From the NCBI RefSeq assembly GCF_000214705.1, contig NC_015573.1, positions 3,293,001 through 3,357,000 on the forward strand: DNA of 64,000 nt, written 5' to 3'. Under the pieces are notes generated by a model, which saw only the letters and a program-made list of their open reading frames with translations, was not told the origin of the DNA and made no database searches. This DNA comes from Desulfofundulus kuznetsovii DSM 6115. Lineage in GTDB: Bacteria > Bacillota > Desulfotomaculia > Desulfotomaculales > Desulfovirgulaceae. Of this stretch, positions 1-64,000 are shown in pieces; position 1 is the stretch's first letter; every line of letters starts with the position of its first letter. Made by a program: the position numbers and the translations under genes.

Positions 1-100
1 GGTTATGCCAATGCGGTGGTAAGACAAGAAGGAACAAACAGGGAGGGAGATAAGGGGGGGGAACGTAATAAGGGGAGATTTAATATTGATGCATTGTCTG

Positions 101-187
101 TTAAATATAACAGCACCCGGGGTATTTTACAGGGATTACCCCCCCCCCCCGAACATATGTATTTAATACCAGAGCTTGTCCAGTCAT
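101..187 (-). CDS. Tiny ORF with 12-G tract downstream of a c-di-GMP riboswitch
   Basis: This 28-codon frame starts at an ATG seven bases after a GGAGG site and is the first translatable frame after the leftward riboswitch and terminator. Its middle contains an uninterrupted run of 12 G on the minus strand (positions 139-150). With 12 G it reads a short peptide ending at 101. With 13 G it would stay open to about position 3; with 11 G it would stop immediately. I recognise no family. It could be a decayed gene start, a leader peptide, or a slippage-controlled gene. Confidence 0.3.
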   Translation of the reverse strand: MTGQALVLNTYVRGGGVIPVKYPGCCYI

Positions 188-261
188 AACAAAACCTCCA
201 TGCTAAGAAATCCTTTGAGGACGCCAATATGAATGAAAAATTTAGTTCGGCCCGTCAAGCC

Positions 262-306
262 AAAAATAAAAAGCTACAGGGAGAAAAACGCACTTGCCCT
301 GTAGCT
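262..306 (-). terminator. Intrinsic terminator of the riboswitch expression platform
   Basis: The stem AGCTACAGGG pairs with CCCTGTAGCT (272-281 with 297-306) and on the minus strand is followed by a T-rich tract. It sits directly after the c-di-GMP aptamer, so ligand binding probably controls read-through into the leftward gene. Confidence 0.75.
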
Positions 307-317
307 ATCTTTCTCCC

Positions 318-402
318 TTGCAACCCAGCCGTCATGGTTACCTCAATGGGTAACTTTAGACCTGTGGCTTTGCGTCCCCGGCTTTTGCCGGGTTTGCCCA
401 CC
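318..402 (-). ncRNA. Cyclic-di-GMP-I (GEMM) riboswitch aptamer
   Basis: On the minus strand this contains the GEMM-I signature: the block ACGCAAAGCCA, then GGTCTAAAG, a tetraloop-like hairpin TTACCC/GGTAACC, and the downstream block GACGGCTGGGTTGC. The GC-rich hairpin CCCGGC/GCCGGG precedes the core. The family binds c-di-GMP and usually controls motility, attachment or c-di-GMP metabolism genes. The controlled gene lies toward position 1 and is not identifiable here. The window also encodes a GGDEF/HD-GYP protein at 54738-56768. Confidence 0.85.
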
Positions 403-489
403 GGGATTTGACATTGATTCTACATTATTTTACCTTCGCTTTTATTGAATCATCATAATTCGTCCCTGTCAAGTGAAATTGATGTCGAG

Positions 490-515
490 CCGTGTCAAGA
501 TCCAGCAGGTATCTC
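490..515. repeat. 26-bp dispersed repeat, copy 1
   Basis: CCGTGTCAAGATCCAG followed by an AGGTATCTC-type end recurs at 32268-32293 with one mismatch. Both copies lie in gene-free DNA. I see no coding gene across about 403-700. Confidence 0.5.
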
Positions 516-699
516 CACAAAAATTTTTCCCATTTTGAGACCTCACCGCTCAAAATATCAGCAAAAACCGCTGCTCTTTTTTCCCGGCCTTCGCGTTGGA
601 GAACTTGCCTACTTCTTGGGGCGAGGTTTCTTTCTTTTTGGGGGTCGCTCTCCTTCTGGCACCACTGAAATTTACACGGCCTTGAAAAAGGTGATGGAA

Positions 700-734
700 A
701 CTAAACACGCCTGATTGAGTCTCAGGCGTGTACA
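700..734 (-). terminator. Hairpin after the small membrane protein gene
   Basis: ACACGCCTGA pairs with TCAGGCGTGT around a short loop. On the minus strand it lies about 45 bases after the stop codon at 777 and is followed by TTTAGTTT, so it is a plausible weak intrinsic terminator. Confidence 0.5.
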
Positions 735-776
735 TAACTGTGCTGATTATCCTCTCGTTAAAGCACATGGCTTGCT

Positions 777-965
777 TTAGGCGATAATAATGGCGATGCC
801 CAGAATAAAGGCCAGAACAGCCAGGATAAACAGTACGGGGCAAGCTACGATGCAATTGAAGATGGCCATAATACCGATGAGGACCAGAGCGAGAGCTGCA
901 ATAAGGGCTCCTACAACTACCCCAGTAATTCTACAGGGTAAAGCGCCAGGACAAAAGATAGCCAT
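777..965 (-). CDS. Small hydrophobic membrane protein
   Basis: A 62-residue protein with two predicted membrane spans (about residues 11-30 and 37-58) and four cysteines in the short segments (FCPGALPC, NCIVACP). The start is the ATG at 963-965, preceded by GAGGAGG at good spacing; longer in-frame extensions lack a ribosome site. It stands alone between a hairpin at 700-734 and a 370-base gap. I do not recognise a family. It is probably an integral membrane peptide of unknown role. Confidence 0.6.
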   Translation of the reverse strand: MAIFCPGALPCRITGVVVGALIAALALVLIGIMAIFNCIVACPVLFILAVLAFILGIAIIIA

Positions 966-1333
966 ACCGAATTCCTCCTCGTATGAATTCATGAGAATGC
1001 ACCCGGGCGCAGATTCCAATTACATAATATGAACCGCCAGGAAGTGATGTTACAACATTGTAAATATTATCCTTGAACCAAATAACCCCTTATTAACGGC
1101 ACACCGGGAACACGACGCAAGCCGGGAGGAAATGAGGGCTTTCCTTCAGGCGTTTGCTGCATTCTTTCCTTACAAAAAGCATGCCCAGGCTTCCTCAACT
1201 GGGGGGGAGTACGGCTCATAACTTGTTAGCCAGCACAGTAGAAAAAGTGCTTTTAACCTGTTGCCAGGCAGGGGTTTGGAGCTGAAAGAAGAATTATTTG
1301 ACCAGTAACTCCTGGCAGGTGACAACGGACAAA
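966..1333. other. Intergenic region between the small membrane protein and the MFS gene
   Basis: This divergent gap should hold promoters for both neighbours, but I see no convincing -35/-10 pair. A small inverted repeat TTACAACATTGTAA lies near 1049-1062. No gene or larger repeat is visible. Confidence 0.4.
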
Positions 1334-2638
1334 ATGCGCGATATCAGAGAGGAAACACATATCCCTATAGGACAGTTGGCTTTAATTCAATTACTGGTGC
1401 TGGTGCCGTCCTACTGCCTGCCGGCCGTCCTCCCCCTGGTGGAAAAACAATGGGGGATCAGCCATGCCGAAGCCGGGATGATGGTTGCCGCCTTCCAGGC
1501 CGGATACGTGGCGGCCGCCCTGGTGGTCCTCCCCCTGACAGACCGCATTGACGCCCGTTATGTCTTTGCCGGCGGGGCCATTTTATCGGCCGTTACCCAT
1601 TTCCTCTTTCCCCTGCTCGCCCAGGGAGCCCTGGCGGGAACCCTGCTACGGGCCTTGACCGGTGCGGGCCTGGGAGGGATCTACATGCCCGGGATCAAAG
1701 TCATTTCCCTGGCCCCCAGCTCCCGCGGCCGGGCAGTGGGCTTTTACGTTTCCTCCTACCTGGTGGGCACCTCCCTTTCCTTCGCCCTCACCGGGGCCCT
1801 TACCGCTTTTTTAACCTGGCAGGAGGCCTACCTGGTTCTGGCAGGGGTAAGCTTTGGGGCCATTGCCCTTTCTTTCTGGCTGTGGCGCCAACCCGCAGCC
1901 GCCTTTTTGCCCTACAAGAGACGCGAAAAAACACCGGAAACCAATGCCGAAATAGCTGGAGAGACCGGTCCTGTATCGAAAAACAGTTCTCCCGGACCGG
2001 CAAAGGGACTGCCGCAGGCCGGAAAGGCCCGGCACAACCTGGCCATGGCCCTGATCATCCTGGGCTATACCGGCCACATGTGGGAGATGTACGGCCTGCG
2101 CTCCTGGTTGGCCCCTTTTCTAACTGCCGTGTTCCAGGATCGTTACGCCCAGCCCACCTCTTTGGCGGCCACCCTCACCGCCCTTTCGGTAATGTTGGGG
2201 GCACCTTCCACCCTGTTGGCGGGATGGTTGTCGGACCGCCTGGGGCGTACCCGCACCGCCCTGGCCATCATGCTCACCAGCGCCGCCTGTTCCATTACCT
2301 TCGGATGGCTGCTGGCGGCGCCAGTGTGGCTTTTATCGCTGGTAGGCCTGGTTTACAGCTTCACCGTTACGGCCGATTCACCCATATTTTCCGTAGGGCT
2401 GGCGGAAATCGCCCCCCGGGAAAAACTGGGCCGCATCATGGCCTGGCAGACCTTTGTGGGTTATATTGCCGCCACCGTGTCCCCCGCGGTTTTTGGGCTG
2501 ATTCTTGACGTTTGTCCCGGCCCGCTGGGCTGGATCCTCGCCTTTTCCAGCCTTGGTGCCGGAGTGCTGGCTGGAGCGGTGCTAATGTTTTACTTTTCCT
2601 ATTTCAATAAAAAATGGTTAAAGGTCTTTTCAACATAG
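1334..2638 (+). CDS. MFS family transporter
   Basis: A 434-residue polytopic membrane protein of the major facilitator superfamily with about 12 hydrophobic helices in two halves. The halves are joined by a charged loop near residues 190-230 (KRREKTPETNAEIAGE). The conserved loop 2-3 type motif appears as LPLTDRIDARYVF in the N half and LAGWLSDRLGRTRTA in the C half. I chose the ATG at 1334 after AGGTGA; a TTG 36 bases upstream is possible but lacks a good site. The substrate is unknown. It ends about 90 bases before an amidohydrolase gene and may share its transcript. Confidence 0.8.
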   Translation: MRDIREETHIPIGQLALIQLLVLVPSYCLPAVLPLVEKQWGISHAEAGMMVAAFQAGYVAAALVVLPLTDRIDARYVFAGGAILSAVTHFLFPLLAQGALAGTLLRALTGAGLGGIYMPGIKVISLAPSSRGRAVGFYVSSYLVGTSLSFALTGALTAFLTWQEAYLVLAGVSFGAIALSFWLWRQPAAAFLPYKRREKTPETNAEIAGETGPVSKNSSPGPAKGLPQAGKARHNLAMALIILGYTGHMWEMYGLRSWLAPFLTAVFQDRYAQPTSLAATLTALSVMLGAPSTLLAGWLSDRLGRTRTALAIMLTSAACSITFGWLLAAPVWLLSLVGLVYSFTVTADSPIFSVGLAEIAPREKLGRIMAWQTFVGYIAATVSPAVFGLILDVCPGPLGWILAFSSLGAGVLAGAVLMFYFSYFNKKWLKVFST

Positions 2639-2726
2639 ACGTTATGAACACCTGCTTTGTTCCCAAAGGGCAGCAAATTTGTTTTTCATTTTTCCGCAGT
2701 AATGACTAGGAAACGAGGGTAACCCC

Positions 2727-4019
2727 ATGTCCGTGATAAATCTTAAGGCCGGTGAGACCCTGGTCATCAAAGCCTCCCGCGTCTGGCGCGGGACGCCGGA
2801 GCCGCCCCGGGAAGCGCTTGTTTATTTACAAGATGGCAAAGTAGCGGCCTTTTCAACCGGCGATCAAACGGGCGGATACAAGCGCAATGATCCTGTTAAG
2901 GAGCCGATGAACGTCCTTGAGCTTCCTGGCTGCACCGTTATCCCCGGCCTGATCGACTGCCACGTCCACCTGGCTCTGGACGGCAGGGATTTTTCGAGGG
3001 CGCGGCAGCAATGGACCGCCCGGGGGGAATTGCTTGAGCGGGTGAAGGCGGACTTAACAAACACCCTTGAACGGGGCATTGTAGCCGTACGGGACGGGGG
3101 AGATCGGGCGGGTATCGGCCTTGAGGTAAAACAACTGGTTATAACCGGCAGGTTGGCCGGGCCTCTGGTACTGGCCTGCGGACATGCGCTGCACCGGCAG
3201 GGGAAATACGGTTCTTTCCTGGGACCGGGCTTAACCCCGGCAGAACTGGAAAAGGCGGTGGATTCCCTGGCCCGGCAGGGAGTGGACCATCTCAAGGTTC
3301 TGGTATCGGGAATAGTAAGCTTTTCCCAATACGGGCGGGTGGACGCACCCCAGTTCACCCGGGATGAACTGCAACGAATAGTCTACCGCGCCCGCAGCCG
3401 GGGGCTGAGAATCATGGCCCACGCCAGCGGGGACGATGCCGTTCGCCTGGCCGTGGAAGCCGGGGTGGATTCCATAGAGCACGGCTATTTCATCAGCGAA
3501 GAATCCCTGCACCGTATGGCCGCCCGGGGTATTGCCTGGGTGCCCACGGTAATCCCGGTGGCCGGCCAGGTAAGGGGAAAATGGCGGGTACAATATACGG
3601 CCCGGGAAGTTGAGGTCATCACCCGCACCTGGCGGCGCCAGGTGGAAATGATCAAAAAAGCCCTGGAAATGGGCGTTACCCTGGGGGTGGGCACCGACGC
3701 CGGGGCCACCGGTGTATGCCACGGACAGGGCTTCCTGGAGGAACTGCTGCTTTACCGGAAAGCCGGCCTTTCCCCGGCGGATATTCTTCTGGCCGCCACC
3801 CGCAACGGCGCGGCCATCCTGGGACTGGAGCACCTGCTGGGCCGCATTGAACCGGGGCGGCCCGCCTTCCTGGTGGCCGTGGAAGGCAACCCCTGGGAGG
3901 ATATCAGCACCCTGGCCAAGGTAAAATATGTATTCCGGCCCGCTGATTTCCCCGGGAAAAAGTTGCCGGAAAAATACAATTCTCTGCAACCTGAAAGGTG
4001 TTTCATGCGTCTTATATAA
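2727..4019 (+). CDS. Metal-dependent amidohydrolase (imidazolonepropionase/prolidase-like)
   Basis: A 430-residue TIM-barrel amidohydrolase, cytoplasmic by lack of a signal. Metal ligands visible in order are H79 and H81 (DCHVHLA), a likely carbamylated K190 (DHLKVLVSG), H232 (AHASGDD), H252 (SIEHGYF) and D324 (GTDAG). This set matches the two-metal imidazolonepropionase-like and Xaa-Pro dipeptidase-like branch. The C-terminus has the usual GRIEPGRPA barrel-closing segment. The substrate cannot be told from sequence. The MFS gene directly upstream could import it; this is an inference from position. Confidence 0.85.
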   Translation: MSVINLKAGETLVIKASRVWRGTPEPPREALVYLQDGKVAAFSTGDQTGGYKRNDPVKEPMNVLELPGCTVIPGLIDCHVHLALDGRDFSRARQQWTARGELLERVKADLTNTLERGIVAVRDGGDRAGIGLEVKQLVITGRLAGPLVLACGHALHRQGKYGSFLGPGLTPAELEKAVDSLARQGVDHLKVLVSGIVSFSQYGRVDAPQFTRDELQRIVYRARSRGLRIMAHASGDDAVRLAVEAGVDSIEHGYFISEESLHRMAARGIAWVPTVIPVAGQVRGKWRVQYTAREVEVITRTWRRQVEMIKKALEMGVTLGVGTDAGATGVCHGQGFLEELLLYRKAGLSPADILLAATRNGAAILGLEHLLGRIEPGRPAFLVAVEGNPWEDISTLAKVKYVFRPADFPGKKLPEKYNSLQPERCFMRLI

Positions 4020-4058
4020 TAACAACGCATCCACATATGTATGATAGGAGGAATTGTT

Positions 4059-4496
4059 ATGGCCCGTATTGGTATAATTACCTGTTCCAACTGCACCCAG
4101 GAGTTAAATTGTGCTTCGGTTGTATGCCTGGCAGACTTGCGCAAGCGAAAGGGTTTTTTTCAAAAATACCCCGCCGGAGAGCCACTGGAACTCGTAGGTA
4201 TAATTAACTGCGCCGGTTGCCCCACCCTGGGTGCCACGGAAAAAATTTTAAGGAAGGTCCGATCCCTGGCCGAATTCAGGGTGGATGCCATTCACCTTTC
4301 ATACTGCATGACCGCCCTCTGCCCCTTTAAGAACAGGTACATGGAAGTAATCAAGGAAGCCTACCCCGGTCTTGAGGTAGTGGAAGGTACGCACACGCCG
4401 CGGGATTTCAAGGTTTTCCAGGGGGAAGTAAAAGAGTTGCTATGCGCTACACGGGTTGATATAACCGACTTAATTAAGAGCAGGCCGGGGAAGTAG
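4059..4496 (+). CDS. CGGC domain-containing protein
   Basis: A 145-residue cysteine-rich protein starting at the ATG after AGGAGG (4046-4051). Cysteines come in clusters: TCSNCTQELNC near the N-terminus, NCAGCPT near residue 50, YCMTALCP near residue 90, and a late LLCATR. This matches the CGGC domain family of putative metal-binding proteins found mainly in anaerobes; the family's function is not established. It follows the amidohydrolase by 39 bases and is probably cotranscribed. Confidence 0.75.
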   Translation: MARIGIITCSNCTQELNCASVVCLADLRKRKGFFQKYPAGEPLELVGIINCAGCPTLGATEKILRKVRSLAEFRVDAIHLSYCMTALCPFKNRYMEVIKEAYPGLEVVEGTHTPRDFKVFQGEVKELLCATRVDITDLIKSRPGK

Positions 4497-4524
4497 TAGA
4501 TGTTAAGCCCAAGGGCACTTGTTA

Positions 4525-4589
4525 CCACAGGAGTTTCTCCGAGCGCAGCTGTGTTTTGGCTTTCGCCCCTTTGGCGGCCACAGCCAGCC
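4525..4589 (-). pseudogene. Partial ssrA (tmRNA) copy
   Basis: This 65-bp segment matches the inside of the intact tmRNA gene (about 4991-5056) with a one-base deletion, in the same orientation. It covers a pseudoknot region (GTTTTGGCTTTCGCCCC) but neither end of the RNA. It is too short to function and is a relic of a duplication or of an element that recombined at ssrA. Confidence 0.8.
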
Positions 4590-4604
4590 CCCTGAAGGAG
4601 TTAT

Positions 4605-4751
4605 CTACTTTGCTTGAAGCAGATGAAACTCGATGCCAGCAGGCTCGGTTATACGCTCGGATGCATCAAGGATTTCAATTCCAACCGGGTTTCCATCTTC
4701 ATCATAATCAATAATTACCCCAGGCTTTTCATCTCCAGTAAAGCATGCCTG
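4605..4751 (-). pseudogene. DUF2283 family protein fragment
   Basis: The open stretch encodes the C-terminal half of a DUF2283 protein: GVIIDYDEDGNPVGIEILDA and then SERI. An in-frame TAG at 4752-4754 and the absence of the usual N-terminal strand (MKI..YD.EADALYI) show it is truncated. It lies between the partial ssrA copy and the intact tmRNA gene. Confidence 0.7.
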
Positions 4752-4884
4752 CTAAATATGAATTTGACCGGCATTTAAAAGCCCCTGTAATATTGAAACG
4801 TATAATAATTGCGTCAATTAAGTGCTATGGTTCTATTGAGCAATCGGCTTACTTGGAGTGAACCCGCAACAGTACCCAACATAT

Positions 4885-4936
4885 AAAAAAAAAAACAGAC
4901 ACCAAAATTAATGATACAACTTTCCGGGTGTCTGTT
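4885..4936 (-). terminator. tmRNA terminator
   Basis: AACAGACACC (4894-4903) pairs with GGTGTCTGTT (4927-4936). On the minus strand a run of ten T follows. It begins 10 bases past the CCA end of tmRNA. Confidence 0.9.
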
Positions 4937-4945
4937 ATTGTTCCC

Positions 4946-5298
4946 TGGTGGAGGCGGGGGGATTCGAACCCACCGTCCGGAAGAACAGCCACAGGAGTTT
5001 CTCCGAGCGCAGGCTGTGTTTTGGCTTTCGCCCCTTTGGCGGCCACAGCCAGCCTCCGCAGGGGCTATCTCGTTTTAATGTCCCGCCGGGCCTCCGAGAA
5101 CCGTCCCGGCGGCTAGCCCGTTAGTTTGACACCCTATCCCGCGTCACGGGCCGAACTTGGGTAGGATGTGGCCGCTAAATTAAGCAGCCAGAGCGTATTC
5201 TTCGTTGGCAGTTATTGTTTTTCCACCGTTTTACGGGCTGATGGAACCCCGGCTCGCTGCTCCTGCCACCGCTTCCCCCGTCGAAACCTTTCGCCCCC
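4946..5298 (-). ncRNA. ssrA: Transfer-messenger RNA (tmRNA)
   Basis: The RNA begins GGGGGCGAAAGG and ends CGCCTCCACCA, whose tips pair to form the tRNA-like acceptor stem. A TPsiC arm (GGTTCGAATCC) precedes the 3' end and the CCA is encoded. The internal tag frame reads ANEEYALAA followed by TAA, a normal proteolysis tag ending in ALAA. The pseudoknot hairpins follow. It rescues stalled ribosomes together with SmpB, whose gene lies directly upstream on the same strand. Length of about 353 nt is normal. Confidence 0.95.
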
Positions 5299-5308
5299 AT
5301 GTCATATA

Positions 5309-5764
5309 TTACATCTTCCCCCGCAGAGCCCGCTCCATTTCCCGCTTTGCGTCCCGGGCGGCCATGTCCTCCCGCTTGTCGTATACCTTCTTGCCGCGGG
5401 CCAGGGCCAGTTCCACCTTGGCCTTGCCCCGGTCGTTGAAGTATACCTTCAGCGGGATCAGGGCCAGGCCCTTTTCCCGGCTCTTGCCCAGCAAGCGCAG
5501 GATCTCCTTTTTATGCATCAGGAGCTTGCGCGTCCGCTTGGGCTCGTGGTTGAAGCGGTTGCCCTGGTCGTAGGGGCTGATGTGCATATTATACAGGAAC
5601 AGTTCGGCGTTTTCAACACGCGCGAAGCTGTCCTGCAGGTTGGCCCGCCCTGCCCGCAGGGACTTGACCTCGGTGCCGGTCAGGGCGATGCCGGCCTCGT
5701 AGGTTTCCAGGATGTGATAGTCATGGCGGGCTTTCCTGTTCACCGTGACCACCTTTCCCACCAT
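5309..5764 (-). CDS. smpB: SsrA-binding protein
   Basis: A 151-residue oligonucleotide-binding-fold protein that delivers tmRNA to stalled ribosomes. Family motifs visible are [10 protein letters not shown] near the N-terminus, [28 protein letters not shown], a [13 protein letters not shown] block, and the basic C-terminal tail [20 protein letters not shown] that enters the decoding path. The ATG at 5762-5764 has GGGGAGG six bases upstream, better than the GTG just before it. It is followed by ssrA after 10 bases, so the two partners are probably co-expressed. Confidence 0.96.
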
Positions 5765-5827
5765 GACCACCTCCCCTGCTGATAAATAAAGCCCTACCTC
5801 CAGGCGGCTGGGCCAAGTAACTTTTTA

Positions 5828-5887
5828 AATACCTATACTTATTACAACAGCCTATACTTATTATAGCAGTCTATGCACAAATGTCAA
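5828..5887 (-). promoter_or_regulatory. smpB promoter with tandem repeat
   Basis: On the minus strand TTGACA (5882-5887) and TATAAT (5860-5865) are separated by 16 bases, a consensus vegetative promoter facing smpB. It overlaps two tandem 19-base units reading CCTATACTTATTA on the plus strand (5831-5868), so the second unit supplies another TATAAT-like box. Confidence 0.75.
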
Positions 5888-5980
5888 CAGGCAATTCCAT
5901 TTTCTGGCCCAAAGCCCCTGGGGGCAACCGGACGCATATGAAATAGAAGCCGGCAGACAGAACCCGCCGGCTGGCATCCT

Positions 5981-6532
5981 TTAAAGCCCCATCTCCCCGG
6001 CAATACCCTGCATGGACTTAAGCCCGATTTCCATGAACTCCTCCAGGGAAAGGCCCATTTCGGAGCAGCTTTTAATCTGTTCCCTGTTGGCCCCCCGGGC
6101 AAAGGATTTTTCGTGGAAGCGGTTGAGGAGGAAGGGGACGTCTATGGCCGAGAGCTTCTTTTCCGGCTTGATCAGGGCTCCGGCCACAATCAGCCCCGTG
6201 AGGGGGTCGCTGGCGTAAAGGGCTTTGTCCAGCAGGCTCCGCCGGGGCAGGCCGTGGGCGTCATTGTGGGCCCGGACGGCGTAGACTATTTCCTCCGGCA
6301 AACCCTCCCGGGCCAGCAGGTCCGCCCCTTCCATGCTGTGCCGGGCGGGCTCGTCCTTCGTCCAGTCGTAGTCGATGTCGTGGAGCAACCCGGCCAGGCC
6401 CCAGATATTCTCGTCCTGACCGAAATGCCTGGCTAGGCCGCGCATGACCGCTTCCACGGCCAGGGAATGCTTTACCAGGTTGCGTGTTTTCAAATGCCTG
6501 GTGAGAAGAGTATAGGCTTCATCCCGCGTCAC
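5981..6532 (-). CDS. HD domain protein (HDIG-type hydrolase)
   Basis: A 183-residue protein with a single HD domain: KHSLAVEAVMRGL supplies the first histidine, LLHDIDYDW the HD pair, and AVRAHNDAHG the later histidine. It most resembles small cytoplasmic HDIG hydrolases of unknown substrate. The start is taken as GTG at 6530-6532, which overlaps the stop codon of the upstream thioesterase (GTGA) and has GGGAG at a fair distance. Translational coupling with the thioesterase is likely. Confidence 0.8.
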   Translation of the reverse strand: MTRDEAYTLLTRHLKTRNLVKHSLAVEAVMRGLARHFGQDENIWGLAGLLHDIDYDWTKDEPARHSMEGADLLAREGLPEEIVYAVRAHNDAHGLPRRSLLDKALYASDPLTGLIVAGALIKPEKKLSAIDVPFLLNRFHEKSFARGANREQIKSCSEMGLSLEEFMEIGLKSMQGIAGEMGL

Positions 6533-6945
6533 GTTTGAAGACTCCCTTCTTTTATAGTCAGAAACTTGGCCGTGGCCCGGGCGGCCACCCTGCCGCCGGG
6601 AAGGATAATGCGGGCGGAAAGCTCCCACAGCCGCCCTTTACCGCCCACCTTCCAGGCTTCCACGGTCACCGGCACGCCGACGGGAACCGGGCGGCTGAAA
6701 CGGGTGAGCATTTCCGCCGTCATGGCCGCAACGCCCCGGCGCCAGAGCCACTGGGCCATGGCCTCGTCCAGCAGCGTGGCAATGAGGCCGCCGTGCAGCA
6801 AACCGTCCCACCCCTGGTGTTCTTCCCCGGCCGTAAAGGTGGCCCGGCAAACATCGCCTTCCAGGGAAAACTCCAGGTGCAGGCCGATGGGATTTTTGGG
6901 GCTGCAGGCAAAACACATGCCGTCACTCCGGCTAACACTGTACAT
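6529..6945 (-). CDS. PaaI-type hotdog-fold thioesterase
   Basis: A 138-residue hotdog protein. The N-terminal CFACSPKNPIGLHLEF is typical of the 4HBT/PaaI-like acyl-CoA thioesterase group, followed by the active-site helix region WDGLLHGGLIATLLDEAMA and a strand ending in VAARATAKFLTI. It probably hydrolyses acyl- or aryl-CoA thioesters in the cytoplasm. I prefer the ATG at 6943-6945 because AGGGTGA lies 9 bases upstream; an ATG 9 bases earlier touches that site. It overlaps the HD gene by 4 bases. Confidence 0.85.
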   Translation of the reverse strand: MYSVSRSDGMCFACSPKNPIGLHLEFSLEGDVCRATFTAGEEHQGWDGLLHGGLIATLLDEAMAQWLWRRGVAAMTAEMLTRFSRPVPVGVPVTVEAWKVGGKGRLWELSARIILPGGRVAARATAKFLTIKEGSLQT

Positions 6946-7020
6946 AATCTTCATTCACCCTGCTTTTAGGTACTCGTCACACTTATGGAGAAGTGTCCCT
7001 TTTTGAACACGGTATACGTG

Positions 7021-7318
7021 AATGTTCAGCAAAACCGTAACGACGAGGATGCGGCGCTGTCCGGAGCGAACGACTTGCGAAGCGCCGGTAACAGCACCCG
7101 GTGAAGCGAGGCCGCCGGCTCGGCTCTCGAGGACGCAAGATTGACTAAGCGTAAGAAAAGCTTGAAACACATTAGTTAACAGCTTACAAAGAAGTACAAT
7201 TAGTCACGGGCAATCCGCAGAGAGCCAGAGCCGGCCCGAAGCGAACCGCGGTGCTGTCGGCGCGAAGCACTGGAGTGAGCGAGGACAGCGTCGCATCCAA
7301 CCGGATTCGCTGAACATT
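7021..7318. repeat. Fold-back repeat family A, copy A1
   Basis: The 252-bp core (7047-7298) is bounded by GGATGCGGCGCTGTCC and its near-perfect complement. Outer arms AATGTTCAGC (7021-7030) and GCTGAACATT (7309-7318) extend the pairing. Inner pairs include GCGCCG..ACAGCACC with GGTGCTGTCGGCGC and GCCGGCTC.GGCTCTC with GAGAGCCAGAGCCGGC. The whole element is thus one long imperfect hairpin. Copy A4 at 47446 is nearly identical. I found no transposase and no clear target duplication. Confidence 0.85.
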
Positions 7319-7404
7319 TATAAGATATTTTACCAAAAATTTGCCACATCGCAAGTAGCGTCGGGCCGGCGCTGAATAAGAACGGGTGACGTTTCGAGGG
7401 AACC

Positions 7405-7432
7405 TTGACAGCCCCGAAAGGAAAAGTATAAT
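7405..7432 (+). promoter_or_regulatory. Promoter of the winged-helix regulator
   Basis: TTGACA (7405-7410) and TATAAT (7427-7432) with 16-base spacing lie 65 bases before the ATG at 7497. The match is perfect in both boxes. Confidence 0.8.
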
Positions 7433-7496
7433 AATAATTAAATTTTGGTTTTTTGGGAATAGGGCCTGATTCATTTCTCACTGGGAGTGACACTTC

Positions 7497-8189
7497 ATGA
7501 ACCTTACCCAACGGCGTAAGGAATTCCTCCATAAAATTGTCAACCTCTTCCACCAGACCGGTCTTCCCGTCCACTATGTCACCATTGCCCAGGCACTGGG
7601 CGTAAGCAAGTGGACGGCCTACGACATCCTTAAGGAGCTGGAAAAAGGAGACTTTCTGCACAGGGAGTACACCCTCAGCCGCAACGAAAAGGCTCCCGGA
7701 CGTTCAATGGTGGTTTTTCGACCGACGGAAAAGGCCCTTAAGCTCCTACCCCCACAGGAAGCAAAATCAAAAACCCAGGAGGACTGGTCGACAGCCCGGA
7801 GCAAACTGTTATCCCTGGTTGATAATATGAAGAACCTGAACCCCCAAAAAATCAAGGAAGAACTCTTAGAGGAAATGTCGCGGATAGAGCTGCCGGTGGT
7901 GTTCAGTGCCTATACCATCGCCCTTTTAATCACCCATATACACGAAATTAACTCCCGGGGTATGGCGGCACTGAAGCACATCCTCGAACTGGCCCCCAAA
8001 CCCGAGCTGGTCTTGAGCCTGTTTGCCGGCCTGGCAGTCGGAACCATGCTCAAGAGTATGAAAGATGCGGTTAACAGCAAAATTCTTTCCTGCATCCGCC
8101 GCTTTGAGGATCATATTTCCGAATGCGACAATCAGGAGCGCAGGCTCCTGGCCAGCTTTTTAACGGAAGCCCTGCAGCGTTCACGGTAA
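7497..8189 (+). CDS. Winged-helix transcriptional regulator
   Basis: A 230-residue protein with an N-terminal winged helix-turn-helix: residues 1-75 include FHQTGLPVHYVTIAQALGVS and KWTAYDILKELEKGDFL, a standard recognition helix. The charged middle (about 85-125) leads to a mostly helical C-terminal half that may bind a ligand or mediate dimerisation; I recognise no family there. The start is ATG after GGGAGTGA. A perfect 18-bp palindrome lies between this gene and the radical SAM gene and could be its operator (inference). Confidence 0.75.
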   Translation: MNLTQRRKEFLHKIVNLFHQTGLPVHYVTIAQALGVSKWTAYDILKELEKGDFLHREYTLSRNEKAPGRSMVVFRPTEKALKLLPPQEAKSKTQEDWSTARSKLLSLVDNMKNLNPQKIKEELLEEMSRIELPVVFSAYTIALLITHIHEINSRGMAALKHILELAPKPELVLSLFAGLAVGTMLKSMKDAVNSKILSCIRRFEDHISECDNQERRLLASFLTEALQRSR

Positions 8190-8266
8190 TTTTTTTAAAA
8201 TATTTTTGGGTCTTTTTGGCCTATTAGGTTTCTTGGGGAATTTTTTGGCGAAAGGGGGGAAATCCT

Positions 8267-8284
8267 ATGCATATTGATATGCAT
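8267..8284. promoter_or_regulatory. Palindromic operator candidate
   Basis: ATGCATAT, two spacer bases, then ATATGCAT form a perfect inverted repeat 41 bases upstream of the radical SAM start. Size and symmetry fit a dimeric helix-turn-helix regulator, such as the one encoded just upstream. Confidence 0.5.
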
Positions 8285-8324
8285 GCAAGCGGTCATGTAA
8301 AAAACTTACAGGAGGTTGCTGTTT

Positions 8325-9707
8325 ATGCATTCTGGGACTTCCAAACTGGGACGAGCTAAAAATTTCCTTGCCGCACACCTTTCTCAAAACGTTCTGGCCT
8401 ACGTGAGCAAAAACCCGGAAACGAATTTTCCGCGTCTCTTAAACCTGGTGAAGTTACTGGCCATTCAGGAGCGCCACAAGCGCCAGGTGGAAACCATAGC
8501 CGCAGCTTTCCGGGAAAACCCGGCCATCCGGCAGTACATGATCAAGCTGGCCAAAAATCTTCACCCCAACATACGTAACCGGCTGGCATACAACTGGTTT
8601 ATGAACGCCATGATTTTCGGTATTCCTCACCAGAGGAGTATGTCCGCAAAACTGGGGGTGAACGTTCCCAACTTCATCCTGGTGGACCCCACCAGCGCCT
8701 GCAACCTGGCCTGTGAGGGCTGCTGGGCGGGTAAATATTCCCACAAGAACTCCTTGAGCCCGGAGAGGCTGGACCGCCTTTTTAGCGAAGCCAAAGAGCT
8801 GGGCATCTACTGGATCGTGTTTTCCGGCGGGGAGCCCCTGCTCTACCCGCACCTGTTCGACCTGATGGCCAAACATCACGATATGGCCTTCATGGCCTAC
8901 ACCAACGGTACGCTAATCAATGAAAAAATGGCCGATAGAATTATCGAGGTAGGAAACTTCTCCCCAGCCATCAGCCTGGAAGGGTGGCGGGAACGCACCG
9001 ACGCCCGGCGCGGACCGGGAACCTTCGACAGGGTAATGCGGGCCATGGACCTGCTGCGGGAACGGGGCGCGGCCTTTGGCGTTTCCATCACCATCACCAG
9101 GGAAAACGTGATGGAAGTAACCAGCGACGAGTTTATCGATTTTCTCATTGATAAAGGAGCTATTTATGGCTGGACATTCCATTACATTCCCATCGGCCGC
9201 AACCCCAATGTAAACCTGATGATCACCCCGGAGCAGAGGGCCTACCTGGCTGAACGCATACCCTACATCCGCACCCATAAACCCATCCAGATTGCCGACT
9301 TCTGGAACGACGGCGAACTGGTGGAGGGGTGTATTGCCGGAGGGCGACGCTACTTCCATATCAACGCCGCCGGGGAAGTGGAACCCTGCGCCTTCGTCCA
9401 CTTTGCCGTGGACAACATCAATGAAAAGAGCTTGATCGAAGTACTGCGCTCGCCCCTGTTCGCCGCCTACCAGAAGCGCCAGCCCTTCCACGACAACCTG
9501 CTCCGGCCCTGCCCGATTATCGACGTACCCCAGGCGTTGAGGGACATCGTCAAAGAATCCGGCGCCCGCCCGACCCATGAAGGGGCGGACACCGTCCTGG
9601 AGGGCACCACTGCCGCCTGCCTGGACGGTCGCTCCCAGGAGTGGGGCCGGGTGGCCGACCAACTCTGGGCGGAGCGCCAACGGCTCAAAAAGGCACAGGG
9701 ATTCTGA
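8325..9707 (+). CDS. Radical SAM protein
   Basis: A 460-residue radical S-adenosylmethionine enzyme. The 4Fe-4S motif CNLACEGC (C126, C130, C133) follows FILVDPTSA, and the SAM-binding FSGGEPLLYPH comes next. A C-terminal SPASM-like or auxiliary segment has cysteines in EGCIAGGRRYFHINAAGEVE then PCAF and RPCPI. An N-terminal helical domain of about 110 residues precedes the barrel. The start is ATG 8325, placed 9 bases after AGGAGG. The substrate is unknown; the layout resembles HpnH-like and peptide-modifying members without a decisive match. Confidence 0.85.
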   Translation: MHSGTSKLGRAKNFLAAHLSQNVLAYVSKNPETNFPRLLNLVKLLAIQERHKRQVETIAAAFRENPAIRQYMIKLAKNLHPNIRNRLAYNWFMNAMIFGIPHQRSMSAKLGVNVPNFILVDPTSACNLACEGCWAGKYSHKNSLSPERLDRLFSEAKELGIYWIVFSGGEPLLYPHLFDLMAKHHDMAFMAYTNGTLINEKMADRIIEVGNFSPAISLEGWRERTDARRGPGTFDRVMRAMDLLRERGAAFGVSITITRENVMEVTSDEFIDFLIDKGAIYGWTFHYIPIGRNPNVNLMITPEQRAYLAERIPYIRTHKPIQIADFWNDGELVEGCIAGGRRYFHINAAGEVEPCAFVHFAVDNINEKSLIEVLRSPLFAAYQKRQPFHDNLLRPCPIIDVPQALRDIVKESGARPTHEGADTVLEGTTAACLDGRSQEWGRVADQLWAERQRLKKAQGF

Positions 9708-9728
9708 AAACAACCCCTTCTCAAGGTA

Positions 9729-9756
9729 AATGGCCGGCTGTCGCCGGCCATTTTTA
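9729..9756. terminator. Bidirectional terminator
   Basis: TGGCCGGC pairs with GCCGGCCA around TGTC, followed by TTTTT on the plus strand. It lies between the radical SAM gene and the convergent Fe-S gene. Confidence 0.8.
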
Positions 9757-9785
9757 ACGCCGGCCTTCAGCAGAACCGGATGGGA

Positions 9786-10469
9786 TCAGGCCGCCAGGCC
9801 GGCTCCCTTTTCACCGTGACCGGAGCTGAAGGACAGGGCGCGGCGGGGGCAGGCGGCAACGCAGGAGCCGCACTTAATACAGTCATTATCCCCCATAATT
9901 CCGTCCGGTCGGTACTCATAGGGTTTCAGCTGCATGGGGCAGGCCCGGGCGCAGGCCCGGCAGCCGGTACAGGTCTTGCTGATGGAGAGGGGATCCTTGC
10001 CCCGGGAGAGCCAGTAGCCCAGGGTGCCCATGGGACAGATGTGACACCAGGCCCGGGGGTGAATAAGCAGCCCCAGGATAATCCCCACCAGGGTGGTGAT
10101 GGTGAGAATGCGCACCAGCGCCAGGCCCATGGCCGCCCCATCTCCCCCGGCCAGGTACCACTGCAGGCCGATAATGGTGAAAATTAAGCCCAGCATGAAT
10201 ACCCGTACGGCGCGGCTGCGCAGGAAGGAAGGGATGGCCTTTTTGCGGGACAGGGGACCGATGAAAAGGTCAAAAAAGGCTCCCCGGGGGCACATCCAGT
10301 CGCACCAGGCCCTCCCCCGGAAGGCCGCCACCCCCACGGCCCCGACCATGCACCCGAGCAGCAAAAAGCCCAGCCAGGGGTAGAACCATCCCAGTACGGC
10401 TACCAGGGGAAGGCCCACCCAGGTTAAGCTTTGCTTTAGTTTGCGCTCTTTCTGTTTTTCCTTGAGCAT
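9786..10469 (-). CDS. NapH/CcoG-like 4Fe-4S membrane protein
   Basis: A 227-residue membrane ferredoxin-type protein. Hydrophobic helices occur near residues 15-50, 88-105 and 115-135, with membrane-side motifs CDWMCP and CHICPMGTLG typical of the NapH/CcoG/NosR family. Two 4Fe-4S ferredoxin motifs, CTGCRACARACP and CIKCGSCVAACP, form the C-terminal third. It probably moves electrons across or along the membrane; the partner is not encoded nearby. RBS AAAGGAGGAA precedes the ATG. It diverges from the CsoR-family repressor gene, and an ATACCC box lies between them. Confidence 0.85.
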   Translation of the reverse strand: MLKEKQKERKLKQSLTWVGLPLVAVLGWFYPWLGFLLLGCMVGAVGVAAFRGRAWCDWMCPRGAFFDLFIGPLSRKKAIPSFLRSRAVRVFMLGLIFTIIGLQWYLAGGDGAAMGLALVRILTITTLVGIILGLLIHPRAWCHICPMGTLGYWLSRGKDPLSISKTCTGCRACARACPMQLKPYEYRPDGIMGDNDCIKCGSCVAACPRRALSFSSGHGEKGAGLAA

Positions 10470-10541
10470 AGTAATTTCCTCCTTTTCTGGACCATTTACA
10501 GGATTGCCGGCTACTGGAAAAACTTTTATGCCCCTTTACGA

Positions 10542-10557
10542 ATACCCGTAGGGGTAT
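10542..10557. promoter_or_regulatory. CsoR-family operator box 1
   Basis: ATACCCGTAGGGGTAT is an almost perfect 16-base inverted repeat closely resembling known CsoR/RcnR-family operators (G-tract with ATACC ends). It lies in the divergent promoter region 73 bases upstream of the Fe-S membrane gene. Confidence 0.75.
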
Positions 10558-10622
10558 GTCGCATTTGTAATATTACCCGCGTCCTTTCAGATTGTCAATA
10601 CATATTAGTTAGGTATTTGCTC

Positions 10623-10672
10623 TTGACAAACCGCGGGATTAATAGTAAACTTTTATATACCATACGGGGTAT
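10623..10672 (+). promoter_or_regulatory. Promoter and operator box 2 of the CsoR-family gene
   Basis: TTGACA (10623-10628) and TAAACT (10646-10651) at 17-base spacing form a promoter toward the repressor. The box ATACCATACGGGGTAT (10657-10672) overlaps the expected start site, a placement that suggests autorepression. Confidence 0.65.
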
Positions 10673-10697
10673 GGGGCTTGAGAAAGGAGCAGGCTTC

Positions 10698-10982
10698 ATG
10701 AAAAAAGACCCGGTTTACCGGCAGGAAGTGCAGGAGGAATTGCTGGCCCGATTAAAGCGCATCGAGGGGCAGGTAAGGGGAGTATCCAGGATGATCCAGG
10801 ACCAGCGCAGCTGCGGCGAGGTGGTCATCCAGCTGGCAGCTATTAAAGCGGCCATCAACCAGGTGGCCATGACCACTCTGGCCTGCCACCTGGCCGACGA
10901 GATCATGGAGGGCCTGGCGGGAGGCAAGGAACTTAAAGACATAATGAATGAATTCATGCAGGTCTTTCGAAAGTTTACTTAA
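10698..10982 (+). CDS. CsoR/FrmR-family metal- or formaldehyde-sensing repressor
   Basis: A 94-residue all-helical DUF156 repressor. Family motifs are LARLKRIEGQVRGVSRMI and RSCGEVVIQLAAIKAAI. The W-X-Y sensor positions are C39, H64 and E68. Copper-sensing CsoR has Cys-His-Cys and RcnR has Cys-His-His, while formaldehyde-sensing FrmR has Cys-His-Glu, so this copy looks FrmR-like at those sites. The ATG follows AAAGGAG. Two operator-like boxes in the divergent intergenic region suggest control of itself and of the Fe-S membrane gene (inference). Confidence 0.85.
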   Translation: MKKDPVYRQEVQEELLARLKRIEGQVRGVSRMIQDQRSCGEVVIQLAAIKAAINQVAMTTLACHLADEIMEGLAGGKELKDIMNEFMQVFRKFT

Positions 10983-11017
10983 CATTGCGCCCGTAATCGT
11001 TCTGCCATCGCCCTAAA

Positions 11018-11270
11018 GGCACGGCGTTGTCTAGAGCGAACGATTTTGCGAAGCGCCGGTAACAGCACCCGGTGAAGCGAGGCTGCCGGCTCGGCTCTCG
11101 AGGACGCATGATCAGCTAACCGAAAAAGAAAGTTTGATACACATTGGTTCAAAGCCTACAACGAAGCGCAACTAATTACGGGCAATCCGCAGAGAGCCAG
11201 AGCCGGCCCGAAGCAAGCCGCGGTGCGCATCTTACGCGGAGCATATGAGTGAGCGGGACAACGCCGTGCC
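11018..11270. repeat. Fold-back repeat family A, copy A2
   Basis: The element is bounded by GGCACGGCGTTGTC and its exact complement GACAACGCCGTGCC. Interior blocks (GCGCCGGTAACAGCACCCGG, CGGCTCGGCTCTCGAGGACG, GGGCAATCCGCAGAGAGCCA) match copy A1. The terminal stem differs from A1 in both arms. It lies between the CsoR-family gene and the selenoprotein gene. Confidence 0.85.
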
Positions 11271-11358
11271 TGACGTCGCGCTTTAACTAAGTCAACTGTA
11301 CATTAACTGAATATTATGGGTCATTGAATAATCACATAAGAATAGGAGTGTGGTTTTT

Positions 11359-11643
11359 GTGGTTCAGGTACATGTATCCGACGAGGCCAGGGACTATATA
11401 CTGCAACAAACCGATACCATCACCCTGGTCATGGAACTCTGCGGCGGGTGAGGAGGCATGACCTATGAGCCTGCCGTGTACGCAGGCACACCTCCCAATG
11501 TGGAAAGGTTCCACCAAACCGAGGCCAACGGCCTCAAGGTATTTCTCCCGAAAAATGCCAGGGTGGCCCCGGACGGGGTTAGTATCGACATCACCGGCAA
11601 AGGCGTGTGGCGCCGCCTTTCCATTCAGGGGTTGCTCGGTTGA
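11359..11643 (+). CDS. CC/Se-motif selenoprotein (UGA at codon 31 read as selenocysteine)
   Basis: The frame runs from GTG 11359 through an in-frame TGA at 11449-11451 to TGA at 11641, giving 95 residues. The first part (VHVSDEARDYILQQ) and the part after TGA (GGMTYEPAVYAG and GLKVFLP) form one small HesB/IscA-like protein with the redox motif C28-G-G-U31. A hairpin fitting a bacterial SECIS begins right after the TGA. This matches the small CC/Se motif (seleno)protein family of anaerobes, of unknown function. AGGAG at 11344 supports the start. Automated callers would split or miss it. Confidence 0.85.
11452..11495 (+). promoter_or_regulatory. SECIS element
   Basis: GGAGG (11452-11456) pairs with CCTCC (11491-11495), and an upper stem GCCTGC/GCAGGC holds a 7-base apical loop CGTGTAC. 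It starts directly after the UGA, as bacterial SECIS hairpins do for SelB recruitment. Confidence 0.7.
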
Positions 11644-11712
11644 GGCGGTAATCACCGCAAATGGAACCGGGGTAAGAGCAGCTGGAAAGGGAGTTAACTC
11701 AAGCACGCATAT

Positions 11713-11750
11713 AAAAAAGTACCCCTGCCGCATACGGCAGGGGCATTTTT
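11713..11750. terminator. Bidirectional terminator
   Basis: CCCCTGCCG pairs with CGGCAGGGG. T runs follow on both strands, serving the selenoprotein gene and the convergent pyrophosphatase gene. Confidence 0.85.
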
Positions 11751-11765
11751 ATGCCCGTTTTGATC

Positions 11766-13781
11766 CTAGCGGGCGATATTGGCAATCAACGGGATGATCA
11801 GCAGGGCCACGATATTCACAATCTTGATCATCGGGTTGATGGCCGGTCCCGCCGTATCCTTCAGCGGGTCTCCGACGGTGTCGCCGGTTACCGCCGCGGC
11901 GTGGGTGGGAGTACCCTTGCCGCCGTACATGCCTTCTTCAATGTACTTCTTGGCGTTGTCCCAGGCACCGCCGCCGGAAGTCTGGAAGATGGCCAGGAAG
12001 AGACCGCTGATGATGGTGCCCATCAGCATGCCGCCCAGAGCGTCCCGTCCCAGGAGCAGACCCACGATCACGGGCGAGAGAACGGGGATCAGTCCGGGCA
12101 GGATCATTTCTCTCAGGGCACGGCGGGTGACGATATCCACGCAGCGGCCGTACTCCGGCTTGGCCGTACCTTCCATAATGCCCTTAATTTCCCGGAACTG
12201 CCGCCGCACCTCGTTGACCACTTCGTAAGCCGCCCGGCCCACGGCACCGATGGCCAGGGAGGAGAACAGGTAGGGCAGGGCAGCGCCGATGAACAGGCCG
12301 GCCAGCACCCACGGGTTGTTAATGGAGAAGGTGAGCAGTTCCCCCGGAACGTAGTCCGCCAGGTGGTGAGTGTAGTCGGCAAAGAGCACGATGGCCGCCA
12401 GACCGGCAGAACCGATGGCGTAACCCTTGGTCACCGCTTTGGTGGTGTTGCCCACGGCATCCAGCGGGTCGGTAATGTTGCGCACTTCTTCCGGCAGTTC
12501 GGCCATTTCGGCAATACCGCCGGCGTTGTCGGTAATGGGCCCGTAGGAGTCAATGGCCACGATGATACCGGTCATGGAGAGCATGGCCATGGAAGCAATA
12601 CCAATGGCATAGAGACCTTCCGCCCCGCCGCCACCAATCAGGTAGGAGACCAGAATACCGGCTACAATTACTATGGCGGGAAGGACGCCGGACTCCATGG
12701 CCACCGAAATGCCGGTGATGATGTTGGTGGCGTGACCGGACTGGGAAGCTTCAGCAATGGACTTCACCGGGCGGAAACTCTTGGAGGTATAGTAGTCGGT
12801 AATGTACACGATGGCTACGGTGACGACCACGCCGATGAGAGCGGGCCAGAAGAAGACGGTGGAGCCCAACACGGCACCGGTGACAAACCAGAAGCCGATC
12901 AGGGCCAGGATGGCGGAAGCCCAGAGCCCTTTGTACAGGGCGCCCATAATGTTGGTGCCGCCGCCCATCCGGACAAAGAAGGTACCGATAATGGAGGCGA
13001 TGATTGCTACGGCTCCCAGGACCATGGGATAAATGACAAACTGGGGCTGGTCCTTGAAGATCAGGAAACCAAGGAGCATGGCACCGACGGCAGTCACGGC
13101 GTAGGTCTCGAAAAGGTCGGCCGCCATACCGGCACAGTCACCGACGTTGTCACCCACGTTGTCGGCAATAACCGCCGGGTTCCGGGGGTCGTCTTCGGGA
13201 ATGCCGGCTTCCACCTTACCCACCAGGTCGGCGCCGACGTCGGCACTCTTGGTGTAAATGCCGCCGCCCAGACGGGCAAACACGCTGATCAGCGAACCGC
13301 CAAAGCCCAGGCCCACCAGCGCCACCGGGTCCTTAAAAATAACGTACATGGCCGATACGCCCAAAAGGGCCAGGCTCACGCACATCATCCCCGTCACGGC
13401 GCCGCCCCGGAAGGCCACCTGCAGGGCATAGCCGATGCCGGACTTGGCCGCTTCCGCCACACGGGTATTGCCCCGGGTGGTCACGTACATGCCGATGTAG
13501 CCGCACAAACCGGAGAAAACGGCTCCGATGATAAAGCCAATAGCTGTCCAGTAGTTAAGGCCAAACAGAATAATCAGGGCTACTATGACACCAACCAGGG
13601 CTATGGTCTTATACTGCCGGTTGAGGTAGGCCATAGCCCCTTCCTGGATGGCCGCCGAAATTTCCTGCATGCGCTGGGAACCGGCTGGACGACTAAGTAC
13701 CCATGAGGCCAGATAACCTGCAAACAGGATACCAATAATGGCAGCCACTATCCCGGAATAGGTCACCCAAGACTGTTCCAA
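11766..13781 (-). CDS. hppA: Membrane-bound H+-translocating pyrophosphatase
   Basis: A 671-residue polytopic protein that couples PPi hydrolysis to ion pumping. Diagnostic blocks are [19 protein letters not shown] and the aspartate-rich [19 protein letters not shown]. The segment [16 protein letters not shown] has Lys where K+-dependent enzymes have Ala, so this copy should be K+-independent and proton-pumping (known subfamily rule). Start is TTG after a G-rich site. It lets an anaerobe recover energy from biosynthetic PPi. It is a single-gene unit ending in a bidirectional terminator. Confidence 0.95.
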
Positions 13782-13945
13782 GAATATTCCCCCCCATGGC
13801 TAATTTTTAAAACGGCCTGTCAAAAAAATACCTAACCTCCCCCTCCCGAATCACCTCCCCTTCCCGGTAACAGGCACCGCCCACCTTTCTTTATATAAGT
13901 CTTCTGGCTGGTGGCTGGCAGCCTGCAAAGAATAAGACAATGGGC

Positions 13946-14173
13946 TTATATCCATAAGCCCAAAACCAGTGATGTAATAGCAAATAACACCGCCACTACC
14001 GTAGTCAGTTTGCTGAAAAATTCGTCCAACCCTTTCTTCTTACCGAACAAAACCTCCGCTCCTCCGGCAATGGCCCCGGAGAGCCCGGCACTTCTGCCCG
14101 ACTGCAAAAGCACCGTTGCGATGAGAGCAAGGCTTAAAAGCACGTGGAAGGCTATTAAAACGCCCTTTAGCAC
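13946..14173 (-). CDS. secG: Preprotein translocase subunit SecG
   Basis: A 75-residue protein with two membrane helices (about 3-22 and 53-72) and the conserved cytoplasmic loop TVLLQSGRSAGLSGAIAGGA, then LFGKKKGLDEF. It is the small auxiliary subunit of SecYEG. The start is GTG at 14171-14173 with GGGGAGG 9 bases upstream; the longer frame would add an unlikely hydrophilic head. It follows eno by 60 bases, the usual Firmicutes order eno-secG. Confidence 0.93.
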   Translation of the reverse strand: MLKGVLIAFHVLLSLALIATVLLQSGRSAGLSGAIAGGAEVLFGKKKGLDEFFSKLTTVVAVLFAITSLVLGLWI

Positions 14174-14233
14174 CCGCTGGCACCTCCCCTTCCATTCGTT
14201 GTTATTATAGCACATAACAATAATAATTGACAA

Positions 14234-17160
<2,927 letters not shown>

Positions 17161-17232
17161 CGGAAACCTCCAGGATGTTGAAAATACTGGCTTGGCCTGC
17201 TTTGTTTTGTAGCAAAAGCACCGTTTGGCGAT

Positions 17233-17994
<762 letters not shown>

Positions 17995-18007
17995 GTTTAT
18001 CTCTCCC

Positions 18008-19195
18008 TCACTTCCCTGTGTCCATTAACACGGCCACGCCGGGCAGGACCTTCCCTTCCAGAAACTCCAGGGAGGCGCCGCCGCCGGTGGAAATATGGGA
18101 CATCCTGCCGGCCACCCCGGCCTTTTCCACCGCCGCCGCCGTATCTCCCCCGCCCACGATGGTGGTGGCTTTGCTATCGGCCAGCGCCTTTGCCAAGCCA
18201 AAGGTGCCCGCGGCAAAGGGGGCCATCTCGAAGACACCCATGGGGCCGTTCCAGATGACGGTACCGGCATCGCGCACTTCGGCGGCAAAGGATTCTACCG
18301 TTTTCGGGCCAATGTCCAGGGCCATCCACTCTTCCGGTACGGCATCCGCCGGTACCACCCTGGGTTCCGCTTCCGGGCGGGCCGCCTCGGCAACCACCAG
18401 GTCCACGGGCAGCAGCAGCTTGACGCCCGCCTTTTCCGCCCGGGCCATTAAATCCCGGGCCAGGACCACCCGGTCCGCTTCCAGCAGCGACTTACCCAGC
18501 GCAAAACCCCGGGCGGCCAGGAAGGTATTGGCCATGCCCCCGCCAATGAGCAGGGCGTCCACCTTGCCCAGGAGGTTTTCAATCACGCCAATCTTATCGG
18601 AAACCTTGGCCCCACCCAGGATGGCCACAAAGGGACGGGTGGGGTTGGACAGGGCCTGGCTCAGCACGGTAATTTCCTTTTCCATCAAGAACCCGGCCGC
18701 GGCGGGCAAAAAGTGGGCCACCCCCTCGGTGGAAGCGTGGGCCCGGTGGGCGGTACCGAAAGCGTCGTTCACATAAACGTCGGCCAGTTCGGCCAGCTGC
18801 CGGGCAAACTTTTCATCGTTTTTTTCCTCCCCGGGGTAAAAACGCACATTTTCCAGCAGCACCACATCGCCGGGCTGCATGCCGTTTATGGCCTGCCTGG
18901 GTTCATCCCCTATACAGTCGTCCACCTTGACCACCGGCTTGCCCAGCAACTCCGAAAGGCGCCGGGCCACCGGGTCCAGGCGGTAGCGGTCGTCCACTTT
19001 GCCCTTGGGACGCCCCAAATGGGAGGCCAGGATTACCCTGGCCTGCCTGTCAATCAGGTACTGTATGGTCGGCAGCGCCGCCCGGATCCGGGTGTCATCG
19101 GCAACATTACCCTCCTGGTCCAGGGGTACGTTAAAATCCACCCGTACCAGTACCCGTTTACCGGTTACTTCCATGTCCCGGATGGTTTTAATCAC
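18008..19195 (-). CDS. pgk: Phosphoglycerate kinase
   Basis: A 395-residue two-lobed kinase making ATP from 1,3-bisphosphoglycerate. Signature [19 protein letters not shown] lies near residue 12, with substrate residues in SHLGRPKG and [13 protein letters not shown]. The nucleotide lobe shows [26 protein letters not shown] and the C-terminal [14 protein letters not shown]. It is second in the operon after gap. Confidence 0.98.
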
Positions 19196-19299
19196 GCATA
19201 TACCTCCCTCGCGGCATAATATTCGGGCGGTAATCTTCCCTCCCGGCGAAAGGCCGGGGAAGGGCGCCGCCCTTTTTATTTAGTATTGCCCATTACCTG

Positions 19300-19333
19300 T
19301 TCCGGCGGGTGCCGCGTCAGGGGCCCGCCGGAA
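19300..19333 (-). terminator. Stable hairpin between gap and pgk
   Basis: TTCCGGCGGG pairs with CCCGCCGGAA in the 170-base gap between gap and pgk. No clear T run follows on the minus strand, so an RNA-stability or processing hairpin that sets different gap and pgk levels is as likely as a terminator. Confidence 0.45.
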
Positions 19334-19367
19334 ACACCTGCCTATGTATATTCTTTGACATGTTTTA

Positions 19368-20399
19368 CTAAAATCCTCTCCGGGCCATATATAAAATTAA
19401 GTCCAGGATGCGGTTGGAATAACCCCATTCATTGTCGTACCAGGCCACCACTTTAACCATATCCTCGCCAATGACCATGGTCGAGGGGCCGTCCACAATG
19501 GCCGAGTGGGGGTCCCCGCAGTAATCCACCGACACCAAAGGCAGGTCGCTGTAAGCCAGGATCCCCTTAAGCCCACCCTCGGAGGCATCCTTCAAAGCTC
19601 CGTTTACTTCCTCCGCCGTAACGGGACGGCGCAGCTGGGCCACAAAATCCACCACGCTGACATTGGGCGTGGGCACCCGCATGGCCATACCGTTCAACTT
19701 GCCTTTCAGTTGCGGGAGCACCAGCTCCACCGCCCTGGCCGCACCGGTGGTGGTGGGAATAATGCTCATGCCGGCGGCCCGGCCCCGGCGCAGGTCCCGG
19801 TGGGGCATATCCAGGATCTGCTGATCGTTGGTATAGGCATGGACGGTGGTCATGAGACCTTTGACAATGCCGAACTGCTCATCCAGCACTTTGGCCACCG
19901 GTGCCAGGCAGTTGGTGGTACAGGAGGCGTTGGAAATCACATGATGTACGGCAGGATTATAAAGCTCCTCGTTAACGCCCATGACCACTGTGAGGACGTC
20001 GCCCTTGGCCGGGGCGCTGATGATCACCTTCTTGGCTCCGCTGGAAAGATGGACGGCGGCATCTTCCGCCGTTCTAAATTTGCCGGTGGACTCCACCACC
20101 ACATCCACCCCCAGTTTGCCCCAGGGGATGCTGGCGGGGTCCGCCTCGGCAAAGACAGCGATCTCCCGGTCGTTTACCACCAGGGAGCGCTCATCGGCCT
20201 GCACGTCGGCGTCCAGCCGGCCGTGGACCGAATCGTATTTCAGAGCGTGGGCAAGGGTGCGGACGTAGTTTCCATTTGCCGGAAGCCGCCGGGACTTGTG
20301 GTTTACGGCTACCACCTGGATCTCGGGATACCGGAGCGATGCCCGCAGGACATTCCTCCCGATCCGGCCGAAACCATTAATCCCTATTTTTACCGTCAT
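19368..20399 (-). CDS. gap: Type I glyceraldehyde-3-phosphate dehydrogenase
   Basis: A 343-residue phosphorylating GAPDH. It has the Rossmann start INGFGRIGRNV, the catalytic cysteine in SNASCTTNCLAPVAK, HAYTNDQ, and the C-terminal WYDNEWGYSNR. Oddly, the position after the second strand reads VAVNHKSRR; NAD-specific enzymes have Asp where this has H34, and a short basic insertion (RRLPANGNYVR) follows. That pattern suggests NADP tolerance. It leads the glycolytic operon, preceded by rpoN rather than cggR. Confidence 0.95.
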   Translation of the reverse strand: MTVKIGINGFGRIGRNVLRASLRYPEIQVVAVNHKSRRLPANGNYVRTLAHALKYDSVHGRLDADVQADERSLVVNDREIAVFAEADPASIPWGKLGVDVVVESTGKFRTAEDAAVHLSSGAKKVIISAPAKGDVLTVVMGVNEELYNPAVHHVISNASCTTNCLAPVAKVLDEQFGIVKGLMTTVHAYTNDQQILDMPHRDLRRGRAAGMSIIPTTTGAARAVELVLPQLKGKLNGMAMRVPTPNVSVVDFVAQLRRPVTAEEVNGALKDASEGGLKGILAYSDLPLVSVDYCGDPHSAIVDGPSTMVIGEDMVKVVAWYDNEWGYSNRILDLILYMARRGF

Positions 20400-20512
20400 T
20401 ATTCCCTCTCGCTCCTTTCAATAGTATACCTCATTTAGTAAAATTTATTTGAATTATGATATTCTTATTCGCTATCCAGTTAAATAGTTCCTCCTTTTTC
20501 TGGTTAATTGAG

Positions 20513-20550
20513 ATAAAAAATTGGGTACCGTTTGCAAAACAGTACCCTTT
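20513..20550 (-). terminator. rpoN terminator
   Basis: GGGTAC pairs with GTACCC around a 13-base loop and AATTTTTT follows on the minus strand. It separates rpoN from gap, so gap needs its own promoter; a TATACT box lies near 20424-20429. Confidence 0.75.
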
Positions 20551-20632
20551 AAAGCTGCCCGTGTATGGAGGTTTTCCAGATCTGCGCAGGCCGCCGCAAA
20601 GGAAATATCCCGCGGGATGATCTCCAAGGGAC

Positions 20633-22048
20633 TCAGTACCGCTTCCTCTGCTGCACGGGGGGGATGCCCAGTTCGCCCCGGTATTTAGCTACGGTGCGCC
20701 GGGAGATGTGAATTCCTTGTTTACATAAAATTTCAGCAATCTTCTGGTCATTTAAGGGCTCTTTGGGATCCTCCGCCGCCACTATTTCCTGGAGCATCTT
20801 CTTAATGCTTTCAGCAGAGGTCAGGTTCCCGCCGTCACTGTTGATCCCGGTAGGGAAGAAATATTTCATTTCAAATACTCCCTGGGGGGTCTGGATATAC
20901 TTGTTGGAAGTGGCCCGGCTCACGGTAGATTCGTGCAGGCCGACCATTTCAGCCACCTGTTTTAAATTAAGAGGTTTTAAATATTTCACCCCGTGGTCCA
21001 GGAAATCCCGCTGCAGCTGCACCAGGCAGCTGGCCACCTTGTAAAGGGTCAAACGCCGCTGTTCTATGCTGCGGATCAACCAGGCCGCCGCATTGAGCTT
21101 GCTTTCCACAAACCGGCGAGTGCGGGAGTCGTAATTTTCCTGCTGGCTTAGCACGGAGCGGTAGGTAGGGTTGATGGTCAGGCGGGGCACGGATACATCG
21201 TTGATAAGGATGACATAGTCGTCTCCCACCTTTTCCACCACTATATCCGGTACCACATAGCGCACGTCATGGGGGGTGGAAAAATTACGGCCGGGCTTCG
21301 GGTCAAGGGTTTTCAAAATATCGGCCACCCGCTGGATTTCCCGGACATGGACATTGAACTGCTGAGCCAGGCGGTTAAGCTTGCCCCTGGCCAGATCCAC
21401 CAGGTGATAGCGGATAATCTTTTCCAGCAGCGTATCTTTAATGCCCAACTGGTTGACCTGAATGAGCAGGCATTCCTGAAGGGTACGGGCACCTACCCCC
21501 GGCGGGTCAAAGGTCTGGATCAGTTTCAGCGTCTCTTCTACGGCCCCGGGATGTACGGCCAGCTGTTTGGCGGCCTCCTCCACACTGGTCTGGAGGTAGC
21601 CGTGCTCGTCAATATTGCCGATCAGGTATTCGCCGATAACCCTTGCCTCGGGGCTGCATTTGCTCAAATACAGCTGGAACATCAGGTGTTCCATCAGGGT
21701 AGGCGCCTGGGAAAGAAAACTTTCGTAATTGTGGGCAGGGGGCTCGGGATCCCGCTCCGCCCGGGGAAAACCCAGATCGCTGGAATCCTGGAAATACTCC
21801 TCCCAGTCCAGATCGTATTCTCTGTTTTCTTCTTCCCTCTCAAGCTCCCACTCAAATTCTCCTTCTTCCCCGTTTCCGTCGCCTTCTTCTTCCCGCAGCT
21901 CCAGAAGAGGATTCTCCTGCAGCTGTTGTTCTATATACAGAGAAAGCTCCAGGGAGGACAGCTGCAGCACGGTTATGGCCTGACGCAGCTCGGGAGTCAT
22001 GATTAACTTTTGCGTTTGTTCCACGTTAAGTCCGTAACCCAGGCGCAT
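20633..22048 (-). CDS. rpoN: RNA polymerase sigma-54 factor
   Basis: A 471-residue sigma-54. Region I is glutamine/leucine-rich (QTQKLIMTPELRQAITVLQL), region II is strongly acidic (about residues 55-95), and the core-binding domain includes IQTFDPPGVGARTLQECL. The helix-turn-helix contains AEMVGLHESTVSRATSNKY, and the C-terminal RpoN box reads ISRRTVAKYRGELGIP. It directs enhancer-dependent transcription. Its place directly upstream of gap, where many Firmicutes keep cggR, is notable; the terminator between them argues for separate units. Confidence 0.97.
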   Translation of the reverse strand: MRLGYGLNVEQTQKLIMTPELRQAITVLQLSSLELSLYIEQQLQENPLLELREEEGDGNGEEGEFEWELEREEENREYDLDWEEYFQDSSDLGFPRAERDPEPPAHNYESFLSQAPTLMEHLMFQLYLSKCSPEARVIGEYLIGNIDEHGYLQTSVEEAAKQLAVHPGAVEETLKLIQTFDPPGVGARTLQECLLIQVNQLGIKDTLLEKIIRYHLVDLARGKLNRLAQQFNVHVREIQRVADILKTLDPKPGRNFSTPHDVRYVVPDIVVEKVGDDYVILINDVSVPRLTINPTYRSVLSQQENYDSRTRRFVESKLNAAAWLIRSIEQRRLTLYKVASCLVQLQRDFLDHGVKYLKPLNLKQVAEMVGLHESTVSRATSNKYIQTPQGVFEMKYFFPTGINSDGGNLTSAESIKKMLQEIVAAEDPKEPLNDQKIAEILCKQGIHISRRTVAKYRGELGIPPVQQRKRY

Positions 22049-22200
22049 GGGCCTTCAACTCCTCCAAAGCTCCGTCATTAATAACGTTAATTAAGTCCCG
22101 GAAGATTAATTAACTCTCTAAAAGGATACTTATTCTCTAAAACCGCGAGTTTCTCCTGCCGCCTTTTGCCCGGTAACAGCATATTCGGACGGTAATTGTT

Positions 22201-23145
22201 TCATTCACCGCCATGCCGGAGCCTGTTGGCGATTTCATCCAGCCTGCGCAGCCGGTGGTTTACGCCCGATTTTCCCACCCGGGGCTCGAGTATTTCCCCC
22301 AGCTCCCTCAGGCTTGCATCGGGATACTGCAGGCGGGCCTCGGCTACCTGCCGCAAAGCCGGCGGAAGCTTTTCCAGCCCCATGGTGGCGGCAATGAAAC
22401 GGATATTCTCCACCTGGCGCAGGGCCGCATCCACTACTTTGTTCAGATTGGCCGTTTCACAGTTCACCAGGCGGTTCACCTGGTTGCGCACGTCTTTGTA
22501 TATGCGTACGTTTTCAAAATCTAAAAGGGCCGTATGGGCTCCCATAATATTCAGCAGGGCTACAATCTGGTCGCTGTCCTTTAAATATACCACATGCCAG
22601 TTTTTACGGGCGCTCACCCGCGCCTCCAGGCCAAATTCCCCCATCAGCCGGCCAAGCGCCCGGGCATGCTCGGCGTTGCCCGTGATGATCTCCAGGTGAT
22701 AGGTGCCCTCGGGGTTGTTCACCGAACCGCCCCCCAGGAAGGCTCCCCGCAGGTAGGCCCGGCGGCAGCATTCCCGACGCACCAGTTCCCTGGGAATGCC
22801 CCCGGTCAACTGGCCCCAGGCATCCGCCATACCCAGGCGGCGCAGGATTTCGGTCATCCCGGTCGGGGGGGAGACCCGCACCTGGTAGAGGTTTTTTTTG
22901 CGCAGCCGGTTCTTACGCTTTACCAGAACCTCGGTGTGCACACCAAAGATTTCTTTGAAAAGGGAAAATATTTTGCGGGCTACCGCTGCATTTCCGGTAC
23001 CGATGGTAAGGGCGGCTTCAGGTTCCGATCCAACGGACAGGCTGCCGTCCATTTTGACCAGGGCGGCCAGTTCGGCCAGCTTGCAGCATTTTTCCTTCCC
23101 CACCACCCGGGCCAGTTCATTTTTGGTCAGGGTAGAAAAGGACAT
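22201..23145 (-). CDS. whiA: WhiA family DNA-binding protein
   Basis: A 314-residue protein with an N-terminal LAGLIDADG-like domain ([19 protein letters not shown], degenerate nuclease) and a C-terminal helix-turn-helix ([20 protein letters not shown]). In actinobacteria WhiA controls sporulation; in Bacillus it affects division and nucleoid structure. The usual neighbours rapZ and yvcK lie just upstream, here separated by a polysaccharide deacetylase gene. Confidence 0.96.
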
Positions 23146-23151
23146 TTAAGT

Positions 23152-24081
23152 TCACCTTGAAGATATTATACCACACCGGGGAGGGGTTTTACCGGTCTGT
23201 CCTGAAAATAGTACTTGCCTGCCGTTTGTATGCGCTCGCGAAGAATAATAATGCTTCACCAGTTCCGTAATGAATTTCTGCAAGTCGTAGCTGCCCTTGA
23301 CCCGCACCCGTTTCAGGGTAAAGGGGTCATCCCCGGGGCCTGCCAGCCCCTGCCCGGTCGTAACGGCGGCACGGTACCCGCTTTCCCTCACCACCCGGGC
23401 CAGCTCATGGTTGTACTTACCATAGGGGTAGCAGAAAACCTCTACCGGCCGCCCCAGATGGGCTTCCAGCAGGGCCTTGCTTTCTTTAATCTGGTGCCGG
23501 GCTTCCTCCAGGGGGATCTGGGTCAAGCAGGGGTGATCCAGGGTATGGGCGCCGATGGTTATGCCGTAATCGGCCATCTCCTTAAGCTCCCGCCAGCCGG
23601 CCATTTTGTTGACCGGCTGGATTTTGGCGTCGAAGACATTGGTTTTGCCCACGGTATTGGCCACCACAAAGATGGTGGCGGTAAAACCGTATTTTTTTAG
23701 TATGGGAAAGGCATAGGTGTAGTTGTCCAGGTAGCCGTCGTCAAAGGTAATCACCACCGGGCGGGGCGGGAGAGGTTTGCCCTTTTGGAAGTGATCCACC
23801 ACGTCGGTAAGGGAAACTGTGTGAAACCCGTGTCCGGCCAGGTACTCCATTTGCCGGGCGAACTTCTGCGGGGGCACCCGCAGCCCCAGGCCTCCCGTAC
23901 GGGGATCGGGGTTTACCTTGTGATACATCAGAATGGGTATCCCTCTCTCTCCTCCCTCAGGCGGCGGGAGGGGAGGGGCCAGGCTCTGGGCCAGGGAATC
24001 GGCAGCGTACCGGGTACCGCCCAGAACCAGCAGAAAAAGCAAGGGCAGCGTCACGATGGCGGTTAAAATCCTTGTGCTCAT
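23152..24081 (-). CDS. Polysaccharide deacetylase family protein
   Basis: A 309-residue secreted or membrane-anchored NodB-fold protein with an N-terminal hydrophobic segment (TLPLLFLLVLGGTRYAADSL). Motifs: HKVNPDPRTGG, the catalytic TFDDGYLDNY, metal-binding GAHTLDHPCL, RRPVEVFCYPYG-like block and a late RVRVKGSYDL. It likely deacetylates cell-wall or cortex sugars. The last about 25 residues include a stretch encoded by a piece of repeat family B (23214-23239), suggesting a repeat-derived tail. It interrupts the yvcK-whiA pair. Confidence 0.88.
   Translation of the reverse strand: MSTRILTAIVTLPLLFLLVLGGTRYAADSLAQSLAPPLPPPEGGERGIPILMYHKVNPDPRTGGLGLRVPPQKFARQMEYLAGHGFHTVSLTDVVDHFQKGKPLPPRPVVITFDDGYLDNYTYAFPILKKYGFTATIFVVANTVGKTNVFDAKIQPVNKMAGWRELKEMADYGITIGAHTLDHPCLTQIPLEEARHQIKESKALLEAHLGRPVEVFCYPYGKYNHELARVVRESGYRAAVTTGQGLAGPGDDPFTLKRVRVKGSYDLQKFITELVKHYYSSRAHTNGRQVLFSGQTGKTPPRCGIISSR
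23214..23239. repeat. Fragment of fold-back repeat family B inside a gene
   Basis: CTGCCGTTTGTATGCGCTCG matches the left tip of family B (CCTGCCGTTTTGCACGCGCT). It falls in the coding end of the polysaccharide deacetylase, translating as part of SRAHTNGRQ. Confidence 0.55.
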
Positions 24082-24191
24082 CTACTCCTCCAGAATTCTT
24101 TTCCGAAAATAAGATCTTTTAAGAAAAATGTACTATTATGTCTAAACAAAATCTTAACACCCGCCTCTGGCCCTGACAACTGCCATTTCGA

Positions 24192-24226
24192 CAAAAAACC
24201 CCCCGCTTTCCGCGGAAGGGTGGTTT
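24192..24226 (-). terminator. yvcK terminator
   Basis: AACCACCCTTCCGC pairs with GCGGGGGGTT on the minus strand, followed by TTTT, about 15 bases past the yvcK stop. It implies that the deacetylase-whiA pair has its own promoter. Confidence 0.7.
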
Positions 24227-24240
24227 ACTTTTTAACGGGG

Positions 24241-25584
24241 TCACATGCGCCCCGAATGAAAACCGCCGCTAATAGAGCCGTTGAACAACCTGAAGGATTC
24301 CCCCGTTTTGCGCTCCAGGAGGGCCAGTTCCAGGATCAGCCGGGCCAGTTTATCGGGATGATGACGGACCACGTTGCTTTCGTGCACCAGGTTGGCACCA
24401 ATGACCTCGACTCCCATCTGCCGCAGTTTCTCCGCATCCACCGCCACCGGCACGGCTCCCTCCCGGCGGTAGCGTGCCTTCAGCCGGGCCGGTATGCCGC
24501 CCTGGTTGACCACCACGTAATCCACAATGGGACCGGCGTGGGTGAAAATGGCCTGGAGATGGTCGCTGGCGGCGTAACCGTCGGTTTCCCCGGGCTGGGT
24601 CATCACGTTGCAAACGTAAATTCGCACGGCCCTGGTGCGGGCAATGGCCTCCGGAATTCCCCGCACCAGGAGGTTGGGCAGGATGCTGGTATAAAGGCTC
24701 CCCGGCCCCAATACCACCGCATCCGCCCCGGCAATGGCCTGCAGCGCCTCGGGCAGGGGGTAGCAATCCCCCGGCACCAGGAAAACCCGTTTAATGGGTT
24801 TCCTGCACCGGGGAATGATAGATTCCCCGTATACCAGCGTACCGTCGGATAGTTCCGCCCCCAGCACCACATTCTGCAGGGTAACGGGCAATACCTGCCC
24901 CCTGACGGCCAGCACCTTGCTTAAAGCCTGCACGGCTTCGTGAAACCCTCCGGCCATGTGGTTCAGCGCCGCCAGGAGCAGGTTGCCCAGGTTGTGGCCG
25001 GCCAGGTCGCCGCTTTTAAAGCGGTACTGGAGCAGGTCCTCCATCAACGATTCCTTATCGGCCAGGGCTACCAGGCAGTTGCGGATGTCCCCCGGGGGAA
25101 GCATGCCCAGCTCCCCCCTCAGCCGGCCGGAACTCCCACCATCATCGGCCACGGTAACAATGGCCGTAATATTGCTGGTATACTCTTTCAAGCCCCTCAA
25201 CAGTACGGACAGCCCCGTACCCCCGCCAATCACCACTATGCGGGGCCCCCGGCGCAGGTGCTGGCGGGTATAGATAATATCCGCCAGGCGCGTACGCTCT
25301 TCGGGTGCCAGGACGTCCACCACCGATTTAAAGGCCTTGAAACTCCCGTAGACCAGGGCCGGCAGGCCCAGCACCAGGAGAAGCGCGCCCCCGATCCAAA
25401 CCCGCCCCGGGCCGAAAAGCTCCGCAAACCAGGCCACCAGCACCGCCTGGTGCTCCCGGGGCAGAGATCGGCCCATAAGGCCGATGCCGGCAGCAGCCAG
25501 CACCAGGCCCAAAAAGGCCAGGGCCAGCCAGCGCTTGAAATGCAAGCCGGGGTAAAGCCACTTGAACAGGTGCATCAGTTTCAC
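24241..25584 (-). CDS. yvcK: Gluconeogenesis factor YvcK family protein
   Basis: A 447-residue UPF0052/CofD-fold protein. Two N-terminal membrane spans (about 18-36 and 60-80) precede the soluble domain, which opens with IVVIGGGTGLSVLLRGLKEY and continues with TVADDGGSSGRLR, PPGDIRNCLVAL, GHNLGNL and GPGSLYTSILPNL. The family binds UDP-sugars and controls carbon flux and cell-wall synthesis. N-terminal membrane segments are a known variant in some clades. It lies 7 bases after rapZ, its usual partner. Confidence 0.95.
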   Translation of the reverse strand: MKLMHLFKWLYPGLHFKRWLALAFLGLVLAAAGIGLMGRSLPREHQAVLVAWFAELFGPGRVWIGGALLLVLGLPALVYGSFKAFKSVVDVLAPEERTRLADIIYTRQHLRRGPRIVVIGGGTGLSVLLRGLKEYTSNITAIVTVADDGGSSGRLRGELGMLPPGDIRNCLVALADKESLMEDLLQYRFKSGDLAGHNLGNLLLAALNHMAGGFHEAVQALSKVLAVRGQVLPVTLQNVVLGAELSDGTLVYGESIIPRCRKPIKRVFLVPGDCYPLPEALQAIAGADAVVLGPGSLYTSILPNLLVRGIPEAIARTRAVRIYVCNVMTQPGETDGYAASDHLQAIFTHAGPIVDYVVVNQGGIPARLKARYRREGAVPVAVDAEKLRQMGVEVIGANLVHESNVVRHHPDKLARLILELALLERKTGESFRLFNGSISGGFHSGRM

Positions 25585-25591
25585 CCCTGTC

Positions 25592-26443
25592 TTAACGGGG
25601 AAGATCCCGGTGCCGCACGGCCACCCGGTAACCCTGCTCCGCCAGGTGGGCCCCCAGGCAGTTGGCCAGGGTTACGGAACGGTGCTGGCCGCCGGTGCAG
25701 CCAACGGCAATGGTCAGGGTAGTTTTCCCCTCCTGGATGTATTGGGGAAGTAGAAAATCAATAAACTGGTAGAACCGGCTCACGAATTCCTGGCTCACCG
25801 GGGCGCGCAGGACATAATCCCGCACGGCCGGATCGTTTCCGGTCAGCGGGCGCAGTGCCGGGTCGTAATGGGGGTTGGGCAAAAAGCGCACGTCAAAAAC
25901 CAGGTCGCTGTCCAGGGGTATGCCGTATTTGTACCCGAAGGAAATTATTGTAATGCGCAGGGGCGCCCCGGCATTATCGCCAAATAAACTGACCAGCTCT
26001 TCTTTCAGCTGCTGGGGGGTCATTTCGGAAGTGTCAATTATTTTATGGGCCCGCCCCCGCAGTTCCCGCAGCCGCTCCCTTTCCTGCCGTATGCTCTGCA
26101 GCACCTCCCCGTCCACGCTCAGGGGGTGGCTGCGGCGGGACTCCTTGTACCGGCGGACCAGGGTGGCATCAGAGGTTTCCAGGAACAATATCTCGTAGCG
26201 CAGCCCCTCCTGCTCCAGGCCGGCCAGCACTTCAAAGAGGGCGTCGAAAAACTCCCCACCGCGGATATCCACCACTACTGCTATTTTATTAATCCCCCGG
26301 GAAGATTGTGAACAAAGCTCCAGAAATTTGGGAATGAGCCTGGGAGGCAGGTTGTCCACACAAAAGAAGCCCAGATCCTCCAGAATCCTTAAGGCCTGGG
26401 TCTTTCCGGCCCCCGAAAGGCCGGTCACGATTACCAGACGCAT
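25592..26443 (-). CDS. rapZ: RNase adapter / nucleotide-binding protein RapZ
   Basis: A 283-residue P-loop protein: Walker [10 protein letters not shown] near residue 8, [11 protein letters not shown], and a conserved C-terminal domain with [33 protein letters not shown] and the terminal HRD. In E. coli RapZ guides GlmZ decay; in Bacillus YvcJ binds nucleotides and affects competence. The start ATG 26441-26443 has a GGTGA-like site upstream. Family A repeat copy A3 lies upstream. Confidence 0.96.
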
Positions 26444-26508
26444 AATTATCACCACTCGTTGCCCGGCTCAATTTGCCGAATACGTAAGTGTTCAGTTAAC
26501 CCGCTTAA

Positions 26509-26760
26509 GGCACGGCGTTGTCCCGCTCACTCATATGCTCCGCGCCGACAGCACCACGGTTCGCTTCGGGCCGGCTCTGGCTCTCTGCGGATTGCCCGGC
26601 ACTAATAATTCTTCGTTGTCACATCTTAACTTAATATGTTTTCGGTGTCTTCTTCCGAACAGTTAATCATGCGTCCTCGAGAGCCGAGCCGGCGGCCTCG
26701 CTTCACCGGGTGCTGTTACCGGCGCTCCGCAAAATCGTTCGCTCTGGACAACGCCGTGCC
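26509..26760. repeat. Fold-back repeat family A, copy A3 (inverted)
   Basis: A 252-bp element bounded by GGCACGGCGTTGTCC and its exact complement. It is inverted relative to A1, A2 and A4: CGAGAGCCGAGCCGGCGGCC is the complement of the A1 left interior. Weaker outer arms (AAGTGTTCAG near 26486 and CGAACATTTA near 26789) extend the palindrome. It shares its tip type with A2. Confidence 0.85.
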
Positions 26761-26829
26761 ATTGTAGTAAACAGAGCGGTTTTACCGAACATTTACCGGA
26801 ATACAAAAGGCTCCCCGGCGTTGTCCCGC

Positions 26830-27891
26830 TCACTCCTCCGCCAGGCGGGCTTTGAGGGTGTCGATTACCCTGACCGGGCCGGGGTCCACGCCGTAGAGCA
26901 TGGCCAGGTACACGCTGGCATAGTCTCCGATATACACCAGGGAGTACATGCGGGCCAGGGCGTCGCTGCCCCGGGCCATTATTTCGACAACACCGGCCAC
27001 CGCACCTTCCATGATTTCGCGGGTAATGGCAAAACGCTTCTGCACCCGCGGGTGATCCTGGGGATCCCGCAAAATAACCACATAAAGCCGGCGCAGAAGT
27101 TCACCGGGAAACTCAAAGCCGACCAGCTCATTATGGTTTAACTCCGGAAACACGTTCCAGCAGGCCGGGGCCTTGGCATTTTCATTGATCTGCCCCTTCC
27201 AGCGCTGGGCCACCACTTCCGTGGTCCCGCTGGAACCCCAGATTACCGGAATGCGGTTGTGGAAACTGGCCGCCAGCATCTTGGCCTGGTTGGAATCCCG
27301 CGGAACTTCCGGCTTAAGCTCCTCCCGCATGGATTGCAACAGGGAAACGCACTCGGCCACCTCATGGCTGAGGTCCGGCAACAGGCCCATCCGGTAAAGC
27401 ACGGCCAGGGTGGGAATGAAAAGGTATCCCGTTGCCGAACGGGGGGCAATGCCGCCGGGCACGGTAATCACCGGCACGCCGTCGTTCCTGGCCATTTCGC
27501 CCAATTTGCCGCCGGTGGTCAGGACCACAAGCGAAGCACCTTTTTCCCGGGCCTGGGCATAGGCACTCAAGGTTTCCTCGGTGTTGCCGGAATAGCTGAC
27601 GGCAAAAACCAGGGTGTGCGGTCCCACAAATTCGGGCAGCACGTAGTCCCGGTTGACCACCACCGGCACATCCAGTCGCTGCGCGGCATAGACCCGCAGG
27701 AGATCACCCCCGATGGCCGAACCACCAAGGCCGGTAACCACTACCTGGCGGAGATCATCCAGGGGAGAAACGTCGGCGGCCATCCCCAGCTCCCAGGCCC
27801 GGGCACACTGTTCGGGCAGCTCCCACAGGGCCTTGAGCATTCCCTTCGTATCGGCATTATACATGGCCTGTACATCATCCAGAACGGGCAA
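26830..27891 (-). CDS. Bifunctional phosphoglucose/phosphomannose isomerase
   Basis: A 353-residue SIS-domain isomerase of the archaeal/thermophile-type PGI/PMI family. VVVTGLGGSAIGGDLLRVYA opens the first SIS domain, SYSGNTEETLSAYAQA binds the phosphate, and WGSSGTTEVVAQRWKGQINE and ELNHNELVGFE belong to the C-terminal half. It interconverts glucose-6-P or mannose-6-P with fructose-6-P. Start is TTG 27889-27891 six bases after AAGGAGGGG. It belongs with the glucan and glucokinase genes upstream. Confidence 0.92.
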   Translation of the reverse strand: MPVLDDVQAMYNADTKGMLKALWELPEQCARAWELGMAADVSPLDDLRQVVVTGLGGSAIGGDLLRVYAAQRLDVPVVVNRDYVLPEFVGPHTLVFAVSYSGNTEETLSAYAQAREKGASLVVLTTGGKLGEMARNDGVPVITVPGGIAPRSATGYLFIPTLAVLYRMGLLPDLSHEVAECVSLLQSMREELKPEVPRDSNQAKMLAASFHNRIPVIWGSSGTTEVVAQRWKGQINENAKAPACWNVFPELNHNELVGFEFPGELLRRLYVVILRDPQDHPRVQKRFAITREIMEGAVAGVVEIMARGSDALARMYSLVYIGDYASVYLAMLYGVDPGPVRVIDTLKARLAEE

Positions 27892-27932
27892 AATGAACCC
27901 CTCCTTATTATCCTAAAAATATTTACCTGCCC

Positions 27933-28214
27933 GCCGTTTGCACGCGCTCGCTCCGTTCGCCTCGCAGGCCAAAACTAGCGCTCGACCTCGGGCTCCGGCG
28001 GGGTTCCCGGCCAATTTGGAAGTTGGAAGTCAGATGTCAGAGGTTGGAACTGCTGTCGGAATTCGCTGCGCGAATTCCTTCCTCTTTCCGACTTCCAACT
28101 TCCGACCTCCAACCTCCATTCCCGGCATCCATGCCCTCAGCCCCGCCTCCGCCCTCGGTCTCGCTAAGTTTGGCATCTGCTCGGCTCAATGTCGCTCGCT
28201 TCGTGCAAAACGGC
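27933..28214. repeat. Fold-back repeat family B, copy B1 (with loop insertion)
   Basis: Tips are GCCGTTTGCACG and CGTGCAAAACGGC. Inner pair CCAAAACTAGCGC / GCTAAGTTTGGC follows. Unlike the 204-bp copies, B1 carries an extra palindromic block in its apex (about 28018-28120, GGAAGTTGGAAGTC / GACTTCCAACTTCC), so a second hairpin seems inserted in the loop. Confidence 0.8.
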
Positions 28215-28270
28215 GCCATTTTCATCCTTTGTTGGTGGAGCTGAATGTTTCATGAACAGGTGTCTTATCT

Positions 28271-30304
28271 TTAAAATTGCGGTCTGATTTCCAGCACGTC
28301 CTCCACATAGGCCCGGAGCACTTCCGCCACACCCCAGGCCTGGGCAATACACCCCCGGGGGACAACGGGCTCGTTGCCGTCAAAGATCTCGGAAATATAG
28401 CCCACCCCGTGGTCCCGCAGCTGGTCCTGGAAAGGAGCAAGGAAACGTGCCGCCTGCAGCCGGCTGGCCGGGGAGTAATGGTGCACCTGGCGCCAGGCCG
28501 TAACAAATGGCCCGATCAACCAGCTCCAGACCGTCCCCTGATGGTAGGCTCCGTCCCGCTGCCACCGGTCGCCGCTATAAACCCCCCGGTACCGGGGGTC
28601 GCCGGGGGATAAGGAGCGCAGCCCGTAGGTGGCGTATAGTTCCTGCCAGACACGGGTCAGCACCCTTCGCCCTCTTCCGGCATCAACTACGGTGAAAGGC
28701 AGGCTTAAGGCAATAACCTGGTTGGGGCGCAGGGAAGCGTCCTTCCCCTGCTCACCGACCACATCGTAGAGATAGCCGCTTTCCTCAAACCAGAATTCCC
28801 GCAAAAAACTTTCCCTGTGCTTTTCCAGCAGGTCCTGGTAGGAAAAAGCATCCCCGTACCGGACGGCCAGTTCCCGCAATACGCACAGGGCATTGTACCA
28901 GAGGGCGTTGATTTCCACCGCCTTGCCGTGGCGGGGCGTGACGACCCATTGATCCACCCTGGCATCCATCCAGGTCAGCTGCAGCTCCGGAGAGCCTGCC
29001 GCCAGGAGCCCGTCCTCGTCCACTTTAATGTTAAAGTGAGTTCCCTTGATGTAATGGTAGACAATCTCCTTGAGGACCGGGTAGATCACTTTGCGGCCAA
29101 AGGTATGGTCCCGGGTGTACTGCAGGTACTTCCAGGCCGCCCAGAAAAACCACAGGGAAGCATCCACCGTGTTATAAAGGGGCTCCCTGCCGGCATCGGT
29201 AAACATGTTCGGCAGAAGCCCGTCCTTGCAGTAACGGGCATAAGTGAGCAGGATGTCCCGGGCGTCATCGTAACGCCGGGTAACCAGGGTCAACCCGGGC
29301 AGGGCAATCATGGTGTCCCTTCCCCAGTCGTTAAACCAGTGATAACCGGCGATGATACTTTTCGCGCCCGTGGACTGGCGGTAGACAATAAAGCTGTCCG
29401 CGGCCTGCACCAGCTGGCGAGCTAAAACGCTCCGGTACCCGGCCCTTTTCACCAGCTCCTGCAGGCGGCGAATTTCCACCTCCAAAAGGGCTCTCCCATC
29501 GAGGGTAAAAACTTCCTCCAGGGTGGCAATAAAAGTAATGGTTTTGGTCTCCCGCGGCTCCAGAGAAATGGTAAAATCGCCGGGTATAAAATGATCCTCC
29601 CGGGCGTCCAGACCCCGCCTCTGTTCCTCCACGTAAAACATATCGTAAAACCAGTCATCGCGGCCGTGGAACTTGCCTTCGCTGCAAACCAGGCGCAGGG
29701 CGGGATTCCGTGGCACCACCTTTACCGCCACCCCGTAGGGAATATTTTCCCGGCAAAAGTTAAGTTGCCCCCGCCGGACGGTCCAGTGGAAATCCCGGCA
29801 GTTGACCAGGGGAGTCAAGCGCAGGACGGCCGGTTCGGCACCGTTGATGACGCGATACAGGATGACGGTGCTGTTTTCACCGTAGATCATAAAAATTTGC
29901 TTTTGCAGGGTTATGTCACCAAAGGAAAAAACAAAGGTGGGAAATGGGTTAAACAGTACCTGCTGCAGGTGGACAAATCCGAATTCCGTTACACCCCCCC
30001 CGGTGTGGTTGGTGGCCAGGTTGTACGTCCGCTGGGGGGTTTCCAGGCGTTCATCCAGTTTGGCCAGAAGCAAATTGCGCTGTACCGGCGGGGAAAGGGA
30101 CGCCACGAGCAGACCGTGGTACTTGCGGGTATTGACCCCGATAATGGTGGAGGAGGCATAACCACCAAGACCATTGGTGACCAGCCATTCCTTTTCAATA
30201 CCCCGCTCGAAGTTGCGCCATTCCCCTTTGCCAAAGCGCAACGTCTCTCCTCCTTTCCCAATAGCCCGGATCGTTTCAGGAGTAACATGCATAGAATAGT
30301 CCAT
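28271..30304 (-). CDS. Glycogen-debranching-type enzyme (amylo-alpha-1,6-glucosidase)
   Basis: A 677-residue protein with an N-terminal beta-sandwich (EWLVTNGLGGYASSTIIGVN, TRKYHGLLVAS) and a C-terminal (alpha/alpha)6 barrel of family GH133: YHWFNDWGRDTMIALPGL, NTVDASLWFFWA, QLTWMDA and RYRGVYSGDRWQRDGAYHQ then GTVWSWL. The catalytic acidic residues are expected in NDWGRD and TWMDA. It should release alpha-1,6-linked glucose from glycogen-like polymer. The start at 30302-30304 is 11 bases after the ROK kinase stop. Confidence 0.9.
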   Translation of the reverse strand: MDYSMHVTPETIRAIGKGGETLRFGKGEWRNFERGIEKEWLVTNGLGGYASSTIIGVNTRKYHGLLVASLSPPVQRNLLLAKLDERLETPQRTYNLATNHTGGGVTEFGFVHLQQVLFNPFPTFVFSFGDITLQKQIFMIYGENSTVILYRVINGAEPAVLRLTPLVNCRDFHWTVRRGQLNFCRENIPYGVAVKVVPRNPALRLVCSEGKFHGRDDWFYDMFYVEEQRRGLDAREDHFIPGDFTISLEPRETKTITFIATLEEVFTLDGRALLEVEIRRLQELVKRAGYRSVLARQLVQAADSFIVYRQSTGAKSIIAGYHWFNDWGRDTMIALPGLTLVTRRYDDARDILLTYARYCKDGLLPNMFTDAGREPLYNTVDASLWFFWAAWKYLQYTRDHTFGRKVIYPVLKEIVYHYIKGTHFNIKVDEDGLLAAGSPELQLTWMDARVDQWVVTPRHGKAVEINALWYNALCVLRELAVRYGDAFSYQDLLEKHRESFLREFWFEESGYLYDVVGEQGKDASLRPNQVIALSLPFTVVDAGRGRRVLTRVWQELYATYGLRSLSPGDPRYRGVYSGDRWQRDGAYHQGTVWSWLIGPFVTAWRQVHHYSPASRLQAARFLAPFQDQLRDHGVGYISEIFDGNEPVVPRGCIAQAWGVAEVLRAYVEDVLEIRPQF

Positions 30305-30315
30305 TACAGCGCCCC

Positions 30316-31302
30316 TTATACCACGGGATTGGGAGGTTTTTCCCCCCGCACCTTCTGAAGGGCCAGGGCCACCGCCCCCATTAAACCGGACCGCCCGCCC
30401 AGCTCCGCCGGCACCAGCCGCACCCGCCTGCGGGCAGGGGCCCAGGCGCGCCGGGATACTTCCCTTTCCATGGCGTCCCATAAAAGGGGTCCCACCTGCA
30501 TGGCCCCGCCCCCCAGCACCACCAGGGCCGGATTCAACAGGTTGATCACGTTGGCCACGCCGATACCCAGGGCCCGCCCGGCGTTAATGATGATTTGCCG
30601 GGCCTCGCCGTCACCCGCGGCGGCCGCCCGGGCCACCTCCCGGGCGGTGATGGCGTCCACATCCCCTCCCGCCGCCTCCAGAATAGCCCTGCCCCCGCCG
30701 GACTCCACCAGGCGGCGGGCCTCCCGGGCCATGGCCGTCCCGGAAGCCATGGCCTCCAGGCAGCCGTAATTGCCGCAGCCACACCGGGGGCCGTTGGGAT
30801 CTATGGTCATGTGACCGATTTCGCCGGCCCCGTAGCCGGCACCATGGTACACCCGCCCCCGCAGGATCAGGCCGCCCCCGATACCGGTACTGACGGTAAT
30901 GTAGACCATCTCCTCCTCGCCGCGCCCGGCCCCGTAGACATATTCCCCCATGGCGGCCAGGTTGGCATCATTGTCCACCACCACGGGAACATCCAGTATT
31001 TCCTCCAGCTTTTGCTTCAGGGGAACATTGTCCCAACCCAGATTGGGCGCCTGGTACACCACCCCGGTGGCGGCGTTCAGAGGACCGGGGGCACCAATCC
31101 CCAGGGCCAGGGGCGGCCCTTGCTCCCCGGCCTGTTTTAATACCTGGTCCACCGTCTCCACAATCCGTCCGATTACTGCCCCGGCTCCCTCCCAGGGCCG
31201 GGTGGGAACCACCACTTCGGCCAGCACGCGGCCGCTCTGGTCAGCCAGAGCGGTATAAATTTTCGTACCACCCAGGTCAACGGCGGCAACCAATCCCTTC
31301 AT
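30316..31302 (-). CDS. ROK family glucokinase
   Basis: A 328-residue ROK sugar kinase. ATP-binding AVDLGGTKIYTALAD opens the protein; substrate and zinc motifs are EIGHMTIDPNGPRCGCGNYG and CLEAMASG, with the catalytic VDNDANLAAMGEY. It phosphorylates free glucose released by the debranching enzyme next in the operon. Start ATG 31300-31302 with AAAAGGAGG six bases upstream. Confidence 0.92.
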   Translation of the reverse strand: MKGLVAAVDLGGTKIYTALADQSGRVLAEVVVPTRPWEGAGAVIGRIVETVDQVLKQAGEQGPPLALGIGAPGPLNAATGVVYQAPNLGWDNVPLKQKLEEILDVPVVVDNDANLAAMGEYVYGAGRGEEEMVYITVSTGIGGGLILRGRVYHGAGYGAGEIGHMTIDPNGPRCGCGNYGCLEAMASGTAMAREARRLVESGGGRAILEAAGGDVDAITAREVARAAAAGDGEARQIIINAGRALGIGVANVINLLNPALVVLGGGAMQVGPLLWDAMEREVSRRAWAPARRRVRLVPAELGGRSGLMGAVALALQKVRGEKPPNPVV

Positions 31303-31316
31303 GCGGACCCTCCTTT

Positions 31317-32126
31317 TCAGGCCCAACCCAGGATAAATTTCTCCACCACCCGGGCCACGCCGCCGTCTTCATTGGAAGCCGTAACGTAGTCGGCCCGGGC
31401 CTTGACCTGGGGCCGGGCATTGGCCACCACCACTCCCAGACCGGCCCATTCAATCATTTCCAGGTCGTTGTAGCTGTCCCCCACGGCAATCACCTCCGCG
31501 GGCTTGAAACCGTAAACGGCGGCCACTGCCGCCAGGGCGTGCCCCTTGGTGGCCTGCGGGTGGGAGAATTCCAGAAAGTAAGGCTTGGACTTGGTGATAT
31601 GAAGGTCATCCCCGTAAAGGGGCTTTAATTCCGCGGCCAGTTCGTCCAGTTTCTCTTCCGGGGCAATCACCAGTACCTTGGTGGGATCCTGCCCCGCTTC
31701 CTTCAAAAAAGGAACGAGCGGCCCCACTGCCCGGGCCTGGACCCCGGAGATAGACTGGTAAAGCCTGCTTTCGTCAGTGTGCCGCTCAACGTAAAGGTGG
31801 TCGTCCAGGTAGATATTGATGTGGTAACCACGGGTCTGGACCCGGGAAATTATGTCCAGGGCGCAGGCGAGGGGCACCGGCCGGTGGACCACCACCTCCC
31901 GGGTGACGGCGTGTTTGACTAAAGCCCCCTGGTAAGTAATCAGAGGGGCGTCGATCTCCAGTTCCCGGGCAAAGGGCAGGGTGGCCCGGTACATGCGCCC
32001 CGTAGCCAGGGTAACCACCACGCCGGCACGCCGGGCCAGGGCCAGGGCCCGCCGGTTGTCTTCACCGATGCGCAGGTTTTTATTCAGCAGGGTATCGTCC
32101 AGATCCACGGCCAGCAACCGGTACAA
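31317..32126 (-). CDS. Cof-type HAD family phosphatase
   Basis: A 269-residue HAD phosphatase with C2-type cap. Motif I DLDDTLLN at residues 8-15, motif II VTLATGRMY, motif III lysine in TKGHALAAVAAVYG, and motif IV VIAVGDSYNDLEMI. The family removes phosphate from sugar phosphates or cofactors. Start is TTG about 10 bases after GGAGG. It begins the unit that continues with the ROK kinase and the debranching enzyme. Confidence 0.9.
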   Translation of the reverse strand: MYRLLAVDLDDTLLNKNLRIGEDNRRALALARRAGVVVTLATGRMYRATLPFARELEIDAPLITYQGALVKHAVTREVVVHRPVPLACALDIISRVQTRGYHINIYLDDHLYVERHTDESRLYQSISGVQARAVGPLVPFLKEAGQDPTKVLVIAPEEKLDELAAELKPLYGDDLHITKSKPYFLEFSHPQATKGHALAAVAAVYGFKPAEVIAVGDSYNDLEMIEWAGLGVVVANARPQVKARADYVTASNEDGGVARVVEKFILGWA

Positions 32127-32267
32127 GGGTTCATTCCTCCAGAATGACAGATTATAAATATTTACCCCAAATTACATTTGCAGCCCGCGCCGGTAGTTAC
32201 ATTGCAATCAAGATTTCTCTGGATATTATACCATGGTTTTCTGAAAAAACCAGTCCTAACCACACGT

Positions 32268-32293
32268 CCGTGTCAAGATCCAGTAGGTATCTC
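32268..32293. repeat. 26-bp dispersed repeat, copy 2
   Basis: It matches 490-515 with one mismatch (CCGTGTCAAGATCCAG then TAGGTATCTC). It lies just left of fold-back copy B2. Confidence 0.5.
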
Positions 32294-32314
32294 GTTCTGC
32301 AAATATTCTCACCT

Positions 32315-32518
32315 GCCGTTTTGCACGCGCTTGCTCCGTTCGCCTCGCAGGCCAAACTAGCGCTCGACCTCGAGCTCCGGCGGGGTTCCCGGCCCATTCG
32401 GCATCCATGCCTCAGGGGCCGGCCGAGGGCATCCATGCCCTCGGCCCCGCCTTCGCCCTCGGTCTCGCTAAGTTTGGCACCTGCTCAGCTCAAGGTCGCT
32501 CGCTTCGTGCAAAACGGC
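32315..32518. repeat. Fold-back repeat family B, copy B2
   Basis: A 204-bp element with perfect 13-base tips GCCGTTTTGCACG and CGTGCAAAACGGC. Inner pairs include GGCCAAACTAGCG/CGCTAAGTTTGGC and GGCCGAGGGCATCC/ATGCCCTCGGCC at the apex. Similarity to B1 continues about 45 bases beyond the right tip. Confidence 0.85.
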
Positions 32519-32574
32519 GGCCATTTTATCCTCTGTTGATGGCGCTGAATGCGTCATAAGCACATATTTAAATT

Positions 32575-34440
32575 TTACATGGCTCCACGTAAGAAACGGT
32601 AAACGGCCAGGGCGGCCGCCCGGTTCATCCCCGGCACGGCGGCCAGCTCCTCCACCGTAGCCCGGGCCATATCCTCCAGGGAAGGGAAGGCTTTCAGCAG
32701 GGCCCGGCGGCGCACGGGACCGATGCCCTCGATCTCGTCCAGAAGGGACTTGAGGTTGCGCCGGGTGCGCAGCTGCCGGTGGTAGGTTACAGCAAAGCGG
32801 TGGGCCTCATCCCGCAGGTGCTGCAGCAGGTGCAGGGCCCGGGAATCCCGGGGCAGGCGAATGGGCTCGGAGCGGCCCTCGGCAAAGAGCAATTCTTCCT
32901 CCTTGGCCAGGCCAAAGGCCGGGATGTGGGCAAAGCCCAGCTCCTTCATGACCTCCCGTACCGCCGACAGCTGGCCTTTGCCCCCGTCCACAATAACCAG
33001 GTCGGGCAGGCGGTAAAATCTGGCCTGCCTGGTGGACAGCTGCCCGGTCTGGATCAGTTCCCGCTCTTCCCTGGCGCGGGTAAAGCGGCGCGTGAGCACT
33101 TCCTTCAGGGAGGCAAAGTCGTTTGGCCCTTCCACGGTGCGGATTTTAAACCGCCGGTACTGGTCGGGCGCCGGCCGCCCCTCCTCAAAAACCACCATGG
33201 AGGCCACGCTTTCCTCGCCCTGGGTGTTGGATATGTCAAAACATTCGATGCGGTAAGGTATGCTCTCCAGGCCCAGTTCCCGGGCCAGCTCCCCGCAGGC
33301 ATCCCTGCCCTGCCCCCGGGACTTCTGATCCTGCTCGACCTCCTGCAGGGCCAGAAGGGCGTTTTTGGCCGCCAGGTCCACCAGTTGTTTCTTTTCTCCC
33401 CGGCGGGGCACCACCAGGCGCACCCTGCCCCCCCTGATGCCGGAAAGCCATTCTTCCAACGCCGGGCGTTCCTGGGGGTCTATTTCCGGAAGGAGAATTT
33501 CGCCGGGGATAAAATCGGCGCGGGTATAATACTGCTTAACAAAGGCGGTGATCACTTCCACCGGGGTGTTTTCCGCACCGGGCACCAGGAATTGATCCCG
33601 GCCTATGAGCTTGCCGCCCCGCACAAAGAAAACCATCACCAGGGACAGGTCATGATTTTGGGCCAGGGCCACCACGTCCCGGTCTTCCTTACTGGTTGAC
33701 AGCACCTTCTGATTCTCCAGCACTTGGCGCACGGCCTGCAGCTGGTCCCGCAGGCGGGCCGCCCGCTCAAATTCAAGTTTTTCCGCCGCCTCGTTCATGC
33801 GCCTGGTGAGCTCCTTAATCAGGTCGTCCTGGCGGCCCTCCAGGAACAGGCAGATCTCCCGGATCATGGCCCGGTATTCCTCCCTGCCCACCTGGCCCGA
33901 ACAGGGGGCCAGGCAGCGGCCGATGTGAAAGTTGAGGCAGGGACGGTGCCTGGCCGGCATCACACCCTCAGCCAGCTTTTGCTTGCAGGTGCGGAAGGGA
34001 AAGAGCCGGCGCAAAAGGTCCAGGGTTTCGTGCACCGCTCCCGCCGAAGTGTAGGGGCCGAAATAACGGGAGCCGTCCCTGACCACCCTGCGGGTGACGT
34101 GCACCCGGGGGAAGTCCTCCCCCAGGGTTACTTTCAGGTAAGGATAACTTTTATCGTCTTTAAGGTAGATGTTATAGCGGGGGCGATGCTCCTTGATCAG
34201 GTTTGATTCCAGGATCAGGGCCTCGACTTCGTTGTCCGTCACAATGTACTCAAAGTCCGCCGCCCGGTTCATCAAGGCCCGGACTTTGGGGCTCTGCCGG
34301 GCACCGGACTGGTAGTAGGAACGCACCCGGTTTTTCAGGGAAACGGCCTTGCCCACATAAATAATTTCCCCGGCCGTATCGCGGAAGAGATACACGCCGG
34401 GTTTGTCCGGGAGGTGTTGTAGTTTTTCCTCAGGTGTCAT
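32575..34440 (-). CDS. uvrC: Excinuclease ABC subunit C
   Basis: A 621-residue nucleotide-excision-repair nuclease. GIY-YIG domain: KPGVYLFRDTAGEIIYVGKA, with the catalytic block KNRVRSYYQ. A UVR motif lies near RRMNEAAEKLEFERAARLRDQ, the RNase H-like domain has ECFDISNTQGEESVASMVVF, and a C-terminal helix-hairpin-helix pair reads EIEGIGPVRRRALLKAF. ATG 34438-34440 follows GGGGAGGGG. It is directly downstream of uvrA. Confidence 0.97.
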   Translation of the reverse strand: MTPEEKLQHLPDKPGVYLFRDTAGEIIYVGKAVSLKNRVRSYYQSGARQSPKVRALMNRAADFEYIVTDNEVEALILESNLIKEHRPRYNIYLKDDKSYPYLKVTLGEDFPRVHVTRRVVRDGSRYFGPYTSAGAVHETLDLLRRLFPFRTCKQKLAEGVMPARHRPCLNFHIGRCLAPCSGQVGREEYRAMIREICLFLEGRQDDLIKELTRRMNEAAEKLEFERAARLRDQLQAVRQVLENQKVLSTSKEDRDVVALAQNHDLSLVMVFFVRGGKLIGRDQFLVPGAENTPVEVITAFVKQYYTRADFIPGEILLPEIDPQERPALEEWLSGIRGGRVRLVVPRRGEKKQLVDLAAKNALLALQEVEQDQKSRGQGRDACGELARELGLESIPYRIECFDISNTQGEESVASMVVFEEGRPAPDQYRRFKIRTVEGPNDFASLKEVLTRRFTRAREERELIQTGQLSTRQARFYRLPDLVIVDGGKGQLSAVREVMKELGFAHIPAFGLAKEEELLFAEGRSEPIRLPRDSRALHLLQHLRDEAHRFAVTYHRQLRTRRNLKSLLDEIEGIGPVRRRALLKAFPSLEDMARATVEELAAVPGMNRAAALAVYRFLRGAM

Positions 34441-34459
34441 CCTGCTCCCCTCCCCGTCA

Positions 34460-37357
<2,898 letters not shown>

Positions 37358-37423
37358 AACTCTTCCTCCATATAATGCCCTTTGCCGGACTATAGCGCCA
37401 CGGAAAAGAGCAAAGGGACCCCT

Positions 37424-37452
37424 TTGACTGTCCCGGGGATATATTATACAAT
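37424..37452 (+). promoter_or_regulatory. Promoter of the Uma2-family gene
   Basis: TTGACT (37424-37429) and TACAAT (37447-37452) are 17 bases apart, 57 bases before the ATG at 37510. Confidence 0.75.
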
Positions 37453-37509
37453 TGACGGTAGCAAAACAAAAGCCGCTCAGGAATATTTGAGCGCAAAGGA
37501 GGCCCGGCC

Positions 37510-38073
37510 ATGAGTATCCCCACTCCCCCGGCAGGGAAGATCATCCTCACCTATGAGGATTATCTTGACCTGCCCGACGACGGTAACCGTTATGAAATCC
37601 TGGAAGGGGTGCTGCACGTGACGCCCTCCCCCACCACCCGCCACCAGCGGGTTTCCCGCAACCTGCAGCGGATTATTGATGCCCACGTCCTGGAACACGA
37701 CCTGGGAGAGGTTTTTTATGCCCCCCTGGACGTAATCCTTTCCAATATCAGCATTGCCCAACCGGACCTCATTTTTGTCTCCCACGCCAGGGCGGAAATT
37801 ATAACCGAGAAAAACATTGCCGGTGCCCCCGACCTGGTGGTGGAAATCCTTTCCCCCAATACTTCCCGCAGGGACAAGATCACCAAAGCCCACGTGTACG
37901 CCCTTTACGGGGTGTGCTATTACTGGCTGGTCGACCCCGACACCACCACGGTGGAAGAGTACCGCCTGGAGGAAGGGGCCTACAACCTGGTCAGCCGGGT
38001 CACCGGTAACGAACCCTTTAAACCGGAAATTTTTCCGGGACTGGCCGTAGACCTTTCGAAGGTGTGGGCCTGA
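37510..38073 (+). CDS. Uma2 family restriction-endonuclease-like protein (DUF820)
   Basis: A 187-residue PD-(D/E)XK-fold protein. [20 protein letters not shown] opens the fold, with catalytic candidates in QPDLIFVS and the [13 protein letters not shown] block, then [22 protein letters not shown]. The family is abundant in cyanobacteria and some Firmicutes, with unproven biological role. AAAGGAGG precedes the ATG. It stands alone on the plus strand between uvrA and uvrB, its stop one base from the uvrB stop, which suggests late insertion into a uvr cluster. Confidence 0.88.
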
Positions 38074-38074
38074 T

Positions 38075-40126
38075 CTACTCCCCCACCACTTCCCCTATGG
38101 GCACCAGGCGCCTGTCGAGGCCCTGGAGCTCCAGCCGCAATTCGATGATCGCATCCCGCAGCTCCGCCGCCTTTTCGAACTCCAGATGGCGGGCGGCTTC
38201 CCGCATTTCCTTTTCCAGGCGGGCAATCAATTGCTTCAGCTCTTTCCTGGTCCGCTTCTTCGGCCGGGGCTTATCCTTGGCCTGGTAAGCGGCCTTTGGC
38301 TCCGCCACCCGGGTGGCCTCAATCACGTCCCGCACCCCCTTGACCACCGTGCGGGGGATAATGCCGTGTTTCTGGTTATATTCCATCTGGATCCGGCGCC
38401 GGCGTTCCGTTTCCTTGATTGCCCGGTCCATGGACTCGGTAATGCGGTCGGCATAGAGGATCACCTTGCCCTCCGCGTTGCGGGCGGCCCGGCCGATGGT
38501 CTGGATCAGGGAGCGCTCGGAGCGCAGGTAGCCCTCCTTGTCGGCATCCAGGATGGCCACCAGGCTGACCTCGGGCAGGTCCAGGCCCTCCCGCAAAAGG
38601 TTGATCCCCACCAGCACGTCGAAGACCCCCAGGCGCAGGTCCCGCACAATTTCCATGCGCTCGATGGCGTTGATCTCCGAGTGCATGTAGCGCACCTTGA
38701 TGCCCAGCTCCCGCAGGTAGTCGGTGAGATCCTCGGCCATTTTCTTGGTCAGGGTGGTCACCAGCACCCGCTGGTTTTTGGCCACCCGCTGCCGGATCTC
38801 CGCCACCAGGTCGTCGATCTGGCCCCGGGTGGGCCGCACCGAAAGCTCGGGGTCCACCAGCCCGGTGGGCCGGATGATCTGCTCCACCACCTGGCTGCTG
38901 CGCTCCAGTTCATAGGGGCCGGGGGTGGCGGAGACGAAGATGACCTGGTTGATCTTCCGCTCGAACTCCTCAAACTTGAGAGGCCGGTTGTCAAAGGCCG
39001 AGGGCAGGCGGAAGCCGTATTCCACCAGGGCCGCCTTGCGGGAGCGGTCACCCTCGTACATCCCCCGCACCTGGGGCACGGCCACGTGGGATTCGTCAAT
39101 GAAAAGCAGGAAGTCCTGGGGGAAGTAGTCCAGCAGGGTATAGGGCGGCTCCCCGGGAGCCCGGCCCGTCAGGTGGCGGGAGTAGTTCTCAATGCCCTTG
39201 CAGTAACCCATCTCCCGCATCATCTCGATGTCGTACCGGGTCCGCTGTTCCAGCCGCTGGGCCTCCAGCAATTTGCCCTGTTTCCTCAGCTCGGCCAGCC
39301 TCTCCTCCAGTTCGGCCTCAATGGCCGCGATGGCCCTTTCCATGCGGGGCCGGGAAACGGTGTAGTGGCTGGCCGGGAAGATGGACATGTGCTGGCGTTC
39401 CCCGATGATCTCCCCGGTGAGCACGTCGAACTCCAGCAACCGCTCGATTTCGTCCCCGAAGAAATCGATACGGATGGCCCTTTCGGTGTAGGAGGCGGGG
39501 AAGACCTCCACCACATCCCCCAGCACCCGGAACTTTCCCCGGGTGAAGTTCACATCGTTGCGCTCGTACTGGATCTCCACCAGCTTGCGCAGCACCGCAT
39601 CCCGGTCATAGGTACCCCCCTTGCGCAAGGAGAGCACCAGGGTGCGGTATTCCTCGGGGTCACCCAGGCCGTAGATGCAGGATACGCTGGCTACAATGAT
39701 CACGTCCCGCCGCTCAAAAAGGGCGCAGGTGGCCGAGTGGCGCAGCTTATCTATCTCGTCGTTGATGGAGGAATCCTTTTCGATATAGGTATCCGTCTGC
39801 GGAATATAGGCTTCGGGCTGGTAATAGTCATAATAGCTGATAAAGTATTCCACCGCGTTCTCGGGAAAGAACTCCCGGAACTCGCTGCAGAGCTGGGCGG
39901 CCAGGGTCTTGTTGGGGGCCAGCACCAGGGTGGGGCGCTGTACCGCCTGGATTACCTGGGCCATGGTATAGGTCTTCCCGGAACCGGTGACACCCAAAAG
40001 GGTTTGCATGGGGTAGCCCTTTTGCAGCCCTTCCACCAGCCGGGCAATGGCCCTGGGCTGGTCGCCCCGGGGCTGGAAATCCGATTTCAGTTTGAAAGGA
40101 CGCTCCTGGTAAGACAACTTTACCAC
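38075..40126 (-). CDS. uvrB: Excinuclease ABC subunit B
   Basis: A 683-residue helicase-like repair protein. Walker [19 protein letters not shown], the beta-hairpin region [24 protein letters not shown]-type [13 protein letters not shown], helicase motifs [25 protein letters not shown] and [14 protein letters not shown], and a C-terminal UVR motif [20 protein letters not shown] that binds UvrC. The start is read as GTG 40124-40126; the ribosome site is weak. Confidence 0.97.
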
Positions 40127-40144
40127 CCCGCTTCTTAATTGATT

Positions 40145-40852
40145 CTATCCCCCTTTTAATTGCCTGTCAATGTGGCCGGAGCCAGTTCCAGGCAAACCAT
40201 ACAATTCCCGCCACAGCCCGGGCGGGCAGAGATTCTTCAACCGGACCTCTGCAAAGCGCTCCCTGCCGCTGAAAGTTCCGGGAGGATAATCCCGCAGGCG
40301 GGGGTTGGGCCGGCGGCCTTCGTGGATCACCGGCGGCCGGCCGCAGCGGCGGCTCTCCAGGAGCCAGCGCCGGACCAGTTCATCCATACCGGCATTCACC
40401 ACCACGCTCCTGAGCTCCCGGGCCCGCCGGGTGGCCCGGCGGCAGGTGTAGGTCTGGCAGACCAGGGGGCGCAGGCGATAAATGGAGCACCGGCCCCGCC
40501 GGGTATCCAGGAAAATGCAGGAGCCATCGGATTTAAACCCCAGGCTGATGTCCACCACCGGCCCTTCCACATAAACGTAACCGTACTGCTCCAGGAAGGA
40601 TGACAGGGCCGCTGGCATTCCCTGGAACTGCCGTCCGAACCGGCCGTCCCGCAGGAAAGCAGCCACATCGGGGTAGGTAAGGGGGACCCTCTCCCAGCAG
40701 CAGGCGGTGCAGCCGTTGCAGGGAGGACAGTGTTCCCGGATAAAACCGTTTAAGGCATCAAGGTAATCCTGCACCGTGGCGCCTTCGTCAATTATTTGCA
40801 CATCATAGGCCGGTTTTCCGCCCAGAAGGCAGTCGTTGATGCGTACTTTCAA
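40145..40852 (-). CDS. YkgJ-type cysteine cluster protein
   Basis: A 235-residue protein with the metal-binding pattern CPPCNGCTACCW near residue 42 and DTRRGRCSIYRLRPLVCQTY then TC near residue 118. This is the YkgJ (CxxxCxxCC) family, thought to bind zinc or an Fe-S cluster; function unknown. It lies upstream of uvrB by 18 bases on the same strand and may be cotranscribed. Confidence 0.85.
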   Translation of the reverse strand: MKVRINDCLLGGKPAYDVQIIDEGATVQDYLDALNGFIREHCPPCNGCTACCWERVPLTYPDVAAFLRDGRFGRQFQGMPAALSSFLEQYGYVYVEGPVVDISLGFKSDGSCIFLDTRRGRCSIYRLRPLVCQTYTCRRATRRARELRSVVVNAGMDELVRRWLLESRRCGRPPVIHEGRRPNPRLRDYPPGTFSGRERFAEVRLKNLCPPGLWRELYGLPGTGSGHIDRQLKGG

Positions 40853-40935
40853 AAGGGATTCTCCTTCCGTTAAGTAACCAGATAACCAGATTGCCCTGTA
40901 ACGAAGTATTATACTATATTTTGCGGTCCGGGTGC

Positions 40936-40973
40936 AAAAAGACCATCTCCTCTTCCCGGGGAGATGGTCTTTT
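40936..40973. terminator. Bidirectional terminator
   Basis: GACCATCTCC (40941-40950) pairs with GGAGATGGTC (40960-40969); AAAAA precedes and TTTT follows. On the minus strand it ends the binding-protein gene at 41009. Confidence 0.85.
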
Positions 40974-41008
40974 GTTATCCAGTTTTTTCAAAGGCAGTGC
41001 CGCTTTGC

Positions 41009-42517
41009 TTACATACCGCCACCACCGCCTCCACCGCCGGCGCCTCCTCCGCCGGGACCGCCGGGACCGCCGCCACCGCCGCCGGCTCCCCCGGCCGGCA
41101 TGGGCATTTGCTGCTGGAGGCCGGCCCGGCCGCCCTCCACACTTTCAATACGTTGTACTTCGCCCTGGATCTGCACCTCCACCGTTTTTCCCTCGCGGGT
41201 GGTAATGCGCAAAGTAGTCCGGGGCTTTTGTTTACCCCCACCGGCCTGGCCGCCCTGGTCACCCTGTTCGGGGGAACCCCCGCTCTGATCGCTTCCTCCA
41301 GTTTGAGTTTCACCCTGACCATGGCCGCCGCCCTGCTTCTGGACCACTTCCTTTCCCCAGCGCTCCTGCAGCAAATAAGCGTTGGCGGACTGAATCAATC
41401 GCACGGGTACAATGCGGGCCGGAATGCTGTAATCGCCGCTGGTCACCCGGGTGTCGTACTGCCAGTGTCCCGTTTTGGCCAGGCCCACCGCCGCGTCCAG
41501 GGCGTACTGCCCCAGCAATTCGGGCCTGGTGTCCACTTCCGCATCGTGCTCCCCGGCCAGCAGGGCCCGGGAAGCCTCCCTATCAGCCCCCACCCCCACT
41601 GTAAGCACGCGGTTGTTTAAGCCCGCCGCTTTGAGGACCTCCACCGCGGCTATGGCCAGCCGGCTGTCACTGGCCAGAATAACATCAATTTTATTGTTGA
41701 ACCCGGCCAGGGCCTGCTGCACGGCAAGGCTGGCCATGGCCGGCTGATTTCCCGGTTGCCGGGCCTCTTCCACCACCCGCACCTGGGGGTTGGCCTCCAG
41801 CGCTTTCCGGGCCGCGGCCACAATTTCCCGGGCGGCGTTGTCCCGGGGATCACCGGCCAGGATCATTACGTTAAGGGGTCGTCTGGAAGGAAGCTGCCTG
41901 CCGGGCGTGGTCATCTGGGCGGTACCCTGCCCCTGGCCGCCGCCGGCCTGATCGCCCTGGCCGCCCGCCTGGCCCTGACCTTGCCCGCCGGCCTGGCCGC
42001 CGGGGGAAGCGCCCGTCCCGGCAGGCAAACCGGCGGCCTGCCGGAGGGCCTCGTTAATAAATTGGGCCTGCAGCTCTCCCGCCCTGGCGTGATCTGAGGC
42101 CACGTAGGCATCCACCGGTGTATTGGCGGGCAGGGTTTCCAGGGCCACCACCTTGATATTATTCTGTACCAGCTGCTGCACAAGACTGGGGGCACTCGCC
42201 GGATCCACCGCCTGGAGCACCACGGCTTTAACCCGCCGTCCGGCAAGCTGCTTCAGCTGTTTTTCCTGCTGCGCGGGATCATTTTTCGCATCAAGCCAGG
42301 TGATGTCCACCTTTTCCTCGCGCCTGCGCCGGTTCATCACCTGTTTGATGATCTGGTTGCCGTCCCGCTGCATATCGGCCAGGCTGACGGCAATCCGTAG
42401 CTGGGGGGTCATCTGTTGCTCCTGTTCACCCCGCCCGGGACATCCAGTTAAAATTAGCAATACGGCCAGGAAGATAGGTAGCCCGGCCCTCTTCCACCCG
42501 GCGCACCGGACCATCAT
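41009..42517 (-). CDS. Sugar-binding-like lipoprotein with Gly-rich tail
   Basis: A 502-residue periplasmic-binding-protein-fold (type 1, ribose-like) lipoprotein. The signal AVLLILTGC gives a lipobox cysteine near residue 26. Binding-lobe blocks are LRIAVSLADMQRDGNQI, VKAVVLQAVDPASAPSL, YVASDHARAGE, MILAGDPRDNAAREI and VILASDSRLAIAAVEVLKAA. Two low-complexity additions are unusual: a Gly/Gln-rich insert (about 168-202) and a C-terminal linker plus oligo-Gly tail (about 400-502). No permease or ATPase gene is adjacent, so it may be a sensor or orphan receptor. Confidence 0.8.
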   Translation of the reverse strand: MMVRCAGWKRAGLPIFLAVLLILTGCPGRGEQEQQMTPQLRIAVSLADMQRDGNQIIKQVMNRRRREEKVDITWLDAKNDPAQQEKQLKQLAGRRVKAVVLQAVDPASAPSLVQQLVQNNIKVVALETLPANTPVDAYVASDHARAGELQAQFINEALRQAAGLPAGTGASPGGQAGGQGQGQAGGQGDQAGGGQGQGTAQMTTPGRQLPSRRPLNVMILAGDPRDNAAREIVAAARKALEANPQVRVVEEARQPGNQPAMASLAVQQALAGFNNKIDVILASDSRLAIAAVEVLKAAGLNNRVLTVGVGADREASRALLAGEHDAEVDTRPELLGQYALDAAVGLAKTGHWQYDTRVTSGDYSIPARIVPVRLIQSANAYLLQERWGKEVVQKQGGGHGQGETQTGGSDQSGGSPEQGDQGGQAGGGKQKPRTTLRITTREGKTVEVQIQGEVQRIESVEGGRAGLQQQMPMPAGGAGGGGGGPGGPGGGGAGGGGGGGGM

Positions 42518-42641
42518 CTAAGACCCTCCCCGCAGTGAAAGCTCCAACACGCTGCCATGGACAGTGAACCTTTGGTATCTTAAGGGTATTATGCTTACCC
42601 GCTGCCGGAAATATAATTGAGCCCGGGCTTTTGCATTCAAC

Positions 42642-42666
42642 AAAAAAAGCCCTTCTACAGAGGGCT
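42642..42666 (-). terminator. Leftward terminator
   Basis: On the minus strand AGCCCTC pairs with the AGGGCT arm and TTTTTT follows. It has no obvious cognate gene, as the YaaL gene beside it runs the other way. Confidence 0.6.
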
Positions 42667-42703
42667 ACAGGCTCATAACCATAGGTTATGGGAGGTGGTC
42701 CCC

Positions 42704-43003
42704 TTGAACAAACTGCTGGTTTTCTGGCAATTAGTGCTCAGGAGCATTTCAAGATGGATGGGATCGTTTTGCCAGCGCCGGATGCCCACCCTGGTGGAAA
42801 TCATTGACGAGGCCCGCCGGGAATGGCAGGAAGCCCTAAGGGAATTTCACCTGGTGGATAATGAAATGGTTGATTATGTAATTTTCAAGATTAATACCGC
42901 GGAGCGGAGGTTCATCGCGCTTTTAATCCAGGCCCGGCGCAGGGGCGTTACGGCCTGGCCCCCGGACCTGCCGGGACCTGTCAGAACCACTAGCGGATAC
43001 TGA
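42704..43003 (+). CDS. YaaL-like (DUF2508) protein
   Basis: A 99-residue protein starting at TTG 42704 with GGGAGGTGG upstream. The segment VEIIDEARREWQEALREFHL, with later VDYVIFKINTAERRFIALLIQ, fits the DUF2508/YaaL family of small helical Firmicutes proteins. An amphipathic N-terminal helix (LLVFWQLVLRSISRWM) may touch the membrane. The function is unknown. Confidence 0.65.
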   Translation: MNKLLVFWQLVLRSISRWMGSFCQRRMPTLVEIIDEARREWQEALREFHLVDNEMVDYVIFKINTAERRFIALLIQARRRGVTAWPPDLPGPVRTTSGY

Positions 43004-43022
43004 CGCATAACTAACCCGGGGC

Positions 43023-43160
43023 GGCCCAGCACTCACTGGTAAGGTACTTCTTTTGAGTACATTGGTCACATATGCTTAATAACTATTCTAACGAGGCCGT
43101 TGTTCCAGTGAGTGCTGGGTCGCTCCGTGCTACGGGCCGGACGAAATATCGGCTTACCTA
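43023..43160. repeat. Fold-back repeat family C, copy C1
   Basis: CCCAGCACTCACTGG pairs perfectly with CCAGTGAGTGCTGGG about 65 bases later. The right flank CGCTCCGTGCTACGGGCCGG then ACGAAATATCGGCTTACC matches copy C2 at 44138-44177. It adjoins family B copy B3. Confidence 0.7.
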
Positions 43161-43169
43161 CCCTTACCT

Positions 43170-43373
43170 GCCGTTTTACACGCGCTCGCTCCGTTCGCCT
43201 CGCAGGCCAAACTAGCGCTCGACCTCGGGCTCCGGCGGGGTTCCCGGCCCATTCGGCATCCATGCCTCAGGGGCCGGCCTCGGGCATCCATGCCCTCGGC
43301 CCCGCCTCCGCCCTCGGTCTCGCTAAGTTTGGCACCTGCTCGGCTCAAGGTCGCTCGCTTCGTGCAAAACGAC
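43170..43373. repeat. Fold-back repeat family B, copy B3
   Basis: A 204-bp element, the same length as B2 and very similar throughout. Left tip GCCGTTTTACACG and right tip CGTGCAAAACGAC, with the same GGCCAAACTAGCG/CGCTAAGTTTGGC inner pairing. It lies right of C1, with the glycosylase gene beyond. Confidence 0.85.
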
Positions 43374-43438
43374 AGCCATTTTCATCTTCTGTTTTTTTTG
43401 CACGGGTAACGGCCGTCCCCCGTCGCTCCGTGGCGATT

Positions 43439-44077
43439 TCAGCAGTGGGGAGAGTAGTGGTTGGGGTCGATCAGCTCCCGGTACTTGGCCACCACCTGCT
43501 TGAAGTCCTCCCACGTATCCCTTTTCAAGTTGGGGTTGCGCAGTAAGGCCGCCGGGTGGTAGGTGGGCATGATCCAGACCCCGTTTTTTTCCACCCAGCG
43601 CCCCCGGTCCCGGGTAATGCGCCCCCGGGGGTCCAGGACGGCCTGCAGGGCGGTGGCCCCCAGCAGGACCATAATCCGGGGCTGTAAAATGCGCAACTGG
43701 GCCTCCAGGTTGGGACGGCAGGCCGCCCGCTCCTCTTCGGTGGGTATCCGGTTGCCGGGAGGCCGGCATTTTACGGTGTTCAGTATGTAAACGTGCTCAA
43801 AACGCCCGAAGCCGCAGGCCTCTAAAATCTTGTCCAGCAGCTGGCCGGCTTTCCCCACAAAGGGCCGGCCCAAACGATCTTCGTCGGCCCCCGGCCCTTC
43901 ACCGCAGAGCACCACCTTGGCCGCGGGGTTGCCCTCGCCAAAAACCACTCCCTGGCAGCCCGCCCGAAGGCCGCAGCGGTTGCATGTTTTGACCTTTTCC
44001 TCCAGGACGGCCATATCGTTTATCCCGGAGAGATCCCACCCGGGGTCGCCGAACAGGCTTTCCTGCAACCAGAACAA
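43439..44077 (-). CDS. Type-4 uracil-DNA glycosylase
   Basis: A 212-residue Fe-S uracil-DNA glycosylase. Cluster cysteines C32 and C35 (TCNRCGLRAGC) and two later ones (NTVKCRPPGNR, ERAACRPN). Active-site motif 1 is GEGPGADEDRLGRPFVGKAG, and motif 2 is MPTYHPAALLRNP. It removes uracil formed by cytosine deamination and is common in thermophiles. Start is TTG 44075-44077 after a GGGGTGA-like site. Family B and C repeats flank both ends. Confidence 0.93.
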   Translation of the reverse strand: MFWLQESLFGDPGWDLSGINDMAVLEEKVKTCNRCGLRAGCQGVVFGEGNPAAKVVLCGEGPGADEDRLGRPFVGKAGQLLDKILEACGFGRFEHVYILNTVKCRPPGNRIPTEEERAACRPNLEAQLRILQPRIMVLLGATALQAVLDPRGRITRDRGRWVEKNGVWIMPTYHPAALLRNPNLKRDTWEDFKQVVAKYRELIDPNHYSPHC

Positions 44078-44117
44078 CTATCTCACCCCGCCACTATATA
44101 CTGTCGCATAACTACCC

Positions 44118-44373
44118 GGGGCGGCGGTCGTCCCCCGTCGCTCCGTGCTACGGGCCGGACGAAACATCGGCTTGCCTCGGAGCGAACCTGGCAGCGCTGC
44201 ATATGCGCCGAAAATCTTTTTTTGTCATGGATAGTTATAGCATAAAGCAGCTTAATCATTCTATATGATACTGTCATCAGCGCGATTCGCGCTGCCGGTT
44301 CGCTAACCTCGGCAGCGCCGTGTTTCGTATCCGGCCCTCCGCAATGTCGCTACTTAAGGGACGACCGCCGCCC
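44118..44373. repeat. Fold-back repeat family C, copy C2
   Basis: Tips GGGCGGCGGTCGTCCC and GGGACGACCGCCGCCC are perfect complements. Inner arms AGCGAACCTGGCAGCGC and GCGCTGCCGGTTCGCT pair with one bulge. The loop region near 44215-44275 is AT-rich. The element is 255-256 bp, close to family A in size but unrelated in tip sequence. Confidence 0.8.
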
Positions 44374-44454
44374 ATTTAGTTTCCAGTTTTGTGACAGTAT
44401 CCATTAAAGACTAAACCCACACGCCGTTCGCTCCGCTTGCTTCGCCACCAAGGA

Positions 44455-44480
44455 AAAGGGGCAGGTTTCACTGCCCCTTT
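44455..44480 (-). terminator. cooT-type gene terminator
   Basis: AAAGGGGCAG pairs with CTGCCCCTTT; on the minus strand it ends in CCCCTTTTCC, a short T tail, about 25 bases after the stop at 44505. Confidence 0.6.
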
Positions 44481-44504
44481 CGCTTTAAGCCTTTGTCATG
44501 CTGC

Positions 44505-44696
44505 TTATTCTTCTTTCTCTAAAATAATGCGGTGATCCACCAGGGCCAGCTCCACAATTTTGGCCTTCACTATTTTGCGCCGCCCGAAGATGTCCTCAAG
44601 CAAAATCCCGTCCTCGTGGGGGATCACCCGGTCCACATTTTCTAAAAAGAGTTCTTCCTTACCATCTTTACGCAGGTAAGCATTTGCTTCACACAT
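44505..44696 (-). CDS. CooT family nickel-binding protein
   Basis: A 63-residue Sm-like-fold protein beginning MCEANAYL, with Cys2 being the nickel ligand in characterised CooT. The middle (LENVDRVIPHEDGILLEDIF) and end (VELALVDHRIILEKEE) fit the family. CooT supports nickel insertion into CO dehydrogenase; homologues are widespread in anaerobes with other nickel enzymes. ATG 44694-44696 lies after AAAGGTGG; upstream in-frame codons are not plausible. No CO dehydrogenase gene is in the window. Confidence 0.88.
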   Translation of the reverse strand: MCEANAYLRKDGKEELFLENVDRVIPHEDGILLEDIFGRRKIVKAKIVELALVDHRIILEKEE

Positions 44697-44794
44697 GCGT
44701 TTCACCACCTTTTTCATAAACGATTATAGCCCCGGTTTCCGGCATGTGTCAACGGCAAATTATATCCGGTTTCGAGGGCAGTACCGCAGAAAGA

Positions 44795-46036
44795 TCAACG
44801 CCTGATGCGCCGCCAGAAGTCCTGCCACCAGCGCCCCAGGGGGCCGGCGGTGGAGAGGTCCATGACGACTTCCTCACTGCCGTCGGGTACGGGTACAAAA
44901 CCAAAGGGCCGGCCCGGAGCCCGGAACACCACCTCCCGGTGAAAGACCTGCTCCGGCCCGCGCAGGAACTGCACCTCCACCGGACCCCAAACGTTGGCCA
45001 GAACCATCTCCAGCTCGGGGCGGGAATTTACCTGGTGCTGGTTCAGGAACAACACCACATCCCCCGAGCGAATCCCCGCCCGCCAGGCCGGACTGTCCGG
45101 TACCACATCCAGCACCCCCACCCCCCGGGGCGGGGGTACAAAAAGGGGGCGCCGTAAAAATTCCATTTTTTTGCCGGTATAGATAACCATTTCATGTCCC
45201 AGGGGGGAAAAGAGGGCGGCCAGAAATGCCAGACCGCGGACATACTGGGACAGTACCGCCAGGAGGAGCAGGCAGAGGCTGTAGGCGCCCAGAAAAAGGG
45301 CTGAAAGGCGGCTCTTCTCTCCCGGACTGCGGGAAACGGCCAGGTCCCCGTAACCGAGCCCGGCCACCACCGGGATGAGGGTGTAGACCAGATCCTTCGC
45401 ATCACCGTTAACTCCCGGTTTGAGCAGGGGCCACCAATCGGGCATGGCCACCCCCTGCTGTACCGCCGCCGGGCCGACCACAGCCAGGGCAACAATGGGA
45501 ATGGGCCAGAAACGCTGTAAAGTAAACCCACCGATCACCCGCCCGGCGGGCGATTTAAAGTAAACCGGCACGGCTCCCAGGTGGCCGCTGGCCAGAATCA
45601 ACGCGCTTTCCACCAGGTGTAAAATGGCCACCAGGGCCAGCACCTGGGCGATGTGTACTTCCGGAAAGCCGAAAAGGAGGTTGCTGAGCGACAGCACCCC
45701 CCCGGCATAGGCAAAACAGAGAAACCGGGCATTGATCAACATTAATAAAATGGCCACCGGCCAGAGATAAATCAGGCCGGAGCCTGTAAGGGAAAGTCCG
45801 ATCAGCACCATGAGGAAACTGCCCAGAAAGCCGCCCAGAAGGCCGTACCCCGTGGCGGCCAGAGTGTCACGCCACACCCCGCCAGCACCCGGCAGGCCGA
45901 AAAATTCCCTCCTGACGGCGGCCATGCGCCGGTACTGCAGGGCCACCAGCAGTACCACCACCCAGAACAGGGGGTCGAAAAACACAGTGGCCAGGGTGGC
46001 AATCATTGCCGGTAATATCTGGCTAAAGGGGAACAT
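44795..46036 (-). CDS. PDZ-domain polytopic membrane protein (MinJ-like topology)
   Basis: A 413-residue protein with seven or eight hydrophobic segments over residues 8-290 and a C-terminal PDZ domain (GVGVLDVVPDSPAWRAGIRS, GDVVLFLNQHQVNSRPELE). The arrangement resembles Bacillus MinJ/SwrMinJ, which bridges DivIVA and MinD, but sequence alone does not prove that role. It follows the S41 protease gene by 21 bases, and ftsEX plus a murein hydrolase lie further upstream, so an envelope or division role is reasonable (inference). Confidence 0.8.
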   Translation of the reverse strand: MFPFSQILPAMIATLATVFFDPLFWVVVLLVALQYRRMAAVRREFFGLPGAGGVWRDTLAATGYGLLGGFLGSFLMVLIGLSLTGSGLIYLWPVAILLMLINARFLCFAYAGGVLSLSNLLFGFPEVHIAQVLALVAILHLVESALILASGHLGAVPVYFKSPAGRVIGGFTLQRFWPIPIVALAVVGPAAVQQGVAMPDWWPLLKPGVNGDAKDLVYTLIPVVAGLGYGDLAVSRSPGEKSRLSALFLGAYSLCLLLLAVLSQYVRGLAFLAALFSPLGHEMVIYTGKKMEFLRRPLFVPPPRGVGVLDVVPDSPAWRAGIRSGDVVLFLNQHQVNSRPELEMVLANVWGPVEVQFLRGPEQVFHREVVFRAPGRPFGFVPVPDGSEEVVMDLSTAGPLGRWWQDFWRRIRR

Positions 46037-46057
46037 TTCTTCACCACTCTTTCCACG

Positions 46058-47218
46058 TCAAGCTGCCCTGGCCATCTCGCTTTCCAGGATTTCGATGGCC
46101 CGTTCCAGCTGCAGATCCACTTCCGCCTGGGGCTCCTGTTCCACCACCACATCCGGAGTAATCCCTTTTTTATGGATGTCGTGGCGCGAGGGGGTCAGGT
46201 AACGGGCCGTGGTTAGTTTCAGACCGGCACCGTTGTCCAGATCAAAAACCGTTTGCACAATGCCCTTGCCGAAGGTTTTCTCTCCCACCAGGATACCCGC
46301 CCTGGTGTCTTTTACCGCCCCGGCCAGAATCTCAGCCGCACTGGCGCTGGCCCGGTTAATGAGCACCACCAGAGGGAGGTTGAGGTTTTTCCCTTCCGAG
46401 GAATATGTTTCCTCCCGGCCGGAACGATACTGGATGTAAACCACCGGCCCCCGGGGTATAAAGTAGCTGGCCACCTTTACTGCCGAGCGCAGCTCACCCC
46501 CCGGATTGTTGCGCAAGTCCAGGAGAACTGCCCGCATTCCTTCTTTTTTCAACCGGGAAATGGTGGCCTCCAGTTCTTCCGGCGTTTTTTCGGTAAACTG
46601 GGTCAGGGAAATATAGCCGATTCCTTTGCCCGGTATCATTTTACCTTCTACGGTGGGTACGCTAATCTCCTCCCGGACCAGATTTACATCCCAGGGTTGA
46701 GGCACTCCCTTGCGAGCGATAGTTAACTTGACTTTCGTGCCCGCCGGCCCGCGCATCATGCTCACGGCCGTATCCAGGTCCATCCCCCGGGCATCCCGGT
46801 CGTCGATGCGAATAATCACGTCCCCCTGTTTAATCCCGGCCCGGTAGGCCGGCGTACCCTGGTAGGACCGCACCACCGTCAGGTGTTCCTCTTTAATGCC
46901 CACCAGAATGCCCAGGCCGCCAAAACTCCCCCGGATTTGCTCCTGCAAGCGGGCATATTCCCCGGGGTCCAGGTAAACCGAATAGGGATCGTTCAGAGAT
47001 TTGACCAGGCCGCGAATGGCCCCGTCAATAAGCGTAGTGGCGCTCACCGGTTCCAGGTACCTGGTGCGGACCAGATGAATAACCTCCAGCAGGGTCCCCA
47101 GGTGCTTATAGTTACTGGCCAGCATGCCTCCAAAAGCCACGATAATTAAAAAAACCACGACGCTTAAGGCAGCCAGCCAGCGGATCCATCTGCTTCCCGT
47201 CCGGTGATAATTTGTCAT
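46058..47218 (-). CDS. S41 family C-terminal processing protease
   Basis: A 386-residue secreted or membrane-anchored serine protease. A single N-terminal span (WLAALSVVVFLIIVAFGGML) is followed by a PDZ domain (GILVGIKEEHLTVVRSYQGT) and the S41 core. The catalytic serine lies in INRASASAAEILAGAVKD and the lysine in GEKTFGKGIVQTVFDL. CtpA-type enzymes process envelope proteins and, in spore formers, cleave signalling proteins. ATG 47216-47218 after GAAGGTGG. Its partner may be the PDZ membrane protein downstream. Confidence 0.93.
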   Translation of the reverse strand: MTNYHRTGSRWIRWLAALSVVVFLIIVAFGGMLASNYKHLGTLLEVIHLVRTRYLEPVSATTLIDGAIRGLVKSLNDPYSVYLDPGEYARLQEQIRGSFGGLGILVGIKEEHLTVVRSYQGTPAYRAGIKQGDVIIRIDDRDARGMDLDTAVSMMRGPAGTKVKLTIARKGVPQPWDVNLVREEISVPTVEGKMIPGKGIGYISLTQFTEKTPEELEATISRLKKEGMRAVLLDLRNNPGGELRSAVKVASYFIPRGPVVYIQYRSGREETYSSEGKNLNLPLVVLINRASASAAEILAGAVKDTRAGILVGEKTFGKGIVQTVFDLDNGAGLKLTTARYLTPSRHDIHKKGITPDVVVEQEPQAEVDLQLERAIEILESEMARAA

Positions 47219-47445
47219 GCCCACCTTCACACCCACCTGCCTTATCTTTCCTGTACACACGTATTATACTACAACAACGCCGGGGTAATTACAACAGTTG
47301 CCGGACAAATGAACCGGAAGGGAGCCAGCCCGGAAAAAACAATAAACCGCGGTTCCGGGGTATCTGGAATCGCGGCAGGGAACGGGGTGAGGAAGTGTAC
47401 TGGTCCCAATTTGTAAGTAAATATTTAGTAAAACCGTTATTACGA

Positions 47446-47697
47446 GGATGCGGCGCTGTCCGGAGCGAACGACTTGCGAAGCGCCGGTAACAGCACCCGG
47501 TGAAGCGAGGCCGCCGGCTCGGCTCTCGAGGACGCAAGATTGACTAAGCGTGAGAAAAGTTTGAAACACATTAGTTAACAGCTTACAACGAAGTGCAATT
47601 AGTCACGGGCAATCCGCAGAGAGCCAGAGCCGGCCCGAAGCGAACCGCGGTGCTGTCGGCGCGAAGCACTGGAGTGAGCGAGGACAGCGCCGCATCC
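47446..47697. repeat. Fold-back repeat family A, copy A4
   Basis: A 252-bp core with perfect 16-base tips GGATGCGGCGCTGTCC and GGACAGCGCCGCATCC. It differs from A1 at only a handful of positions. The outer right arm GCTGAACATTTAC (47708-47720) partly pairs with the left flank at 47415-47427. It lies between the M23 and S41 genes. Confidence 0.88.
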
Positions 47698-47722
47698 AAC
47701 CGGGTTCGCTGAACATTTACAG

Positions 47723-48856
47723 TTACAAATAACCCATGGGATCCACCGGATTACCGTTGACCATGACGGCAAAGTGCAGGTGGGGACCGGTGGACATTCC
47801 CGTGCTGCCCACCCGGGCAATGGTTTGCCCCTTGTCCACCTCCTGGCCGACAGAAACCAGCTGGGCCGAAAGGTGGGCGTAAAGGGTGGTTATGCCACCG
47901 CCGTGATCGAGCATGACCATATTGCCGTAGCCGCTCATGTAGCCGACGTAAATGACCGTTCCTTCCTGGGCGGCCACCACCGGCGTACCCGTGGGAGCCG
48001 GGATATCAATGCCGTTATGCATGCGCACATAACCCAGAATGGGGTGGCGGCGGGAGCCAAACCCCGAGGAAATGGACGAGTAACCGGGTACCGGCCAGGT
48101 CATCACACCGCTGCCCCGGGGCGCCGAGGGGTGGCTGCGGGCCCTTTCCAGGGCGATCTGCCGCAAAATTTCCTGCTCCTGGGCCTTTAACCTTTCCGCC
48201 TCTTCCTCGTGACGGCTCAATTCTTGCTGCGCCTGGGCCAGCAGCACCTTTTGCTGCCTTTGCTGTTCCACCAGCTGCTGCCGGGCGGCCTGCTGCTGCC
48301 GCATCAAAGCTATTATGCGGTCCCGCCGCTCCTCCAGCCGGGCCTTCTTTTCGGCCACTTCCTGGCGCCGGGCCGTAAAATCGTCCACTATGGCCGCATC
48401 CCGGGCCACCACCCGTTTTAATAACTCGTAGCGGTTGATAAAATCGCTGAAATCCCGGGCGGCCAGCAGAACTTCCAGGTAGTTGATTTCTCCCCACTGG
48501 TATATTTCCCGCAGGCGCTGTTTCATCACCTGGCGGCTCTCTTCCAGCTTTGCTTCAGCCTCGGCCAATTCCTGCCGCGCGCGGTTAACCTCCCGCAGGG
48601 CCACCTGCAGGTTTTCATCCAGTTCACGGATGCGCTGTTCCGTAGCCGCGATGGCCCGCTCCGATTCGGCCACCCGGTCGGCGTAGCCGCGCACTTCCTG
48701 TTTTGACTCCCGCACTTTTTGTTGTTCCTGGTAGAGCTTTTGCCTGGTCTCCTGCAGCTTTTCCTGCAAGCTGGCCCCCTGAGCCATGCCCATTCCGGCC
48801 CCGGATAGGGCCAGAACCAGCCCCAGGGCCACGATCTTGCCGGTAAGACCGTTCAA
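47723..48856 (-). CDS. EnvC-like M23 murein hydrolase activator
   Basis: A 377-residue secreted protein: signal peptide to MAQGA, a long coiled coil (about 28-235, rich in EQ/RQ), and a C-terminal LytM/M23 domain with [34 protein letters not shown] and [12 protein letters not shown]. The HxxxD and HxH zinc ligands appear intact, so it may be active rather than a pure activator. In many bacteria FtsEX works such a coiled-coil hydrolase; here it follows ftsX directly. TTG 48854-48856 has GGGGGGAG upstream; a rival ATG at 48883 lacks one. Confidence 0.9.
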
Positions 48857-48875
48857 ACCATCTCCCCCCAAAAAA

Positions 48876-49763
48876 CTAAACATTTAAAAACCGGTGAATG
48901 GATATGGCACTGCCCAGGGCACCTATAAACAGCCCCAACCCCACCAGGCCCGCCAGCAGCCTGAACAGGACCTGCCCGTCGGAAACCAGGGGGATGAAGG
49001 GCATGGCCCGGGCCATATGTTCCACCAGCGATAAATACCCGGTGTACACCAGCGCTGCCGCCAGCAGGGAACCCAGCAGCCCCAGGACCATTCCCTCAAT
49101 TAAAAAGGGAAAACGCACAAACCAGTTGGTGGCCCCCAGGTACTTCATAATCCCGATTTCCCGCCGGCGGGCAAACACCGAGAGGCGAATGGTGGTGGAA
49201 ATTAAAAATACCGCCGCCGTACCTACCAGGATCATGGCTCCTATTCCGGCCACCCGCACCCAGTGCGTCACCACCACCAACCTCTCCACCACGCCCTGAC
49301 CGTAGCGCACATCCTCCACCCCGTCCATGGAGGCGACCTTTCGGGCCACTTCCACCACCTGATCTGCCCGCCGCGTTTTGATCCGGAAGGTGTCGGGCAG
49401 GGGATTATCCTCCTCCAGACCATCCAAAATCTCTTTGCGCGGGCCGAAGCTGCGGCGCATTTCCTCCAGGGCTTCTTCTTTGGAAATAAACTGCACCTGT
49501 ACCACGCCGGGAAGGAAGCGGATTTTATCGTTTAACTCCCGGATTTCTTCCTGTTTGAGGCCATCCTTTAAAAAAGCGCTGATTTCCAGACTGGATTCCA
49601 GTTGATCCGCGAGCCGGTCCGTATTCACCACCAGCAGCAGGGAACAACCCAAAATAAGCAGGGATATGGTCACCGTGCCCACCGCGGCCAGGGACAGCCA
49701 GCTGTTCCGGAAGATAGATAAAAAAGCCTCCCGGAAATAGTAGACGAGGGTTCTAATCCTCAT
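48876..49763 (-). CDS. ftsX: Cell division ABC transporter permease FtsX
   Basis: A 295-residue four-span permease. An N-terminal cytoplasmic stretch [20 protein letters not shown] leads to TM1, a large external loop (about 50-165) that contacts hydrolases, and three C-terminal spans with [20 protein letters not shown]. With FtsE it transmits division or sporulation signals to a cell-wall hydrolase, plausibly the M23 protein encoded next. ATG 49761-49763 follows GGAGGG and overlaps ftsE by 11 bases. Confidence 0.95.
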
Positions 49764-50439
49764 GGCGGTACCCTCCGCATTCCTCGTCCCGCACAATACG
49801 CCCGGATTCCAGGGCCACCACCCGCTTTTTCATGGCATCCACAATATCCCGGGCGTGGGTAACCATAAGGATGGTGGTTCCCGCGTTGTTAATTTCTTGA
49901 AACAGCTCCATCAGCCCCCAGGAAGTTTCCGGGTCCAGATTGCCGGTAGGCTCGTCGGCAATGAGCAGTACGGGGTTGTTCACAATGGCCCGGGCAATAC
50001 CCACCCGCTGCTGTTCCCCCCCGGAAAGATGCGCAGGCAGCACGTTGGCCTTACCCTCCAGACCAACCAGCTTGAGCACTTCCGGAACACGCCTTTTAAT
50101 CTCCCGGGAGGAGGCTCCGGTTACCTCCAGGGCAAAGGCCACGTTCTCAAAAACCGTCTTCTGGGGCAGCAAACGGAAATCCTGAAATACCATCCCTATC
50201 TTGCGGCGCAGGTAGGGTATTTCCCGGGAGCGCAGGCGGGCCACGTTCCTGCCGTTAAACAGGACCTGCCCCCGGGTGGGCAACTCTTCCCGGAAAATCA
50301 GCTTGGTCAGGGTGGACTTGCCCGCTCCGCTGGGGCCAACCAGAAAGAGAAACTCACCCTTTCTAATATGCAGGTTCACATTATCCAGAGCTTTAACCCC
50401 GTTGGGGTAGATTTTAGTCACACCGTAAAAACGGATCAT
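49753..50439 (-). CDS. ftsE: Cell division ATP-binding protein FtsE
   Basis: A 228-residue ABC ATPase. Walker [14 protein letters not shown]-loop [10 protein letters not shown], signature [15 protein letters not shown], Walker [14 protein letters not shown] and H-loop MVTHARDIV. The N-terminal [20 protein letters not shown] is characteristic of FtsE. ATG 50437-50439 follows GAGGTGG. It is the first gene of ftsE-ftsX-M23. Confidence 0.97.
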
Positions 50440-50510
50440 TACCGCCACCTCAGTTACGTCGCAAACCATGCTGCACAAGCTTTTTCAGGTAAATTTAGTG
50501 ATCCCGCCAT

Positions 50511-50597
50511 GGTGCCGCGTTGTCACGCGCTGACAGCGCCGCATCCTCCCCCTAATAACGCTCGGCTCAAGTCGCTCGCCAACGAACCAAAGTAGGG
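50511..50597. repeat. Relic of repeat families A and B
   Basis: GGTGCCGCGTTGTC and GACAGCGCCGCATCC (50532-50546) are the two tips of family A with nearly the whole interior lost. CTCGGCTCAAGTCGCTCGC then AACGAACCAAAG (50561-50590) matches the right end of family B copy B4. Confidence 0.6.
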
Positions 50598-50686
50598 GCT
50601 TTAAAAAATTGGGGATACTTCAGCTTTTTTGTATACACTTCGACAGGCTCTCCAGAAATCCTCTTAAAAAACCAGAAAAAAGCAGA

Positions 50687-50716
50687 CAACCCCTCCCGGA
50701 AAGAGAGGGGGTTGTA
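50687..50716 (-). terminator. Transketolase operon terminator
   Basis: ACAACCCC pairs with GGGGTTGT around AG-rich sequence; on the minus strand it is followed by CTGCTTTTTT. It begins 15 bases after the stop of the C-terminal subunit gene. Confidence 0.7.
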
Positions 50717-50730
50717 TAAATTGCAATATT

Positions 50731-51675
50731 TTACCTCCTGCCTTTCTTTGTTACTGCCTCCCGCACTCTGGCCGCCAGGTGCGCCGCAGTGAGACCGTAT
50801 TTTTCCAGCAATTCCCCGGGCTTGCCCGATTCGCCAAAAACATCGGGTACGCCCACCCGGTAGACGGGCACGGGATGGCAGGCACAGACGGCCTCCGCCA
50901 CCGCCCCGCCCAGGCCGCCGATGACGGAATGCTCCTCGGCGGTAACGATGACCCCCGTCTCGCGGGCGGCCGCAATCACCGCCTCCTCATCCAGCGGCTT
51001 GATGGTGTGCATGTTGACCACCCGCACCCCTATACCCTCCTGCTCCAGCAGGCCGGCGGCTTCCAGGGCGGCGGCCACCATAACCCCGGTGGCGATGATG
51101 GTGGCGTCATTGCCTTCCCGCATGGTTACCGCCCGGCCGGGCTCGAAATGAAAATCGTCCCCGTGCAGTACGGGCACCCCCGGACGCCCCAGGCGGATGT
51201 AAACCGGGCCCTGGATTTGCGCCGCCGCCCGCACCGCCGCCCGGGTTTCCACCGCATCGGCGGGAACGAGCACGGTCATGTTGGGTAGGGACCGCATCAG
51301 GGCGATGTCTTCCACCGACTGGTGGGAACCGCCGTCCTCCCCCACGGTGACGCCGGCGTGACTGGCGGCAATCTTGACGTTGAGCCGCGAGTAGGCCACG
51401 CTGTTGCGAATTATCTCAAAGGCACGGCCGGTGGCAAAAATGGCAAAGGTGCTGCAAAAGGGAATTTTTCCGGCCGCAGCCAGGCCGGCGGCCGTCCCAA
51501 TCATGTTCTGTTCGGCTATACCCATATCGAAAAAGCGTTCCGGGAAGTGTTTGGCAAACTCGATGGTTTTGGTGGACTTGGCCAGGTCTGCGTCCAGCAC
51601 AACCACGTCGGGATTTTCCCGCCCCAACTCCACCAGAGCCTCTCCGTAGGCATCCCGGGTGGCAATCTTTTTCAT
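50731..51675 (-). CDS. Transketolase C-terminal subunit
   Basis: A 314-residue protein holding the pyrimidine-binding and C-terminal domains of transketolase. Visible blocks are ADLAKSTKTIEFAKHFPERF, the glutamate-bearing DMGIAEQNMIGTAAGLA, and GEDGGSHQSVEDIALMRSLP. Together with the separately encoded N-terminal half it moves two-carbon units between sugar phosphates. The split form is common in thermophiles and archaea. The start ATG lies 21 bases after the N-subunit stop. Confidence 0.94.
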   Translation of the reverse strand: MKKIATRDAYGEALVELGRENPDVVVLDADLAKSTKTIEFAKHFPERFFDMGIAEQNMIGTAAGLAAAGKIPFCSTFAIFATGRAFEIIRNSVAYSRLNVKIAASHAGVTVGEDGGSHQSVEDIALMRSLPNMTVLVPADAVETRAAVRAAAQIQGPVYIRLGRPGVPVLHGDDFHFEPGRAVTMREGNDATIIATGVMVAAALEAAGLLEQEGIGVRVVNMHTIKPLDEEAVIAAARETGVIVTAEEHSVIGGLGGAVAEAVCACHPVPVYRVGVPDVFGESGKPGELLEKYGLTAAHLAARVREAVTKKGRR

Positions 51676-51695
51676 TTAAATCAATACCCCCTTTT

Positions 51696-52514
51696 TTAAG
51701 CCAGCTCGGCCAGGGCCCGCTCCACTTCCTCGGGTTTGGGGGCCACACCGTGCCATTCCACCATGTTCTCCATAAAGGATACTCCCTTGCCCTTTACCGT
51801 TTCGGCCACGATCATCTGGGGTTTGTCCCGCACGGCCCGGGCCTTTTCCACCGCCTGGAGAATTCCTTTCATGTTGTGGCCGTCAATCACCTGCACGTAC
51901 CAGCCAAAGGCGCGCCATTTCTCGGCCACCGGTTCCACGGACATAACTTTGGAAACGGGCCCGTCAATCTGCAGGCCATTGTAGTCCAAAAAGGCGGTCA
52001 CGTTGTCCAGCCGGTAGTGGGCCGCCGCCATGGCCGCCTCCCAGACCATTCCTTCCTGAATCTCCCCATCGCCCAGAAGAACGTAAACGCGGTAATCCCG
52101 GCCGTCCAACCTGGCCGCCAGGGCCATCCCGTTGGCAGCAGACAACCCCTGCCCCAGGGAGCCGGTGGAGAGCTCCACTCCCGGCAATTTTTTCATGTCC
52201 GGGTGCCCCTGCAGGGGACTGCCCAGGCGGCGCAGGGAGAGGAGTTCCTCCACAGGGAAAAATCCCCTTTCCGCCAGGGCCGCATAAAGCACCGGCGCGG
52301 CATGCCCTTTGGAAAGGACAAAGCGGTCCCGGCCGGGCCAGCGGGGATTCTGGGGGTCAATGCGCATTACCTCGAAGTAGAGGGCGGTGACAATATCGGC
52401 ACTGGACAAAGAACCGCCGGGATGGCCCGAACCGGCGGCGCCGGTCATGCGGATTATGTGCCGGCGGATTTCCCGGGCCTTCTCTTCCAGCCTTTTAATT
52501 TTTTCCCCATCCAT
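51696..52514 (-). CDS. Transketolase N-terminal subunit
   Basis: A 272-residue thiamine-diphosphate-binding half of transketolase. [40 protein letters not shown], and the cofactor motif [16 protein letters not shown] ending in DYNGLQIDG are all present. ATG 52512-52514 has GGGAG upstream; the longer frame overlaps the yitT end. It precedes the C-terminal subunit gene in the same operon. Confidence 0.94.
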
Positions 52515-52554
52515 CTTGAACACTCCCTGGACAAGAATTTTTATGTTAATAAAA

Positions 52555-53397
52555 TCATGATTCCCGCCACTGTTTGAATCCTTCTCCCAGCACTTCGTGC
52601 ACGTCGGCCAGGATGACAAAGGCCTCCCGGTCCACCTTGTAGATCAGATCCTTTAAACGGGTCACCTCGGAGCGGTTCACCACCACCAGCAGGACATCCC
52701 TCTCCATACCGGTGTACATTCCCCGGCCCTTTAAGGCGGTGGCGCCGCGGTTGAGCTCCCGAAGCACCGCGGCCGCAATTTCATCCTTCTTTTGGGAAAT
52801 GATGAAAAAGGCCTTGGTGTAGCTGATCCCCTCCTGCACCAGGTCGATAAGCCAGGCGGTAACAAAAATGGTGATCAGGGCGTACATGGCCAGCTCCCAG
52901 GAGTTAAAAGTAAACCCTGCAATAAGCACTACTATGCCGTCTACCAGGAAAAGGAGCTGGCCCACGTTGGCGCCGGTGTAGGTGCGCAAAACAGCGGCGG
53001 CCAGGTCTGTGCCGCCGGTAGTGCCCCGGTAGCGAAAAACCAGACCCAGCCCCAGGCCGGTGAGCACCCCGCCGAAAATGCTGGCCAGCAGGGGATCGTG
53101 GGTGGGCACGGGGAGATAGGAAGCCAGCGCGTCCACCACCAGGGACAGGCTGATGGTGCCGTAAAGGGAGCGAAAGCCAAATTTCAGACCCAGCCGGTAA
53201 ATGCCCATGGCAAAAAGGGGGACGTTTAACGCCAGCATGGTCATCCCCACGGGAGCACCGGTGAGGTAGTGGAAGACTGTAGCCAGGCCGCTTACTCCCC
53301 CGGCGGCAATCTTATTTGGCACCAGGAAGAGATCCAGCCCAAGGGCGGTAAGGACCACCCCCAGCGTTACTCCCAAAAATTCGCTAAAAATGGCCAT
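52555..53397 (-). CDS. YitT family membrane protein
   Basis: A 280-residue protein with five or six hydrophobic helices and a cytoplasmic C-terminal DUF2179 domain ([41 protein letters not shown]). The N-terminal [20 protein letters not shown] and [20 protein letters not shown] are family signatures. Function is unproven; DUF2179 may bind a small ligand. A hairpin with T run lies just upstream, possibly an attenuator. Confidence 0.9.
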
Positions 53398-53417
53398 GGG
53401 AGAACTACCATCTCCAG

Positions 53418-53490
53418 TAAAAAATGAAATAGGGCCGGTTTAACGCCAGAACAGACCAGGATTATGTTAACCAGAGTAAGGCGGCCCTAT
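53418..53490 (-). terminator. Terminator or attenuator upstream of yitT
   Basis: On the minus strand AGGGCCG (53482-53488 side) pairs with CGGCCCT (53431-53437 side), with an inner GGTTAAC/GTTTAACC pair, and TTTCATTTTTT follows. It lies between the 53-codon ORF and yitT, so it either ends that ORF's transcript or controls yitT. Confidence 0.5.
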
Positions 53491-53554
53491 CAAAAACACA
53501 GGATATAATTATTCTCACTCTGGCAACAGAATCCTGCATGGAGCAACAAAAAGT

Positions 53555-53716
53555 TCAGGGTTTTTCAGGATTTCCTCCCTTGCTCACGAACCTGTTGCCG
53601 GCTGTCTCAGGTAAATTCTGGGTCGTAAGTGCGGATACCTTAAATGGAGGCGGGAAATATAGACTGAGGATCCCCCGAACTTTCCCCCTGTTGTAAAGAT
53701 TGCGCGTTTTGATCAT
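53555..53716 (-). CDS. Possible 53-residue leader or small protein
   Basis: The frame starts at ATG 53714-53716 after GGGAGGTG and ends at TGA 53555. The peptide is basic at the N-terminus (MIKTRNLYNRGKVRGIL) and I recognise no family. Its ribosome site is inside a strong hairpin (53724-53755). It precedes the terminator-like hairpin upstream of yitT, which fits a leader-peptide layout, but chance is possible. Confidence 0.35.
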   Translation of the reverse strand: MIKTRNLYNRGKVRGILSLYFPPPFKVSALTTQNLPETAGNRFVSKGGNPEKP

Positions 53717-53723
53717 AAAAACA

Positions 53724-53755
53724 CCTCCCGGCAGTAGGTTGGCCTGCCGGAGAGG
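53724..53755 (-). promoter_or_regulatory. Hairpin enclosing a ribosome-binding site
   Basis: CCTCTCCGGCAG pairs with CTGCCGGGAGG on the minus strand, burying the GGGAGG that precedes the small ORF start at 53716. The TTTTT right after could alternatively make this an intrinsic terminator. Confidence 0.5.
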
Positions 53756-53905
53756 TTATTATTTGTTGTTTTTAAAGTTCCTGGTTTCTTAAGGCAAAAG
53801 TTTCGCCAATCTTTGTGAAATTTTCGCCTTTTCTTCGTTCAGCGCCGGGCTATAAAAACAACAATTCGGCCCCGGTTTGTTGAAAAGTTTAATCAAAAAG
53901 ATCTA

Positions 53906-53937
53906 TTATTCTATACATCAATTATTCTATACATCAA
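53906..53937 (+). repeat. Tandem 16-bp repeat upstream of the CBS gene
   Basis: TTATTCTATACATCAA occurs twice in tandem just before the ribosome site of the CBS protein gene. Each unit carries a -10-like element, so the promoter may be duplicated or the unit may be an operator. Confidence 0.6.
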
Positions 53938-53964
53938 TCATAAATCATACGAGGGGGGAATAAA

Positions 53965-54441
53965 ATGCCCGAACGGCTGGCCAAGCACATTATGGTCCCC
54001 ATTTCTAACTACGCCACCGTTAATGCTGACGACAGTTTTAAGCATGCCCTGGAGGTGTTTGGAAACGCCATCCCCAGGGGTTACCGCACTTTAATCGTTC
54101 TGGATGATCATGGCAACATAGTGGGCTTTTTAACTACCAGAACAATCTTGAAGGCTCTGGCTGCCTATGGCGTAGAAGAAGACCTATGGACTGCAGACAG
54201 TTGGGGAACTTTCTTTGTGCGCATTGAAAGGGAGCGGCTGAAGAATACAAAGGTTAAAAAGGTAATGCGGCCCGTCGTACAGGTTTTTGTTGACGAAAAC
54301 ACCCCTATTCAAGAAGTGGCACGCGTTATTCTGGCCAACCAGGTAAACCATATTCCCGTTCTCAACAAGGAACGCAAGGTCGTGGGGGTTGTCCGGACCA
54401 TAGATATACTTGATGTCCTGGCCAACTTTTTAAAAAATTAG
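53965..54441 (+). CDS. Two-CBS-domain protein
   Basis: A 158-residue protein made of a CBS pair: first domain about residues 8-70 (IVLDDHGNIVGFLTTRTILK), second about 98-155 (VKKVMRPVVQVFVDENTPIQ, HIPVLNKERKVVGVVRTIDI). Such free-standing pairs bind adenosine nucleotides and act as energy or ligand sensors; no partner is evident. Start ATG after GAGGGGGGA. A tandem repeat lies in its leader. Confidence 0.9.
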   Translation: MPERLAKHIMVPISNYATVNADDSFKHALEVFGNAIPRGYRTLIVLDDHGNIVGFLTTRTILKALAAYGVEEDLWTADSWGTFFVRIERERLKNTKVKKVMRPVVQVFVDENTPIQEVARVILANQVNHIPVLNKERKVVGVVRTIDILDVLANFLKN

Positions 54442-54545
54442 TGCTTCCCCGTTCGGAAGCACTCTGAATAAAATCTCCACGCGTTAACCGGCGGGTCTTC
54501 CCGCCCGGAATGGTGTCCCCGGCTCCACGATATTTTCCGGCGGCT

Positions 54546-54722
54546 TTACGCCAGTCGAAAAACACTTACCGCCACATTCAGGCTTTCTGCCCGCCTGGCT
54601 AACTCCTGCGCCAACTGGGATGTCTGCTGAACGGCGTTTTCAGTGTCCTGGGCGGCGCCGCTGAGCTGCTGGCTGCTCTTGCTGAACTGCTCGACAATCC
54701 GGGCCATATCGCGGGTGGCCTT
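54546..54722 (-). pseudogene. C-terminal remnant of a methyl-accepting chemotaxis protein
   Basis: This 58-codon open stretch encodes the end of a chemoreceptor coiled coil: DMARIVEQFSKSSQQLSGAA, then TENAVQQTSQLAQELARRA and a terminal VFRLA stop. An in-frame TAA is immediately upstream (54723-54725), and the hub and sensory domains are missing. The remnant abuts the end of the GGDEF/HD-GYP gene, consistent with a deletion that removed the receptor body. Confidence 0.75.
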
Positions 54723-54737
54723 TTAATGGTTGCCGGC

Positions 54738-56768
54738 TTATAAAATTTGCCTCTCTTCCAGCGCTCCCTCCTCCACCGCCCGGGCAAACCGCCGGGCCAC
54801 TTCCGGGTCGAACTGGGATTTCCCGCAGCGCCGCAGCTCCTCAAGGGCGGCCGGGAGGGAAAGGGCCCGGCGGTAGGGCCGGTCCACAATCATGGCGTCA
54901 AAGGCGTCGGCCACGCTGACAATGCGGGCAGGGAAGGGAATTTTTTCGCCCTTCAGGCCCGCCGGGTAGCCGGTTCCGTCATAGCGCTCGTGGTGGTGCC
55001 GCACGATCTCGATTACCGGCGCGGGAAGGGAAAAGGGCGCCAGAATCCCCACCCCGTGCTGCGGGTGTTTTTTCACCTCCTCCCATTCTTCCGGCGTCAG
55101 GGGGCCTTCTTTGGTGAGAATTTCCGGGGGGACGCACACCTTGCCTATGTCGTGGAGTACGGCTCCAATGCGCAGCATCCGCGCCTCGTCAGGGGAAAGG
55201 CCCATCTCCCGGGCGATTATTTGCGTGTACCTGACCACCCGCTCGGAGTGATAATAGGTATACTGGTCCCGCATGTGGAGAAAAAGCAGGTTTGTGCGCA
55301 CGGCCACCAGCAGGGCTTCCCGCTGTTCCCCCTGCATGGCCTGCTTGATCTCGGAGAGGGCGCTGTGGTAAAGCTCCACCCGGTTGCGGGTACCCAGCTT
55401 GGCCGCATAGAGGGCCTCGTCGGCGGCTTTAATTAAAAGACCCGCGGAGTCCGTCCCCGCAGAGGTGGTATCGGCCACCCCGATGGAGGCGGTCAGGCAG
55501 CGCCCGGGCAGCACCTCCCTCCCCGGAAAGGGATGCGCGGCGATTTCCCGGCGCAGCCGTTCGGCAAGCTGGTAGGCGCTGGCCCCGTCGGTGTCGGGCA
55601 AAACCACGGCAAACTCGTCGCCGCCGTACCTGGCCACCAGGTCCTGCGAGCGCACGTTCTTTTCCAGCAACCGGGCAAATTCCCGCAGGAGCCTGTCGCC
55701 GGCGGGGTGGCCCAGGGTATCGTTGTAGATCTTAAAGTGGTCCAGGTCGAGCATCAAAAAGGCGAGGGGCCGGTTTTCGTTCCGGGCCTTCTCCACCAGC
55801 ACCTCCAGGTGCTCCATCAGCGCCCCGTGGTTCAACAGCCCGGTGAGGGGATCACGCCGGGCCATCTCTTTTAAGGCGGCTTTTTCCTGTTCGGCCTTCT
55901 GCCGCTCCTTCCACTGGGCCGTGACGTCCCTCAACACGGCCACACCGCCCCGCACCAGGTTCCCCTGGTCCTTCAAGAGGATCACGTCCACGGAAAAACA
56001 CTTCGGGCACCCGTCGGCAGTCTGCCACAGCACTTCCCGCCCGATTACCTCTTCGCCCCTCCTGATGCGGCGGGCCAGAAGCGCCCCCGTCGGCCCCGCG
56101 GCTTCCAGGGGAAGACCGGTGAGTTCCCCGGGGGTTTTCCCCGCCAGCCCGGCAAAGACCGGATTGACCAGGGCTACCCTGCCCCGCCGGTCGCCCACCA
56201 GCACGGCGTTGCGGGTGCACCTGACCACCAGGCGGTTCAATTCCATCTGGTGCGAAAGCCATATCCACAACAGGCCCACCACGGCCCCGCTCAGTAAAAA
56301 TGCAGCCCCGCTGGTGGCCGCCACCACGCCGAAGAGGCGCCGGAAATCCCTCCCGGCAAGGGCAACCTCCTCCTCAAGCCGGCGGCGCTGGAAGGCGTCG
56401 TTTTCCCGGGCCAGTTCCGCCAGTTCCGCACGGACCGGGGCCCGCAAGGCCGGAGGCCGGGAAAGGAACCGGTCCACCGCTCCGGCCAGGCGGCGGGAGA
56501 GTTCCCGCCCCCGGGGGGTGCGGGTCAATTCCGCCAGGCGCCGGGCGTAAGACCGCAGCCGGGCTTCTTCTTCCGCCAGCAGGGTGCTCCGGGAGGTAAG
56601 CTCCACCAGCCGGGCCGACAGCGTCAGTTTCTCCAGCCTCTCGCCGAAGGTTTTTTCCGTTTGACCGAAGGCGAGGTGGAAAAAGACAAGCTGGAAGGAC
56701 CAGATGGCCAGCACCCCCAGCAGGGCTCCCAGCACCAGCTTTGCCCGCGAGAAATCCCCGGAAGCCAT
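54738..56768 (-). CDS. PAS-GGDEF-HD-GYP cyclic-di-GMP turnover protein
   Basis: A 676-residue membrane protein. Two spans (about 10-30 and 150-170) frame an external helical sensor region. A PAS domain (about 180-290) is followed by a GGDEF domain with intact RYGGDEFAVVLP and then an HD-GYP domain with VLHDIGKVCVPPEIL and HHHERYDGTGYPAGLKGEKI. It should both make and degrade c-di-GMP, or use one domain for control. ATG 56766-56768 follows AAAGGGGCGGGGG. It may set the ligand level for the riboswitch at 318-402 (inference). Confidence 0.93.
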   Translation of the reverse strand: MASGDFSRAKLVLGALLGVLAIWSFQLVFFHLAFGQTEKTFGERLEKLTLSARLVELTSRSTLLAEEEARLRSYARRLAELTRTPRGRELSRRLAGAVDRFLSRPPALRAPVRAELAELARENDAFQRRRLEEEVALAGRDFRRLFGVVAATSGAAFLLSGAVVGLLWIWLSHQMELNRLVVRCTRNAVLVGDRRGRVALVNPVFAGLAGKTPGELTGLPLEAAGPTGALLARRIRRGEEVIGREVLWQTADGCPKCFSVDVILLKDQGNLVRGGVAVLRDVTAQWKERQKAEQEKAALKEMARRDPLTGLLNHGALMEHLEVLVEKARNENRPLAFLMLDLDHFKIYNDTLGHPAGDRLLREFARLLEKNVRSQDLVARYGGDEFAVVLPDTDGASAYQLAERLRREIAAHPFPGREVLPGRCLTASIGVADTTSAGTDSAGLLIKAADEALYAAKLGTRNRVELYHSALSEIKQAMQGEQREALLVAVRTNLLFLHMRDQYTYYHSERVVRYTQIIAREMGLSPDEARMLRIGAVLHDIGKVCVPPEILTKEGPLTPEEWEEVKKHPQHGVGILAPFSLPAPVIEIVRHHHERYDGTGYPAGLKGEKIPFPARIVSVADAFDAMIVDRPYRRALSLPAALEELRRCGKSQFDPEVARRFARAVEEGALEERQIL

Positions 56769-56789
56769 TACCCCCGCCCCTTTCTCCAA

Positions 56790-57141
56790 AGATTCTGATT
56801 GTGTGATTTATCACATACCCAGCATGTGATGTAATAAACATTTTGTCAAAGTCTCAAAAAGGTGAACGAAACAATTTGAGCTGCTAATATCGCTAAATAT
56901 TTAAAAAAATTTTTAAATATTGTCGAATTTCACGTCAAGATAAGAGGAAAAGAATCCTCACGAAGGAGCAGGGAGGGGTTGCCAAGCCCGAACTGGAGAA
57001 GCTCAAAACAAAAAGCCTGGTATTCCGTAAAATAGACACCCGGCTCACCGGGATGCAGATATACTAAGAAGTCCGTTTCCAGGGCAATGCCATTGCCACG
57101 GGAAACGGACCTGTTACCTGAACTCACCTGCCGCCGGAAGG
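56790..57141. other. Gap between the GGDEF/HD-GYP and TolC genes
   Basis: It holds an AT-rich inverted repeat AAATATTTAAAAA / TTTTTAAATATT near 56893-56921 and a likely TolC terminator: GTCCGTTTCC pairs with GGAAACGGAC (57070-57110), with an inner GGCAATG/CATTGCC pair and TTCTT on the minus strand. I see no gene. Confidence 0.55.
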
Positions 57142-58278
57142 TTACCCGCCGGTGCCGCTGTACGCAGGCGCCCAGGGTTTCTGGAACACCATTTTGTTGT
57201 AGGAATGCTGTGCGGCGAGATCCGTCAGCGCGTAGTTCGCGCTGGCCAGGCTTACTTCCGCCGCCAGCACATCAGCCCTGGTTGCCAGACCCAGCCGGAA
57301 CATGACCTGTTTTTCTTTCAGCTCCTCTTGGGCCGTAGCTGCCGCCTGTTCCGCGGATTTGTACGATTCCTCCAGGCTTTTCAAGGTGTGGTACAGTTCG
57401 CGCACCTGCATTTCCAGGGCATCCCTGGCGTTCCGGGCATCCAGTTCGGCCTGCGCCAGTTCCGCCTGCCGTACGTCATAGGGGGTGTACTGCCCGCTGG
57501 CAAACATCAGGTCGGTGGCATATTTCTTCTGGGTGACTTTCTGTTCGGCAAGCCACACGGAGGGGCTATTTTCCAGCACCCGGCTCACCTCGGTGTCCAG
57601 GTCTGCCACCTGCAGCGGGTAAAACTCCAGTTTATCAACCAGAACCGGCCGGTCGCCGGGATGCAGTCCCAGCATCTGGTTCAGCTTTAAATAGGCCTTA
57701 TCCAGCTCATTTTGCGCAGCCGCCAGTGCGCTTTCCGCTTCCGCCACATCTGCAACGGCCTGTTCCAGCCCTTTTACGGAGGCCGCCGAACCGCTGCTCT
57801 GCAGCCTGCCGGTTAAACCCAACCGGTACGCCGATTGGGACTTCTGCAGCTCCAGGCGGGCCAGTTCCAGGGCCAGTTCCTTTACCTTTACATTTTCCCG
57901 GGCCTTCAATACATTCCAGTACAGCTGGCATACAGCCAGGGTGATGCCGTCGAGCCGGGCGTCATAGCTTTTCTTGGACATGCGCCAGGTCAGGTCCGCC
58001 TGTAACAAAGAATACCAGGCCGCTTCCACCTCCGGGTCATAACCGCTGTCCCCGGTGGGGGTGAAGCTTAGCCGGTCCGCCGCTTCCTCGCGCAGCGCCT
58101 CCGTGCGTTTTATTTCCAGTTCATCCATTTTCAGGTCCTTGCTTTGCTTTACAGCCATCTCTATGGCCTTGCTCAACGAAAGCTCGGGCCGGGCTGGTTC
58201 CCCGGCTAATGCGGGCTGCAGCGCGTTGACAAAAACCAGGGCCGCCATGAGAACTGACAGTACCAGTTTTTTCATCAT
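57142..58278 (-). CDS. TolC family outer-membrane-efflux-type protein
   Basis: A 378-residue protein with a signal peptide (KKLVLSVLMAALVFVNALQP) and long alpha-helical repeats typical of OEP/TolC: LSLSKAIEMAVKQSKDLKMD, an internal duplicate around residues 45-200 and 215-370, and FRLGLATRADVLAAEVSLAS. TolC forms outer-membrane tunnels in diderm bacteria; members also occur in some Peptococcaceae. It lies downstream of macA/macB-like genes, separated by repeat B4, and probably forms their exit channel or a monoderm-specific equivalent. ATG 58276-58278 after GGGGAGG. Confidence 0.88.
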   Translation of the reverse strand: MMKKLVLSVLMAALVFVNALQPALAGEPARPELSLSKAIEMAVKQSKDLKMDELEIKRTEALREEAADRLSFTPTGDSGYDPEVEAAWYSLLQADLTWRMSKKSYDARLDGITLAVCQLYWNVLKARENVKVKELALELARLELQKSQSAYRLGLTGRLQSSGSAASVKGLEQAVADVAEAESALAAAQNELDKAYLKLNQMLGLHPGDRPVLVDKLEFYPLQVADLDTEVSRVLENSPSVWLAEQKVTQKKYATDLMFASGQYTPYDVRQAELAQAELDARNARDALEMQVRELYHTLKSLEESYKSAEQAAATAQEELKEKQVMFRLGLATRADVLAAEVSLASANYALTDLAAQHSYNKMVFQKPWAPAYSGTGG

Positions 58279-58500
58279 TCGACCTCCCCTCGACCGGACA
58301 TCCATCAAGCGCCACCGACAGGTGGTGAAAGCGGCCGCCCATCACTCGCCGCAACCGGAGTTCCCGGTGGTACCCCTGCCGCCGCCTGCTTTTCAGTTTC
58401 CCGTACAGGCACCCGGAACCAGTGAGTGCCAGGGCAAAACGGCGGGCAGAAGCTATTATTCAACCCGCTTCCCACCTGAGTTATCCTCACTTTCCAACTA

Positions 58501-58709
58501 CCCTGTTTTGGCTCCCGCTCGCTCCAGTGAACCTCGCGGGCCAAACTAGTGCCTCGGCTCAAAGCTTCGGCAGGCTTCCCGGCAAATTCGGCATCCTGCC
58601 TCAGTTGCCGGCCTCGGGCATCCATGCCCTCGGGTCTGCCTTCGCTTTTCGCTCGCCAAGTTTGGCTGACCGCTCGGCTCAAGTCGCTCGCTACCGAGCC
58701 AGAGCAGGG
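58501..58709. repeat. Fold-back repeat family B, copy B4
   Basis: A 209-bp divergent member. Tips CCCTGTTTTGGCTC and GAGCCAGAGCAGGG pair except for a four-base internal loop. The interior shares GGGCCAAACTAG, GGCATCCATGCCCTCGG and CAAGTTTGGC with B1-B3. It splits tolC from the MacB-like genes. Confidence 0.75.
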
Positions 58710-58735
58710 TTCAAAAACCGGGGATCTTCAGCTTC

Positions 58736-59953
58736 CTACCGCTCGAAGCGGAGCGCTTCAATGGGGTCCAGGCCCGCCGCCTTCCTGGCGGGGTAATACC
58801 CGAAGAATATGCCCACCGCCGCCGAGAAACCCGCGGATAATAATATGGAAGACAGCGTAACATACGTCGGCCACCCGAAAGCTTTGGAGATTACCCTGGA
58901 GCCGACGATTCCCACGAGAATTCCCGCAACCCCGCCAATCAGGCAGAGAACCAGGGCTTCCACCAGGAACTGGTTGCGGATATTGCTTTCGGTCGCTCCC
59001 ACGGCCATGCGCAGGCCGATTTCCCTTGTCCTCTCCGTAACGGAAACCAGCATGATATTCATGGTTCCTATACCGCCCACCAGAAGGGATACCGCCGCCA
59101 CACTGGCCAGGAGGAGGGTCATGATGGCCGTGGTGTTCTCCGCGGCTTCCAGAACGGAAGTCAGGTTGCGCACGCTAAAATCATCGGAGCCGGAACCGGT
59201 CAGGCGGTGTCTCTCCCGCAGCAGGCTTTCGATGCTGCTCTGGACGAAGGCCATGCTTTCCGGCGTTTCGGCCTGTACATTGATCAGGCCGACATGATTG
59301 ACCCCCAGCAACCTTTTCTGCGCCGCACTCACCGGTATATACACCACATCGTCCTGATCCTGCCCCCCCATGGAAGCCCCCCTGGAAGAGAGGACTCCCA
59401 CCACTGTAAAGGGCAATTTATTGATCCTGATTGTCGAACCCACCGGGTTGGTACCCGGCAGGAAAAGGTTGTCCACCACCGTTTTGCCCAGGACCGCCAC
59501 CATGGCGGCACTTCTCACGTCGTCCCCGCTGAAAAACGAACCCGCGCTCACAGGCCAGTCCTTAATTACCTGCATTTCCGGCGTGGTGCCGACAACCCGG
59601 GCGGTCCAGGTCTGGCTGCCGTAACTCAGGGTGCCGCTGGCAGGCAGTTCCGGCGCCACATGGGCCACCATGCTGAGCCCGGCTATGGCCTCCGCATCCT
59701 CCAGGGTGAGGGTGTTGACGCTGCCCGAAGCCCCGCGCACGGGACCCTGCCCGGCCCCGGGAAAGACTAAAAGCAAGTTTGAACCCATGCTGGCAATCTG
59801 GCTGGTAATTCTCTTGCTGGCGCCCTGCCCCAGGGAGATCATGATGATGACCGCGGCCACACCGATGATAATGCCGAGCATGGTCAGGAAAGATCTCATT
59901 TTATTGGCCCGCAAACCGTTTAAGGCCACTTCCAGGTTGTGCAGGAAGTTCAA
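58736..59953 (-). CDS. MacB-type ABC transporter permease
   Basis: A 405-residue permease with one N-terminal span (KMRSFLTMLGIIIGVAAVII), a large extracytoplasmic MacB_PCD domain (about 45-270) and three C-terminal spans with GIGTMNIMLVSVTERTREIG. It is a mechanotransmission-type permease, not a classic importer. Start is TTG 59951-59953, overlapping the ATPase stop (TTGA), with GGGGGG upstream. It acts with the ATPase, the HlyD adaptor and TolC. Confidence 0.93.
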   Translation of the reverse strand: MNFLHNLEVALNGLRANKMRSFLTMLGIIIGVAAVIIMISLGQGASKRITSQIASMGSNLLLVFPGAGQGPVRGASGSVNTLTLEDAEAIAGLSMVAHVAPELPASGTLSYGSQTWTARVVGTTPEMQVIKDWPVSAGSFFSGDDVRSAAMVAVLGKTVVDNLFLPGTNPVGSTIRINKLPFTVVGVLSSRGASMGGQDQDDVVYIPVSAAQKRLLGVNHVGLINVQAETPESMAFVQSSIESLLRERHRLTGSGSDDFSVRNLTSVLEAAENTTAIMTLLLASVAAVSLLVGGIGTMNIMLVSVTERTREIGLRMAVGATESNIRNQFLVEALVLCLIGGVAGILVGIVGSRVISKAFGWPTYVTLSSILLSAGFSAAVGIFFGYYPARKAAGLDPIEALRFER

Positions 59954-60705
59954 GCCGGCACCCCCCTTTCTTCCGGAACGGCCGCCAGATCTTCGGCGGC
60001 ATTCCCCGGGCTCGGCACCGGTGTATCGCCCAGGATGCAACCGTCCCTCATGTTGACCAGGCGGCGGCAGTACAGGGCGATGTCTTTTTCATGGGTGACC
60101 ATCACCACAGTGATGCCTTTTTCCATATTCAACCTCTGGATGACCGAAATAATCTCTATGCTTGTCCTTGAATCCAGGGCACCCGTGGGTTCGTCGACCA
60201 GGATTATGGACGGGTCGTTTACCAGGGCCCGGGCGATGGCCACCCTCTGCTGCTGCCCCCCCGACAGCTGGCCGGGATAGTGGTGCGCATACCGGGACAT
60301 CCCGACCCAGTCCAGGGCCTCCTTTGCCCTTTCCACCATCTCCTTCTTTCCCACCCCGGCATAGACCAGCGGCAGCTGGACATTGGCCAGCACCGGGAAC
60401 CTTCCCAGCAGGTTGAAGCTCTGGAAAACAAAGCCTATTCTTTTGTTGCGGATAAGGGCCAGCTGGTTTTTATTCAGCCGGGAAACATCCTCGCCGCCCA
60501 GGTAATAGGTTCCCCCGGTGGGCCTGTCCAGGCAGCCCAGGATGTTGAGGAGGGTGCTCTTGCCCGAACCGGAAGGACCCATAACGGCAACCATTTCACC
60601 TTCCTGAACGGTCAAGTTTATTCCCTTCAAGGCGATAACCCGGGTTTCCCCCATGTGGTATATTTTTGTGATGTTCTCCAGCACGATTGCCGGCTTCCCG
60701 GCCAC
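59950..60705 (-). CDS. MacB/LolD-type ABC transporter ATPase
   Basis: A 251-residue ATPase: Walker [22 protein letters not shown]-loop FVFQSFNLLG, signature LSGGQQQRVAIARAL, Walker B IILVDEPTGALD, H-loop MVTHEKDIA. Start is GTG 60703-60705. It is separated from the adaptor gene by about 140 bases and coupled to the permease by a 4-base overlap. It powers the tripartite system. Confidence 0.95.
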   Translation of the reverse strand: MAGKPAIVLENITKIYHMGETRVIALKGINLTVQEGEMVAVMGPSGSGKSTLLNILGCLDRPTGGTYYLGGEDVSRLNKNQLALIRNKRIGFVFQSFNLLGRFPVLANVQLPLVYAGVGKKEMVERAKEALDWVGMSRYAHHYPGQLSGGQQQRVAIARALVNDPSIILVDEPTGALDSRTSIEIISVIQRLNMEKGITVVMVTHEKDIALYCRRLVNMRDGCILGDTPVPSPGNAAEDLAAVPEERGVPA

Positions 60706-60843
60706 ATCGCATCACCATCCGAAACTGCTTTTTGGTAACATTTCGTGGAATTCACCTGCTGTGTCACGTCGCGGAACTTTTCGCCAGCCCACGGTAATGC
60801 CGGTTAATTACGCTGCCCCGTTGCTGCGGACCGTCCTTCCCGG

Positions 60844-62367
60844 TCATCGCCTTCCGCCACCACCCCCGCCGGGAGGCATACCGCCGGGCATAAACGGCAT
60901 GCTGCCGCCCCGGCTGCTCGTACTTCCTGTTTGCTGATCCAGGGAACCTATCACCACCAAATCCCCTTCCTCAAGACCCTCCAGTACTTCATAGCTTGTG
61001 AGATCCGCCAGCCCCAAAACCACCCGCCTGGGCGCGGGTTTGCCGGATTTATCCAGGACAAGGACGACGGCCTGCTGTCCCTGTTCATTCGTCCCTGCCG
61101 TCCCGGAAGTCCCGGTTTCATTGCCCCCGCCGCGGGCGGAACCGGCTCCACCCGCCCCTGCGCCGCCCGTGCGCCCGCCACCGGAGTCGCCCCCGGACGG
61201 CCGCTGCCCCGGGGCACCGCCCTGTCTCATTTTATTCAGGTAACTGATAGCATAAGTAACGGCGCTTTTGGGCACGGTGAGGACGTTTTCATGCCTGTCG
61301 ACGATTATATTCACGTTGGCGGGCATTCCGGCCATCAGCCCAACCTGGTTTTTATCCAGCTGGATGACCGCATCGTAGAGCTGCACGTTGGATTCCGTGT
61401 ACGCCTGGGGGGAGATGCTGCTCACCCTGCCGGTGAAGGTTTTATTGGGGAAGGAGTTGACCGTGAACTCCGCTTTCTGGCCGACCTTCAACCTGCCGAT
61501 GTCGGCCTCGTTAACCTGTGCCCTGACCTGCAGGGCTTCCGAAATAATGGTGACGACCCCCCCTCCACTGGTATTGTTGTTGTTGGCCGCGGCCCGCTGG
61601 CCCTCGGAACCGTTGACTTCACTTACAATGCCGTCCATGGGGCTGAATAATTTTGCTTCCGCCAGGTCTTTCCTGGCCATCTGGAGCTGCGCCCTGCAGC
61701 TTTCCACCCGGGCGGCGGCTGCGGCGATGTCTTCCGGGCGGTTGCCCGCCCGGAGCAGCTTTAGTGATTCCTCGGCCTGCTTCAATTTGGCCTCCGCGGT
61801 GGTAAAATCGGAAATTATCTGGTCCAGGTCGGCCTGTGAAATGTACCCCTCATTGAAAAATTGCTTATAACGCTCAAGCCTGGATTTCGCCAGATCGTAG
61901 CTTGCCCGGGCCATTTTGACGTCCGCCTCGGCTTTGGCTACTTCTTCCGGCCTCGAACCTTCTTTGAGCAACTCCAGATTGGCCGTGGCCTCCTTCAAAT
62001 TCGCCGAGGCCTGGATTACCTGCGCTTCCAGGCTGGCGGTGTCCTGTTCCGCCAGCAGCTGGCCGGCGGTAACCCGGTCACCCACCTTTACGTATATTTT
62101 CTTGATCACTTCGGCGTTTTCAAAACCCAGGGAAACTGTTTTTACCGGCTCGACCACACCGCTGGCCGGGATACTGCTGGTAATGGTGCTCCTCTTGACG
62201 GTGCTGGTGAGGTAACTCCCGCTCGCTTTTCTTGTTCCACCCAGAAAATAAAAGCCCGCCACGACCAAAACGAAAATTGCCGCCATACCGATGATTATTT
62301 TTTTTCTCCCGAAGACACCGGAAACAATTTTAAGGTACCTGGAAAAGAAACTCGGCTCGCTTTGCAT
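60844..62367 (-). CDS. HlyD/MacA-family periplasmic adaptor
   Basis: A 507-residue membrane-fusion protein. One N-terminal span (IIIGMAAIFVLVVAGFYFLG), the split lipoyl domain (VVEPVKTVSLGFENAEVIKK), a long alpha-helical hairpin (about 105-235), and beta-barrel regions with VNEADIGRLKVGQKAEFTVN. A Gly/Ser/Thr-rich low-complexity insert (about 385-430) and a Gly-Pro-Met-rich tail (last 25 residues) are unusual and echo the Gly-rich tail of the lipoprotein at 41009. It bridges the MacB-like permease and TolC. Confidence 0.92.
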   Translation of the reverse strand: MQSEPSFFSRYLKIVSGVFGRKKIIIGMAAIFVLVVAGFYFLGGTRKASGSYLTSTVKRSTITSSIPASGVVEPVKTVSLGFENAEVIKKIYVKVGDRVTAGQLLAEQDTASLEAQVIQASANLKEATANLELLKEGSRPEEVAKAEADVKMARASYDLAKSRLERYKQFFNEGYISQADLDQIISDFTTAEAKLKQAEESLKLLRAGNRPEDIAAAAARVESCRAQLQMARKDLAEAKLFSPMDGIVSEVNGSEGQRAAANNNNTSGGGVVTIISEALQVRAQVNEADIGRLKVGQKAEFTVNSFPNKTFTGRVSSISPQAYTESNVQLYDAVIQLDKNQVGLMAGMPANVNIIVDRHENVLTVPKSAVTYAISYLNKMRQGGAPGQRPSGGDSGGGRTGGAGAGGAGSARGGGNETGTSGTAGTNEQGQQAVVLVLDKSGKPAPRRVVLGLADLTSYEVLEGLEEGDLVVIGSLDQQTGSTSSRGGSMPFMPGGMPPGGGGGGRR

Positions 62368-62384
62368 CCGCTTCCCCCCGTATT

Positions 62385-63770
62385 TCAGCTGGTAACCGGT
62401 TTCAATTTAATGTTCCCCAGTGGAATGATAACCGTCGAAGATACACCGCCCCTCTCATTTTTCAAACTGATCTCTCCCTGGTACATTTTAACAATTCGCT
62501 GCACTATGGTCAGCCCCAGCCCGAATTTGCCCTCCCGCCCTTTATGGAAGGGCTGGAACAGCTGGTCGAGGATGTGGGGCTCAATCCTGGAGCCGTCATT
62601 CCAGAAAGAGAGGACTATCTCCTTTTTTTCATCGCTTAACCCGAGACTGATCTCAAGACGTGAAAGCGCATAACGCAGGTGGTTTTCCAGCAGGTTTTCA
62701 ACCATAACCCGCAGAACCTCTTCATCTCCCCAAATACTTACCGGCTGCAGATCCATCCGGCACGATATCTCCGGCCGCTGCGGGCATAGACGCTGGACTA
62801 TATTCTCAACCAGCGTGTTCAATTTTACCTCTTTTTGAACCTGTTCCCGCGTGGCCAGGTAATCAAGCCGTGTCAGGTACAGCAGTTGCTTGACCAGCTT
62901 TTCCAGGCGCGCACCCTCCTCGTCGATCACCTGGATGCTGCCGGCCAGGTCGCCCCTGGGGTAGACCCCGTCCTGGATGGCCTGGGCATAGCTGCGGATC
63001 ACCATGACCGGTGTTTTCAGCTCGTGGGAGATATTCTGGAGCAGGGATTGCTGCATTTCGTCCTGGCGGACAAGCTGCCGGCGCATAACCTCGATGGAGC
63101 GGGCCAGCCGTCCTATTTCATCGCCACGATTCACCTCCAGGGGTTCATGCCAGTTGCGGTTTGCAATACGCTTTACATGCCGTTCCATTTGGATCAGGGG
63201 CCGGGTCAGGTAGCGGGCAATAAAAAGAGAAGCAAACCAGCTGATTATCAGAGCAATGCCGGTGAACACCAGAAAGTTCAGCAGCAGGGATTTTATAAAC
63301 CTGTCTTCTTCGGATTTCCTGATGAGCGCCACCCGGTAGAGGGGGCGCCCGTAAGCCTGCTCCTTCCTTATGACGTAGCGGATATTTTCCTGGCCGCGGT
63401 TATATTCATACAGACGGGCGGATGCTTTCTGGGCCACGGCGTTCTGCAGGATTTCCCGGATAAACGAAGATGAAAACATTTGCCCGGCCTCCGCGGGAAT
63501 GGTGGTCCCGTCCTCCAGGACGATAAAATCACGGATGCGGAATTCCGGCCTGCCCAGGACAGGGGGCCCGGGAGGTGGAGCGGGGGGCGGTGCTTCCCGC
63601 CGGGCGTTTTTTTCAAGCGGTTTCTCCGGCGGCGCCTGGGGCCCCATCATGTTGAGCGTGAAAAAGTTGCGCACCAGAAAGGGCATGATCAGGATGACAA
63701 TCACATACACCAGCAGGCTGACCAGCGAAAGGGCCAGCCACATTTTTACCGTCAGCGAAATTTTTTTCAT
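62385..63770 (-). CDS. Sensor histidine kinase
   Basis: A 461-residue two-span kinase. TM1 (LALSLVSLLVYVIVILIMPF), an extracytoplasmic domain with a Pro-rich segment (about 40-75) and TM2 near 170-190, then HAMP, HisKA with phosphoacceptor in NISHELKTPVMVI, and HATPase with N-box VENLLENHLRYAL and G-box FGLGLTIV. Its ATG overlaps the response-regulator stop (ATGA). It likely controls the export genes directly downstream. Confidence 0.93.
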   Translation of the reverse strand: MKKISLTVKMWLALSLVSLLVYVIVILIMPFLVRNFFTLNMMGPQAPPEKPLEKNARREAPPPAPPPGPPVLGRPEFRIRDFIVLEDGTTIPAEAGQMFSSSFIREILQNAVAQKASARLYEYNRGQENIRYVIRKEQAYGRPLYRVALIRKSEEDRFIKSLLLNFLVFTGIALIISWFASLFIARYLTRPLIQMERHVKRIANRNWHEPLEVNRGDEIGRLARSIEVMRRQLVRQDEMQQSLLQNISHELKTPVMVIRSYAQAIQDGVYPRGDLAGSIQVIDEEGARLEKLVKQLLYLTRLDYLATREQVQKEVKLNTLVENIVQRLCPQRPEISCRMDLQPVSIWGDEEVLRVMVENLLENHLRYALSRLEISLGLSDEKKEIVLSFWNDGSRIEPHILDQLFQPFHKGREGKFGLGLTIVQRIVKMYQGEISLKNERGGVSSTVIIPLGNIKLKPVTS

Positions 63771-64000
63771 TTGGCCGTCATCCTGTATCCAAAGCCATAT
63801 ATGGTTTCAATGCGGAGGTCAGGCATTTTTTTCCGCAGCCGCCGCACCAGATCGTCCACGGACCGGTCGCTGCCGACGTAGTCCGCACCCCATACGTGGT
63901 TGATAATCTGCTCCCTGGAAAGGGCCTGCCCCTTTCTCCTGGCAAAAAATTGGAGCAGGTCGAATTCCTTGGATGTTAATTCAATCTTTTCCTTTCCCTT
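63767..64000 (-). CDS. OmpR/PhoB-type response regulator (C-terminal part)
   Basis: The window ends inside this gene; 77 residues are visible. They form the winged-helix output domain: ELTSKEFDLLQFFARRKGQA, LSREQIINHVWGADY, and the recognition helix RSVDDLVRRLRKKMPD followed by the wing IETIYGFGYRM. The receiver domain lies beyond 64000. It pairs with the kinase gene it overlaps. Confidence 0.93.
   Translation of the reverse strand, partial: KGKEKIELTSKEFDLLQFFARRKGQALSREQIINHVWGADYVGSDRSVDDLVRRLRKKMPDLRIETIYGFGYRMTAK

Follow-up and report, generated by a model that had tools for sequence, protein, structure and literature searches.

The window analysed here, a stretch of 64,000 nucleotides from the genome of Desulfofundulus kuznetsovii DSM 6115, contains a c-di-GMP-I riboswitch (316-408, minus strand), a tmRNA gene (4946-5298, minus strand) and several copies of a palindromic element that we call Family A. 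A preliminary description had placed four palindromes of 252, 253, 252 and 252 bp in the window, beginning at 7047, 11018, 26509 and 47446, each folding back along its whole length, and both statements hold for all four. When the window is searched by BLAST with the copy at 7047 (copy 1), the other copies are 98%, 85% and 83% identical to it, and the copy at 26509 is inverted relative to copy 1. The element was thought to end with the 252 bp, but these form only its inner part: flank alignment reveals enclosing inverted repeats, GTAAATATTCAGTAAAACCGTTATGACGA to the left and AACCGGGTTCACTGAATATTTAC to the right of the palindrome, and most of the 58 complete elements collected from six genomes of the genus measure 304 to 317 bp. 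Its tips are of the GTAAATATTCAGTRAAMCCG / GTAAATATTCAGT type. The tip pattern has six matches in the window, against 0.01 expected from shuffles, and the outer tips lie at 7018-7037/7302-7321, 26484-26503/26777-26796 and 47417-47436/47701-47720; recognisable tips are gone from the copy at 11018-11270. Elements of Family A, and one of a second family (Family B) discussed below, are located as follows.

7018..7321, plus strand: complete Family A element of 304 bp, with tips at 7018-7037 and 7302-7321 and a structured core at about 7043-7303; covariance-model score 168.5 bits; empty site in genomes G004 and G005
11013..11276, plus strand: old Family A core with degenerate tips; covariance-model score 128.7 bits
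15574..15598, plus strand: fragment of a Family A core (left arm), 96% identical over 25 bp
26484..26796, minus strand: complete Family A element of 313 bp, GGCACGG subtype, with tips; 160.7 bits; insertion also present in species G003
44097..44401, minus strand: Family B element with a homologous core at 44113-44378 and unrelated tips (GATACTGTCGCAWAAC); 133 bits; homology from sequence only
47417..47720, plus strand: complete Family A element of 304 bp, with tips; 169.7 bits
50505..50550, minus strand: short remnant with both core ends; BLAST-level match, 14.6 bits

The copy at 26484..26796 has an 8-bp duplication at its two sides, GTATTCCG/GTATTCGG; the copy at 7018..7321 has no clear target duplication. 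The apex motif TGACTAA/TTAGTCA, initially ascribed to every copy, is found in those at 7047 and 47446 and is missing from the other two in the window, the apex being the least conserved part. The count of four copies is correct for the window, but a BLAST search of the whole genome (a single contig of 3,601,386 bp) with copy 1 gives 46 matches, about 35 of them near-complete, and a covariance model gives 61; the genome holds about 40-45 A-type copies. The observation as a whole therefore stands in part, with extent, apex motif and copy number corrected. Several Family A copies (L053, L050, L052, L055, L032 and L035) contain an element of about 100 bp with the ends CCCAGCACTCAC...GTGAGTGCTGGG, which may be a nested insertion or a replacement. 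L010 and L036 carry the inner palindrome in reversed orientation between their outer tips, which would fit separate recombination of core and tips.

Family A is a MITE. Its copies have terminal inverted repeats, and their 8-bp flanks agree at 0.67-0.78 per position over exactly eight positions and at about 0.3 beyond. This duplication is perfect (8/8) in 16 elements and matches at 7/8 in 14, making 30 of 58, compared with 0.33% in the control. Sister species provide clean empty sites with a single copy of the duplication: the joined flanks of ten copies from the D. kuznetsovii genome, compared with five sister genomes, mostly match as one unbroken stretch, for example at L021 (in G003 and G005), L024 (G003 and G002) and L010 (G005 and G003), and the copy at 7047 is not present in G004 or G005. 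There is no transposase gene inside the element. No frame is consistently open across copies, and a coding core was rejected because the longest open frames of the copies are not in the same reading frame.

Eight Family A insertions are common to different species and are therefore older. At some occupied sites other species carry a shorter element (where L010 lies, G002 has one of about 200 bp), which suggests that the core was deleted in place. Core-less elements of 52-107 bp are also present in the genome, which means that a copy can persist without the core. Mini-elements of 52-58 bp are almost tips alone (L046:2017-2068, L056:350-407 and L045:1649-1706), and G002 and G066 have comparable tip pairs of 58 bp.

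Copies of Families A and C are enriched near the replication origin, with 27 of 43 lying within 0.6 Mb against 14.3 expected (P 7e-5); the origin was placed by GC skew, and its region corresponds to the ends of the contig (G000:C1, 0-0.6 and 3.0-3.6 Mb). Such enrichment is not clear for Family B. According to ORF heuristics, nearly all copies are intergenic and many are located just upstream of a ribosome-binding site, and those between co-directional genes are mildly biased in orientation (21 sense, 10 antisense). Plasmids, phages and viral contigs yielded no match.

The reported absence of a transposase extends beyond the window. The IS66 (L073-L075) and IS256 (L076-L079) genes of the host were rejected as parents because their tips differ, as was a 1068-bp tip pair at 2266199-2267266, which consists of two truncated ends without a transposase and encloses what is presumably an aminotransferase-like frame (pabC/ilvE type). 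No transposase of the partner type described next is detected in the six genomes of the genus (0/6 at E<=1e-40). A full-length parent with the same tips, for which a search had been proposed, does exist, but in other families of the order. There the tips bound elements of 1983, 2658, 2696 and 2754 bp (L080, L086, L085 and L108), and 32 of the 113 genomes searched in the order contain the tip pattern. L080 and L108 have perfect 8-bp duplications, CGAAGGCA and TATAGCTC; on the basis of tips and duplication length, these two and also L085 and L086 qualify as autonomous elements. The three annotated elements, L085, L086 and L089, encode an IS66 transposase of about 536 amino acids (PF03050, NF033517; assigned in L089 via 71% identity to the L085 transposase) and an adjacent protein of about 293-326 amino acids that matches PF14236, DruA. 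They are IS66-family transposons in which a DruA/DUF4338 gene overlaps or adjoins the transposase gene, at these positions:

L085:771-3249
L086:725-3213
L089:84-2550

The DruA protein also weakly matches the Mom DNA-modification family (E 3.5e-4). We found no paper in the open-licence literature that combines DUF4338 and IS66. From tip sequence and duplication length, on which the link between MITE and partner is based, we infer that Family A was moved in trans by an IS66-type transposase of this IS66-DruA group. Since no partner was detected in the six genomes, Family A appears to be orphaned in this genus. The partner transposons have the tips and lack the core, none being detected by covariance model R1 (see below) in the IS66-DruA elements tested, which excludes that the palindromes are merely old IS ends.

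The core is about 265 nt long and recurs in several genera. As modelled, it forms a long imperfect hairpin that is interrupted by tandem G.A internal loops and ends in a variable, AT-rich apex. Conservation peaks in two inner arms and is lowest in the apex, unpaired core positions are also conserved between families, and related cores with quite different outer stems are found in other families of the order. A single exact 29-base core pattern, sought in 85,000 species genomes in a scan that is not exhaustive for such cores, matches 39 stretches, in Desulfofundulus, Desulfallas, Desulfoscipio, Desulfotomaculum, Pelotomaculum and Desulfovirgula and in two Firmicutes MAGs. A relaxed search with the Rfam 15 covariance models gave nothing at E<=1 for the core.

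Covariation was assessed in a MAFFT alignment of 23 sequences that was not fitted to the structure; another alignment, A3, was fitted to the model and serves descriptive use only. The consensus proposes 59 pairs, with 95.8% of cells paired. Double changes occur in 26 of the 59 pairs, compared with 11.9 in shuffles and 3-10 in slid controls; kinship inflates such counts, and the slid controls retain it. The alignment shows that compensatory changes preserve the predicted core pairs from one family or subfamily to another. The covariation check suggested at the outset thus finds an excess of compensatory changes across genera with one strand preferred, and both observations support the early impression that the elements hold more than a simple MITE needs.

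In 55 of 58 elements the plus strand gives the more stable fold, by a mean of 9.7 kcal/mol, since 2x2 internal loops that are GA/GA on this strand (90 cases) are TC/TC on the other. G-U cells outnumber A-C cells by 62:18 (31:14 by pairs), and covariance-model scores for the opposite strand are far lower, for example 37 versus 272 bits. These signals are what folding of one strand, most simply as RNA, would produce, and the folded form is probably RNA. G-T is tolerated in single-stranded DNA too, so the signals fit RNA or single-stranded DNA.

Model R1 was built from C-type cores, leaving out B elements and elements of the A type, to which the four window copies belong. It recovers all four window copies and a further match at 44113-44378, and 61 places genome-wide, where E-values of covariance models come from a short calibration. 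Fifteen of the 61 belong to Family B, which has the tips GATACTGTCGCAAAACC...GTTATGCGACAGTATC. Family B elements, with tips of the form GATACTGTCGCA, are flanked by a 5-bp duplication, with an identity of 0.67-0.73 at five positions. A sequence-only profile HMM finds 15 of 15 Family B copies on the same strand (E 1e-20 to 1e-12), compared with E 1.5 for the best reversed control. This match, together with the differing tips, implies that the cores of Families A and B are homologous and their ends are not; different transposons appear to carry one and the same module of folded nucleic acid. The minus strand of the window has further large hairpins, at 58494-58715 and 27924-28222, with GCGAGCGACWTTGAGCCGAGC ... 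GGAGCGAGCG as their base module; they match the model weakly (43 and 14 bits) and are possibly a third related family. Three other weak model matches, L316, L318 and L325, are not counted as homologues, their sequence-only support being weak. L318, in G068, resembles the two hairpins.

Between the eight shared insertions, substitutions amount to 2.2% in stems and 3.1% in flanks, the apex does not mutate faster than elsewhere, and there are no compensatory changes. Among 26 scored changes in stems, pairing is preserved in 7 and lost in 19; the test comprises 27 stem substitutions, 16 of them from one decayed copy (L142). The ratio of G-U to A-C is 7:11 after insertion versus 62:18 between families (nominal Fisher p 0.003, with cells that are not independent). 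Pair loss after insertion thus proceeds at about the neutral rate. It is therefore while an element spreads or becomes established that the fold is probably required, rather than for regulation at each locus, and selection seems to be exerted during propagation and not on individual loci.

Could the palindrome instead be a by-product at the DNA level, as in a plain fold-back MITE whose arms are homogenised by gene conversion or template switching, with no strand-specific fold? The inverted cores of L010 and L036 and the in-place core deletions are evidence that palindrome-driven rearrangement of DNA takes place, and the decay of pairs after insertion is also consistent with it. However, conversion between arms should erase GA/GA mismatches, and GA/GA loops persist; it should also treat G-U and A-C alike, contrary to the 62:18 ratio. 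Unpaired core positions, too, are conserved between families. We consider this explanation rather unlikely. An unlikely role, too, is that of a single-stranded DNA hairpin in mobilisation, in which an exposed strand folds and either joins the ends or serves as the transposition substrate. The plus strand is also the better one with DNA parameters (57 of 58), tandem GA pairs are stable in DNA, and the fold would bring both tips side by side. Yet double-stranded cutting is indicated by the tips, by the duplications of 8 bp (A) and 5 bp (B) and by the IS66 DDE transposase; the core is absent from the partner transposons, and copies of Families A and C have no replication-strand bias (25:18 leading/lagging), on which ground transposition through single-stranded DNA was rejected.

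The same ratio, the inverted tips, the exact 8-bp duplications, the precise empty sites and the DDE transposase of the partner speak against the earlier proposal that the hairpin serves as substrate for a single-strand transposase (IS200/IS605-type); of that interpretation, the extra structure, the covariation and the parent are retained. It is very unlikely that the core is a host-beneficial regulatory RNA, each copy being retained as a cis-regulator of its neighbour. Strong covariation and the intergenic placement of nearly all copies, many just before a ribosome-binding site, are suggestive of this function, but presence and absence differ between sister species at each tested site, shared copies gain pair-breaking changes like neutral DNA, and cores are deleted in place.

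On balance, we lean towards a MITE superfamily with a mobile structured module, probably RNA, that is common to unrelated transposon ends. Under this explanation, Family A copies would have been mobilised in trans by the IS66-type transposase of an autonomous IS66-DruA-like element, which persists in related families and was not detected in the six genomes of the genus. The core RNA would be made by read-through from adjoining genes. Its fold would probably matter while the element spreads or becomes established; it might, for instance, reduce the harm done by fresh insertions in intergenic mRNA, or assist mobilisation in cis. The module would then be a selfish one, allied to different DNA transposons by a logic comparable to that of IStrons, and a role at the RNA level, in establishment or in mobilisation in cis, seems to us likelier than that of a per-locus regulator. 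More tentatively, the core might represent an undescribed class of structured RNA of about 265 nt, selfish, borne by two or more unrelated DNA-transposon chassis and aiding establishment or mobilisation of its carrier at the RNA level, seen only in the order around Desulfofundulus, Desulfallas, Desulfoscipio and Pelotomaculum.

Prokaryotic MITEs with folding transcripts include Correia/NEMIS, ERIC and the Coxiella QMITE (PMC10969869). Like these, Family A is small, non-autonomous, intergenic and multicopy, with inverted tips, a target duplication and a stable predicted transcript fold; unlike them, its core exhibits one-strand compensatory change across genera and is common to unrelated tips. 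ERIC and NEMIS also have tips and duplication lengths different from those of Family A. The partner resembles the IS66 family in its transposase (PF03050, NF033517), its GTAA start and its 8-bp duplications, but carries a DruA/DUF4338 gene and has GTAAATATTCAGT tips, whereas classical IS66 tips are GTAAGCG; Family A and the partner have only about 20 bp of tip in common. REPIN/RAYT and IS200/IS605 systems are likewise high-copy palindromes with strand-specific hairpins. Their lack of inverted tips and duplication, and their subterminal hairpins, are not features of Families A and B, which have inverted tips and 8-bp or 5-bp duplications and, for A, a DDE-type partner. IStrons combine a group I intron with an IS (PMC4227781). 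In Firmicutes they join one structured RNA type to different transposon families, as Families A and B would; the Family A element matches no group I intron in Rfam, contains no transposase and shows no evidence of splicing.

Transcripts of MITEs that fold are usually viewed as by-products of inverted repeats, whereas here the fold of one strand would be selected in the element lineage, and the same core is found on elements that differ in tips and duplication length. Together with IStrons, there would then be two cases in which several DNA transposons are allied with a structured nucleic-acid module. The partner connects the anti-phage protein DruA with IS66 transposition, and the question of why small mobile elements retain large folded interiors becomes testable.
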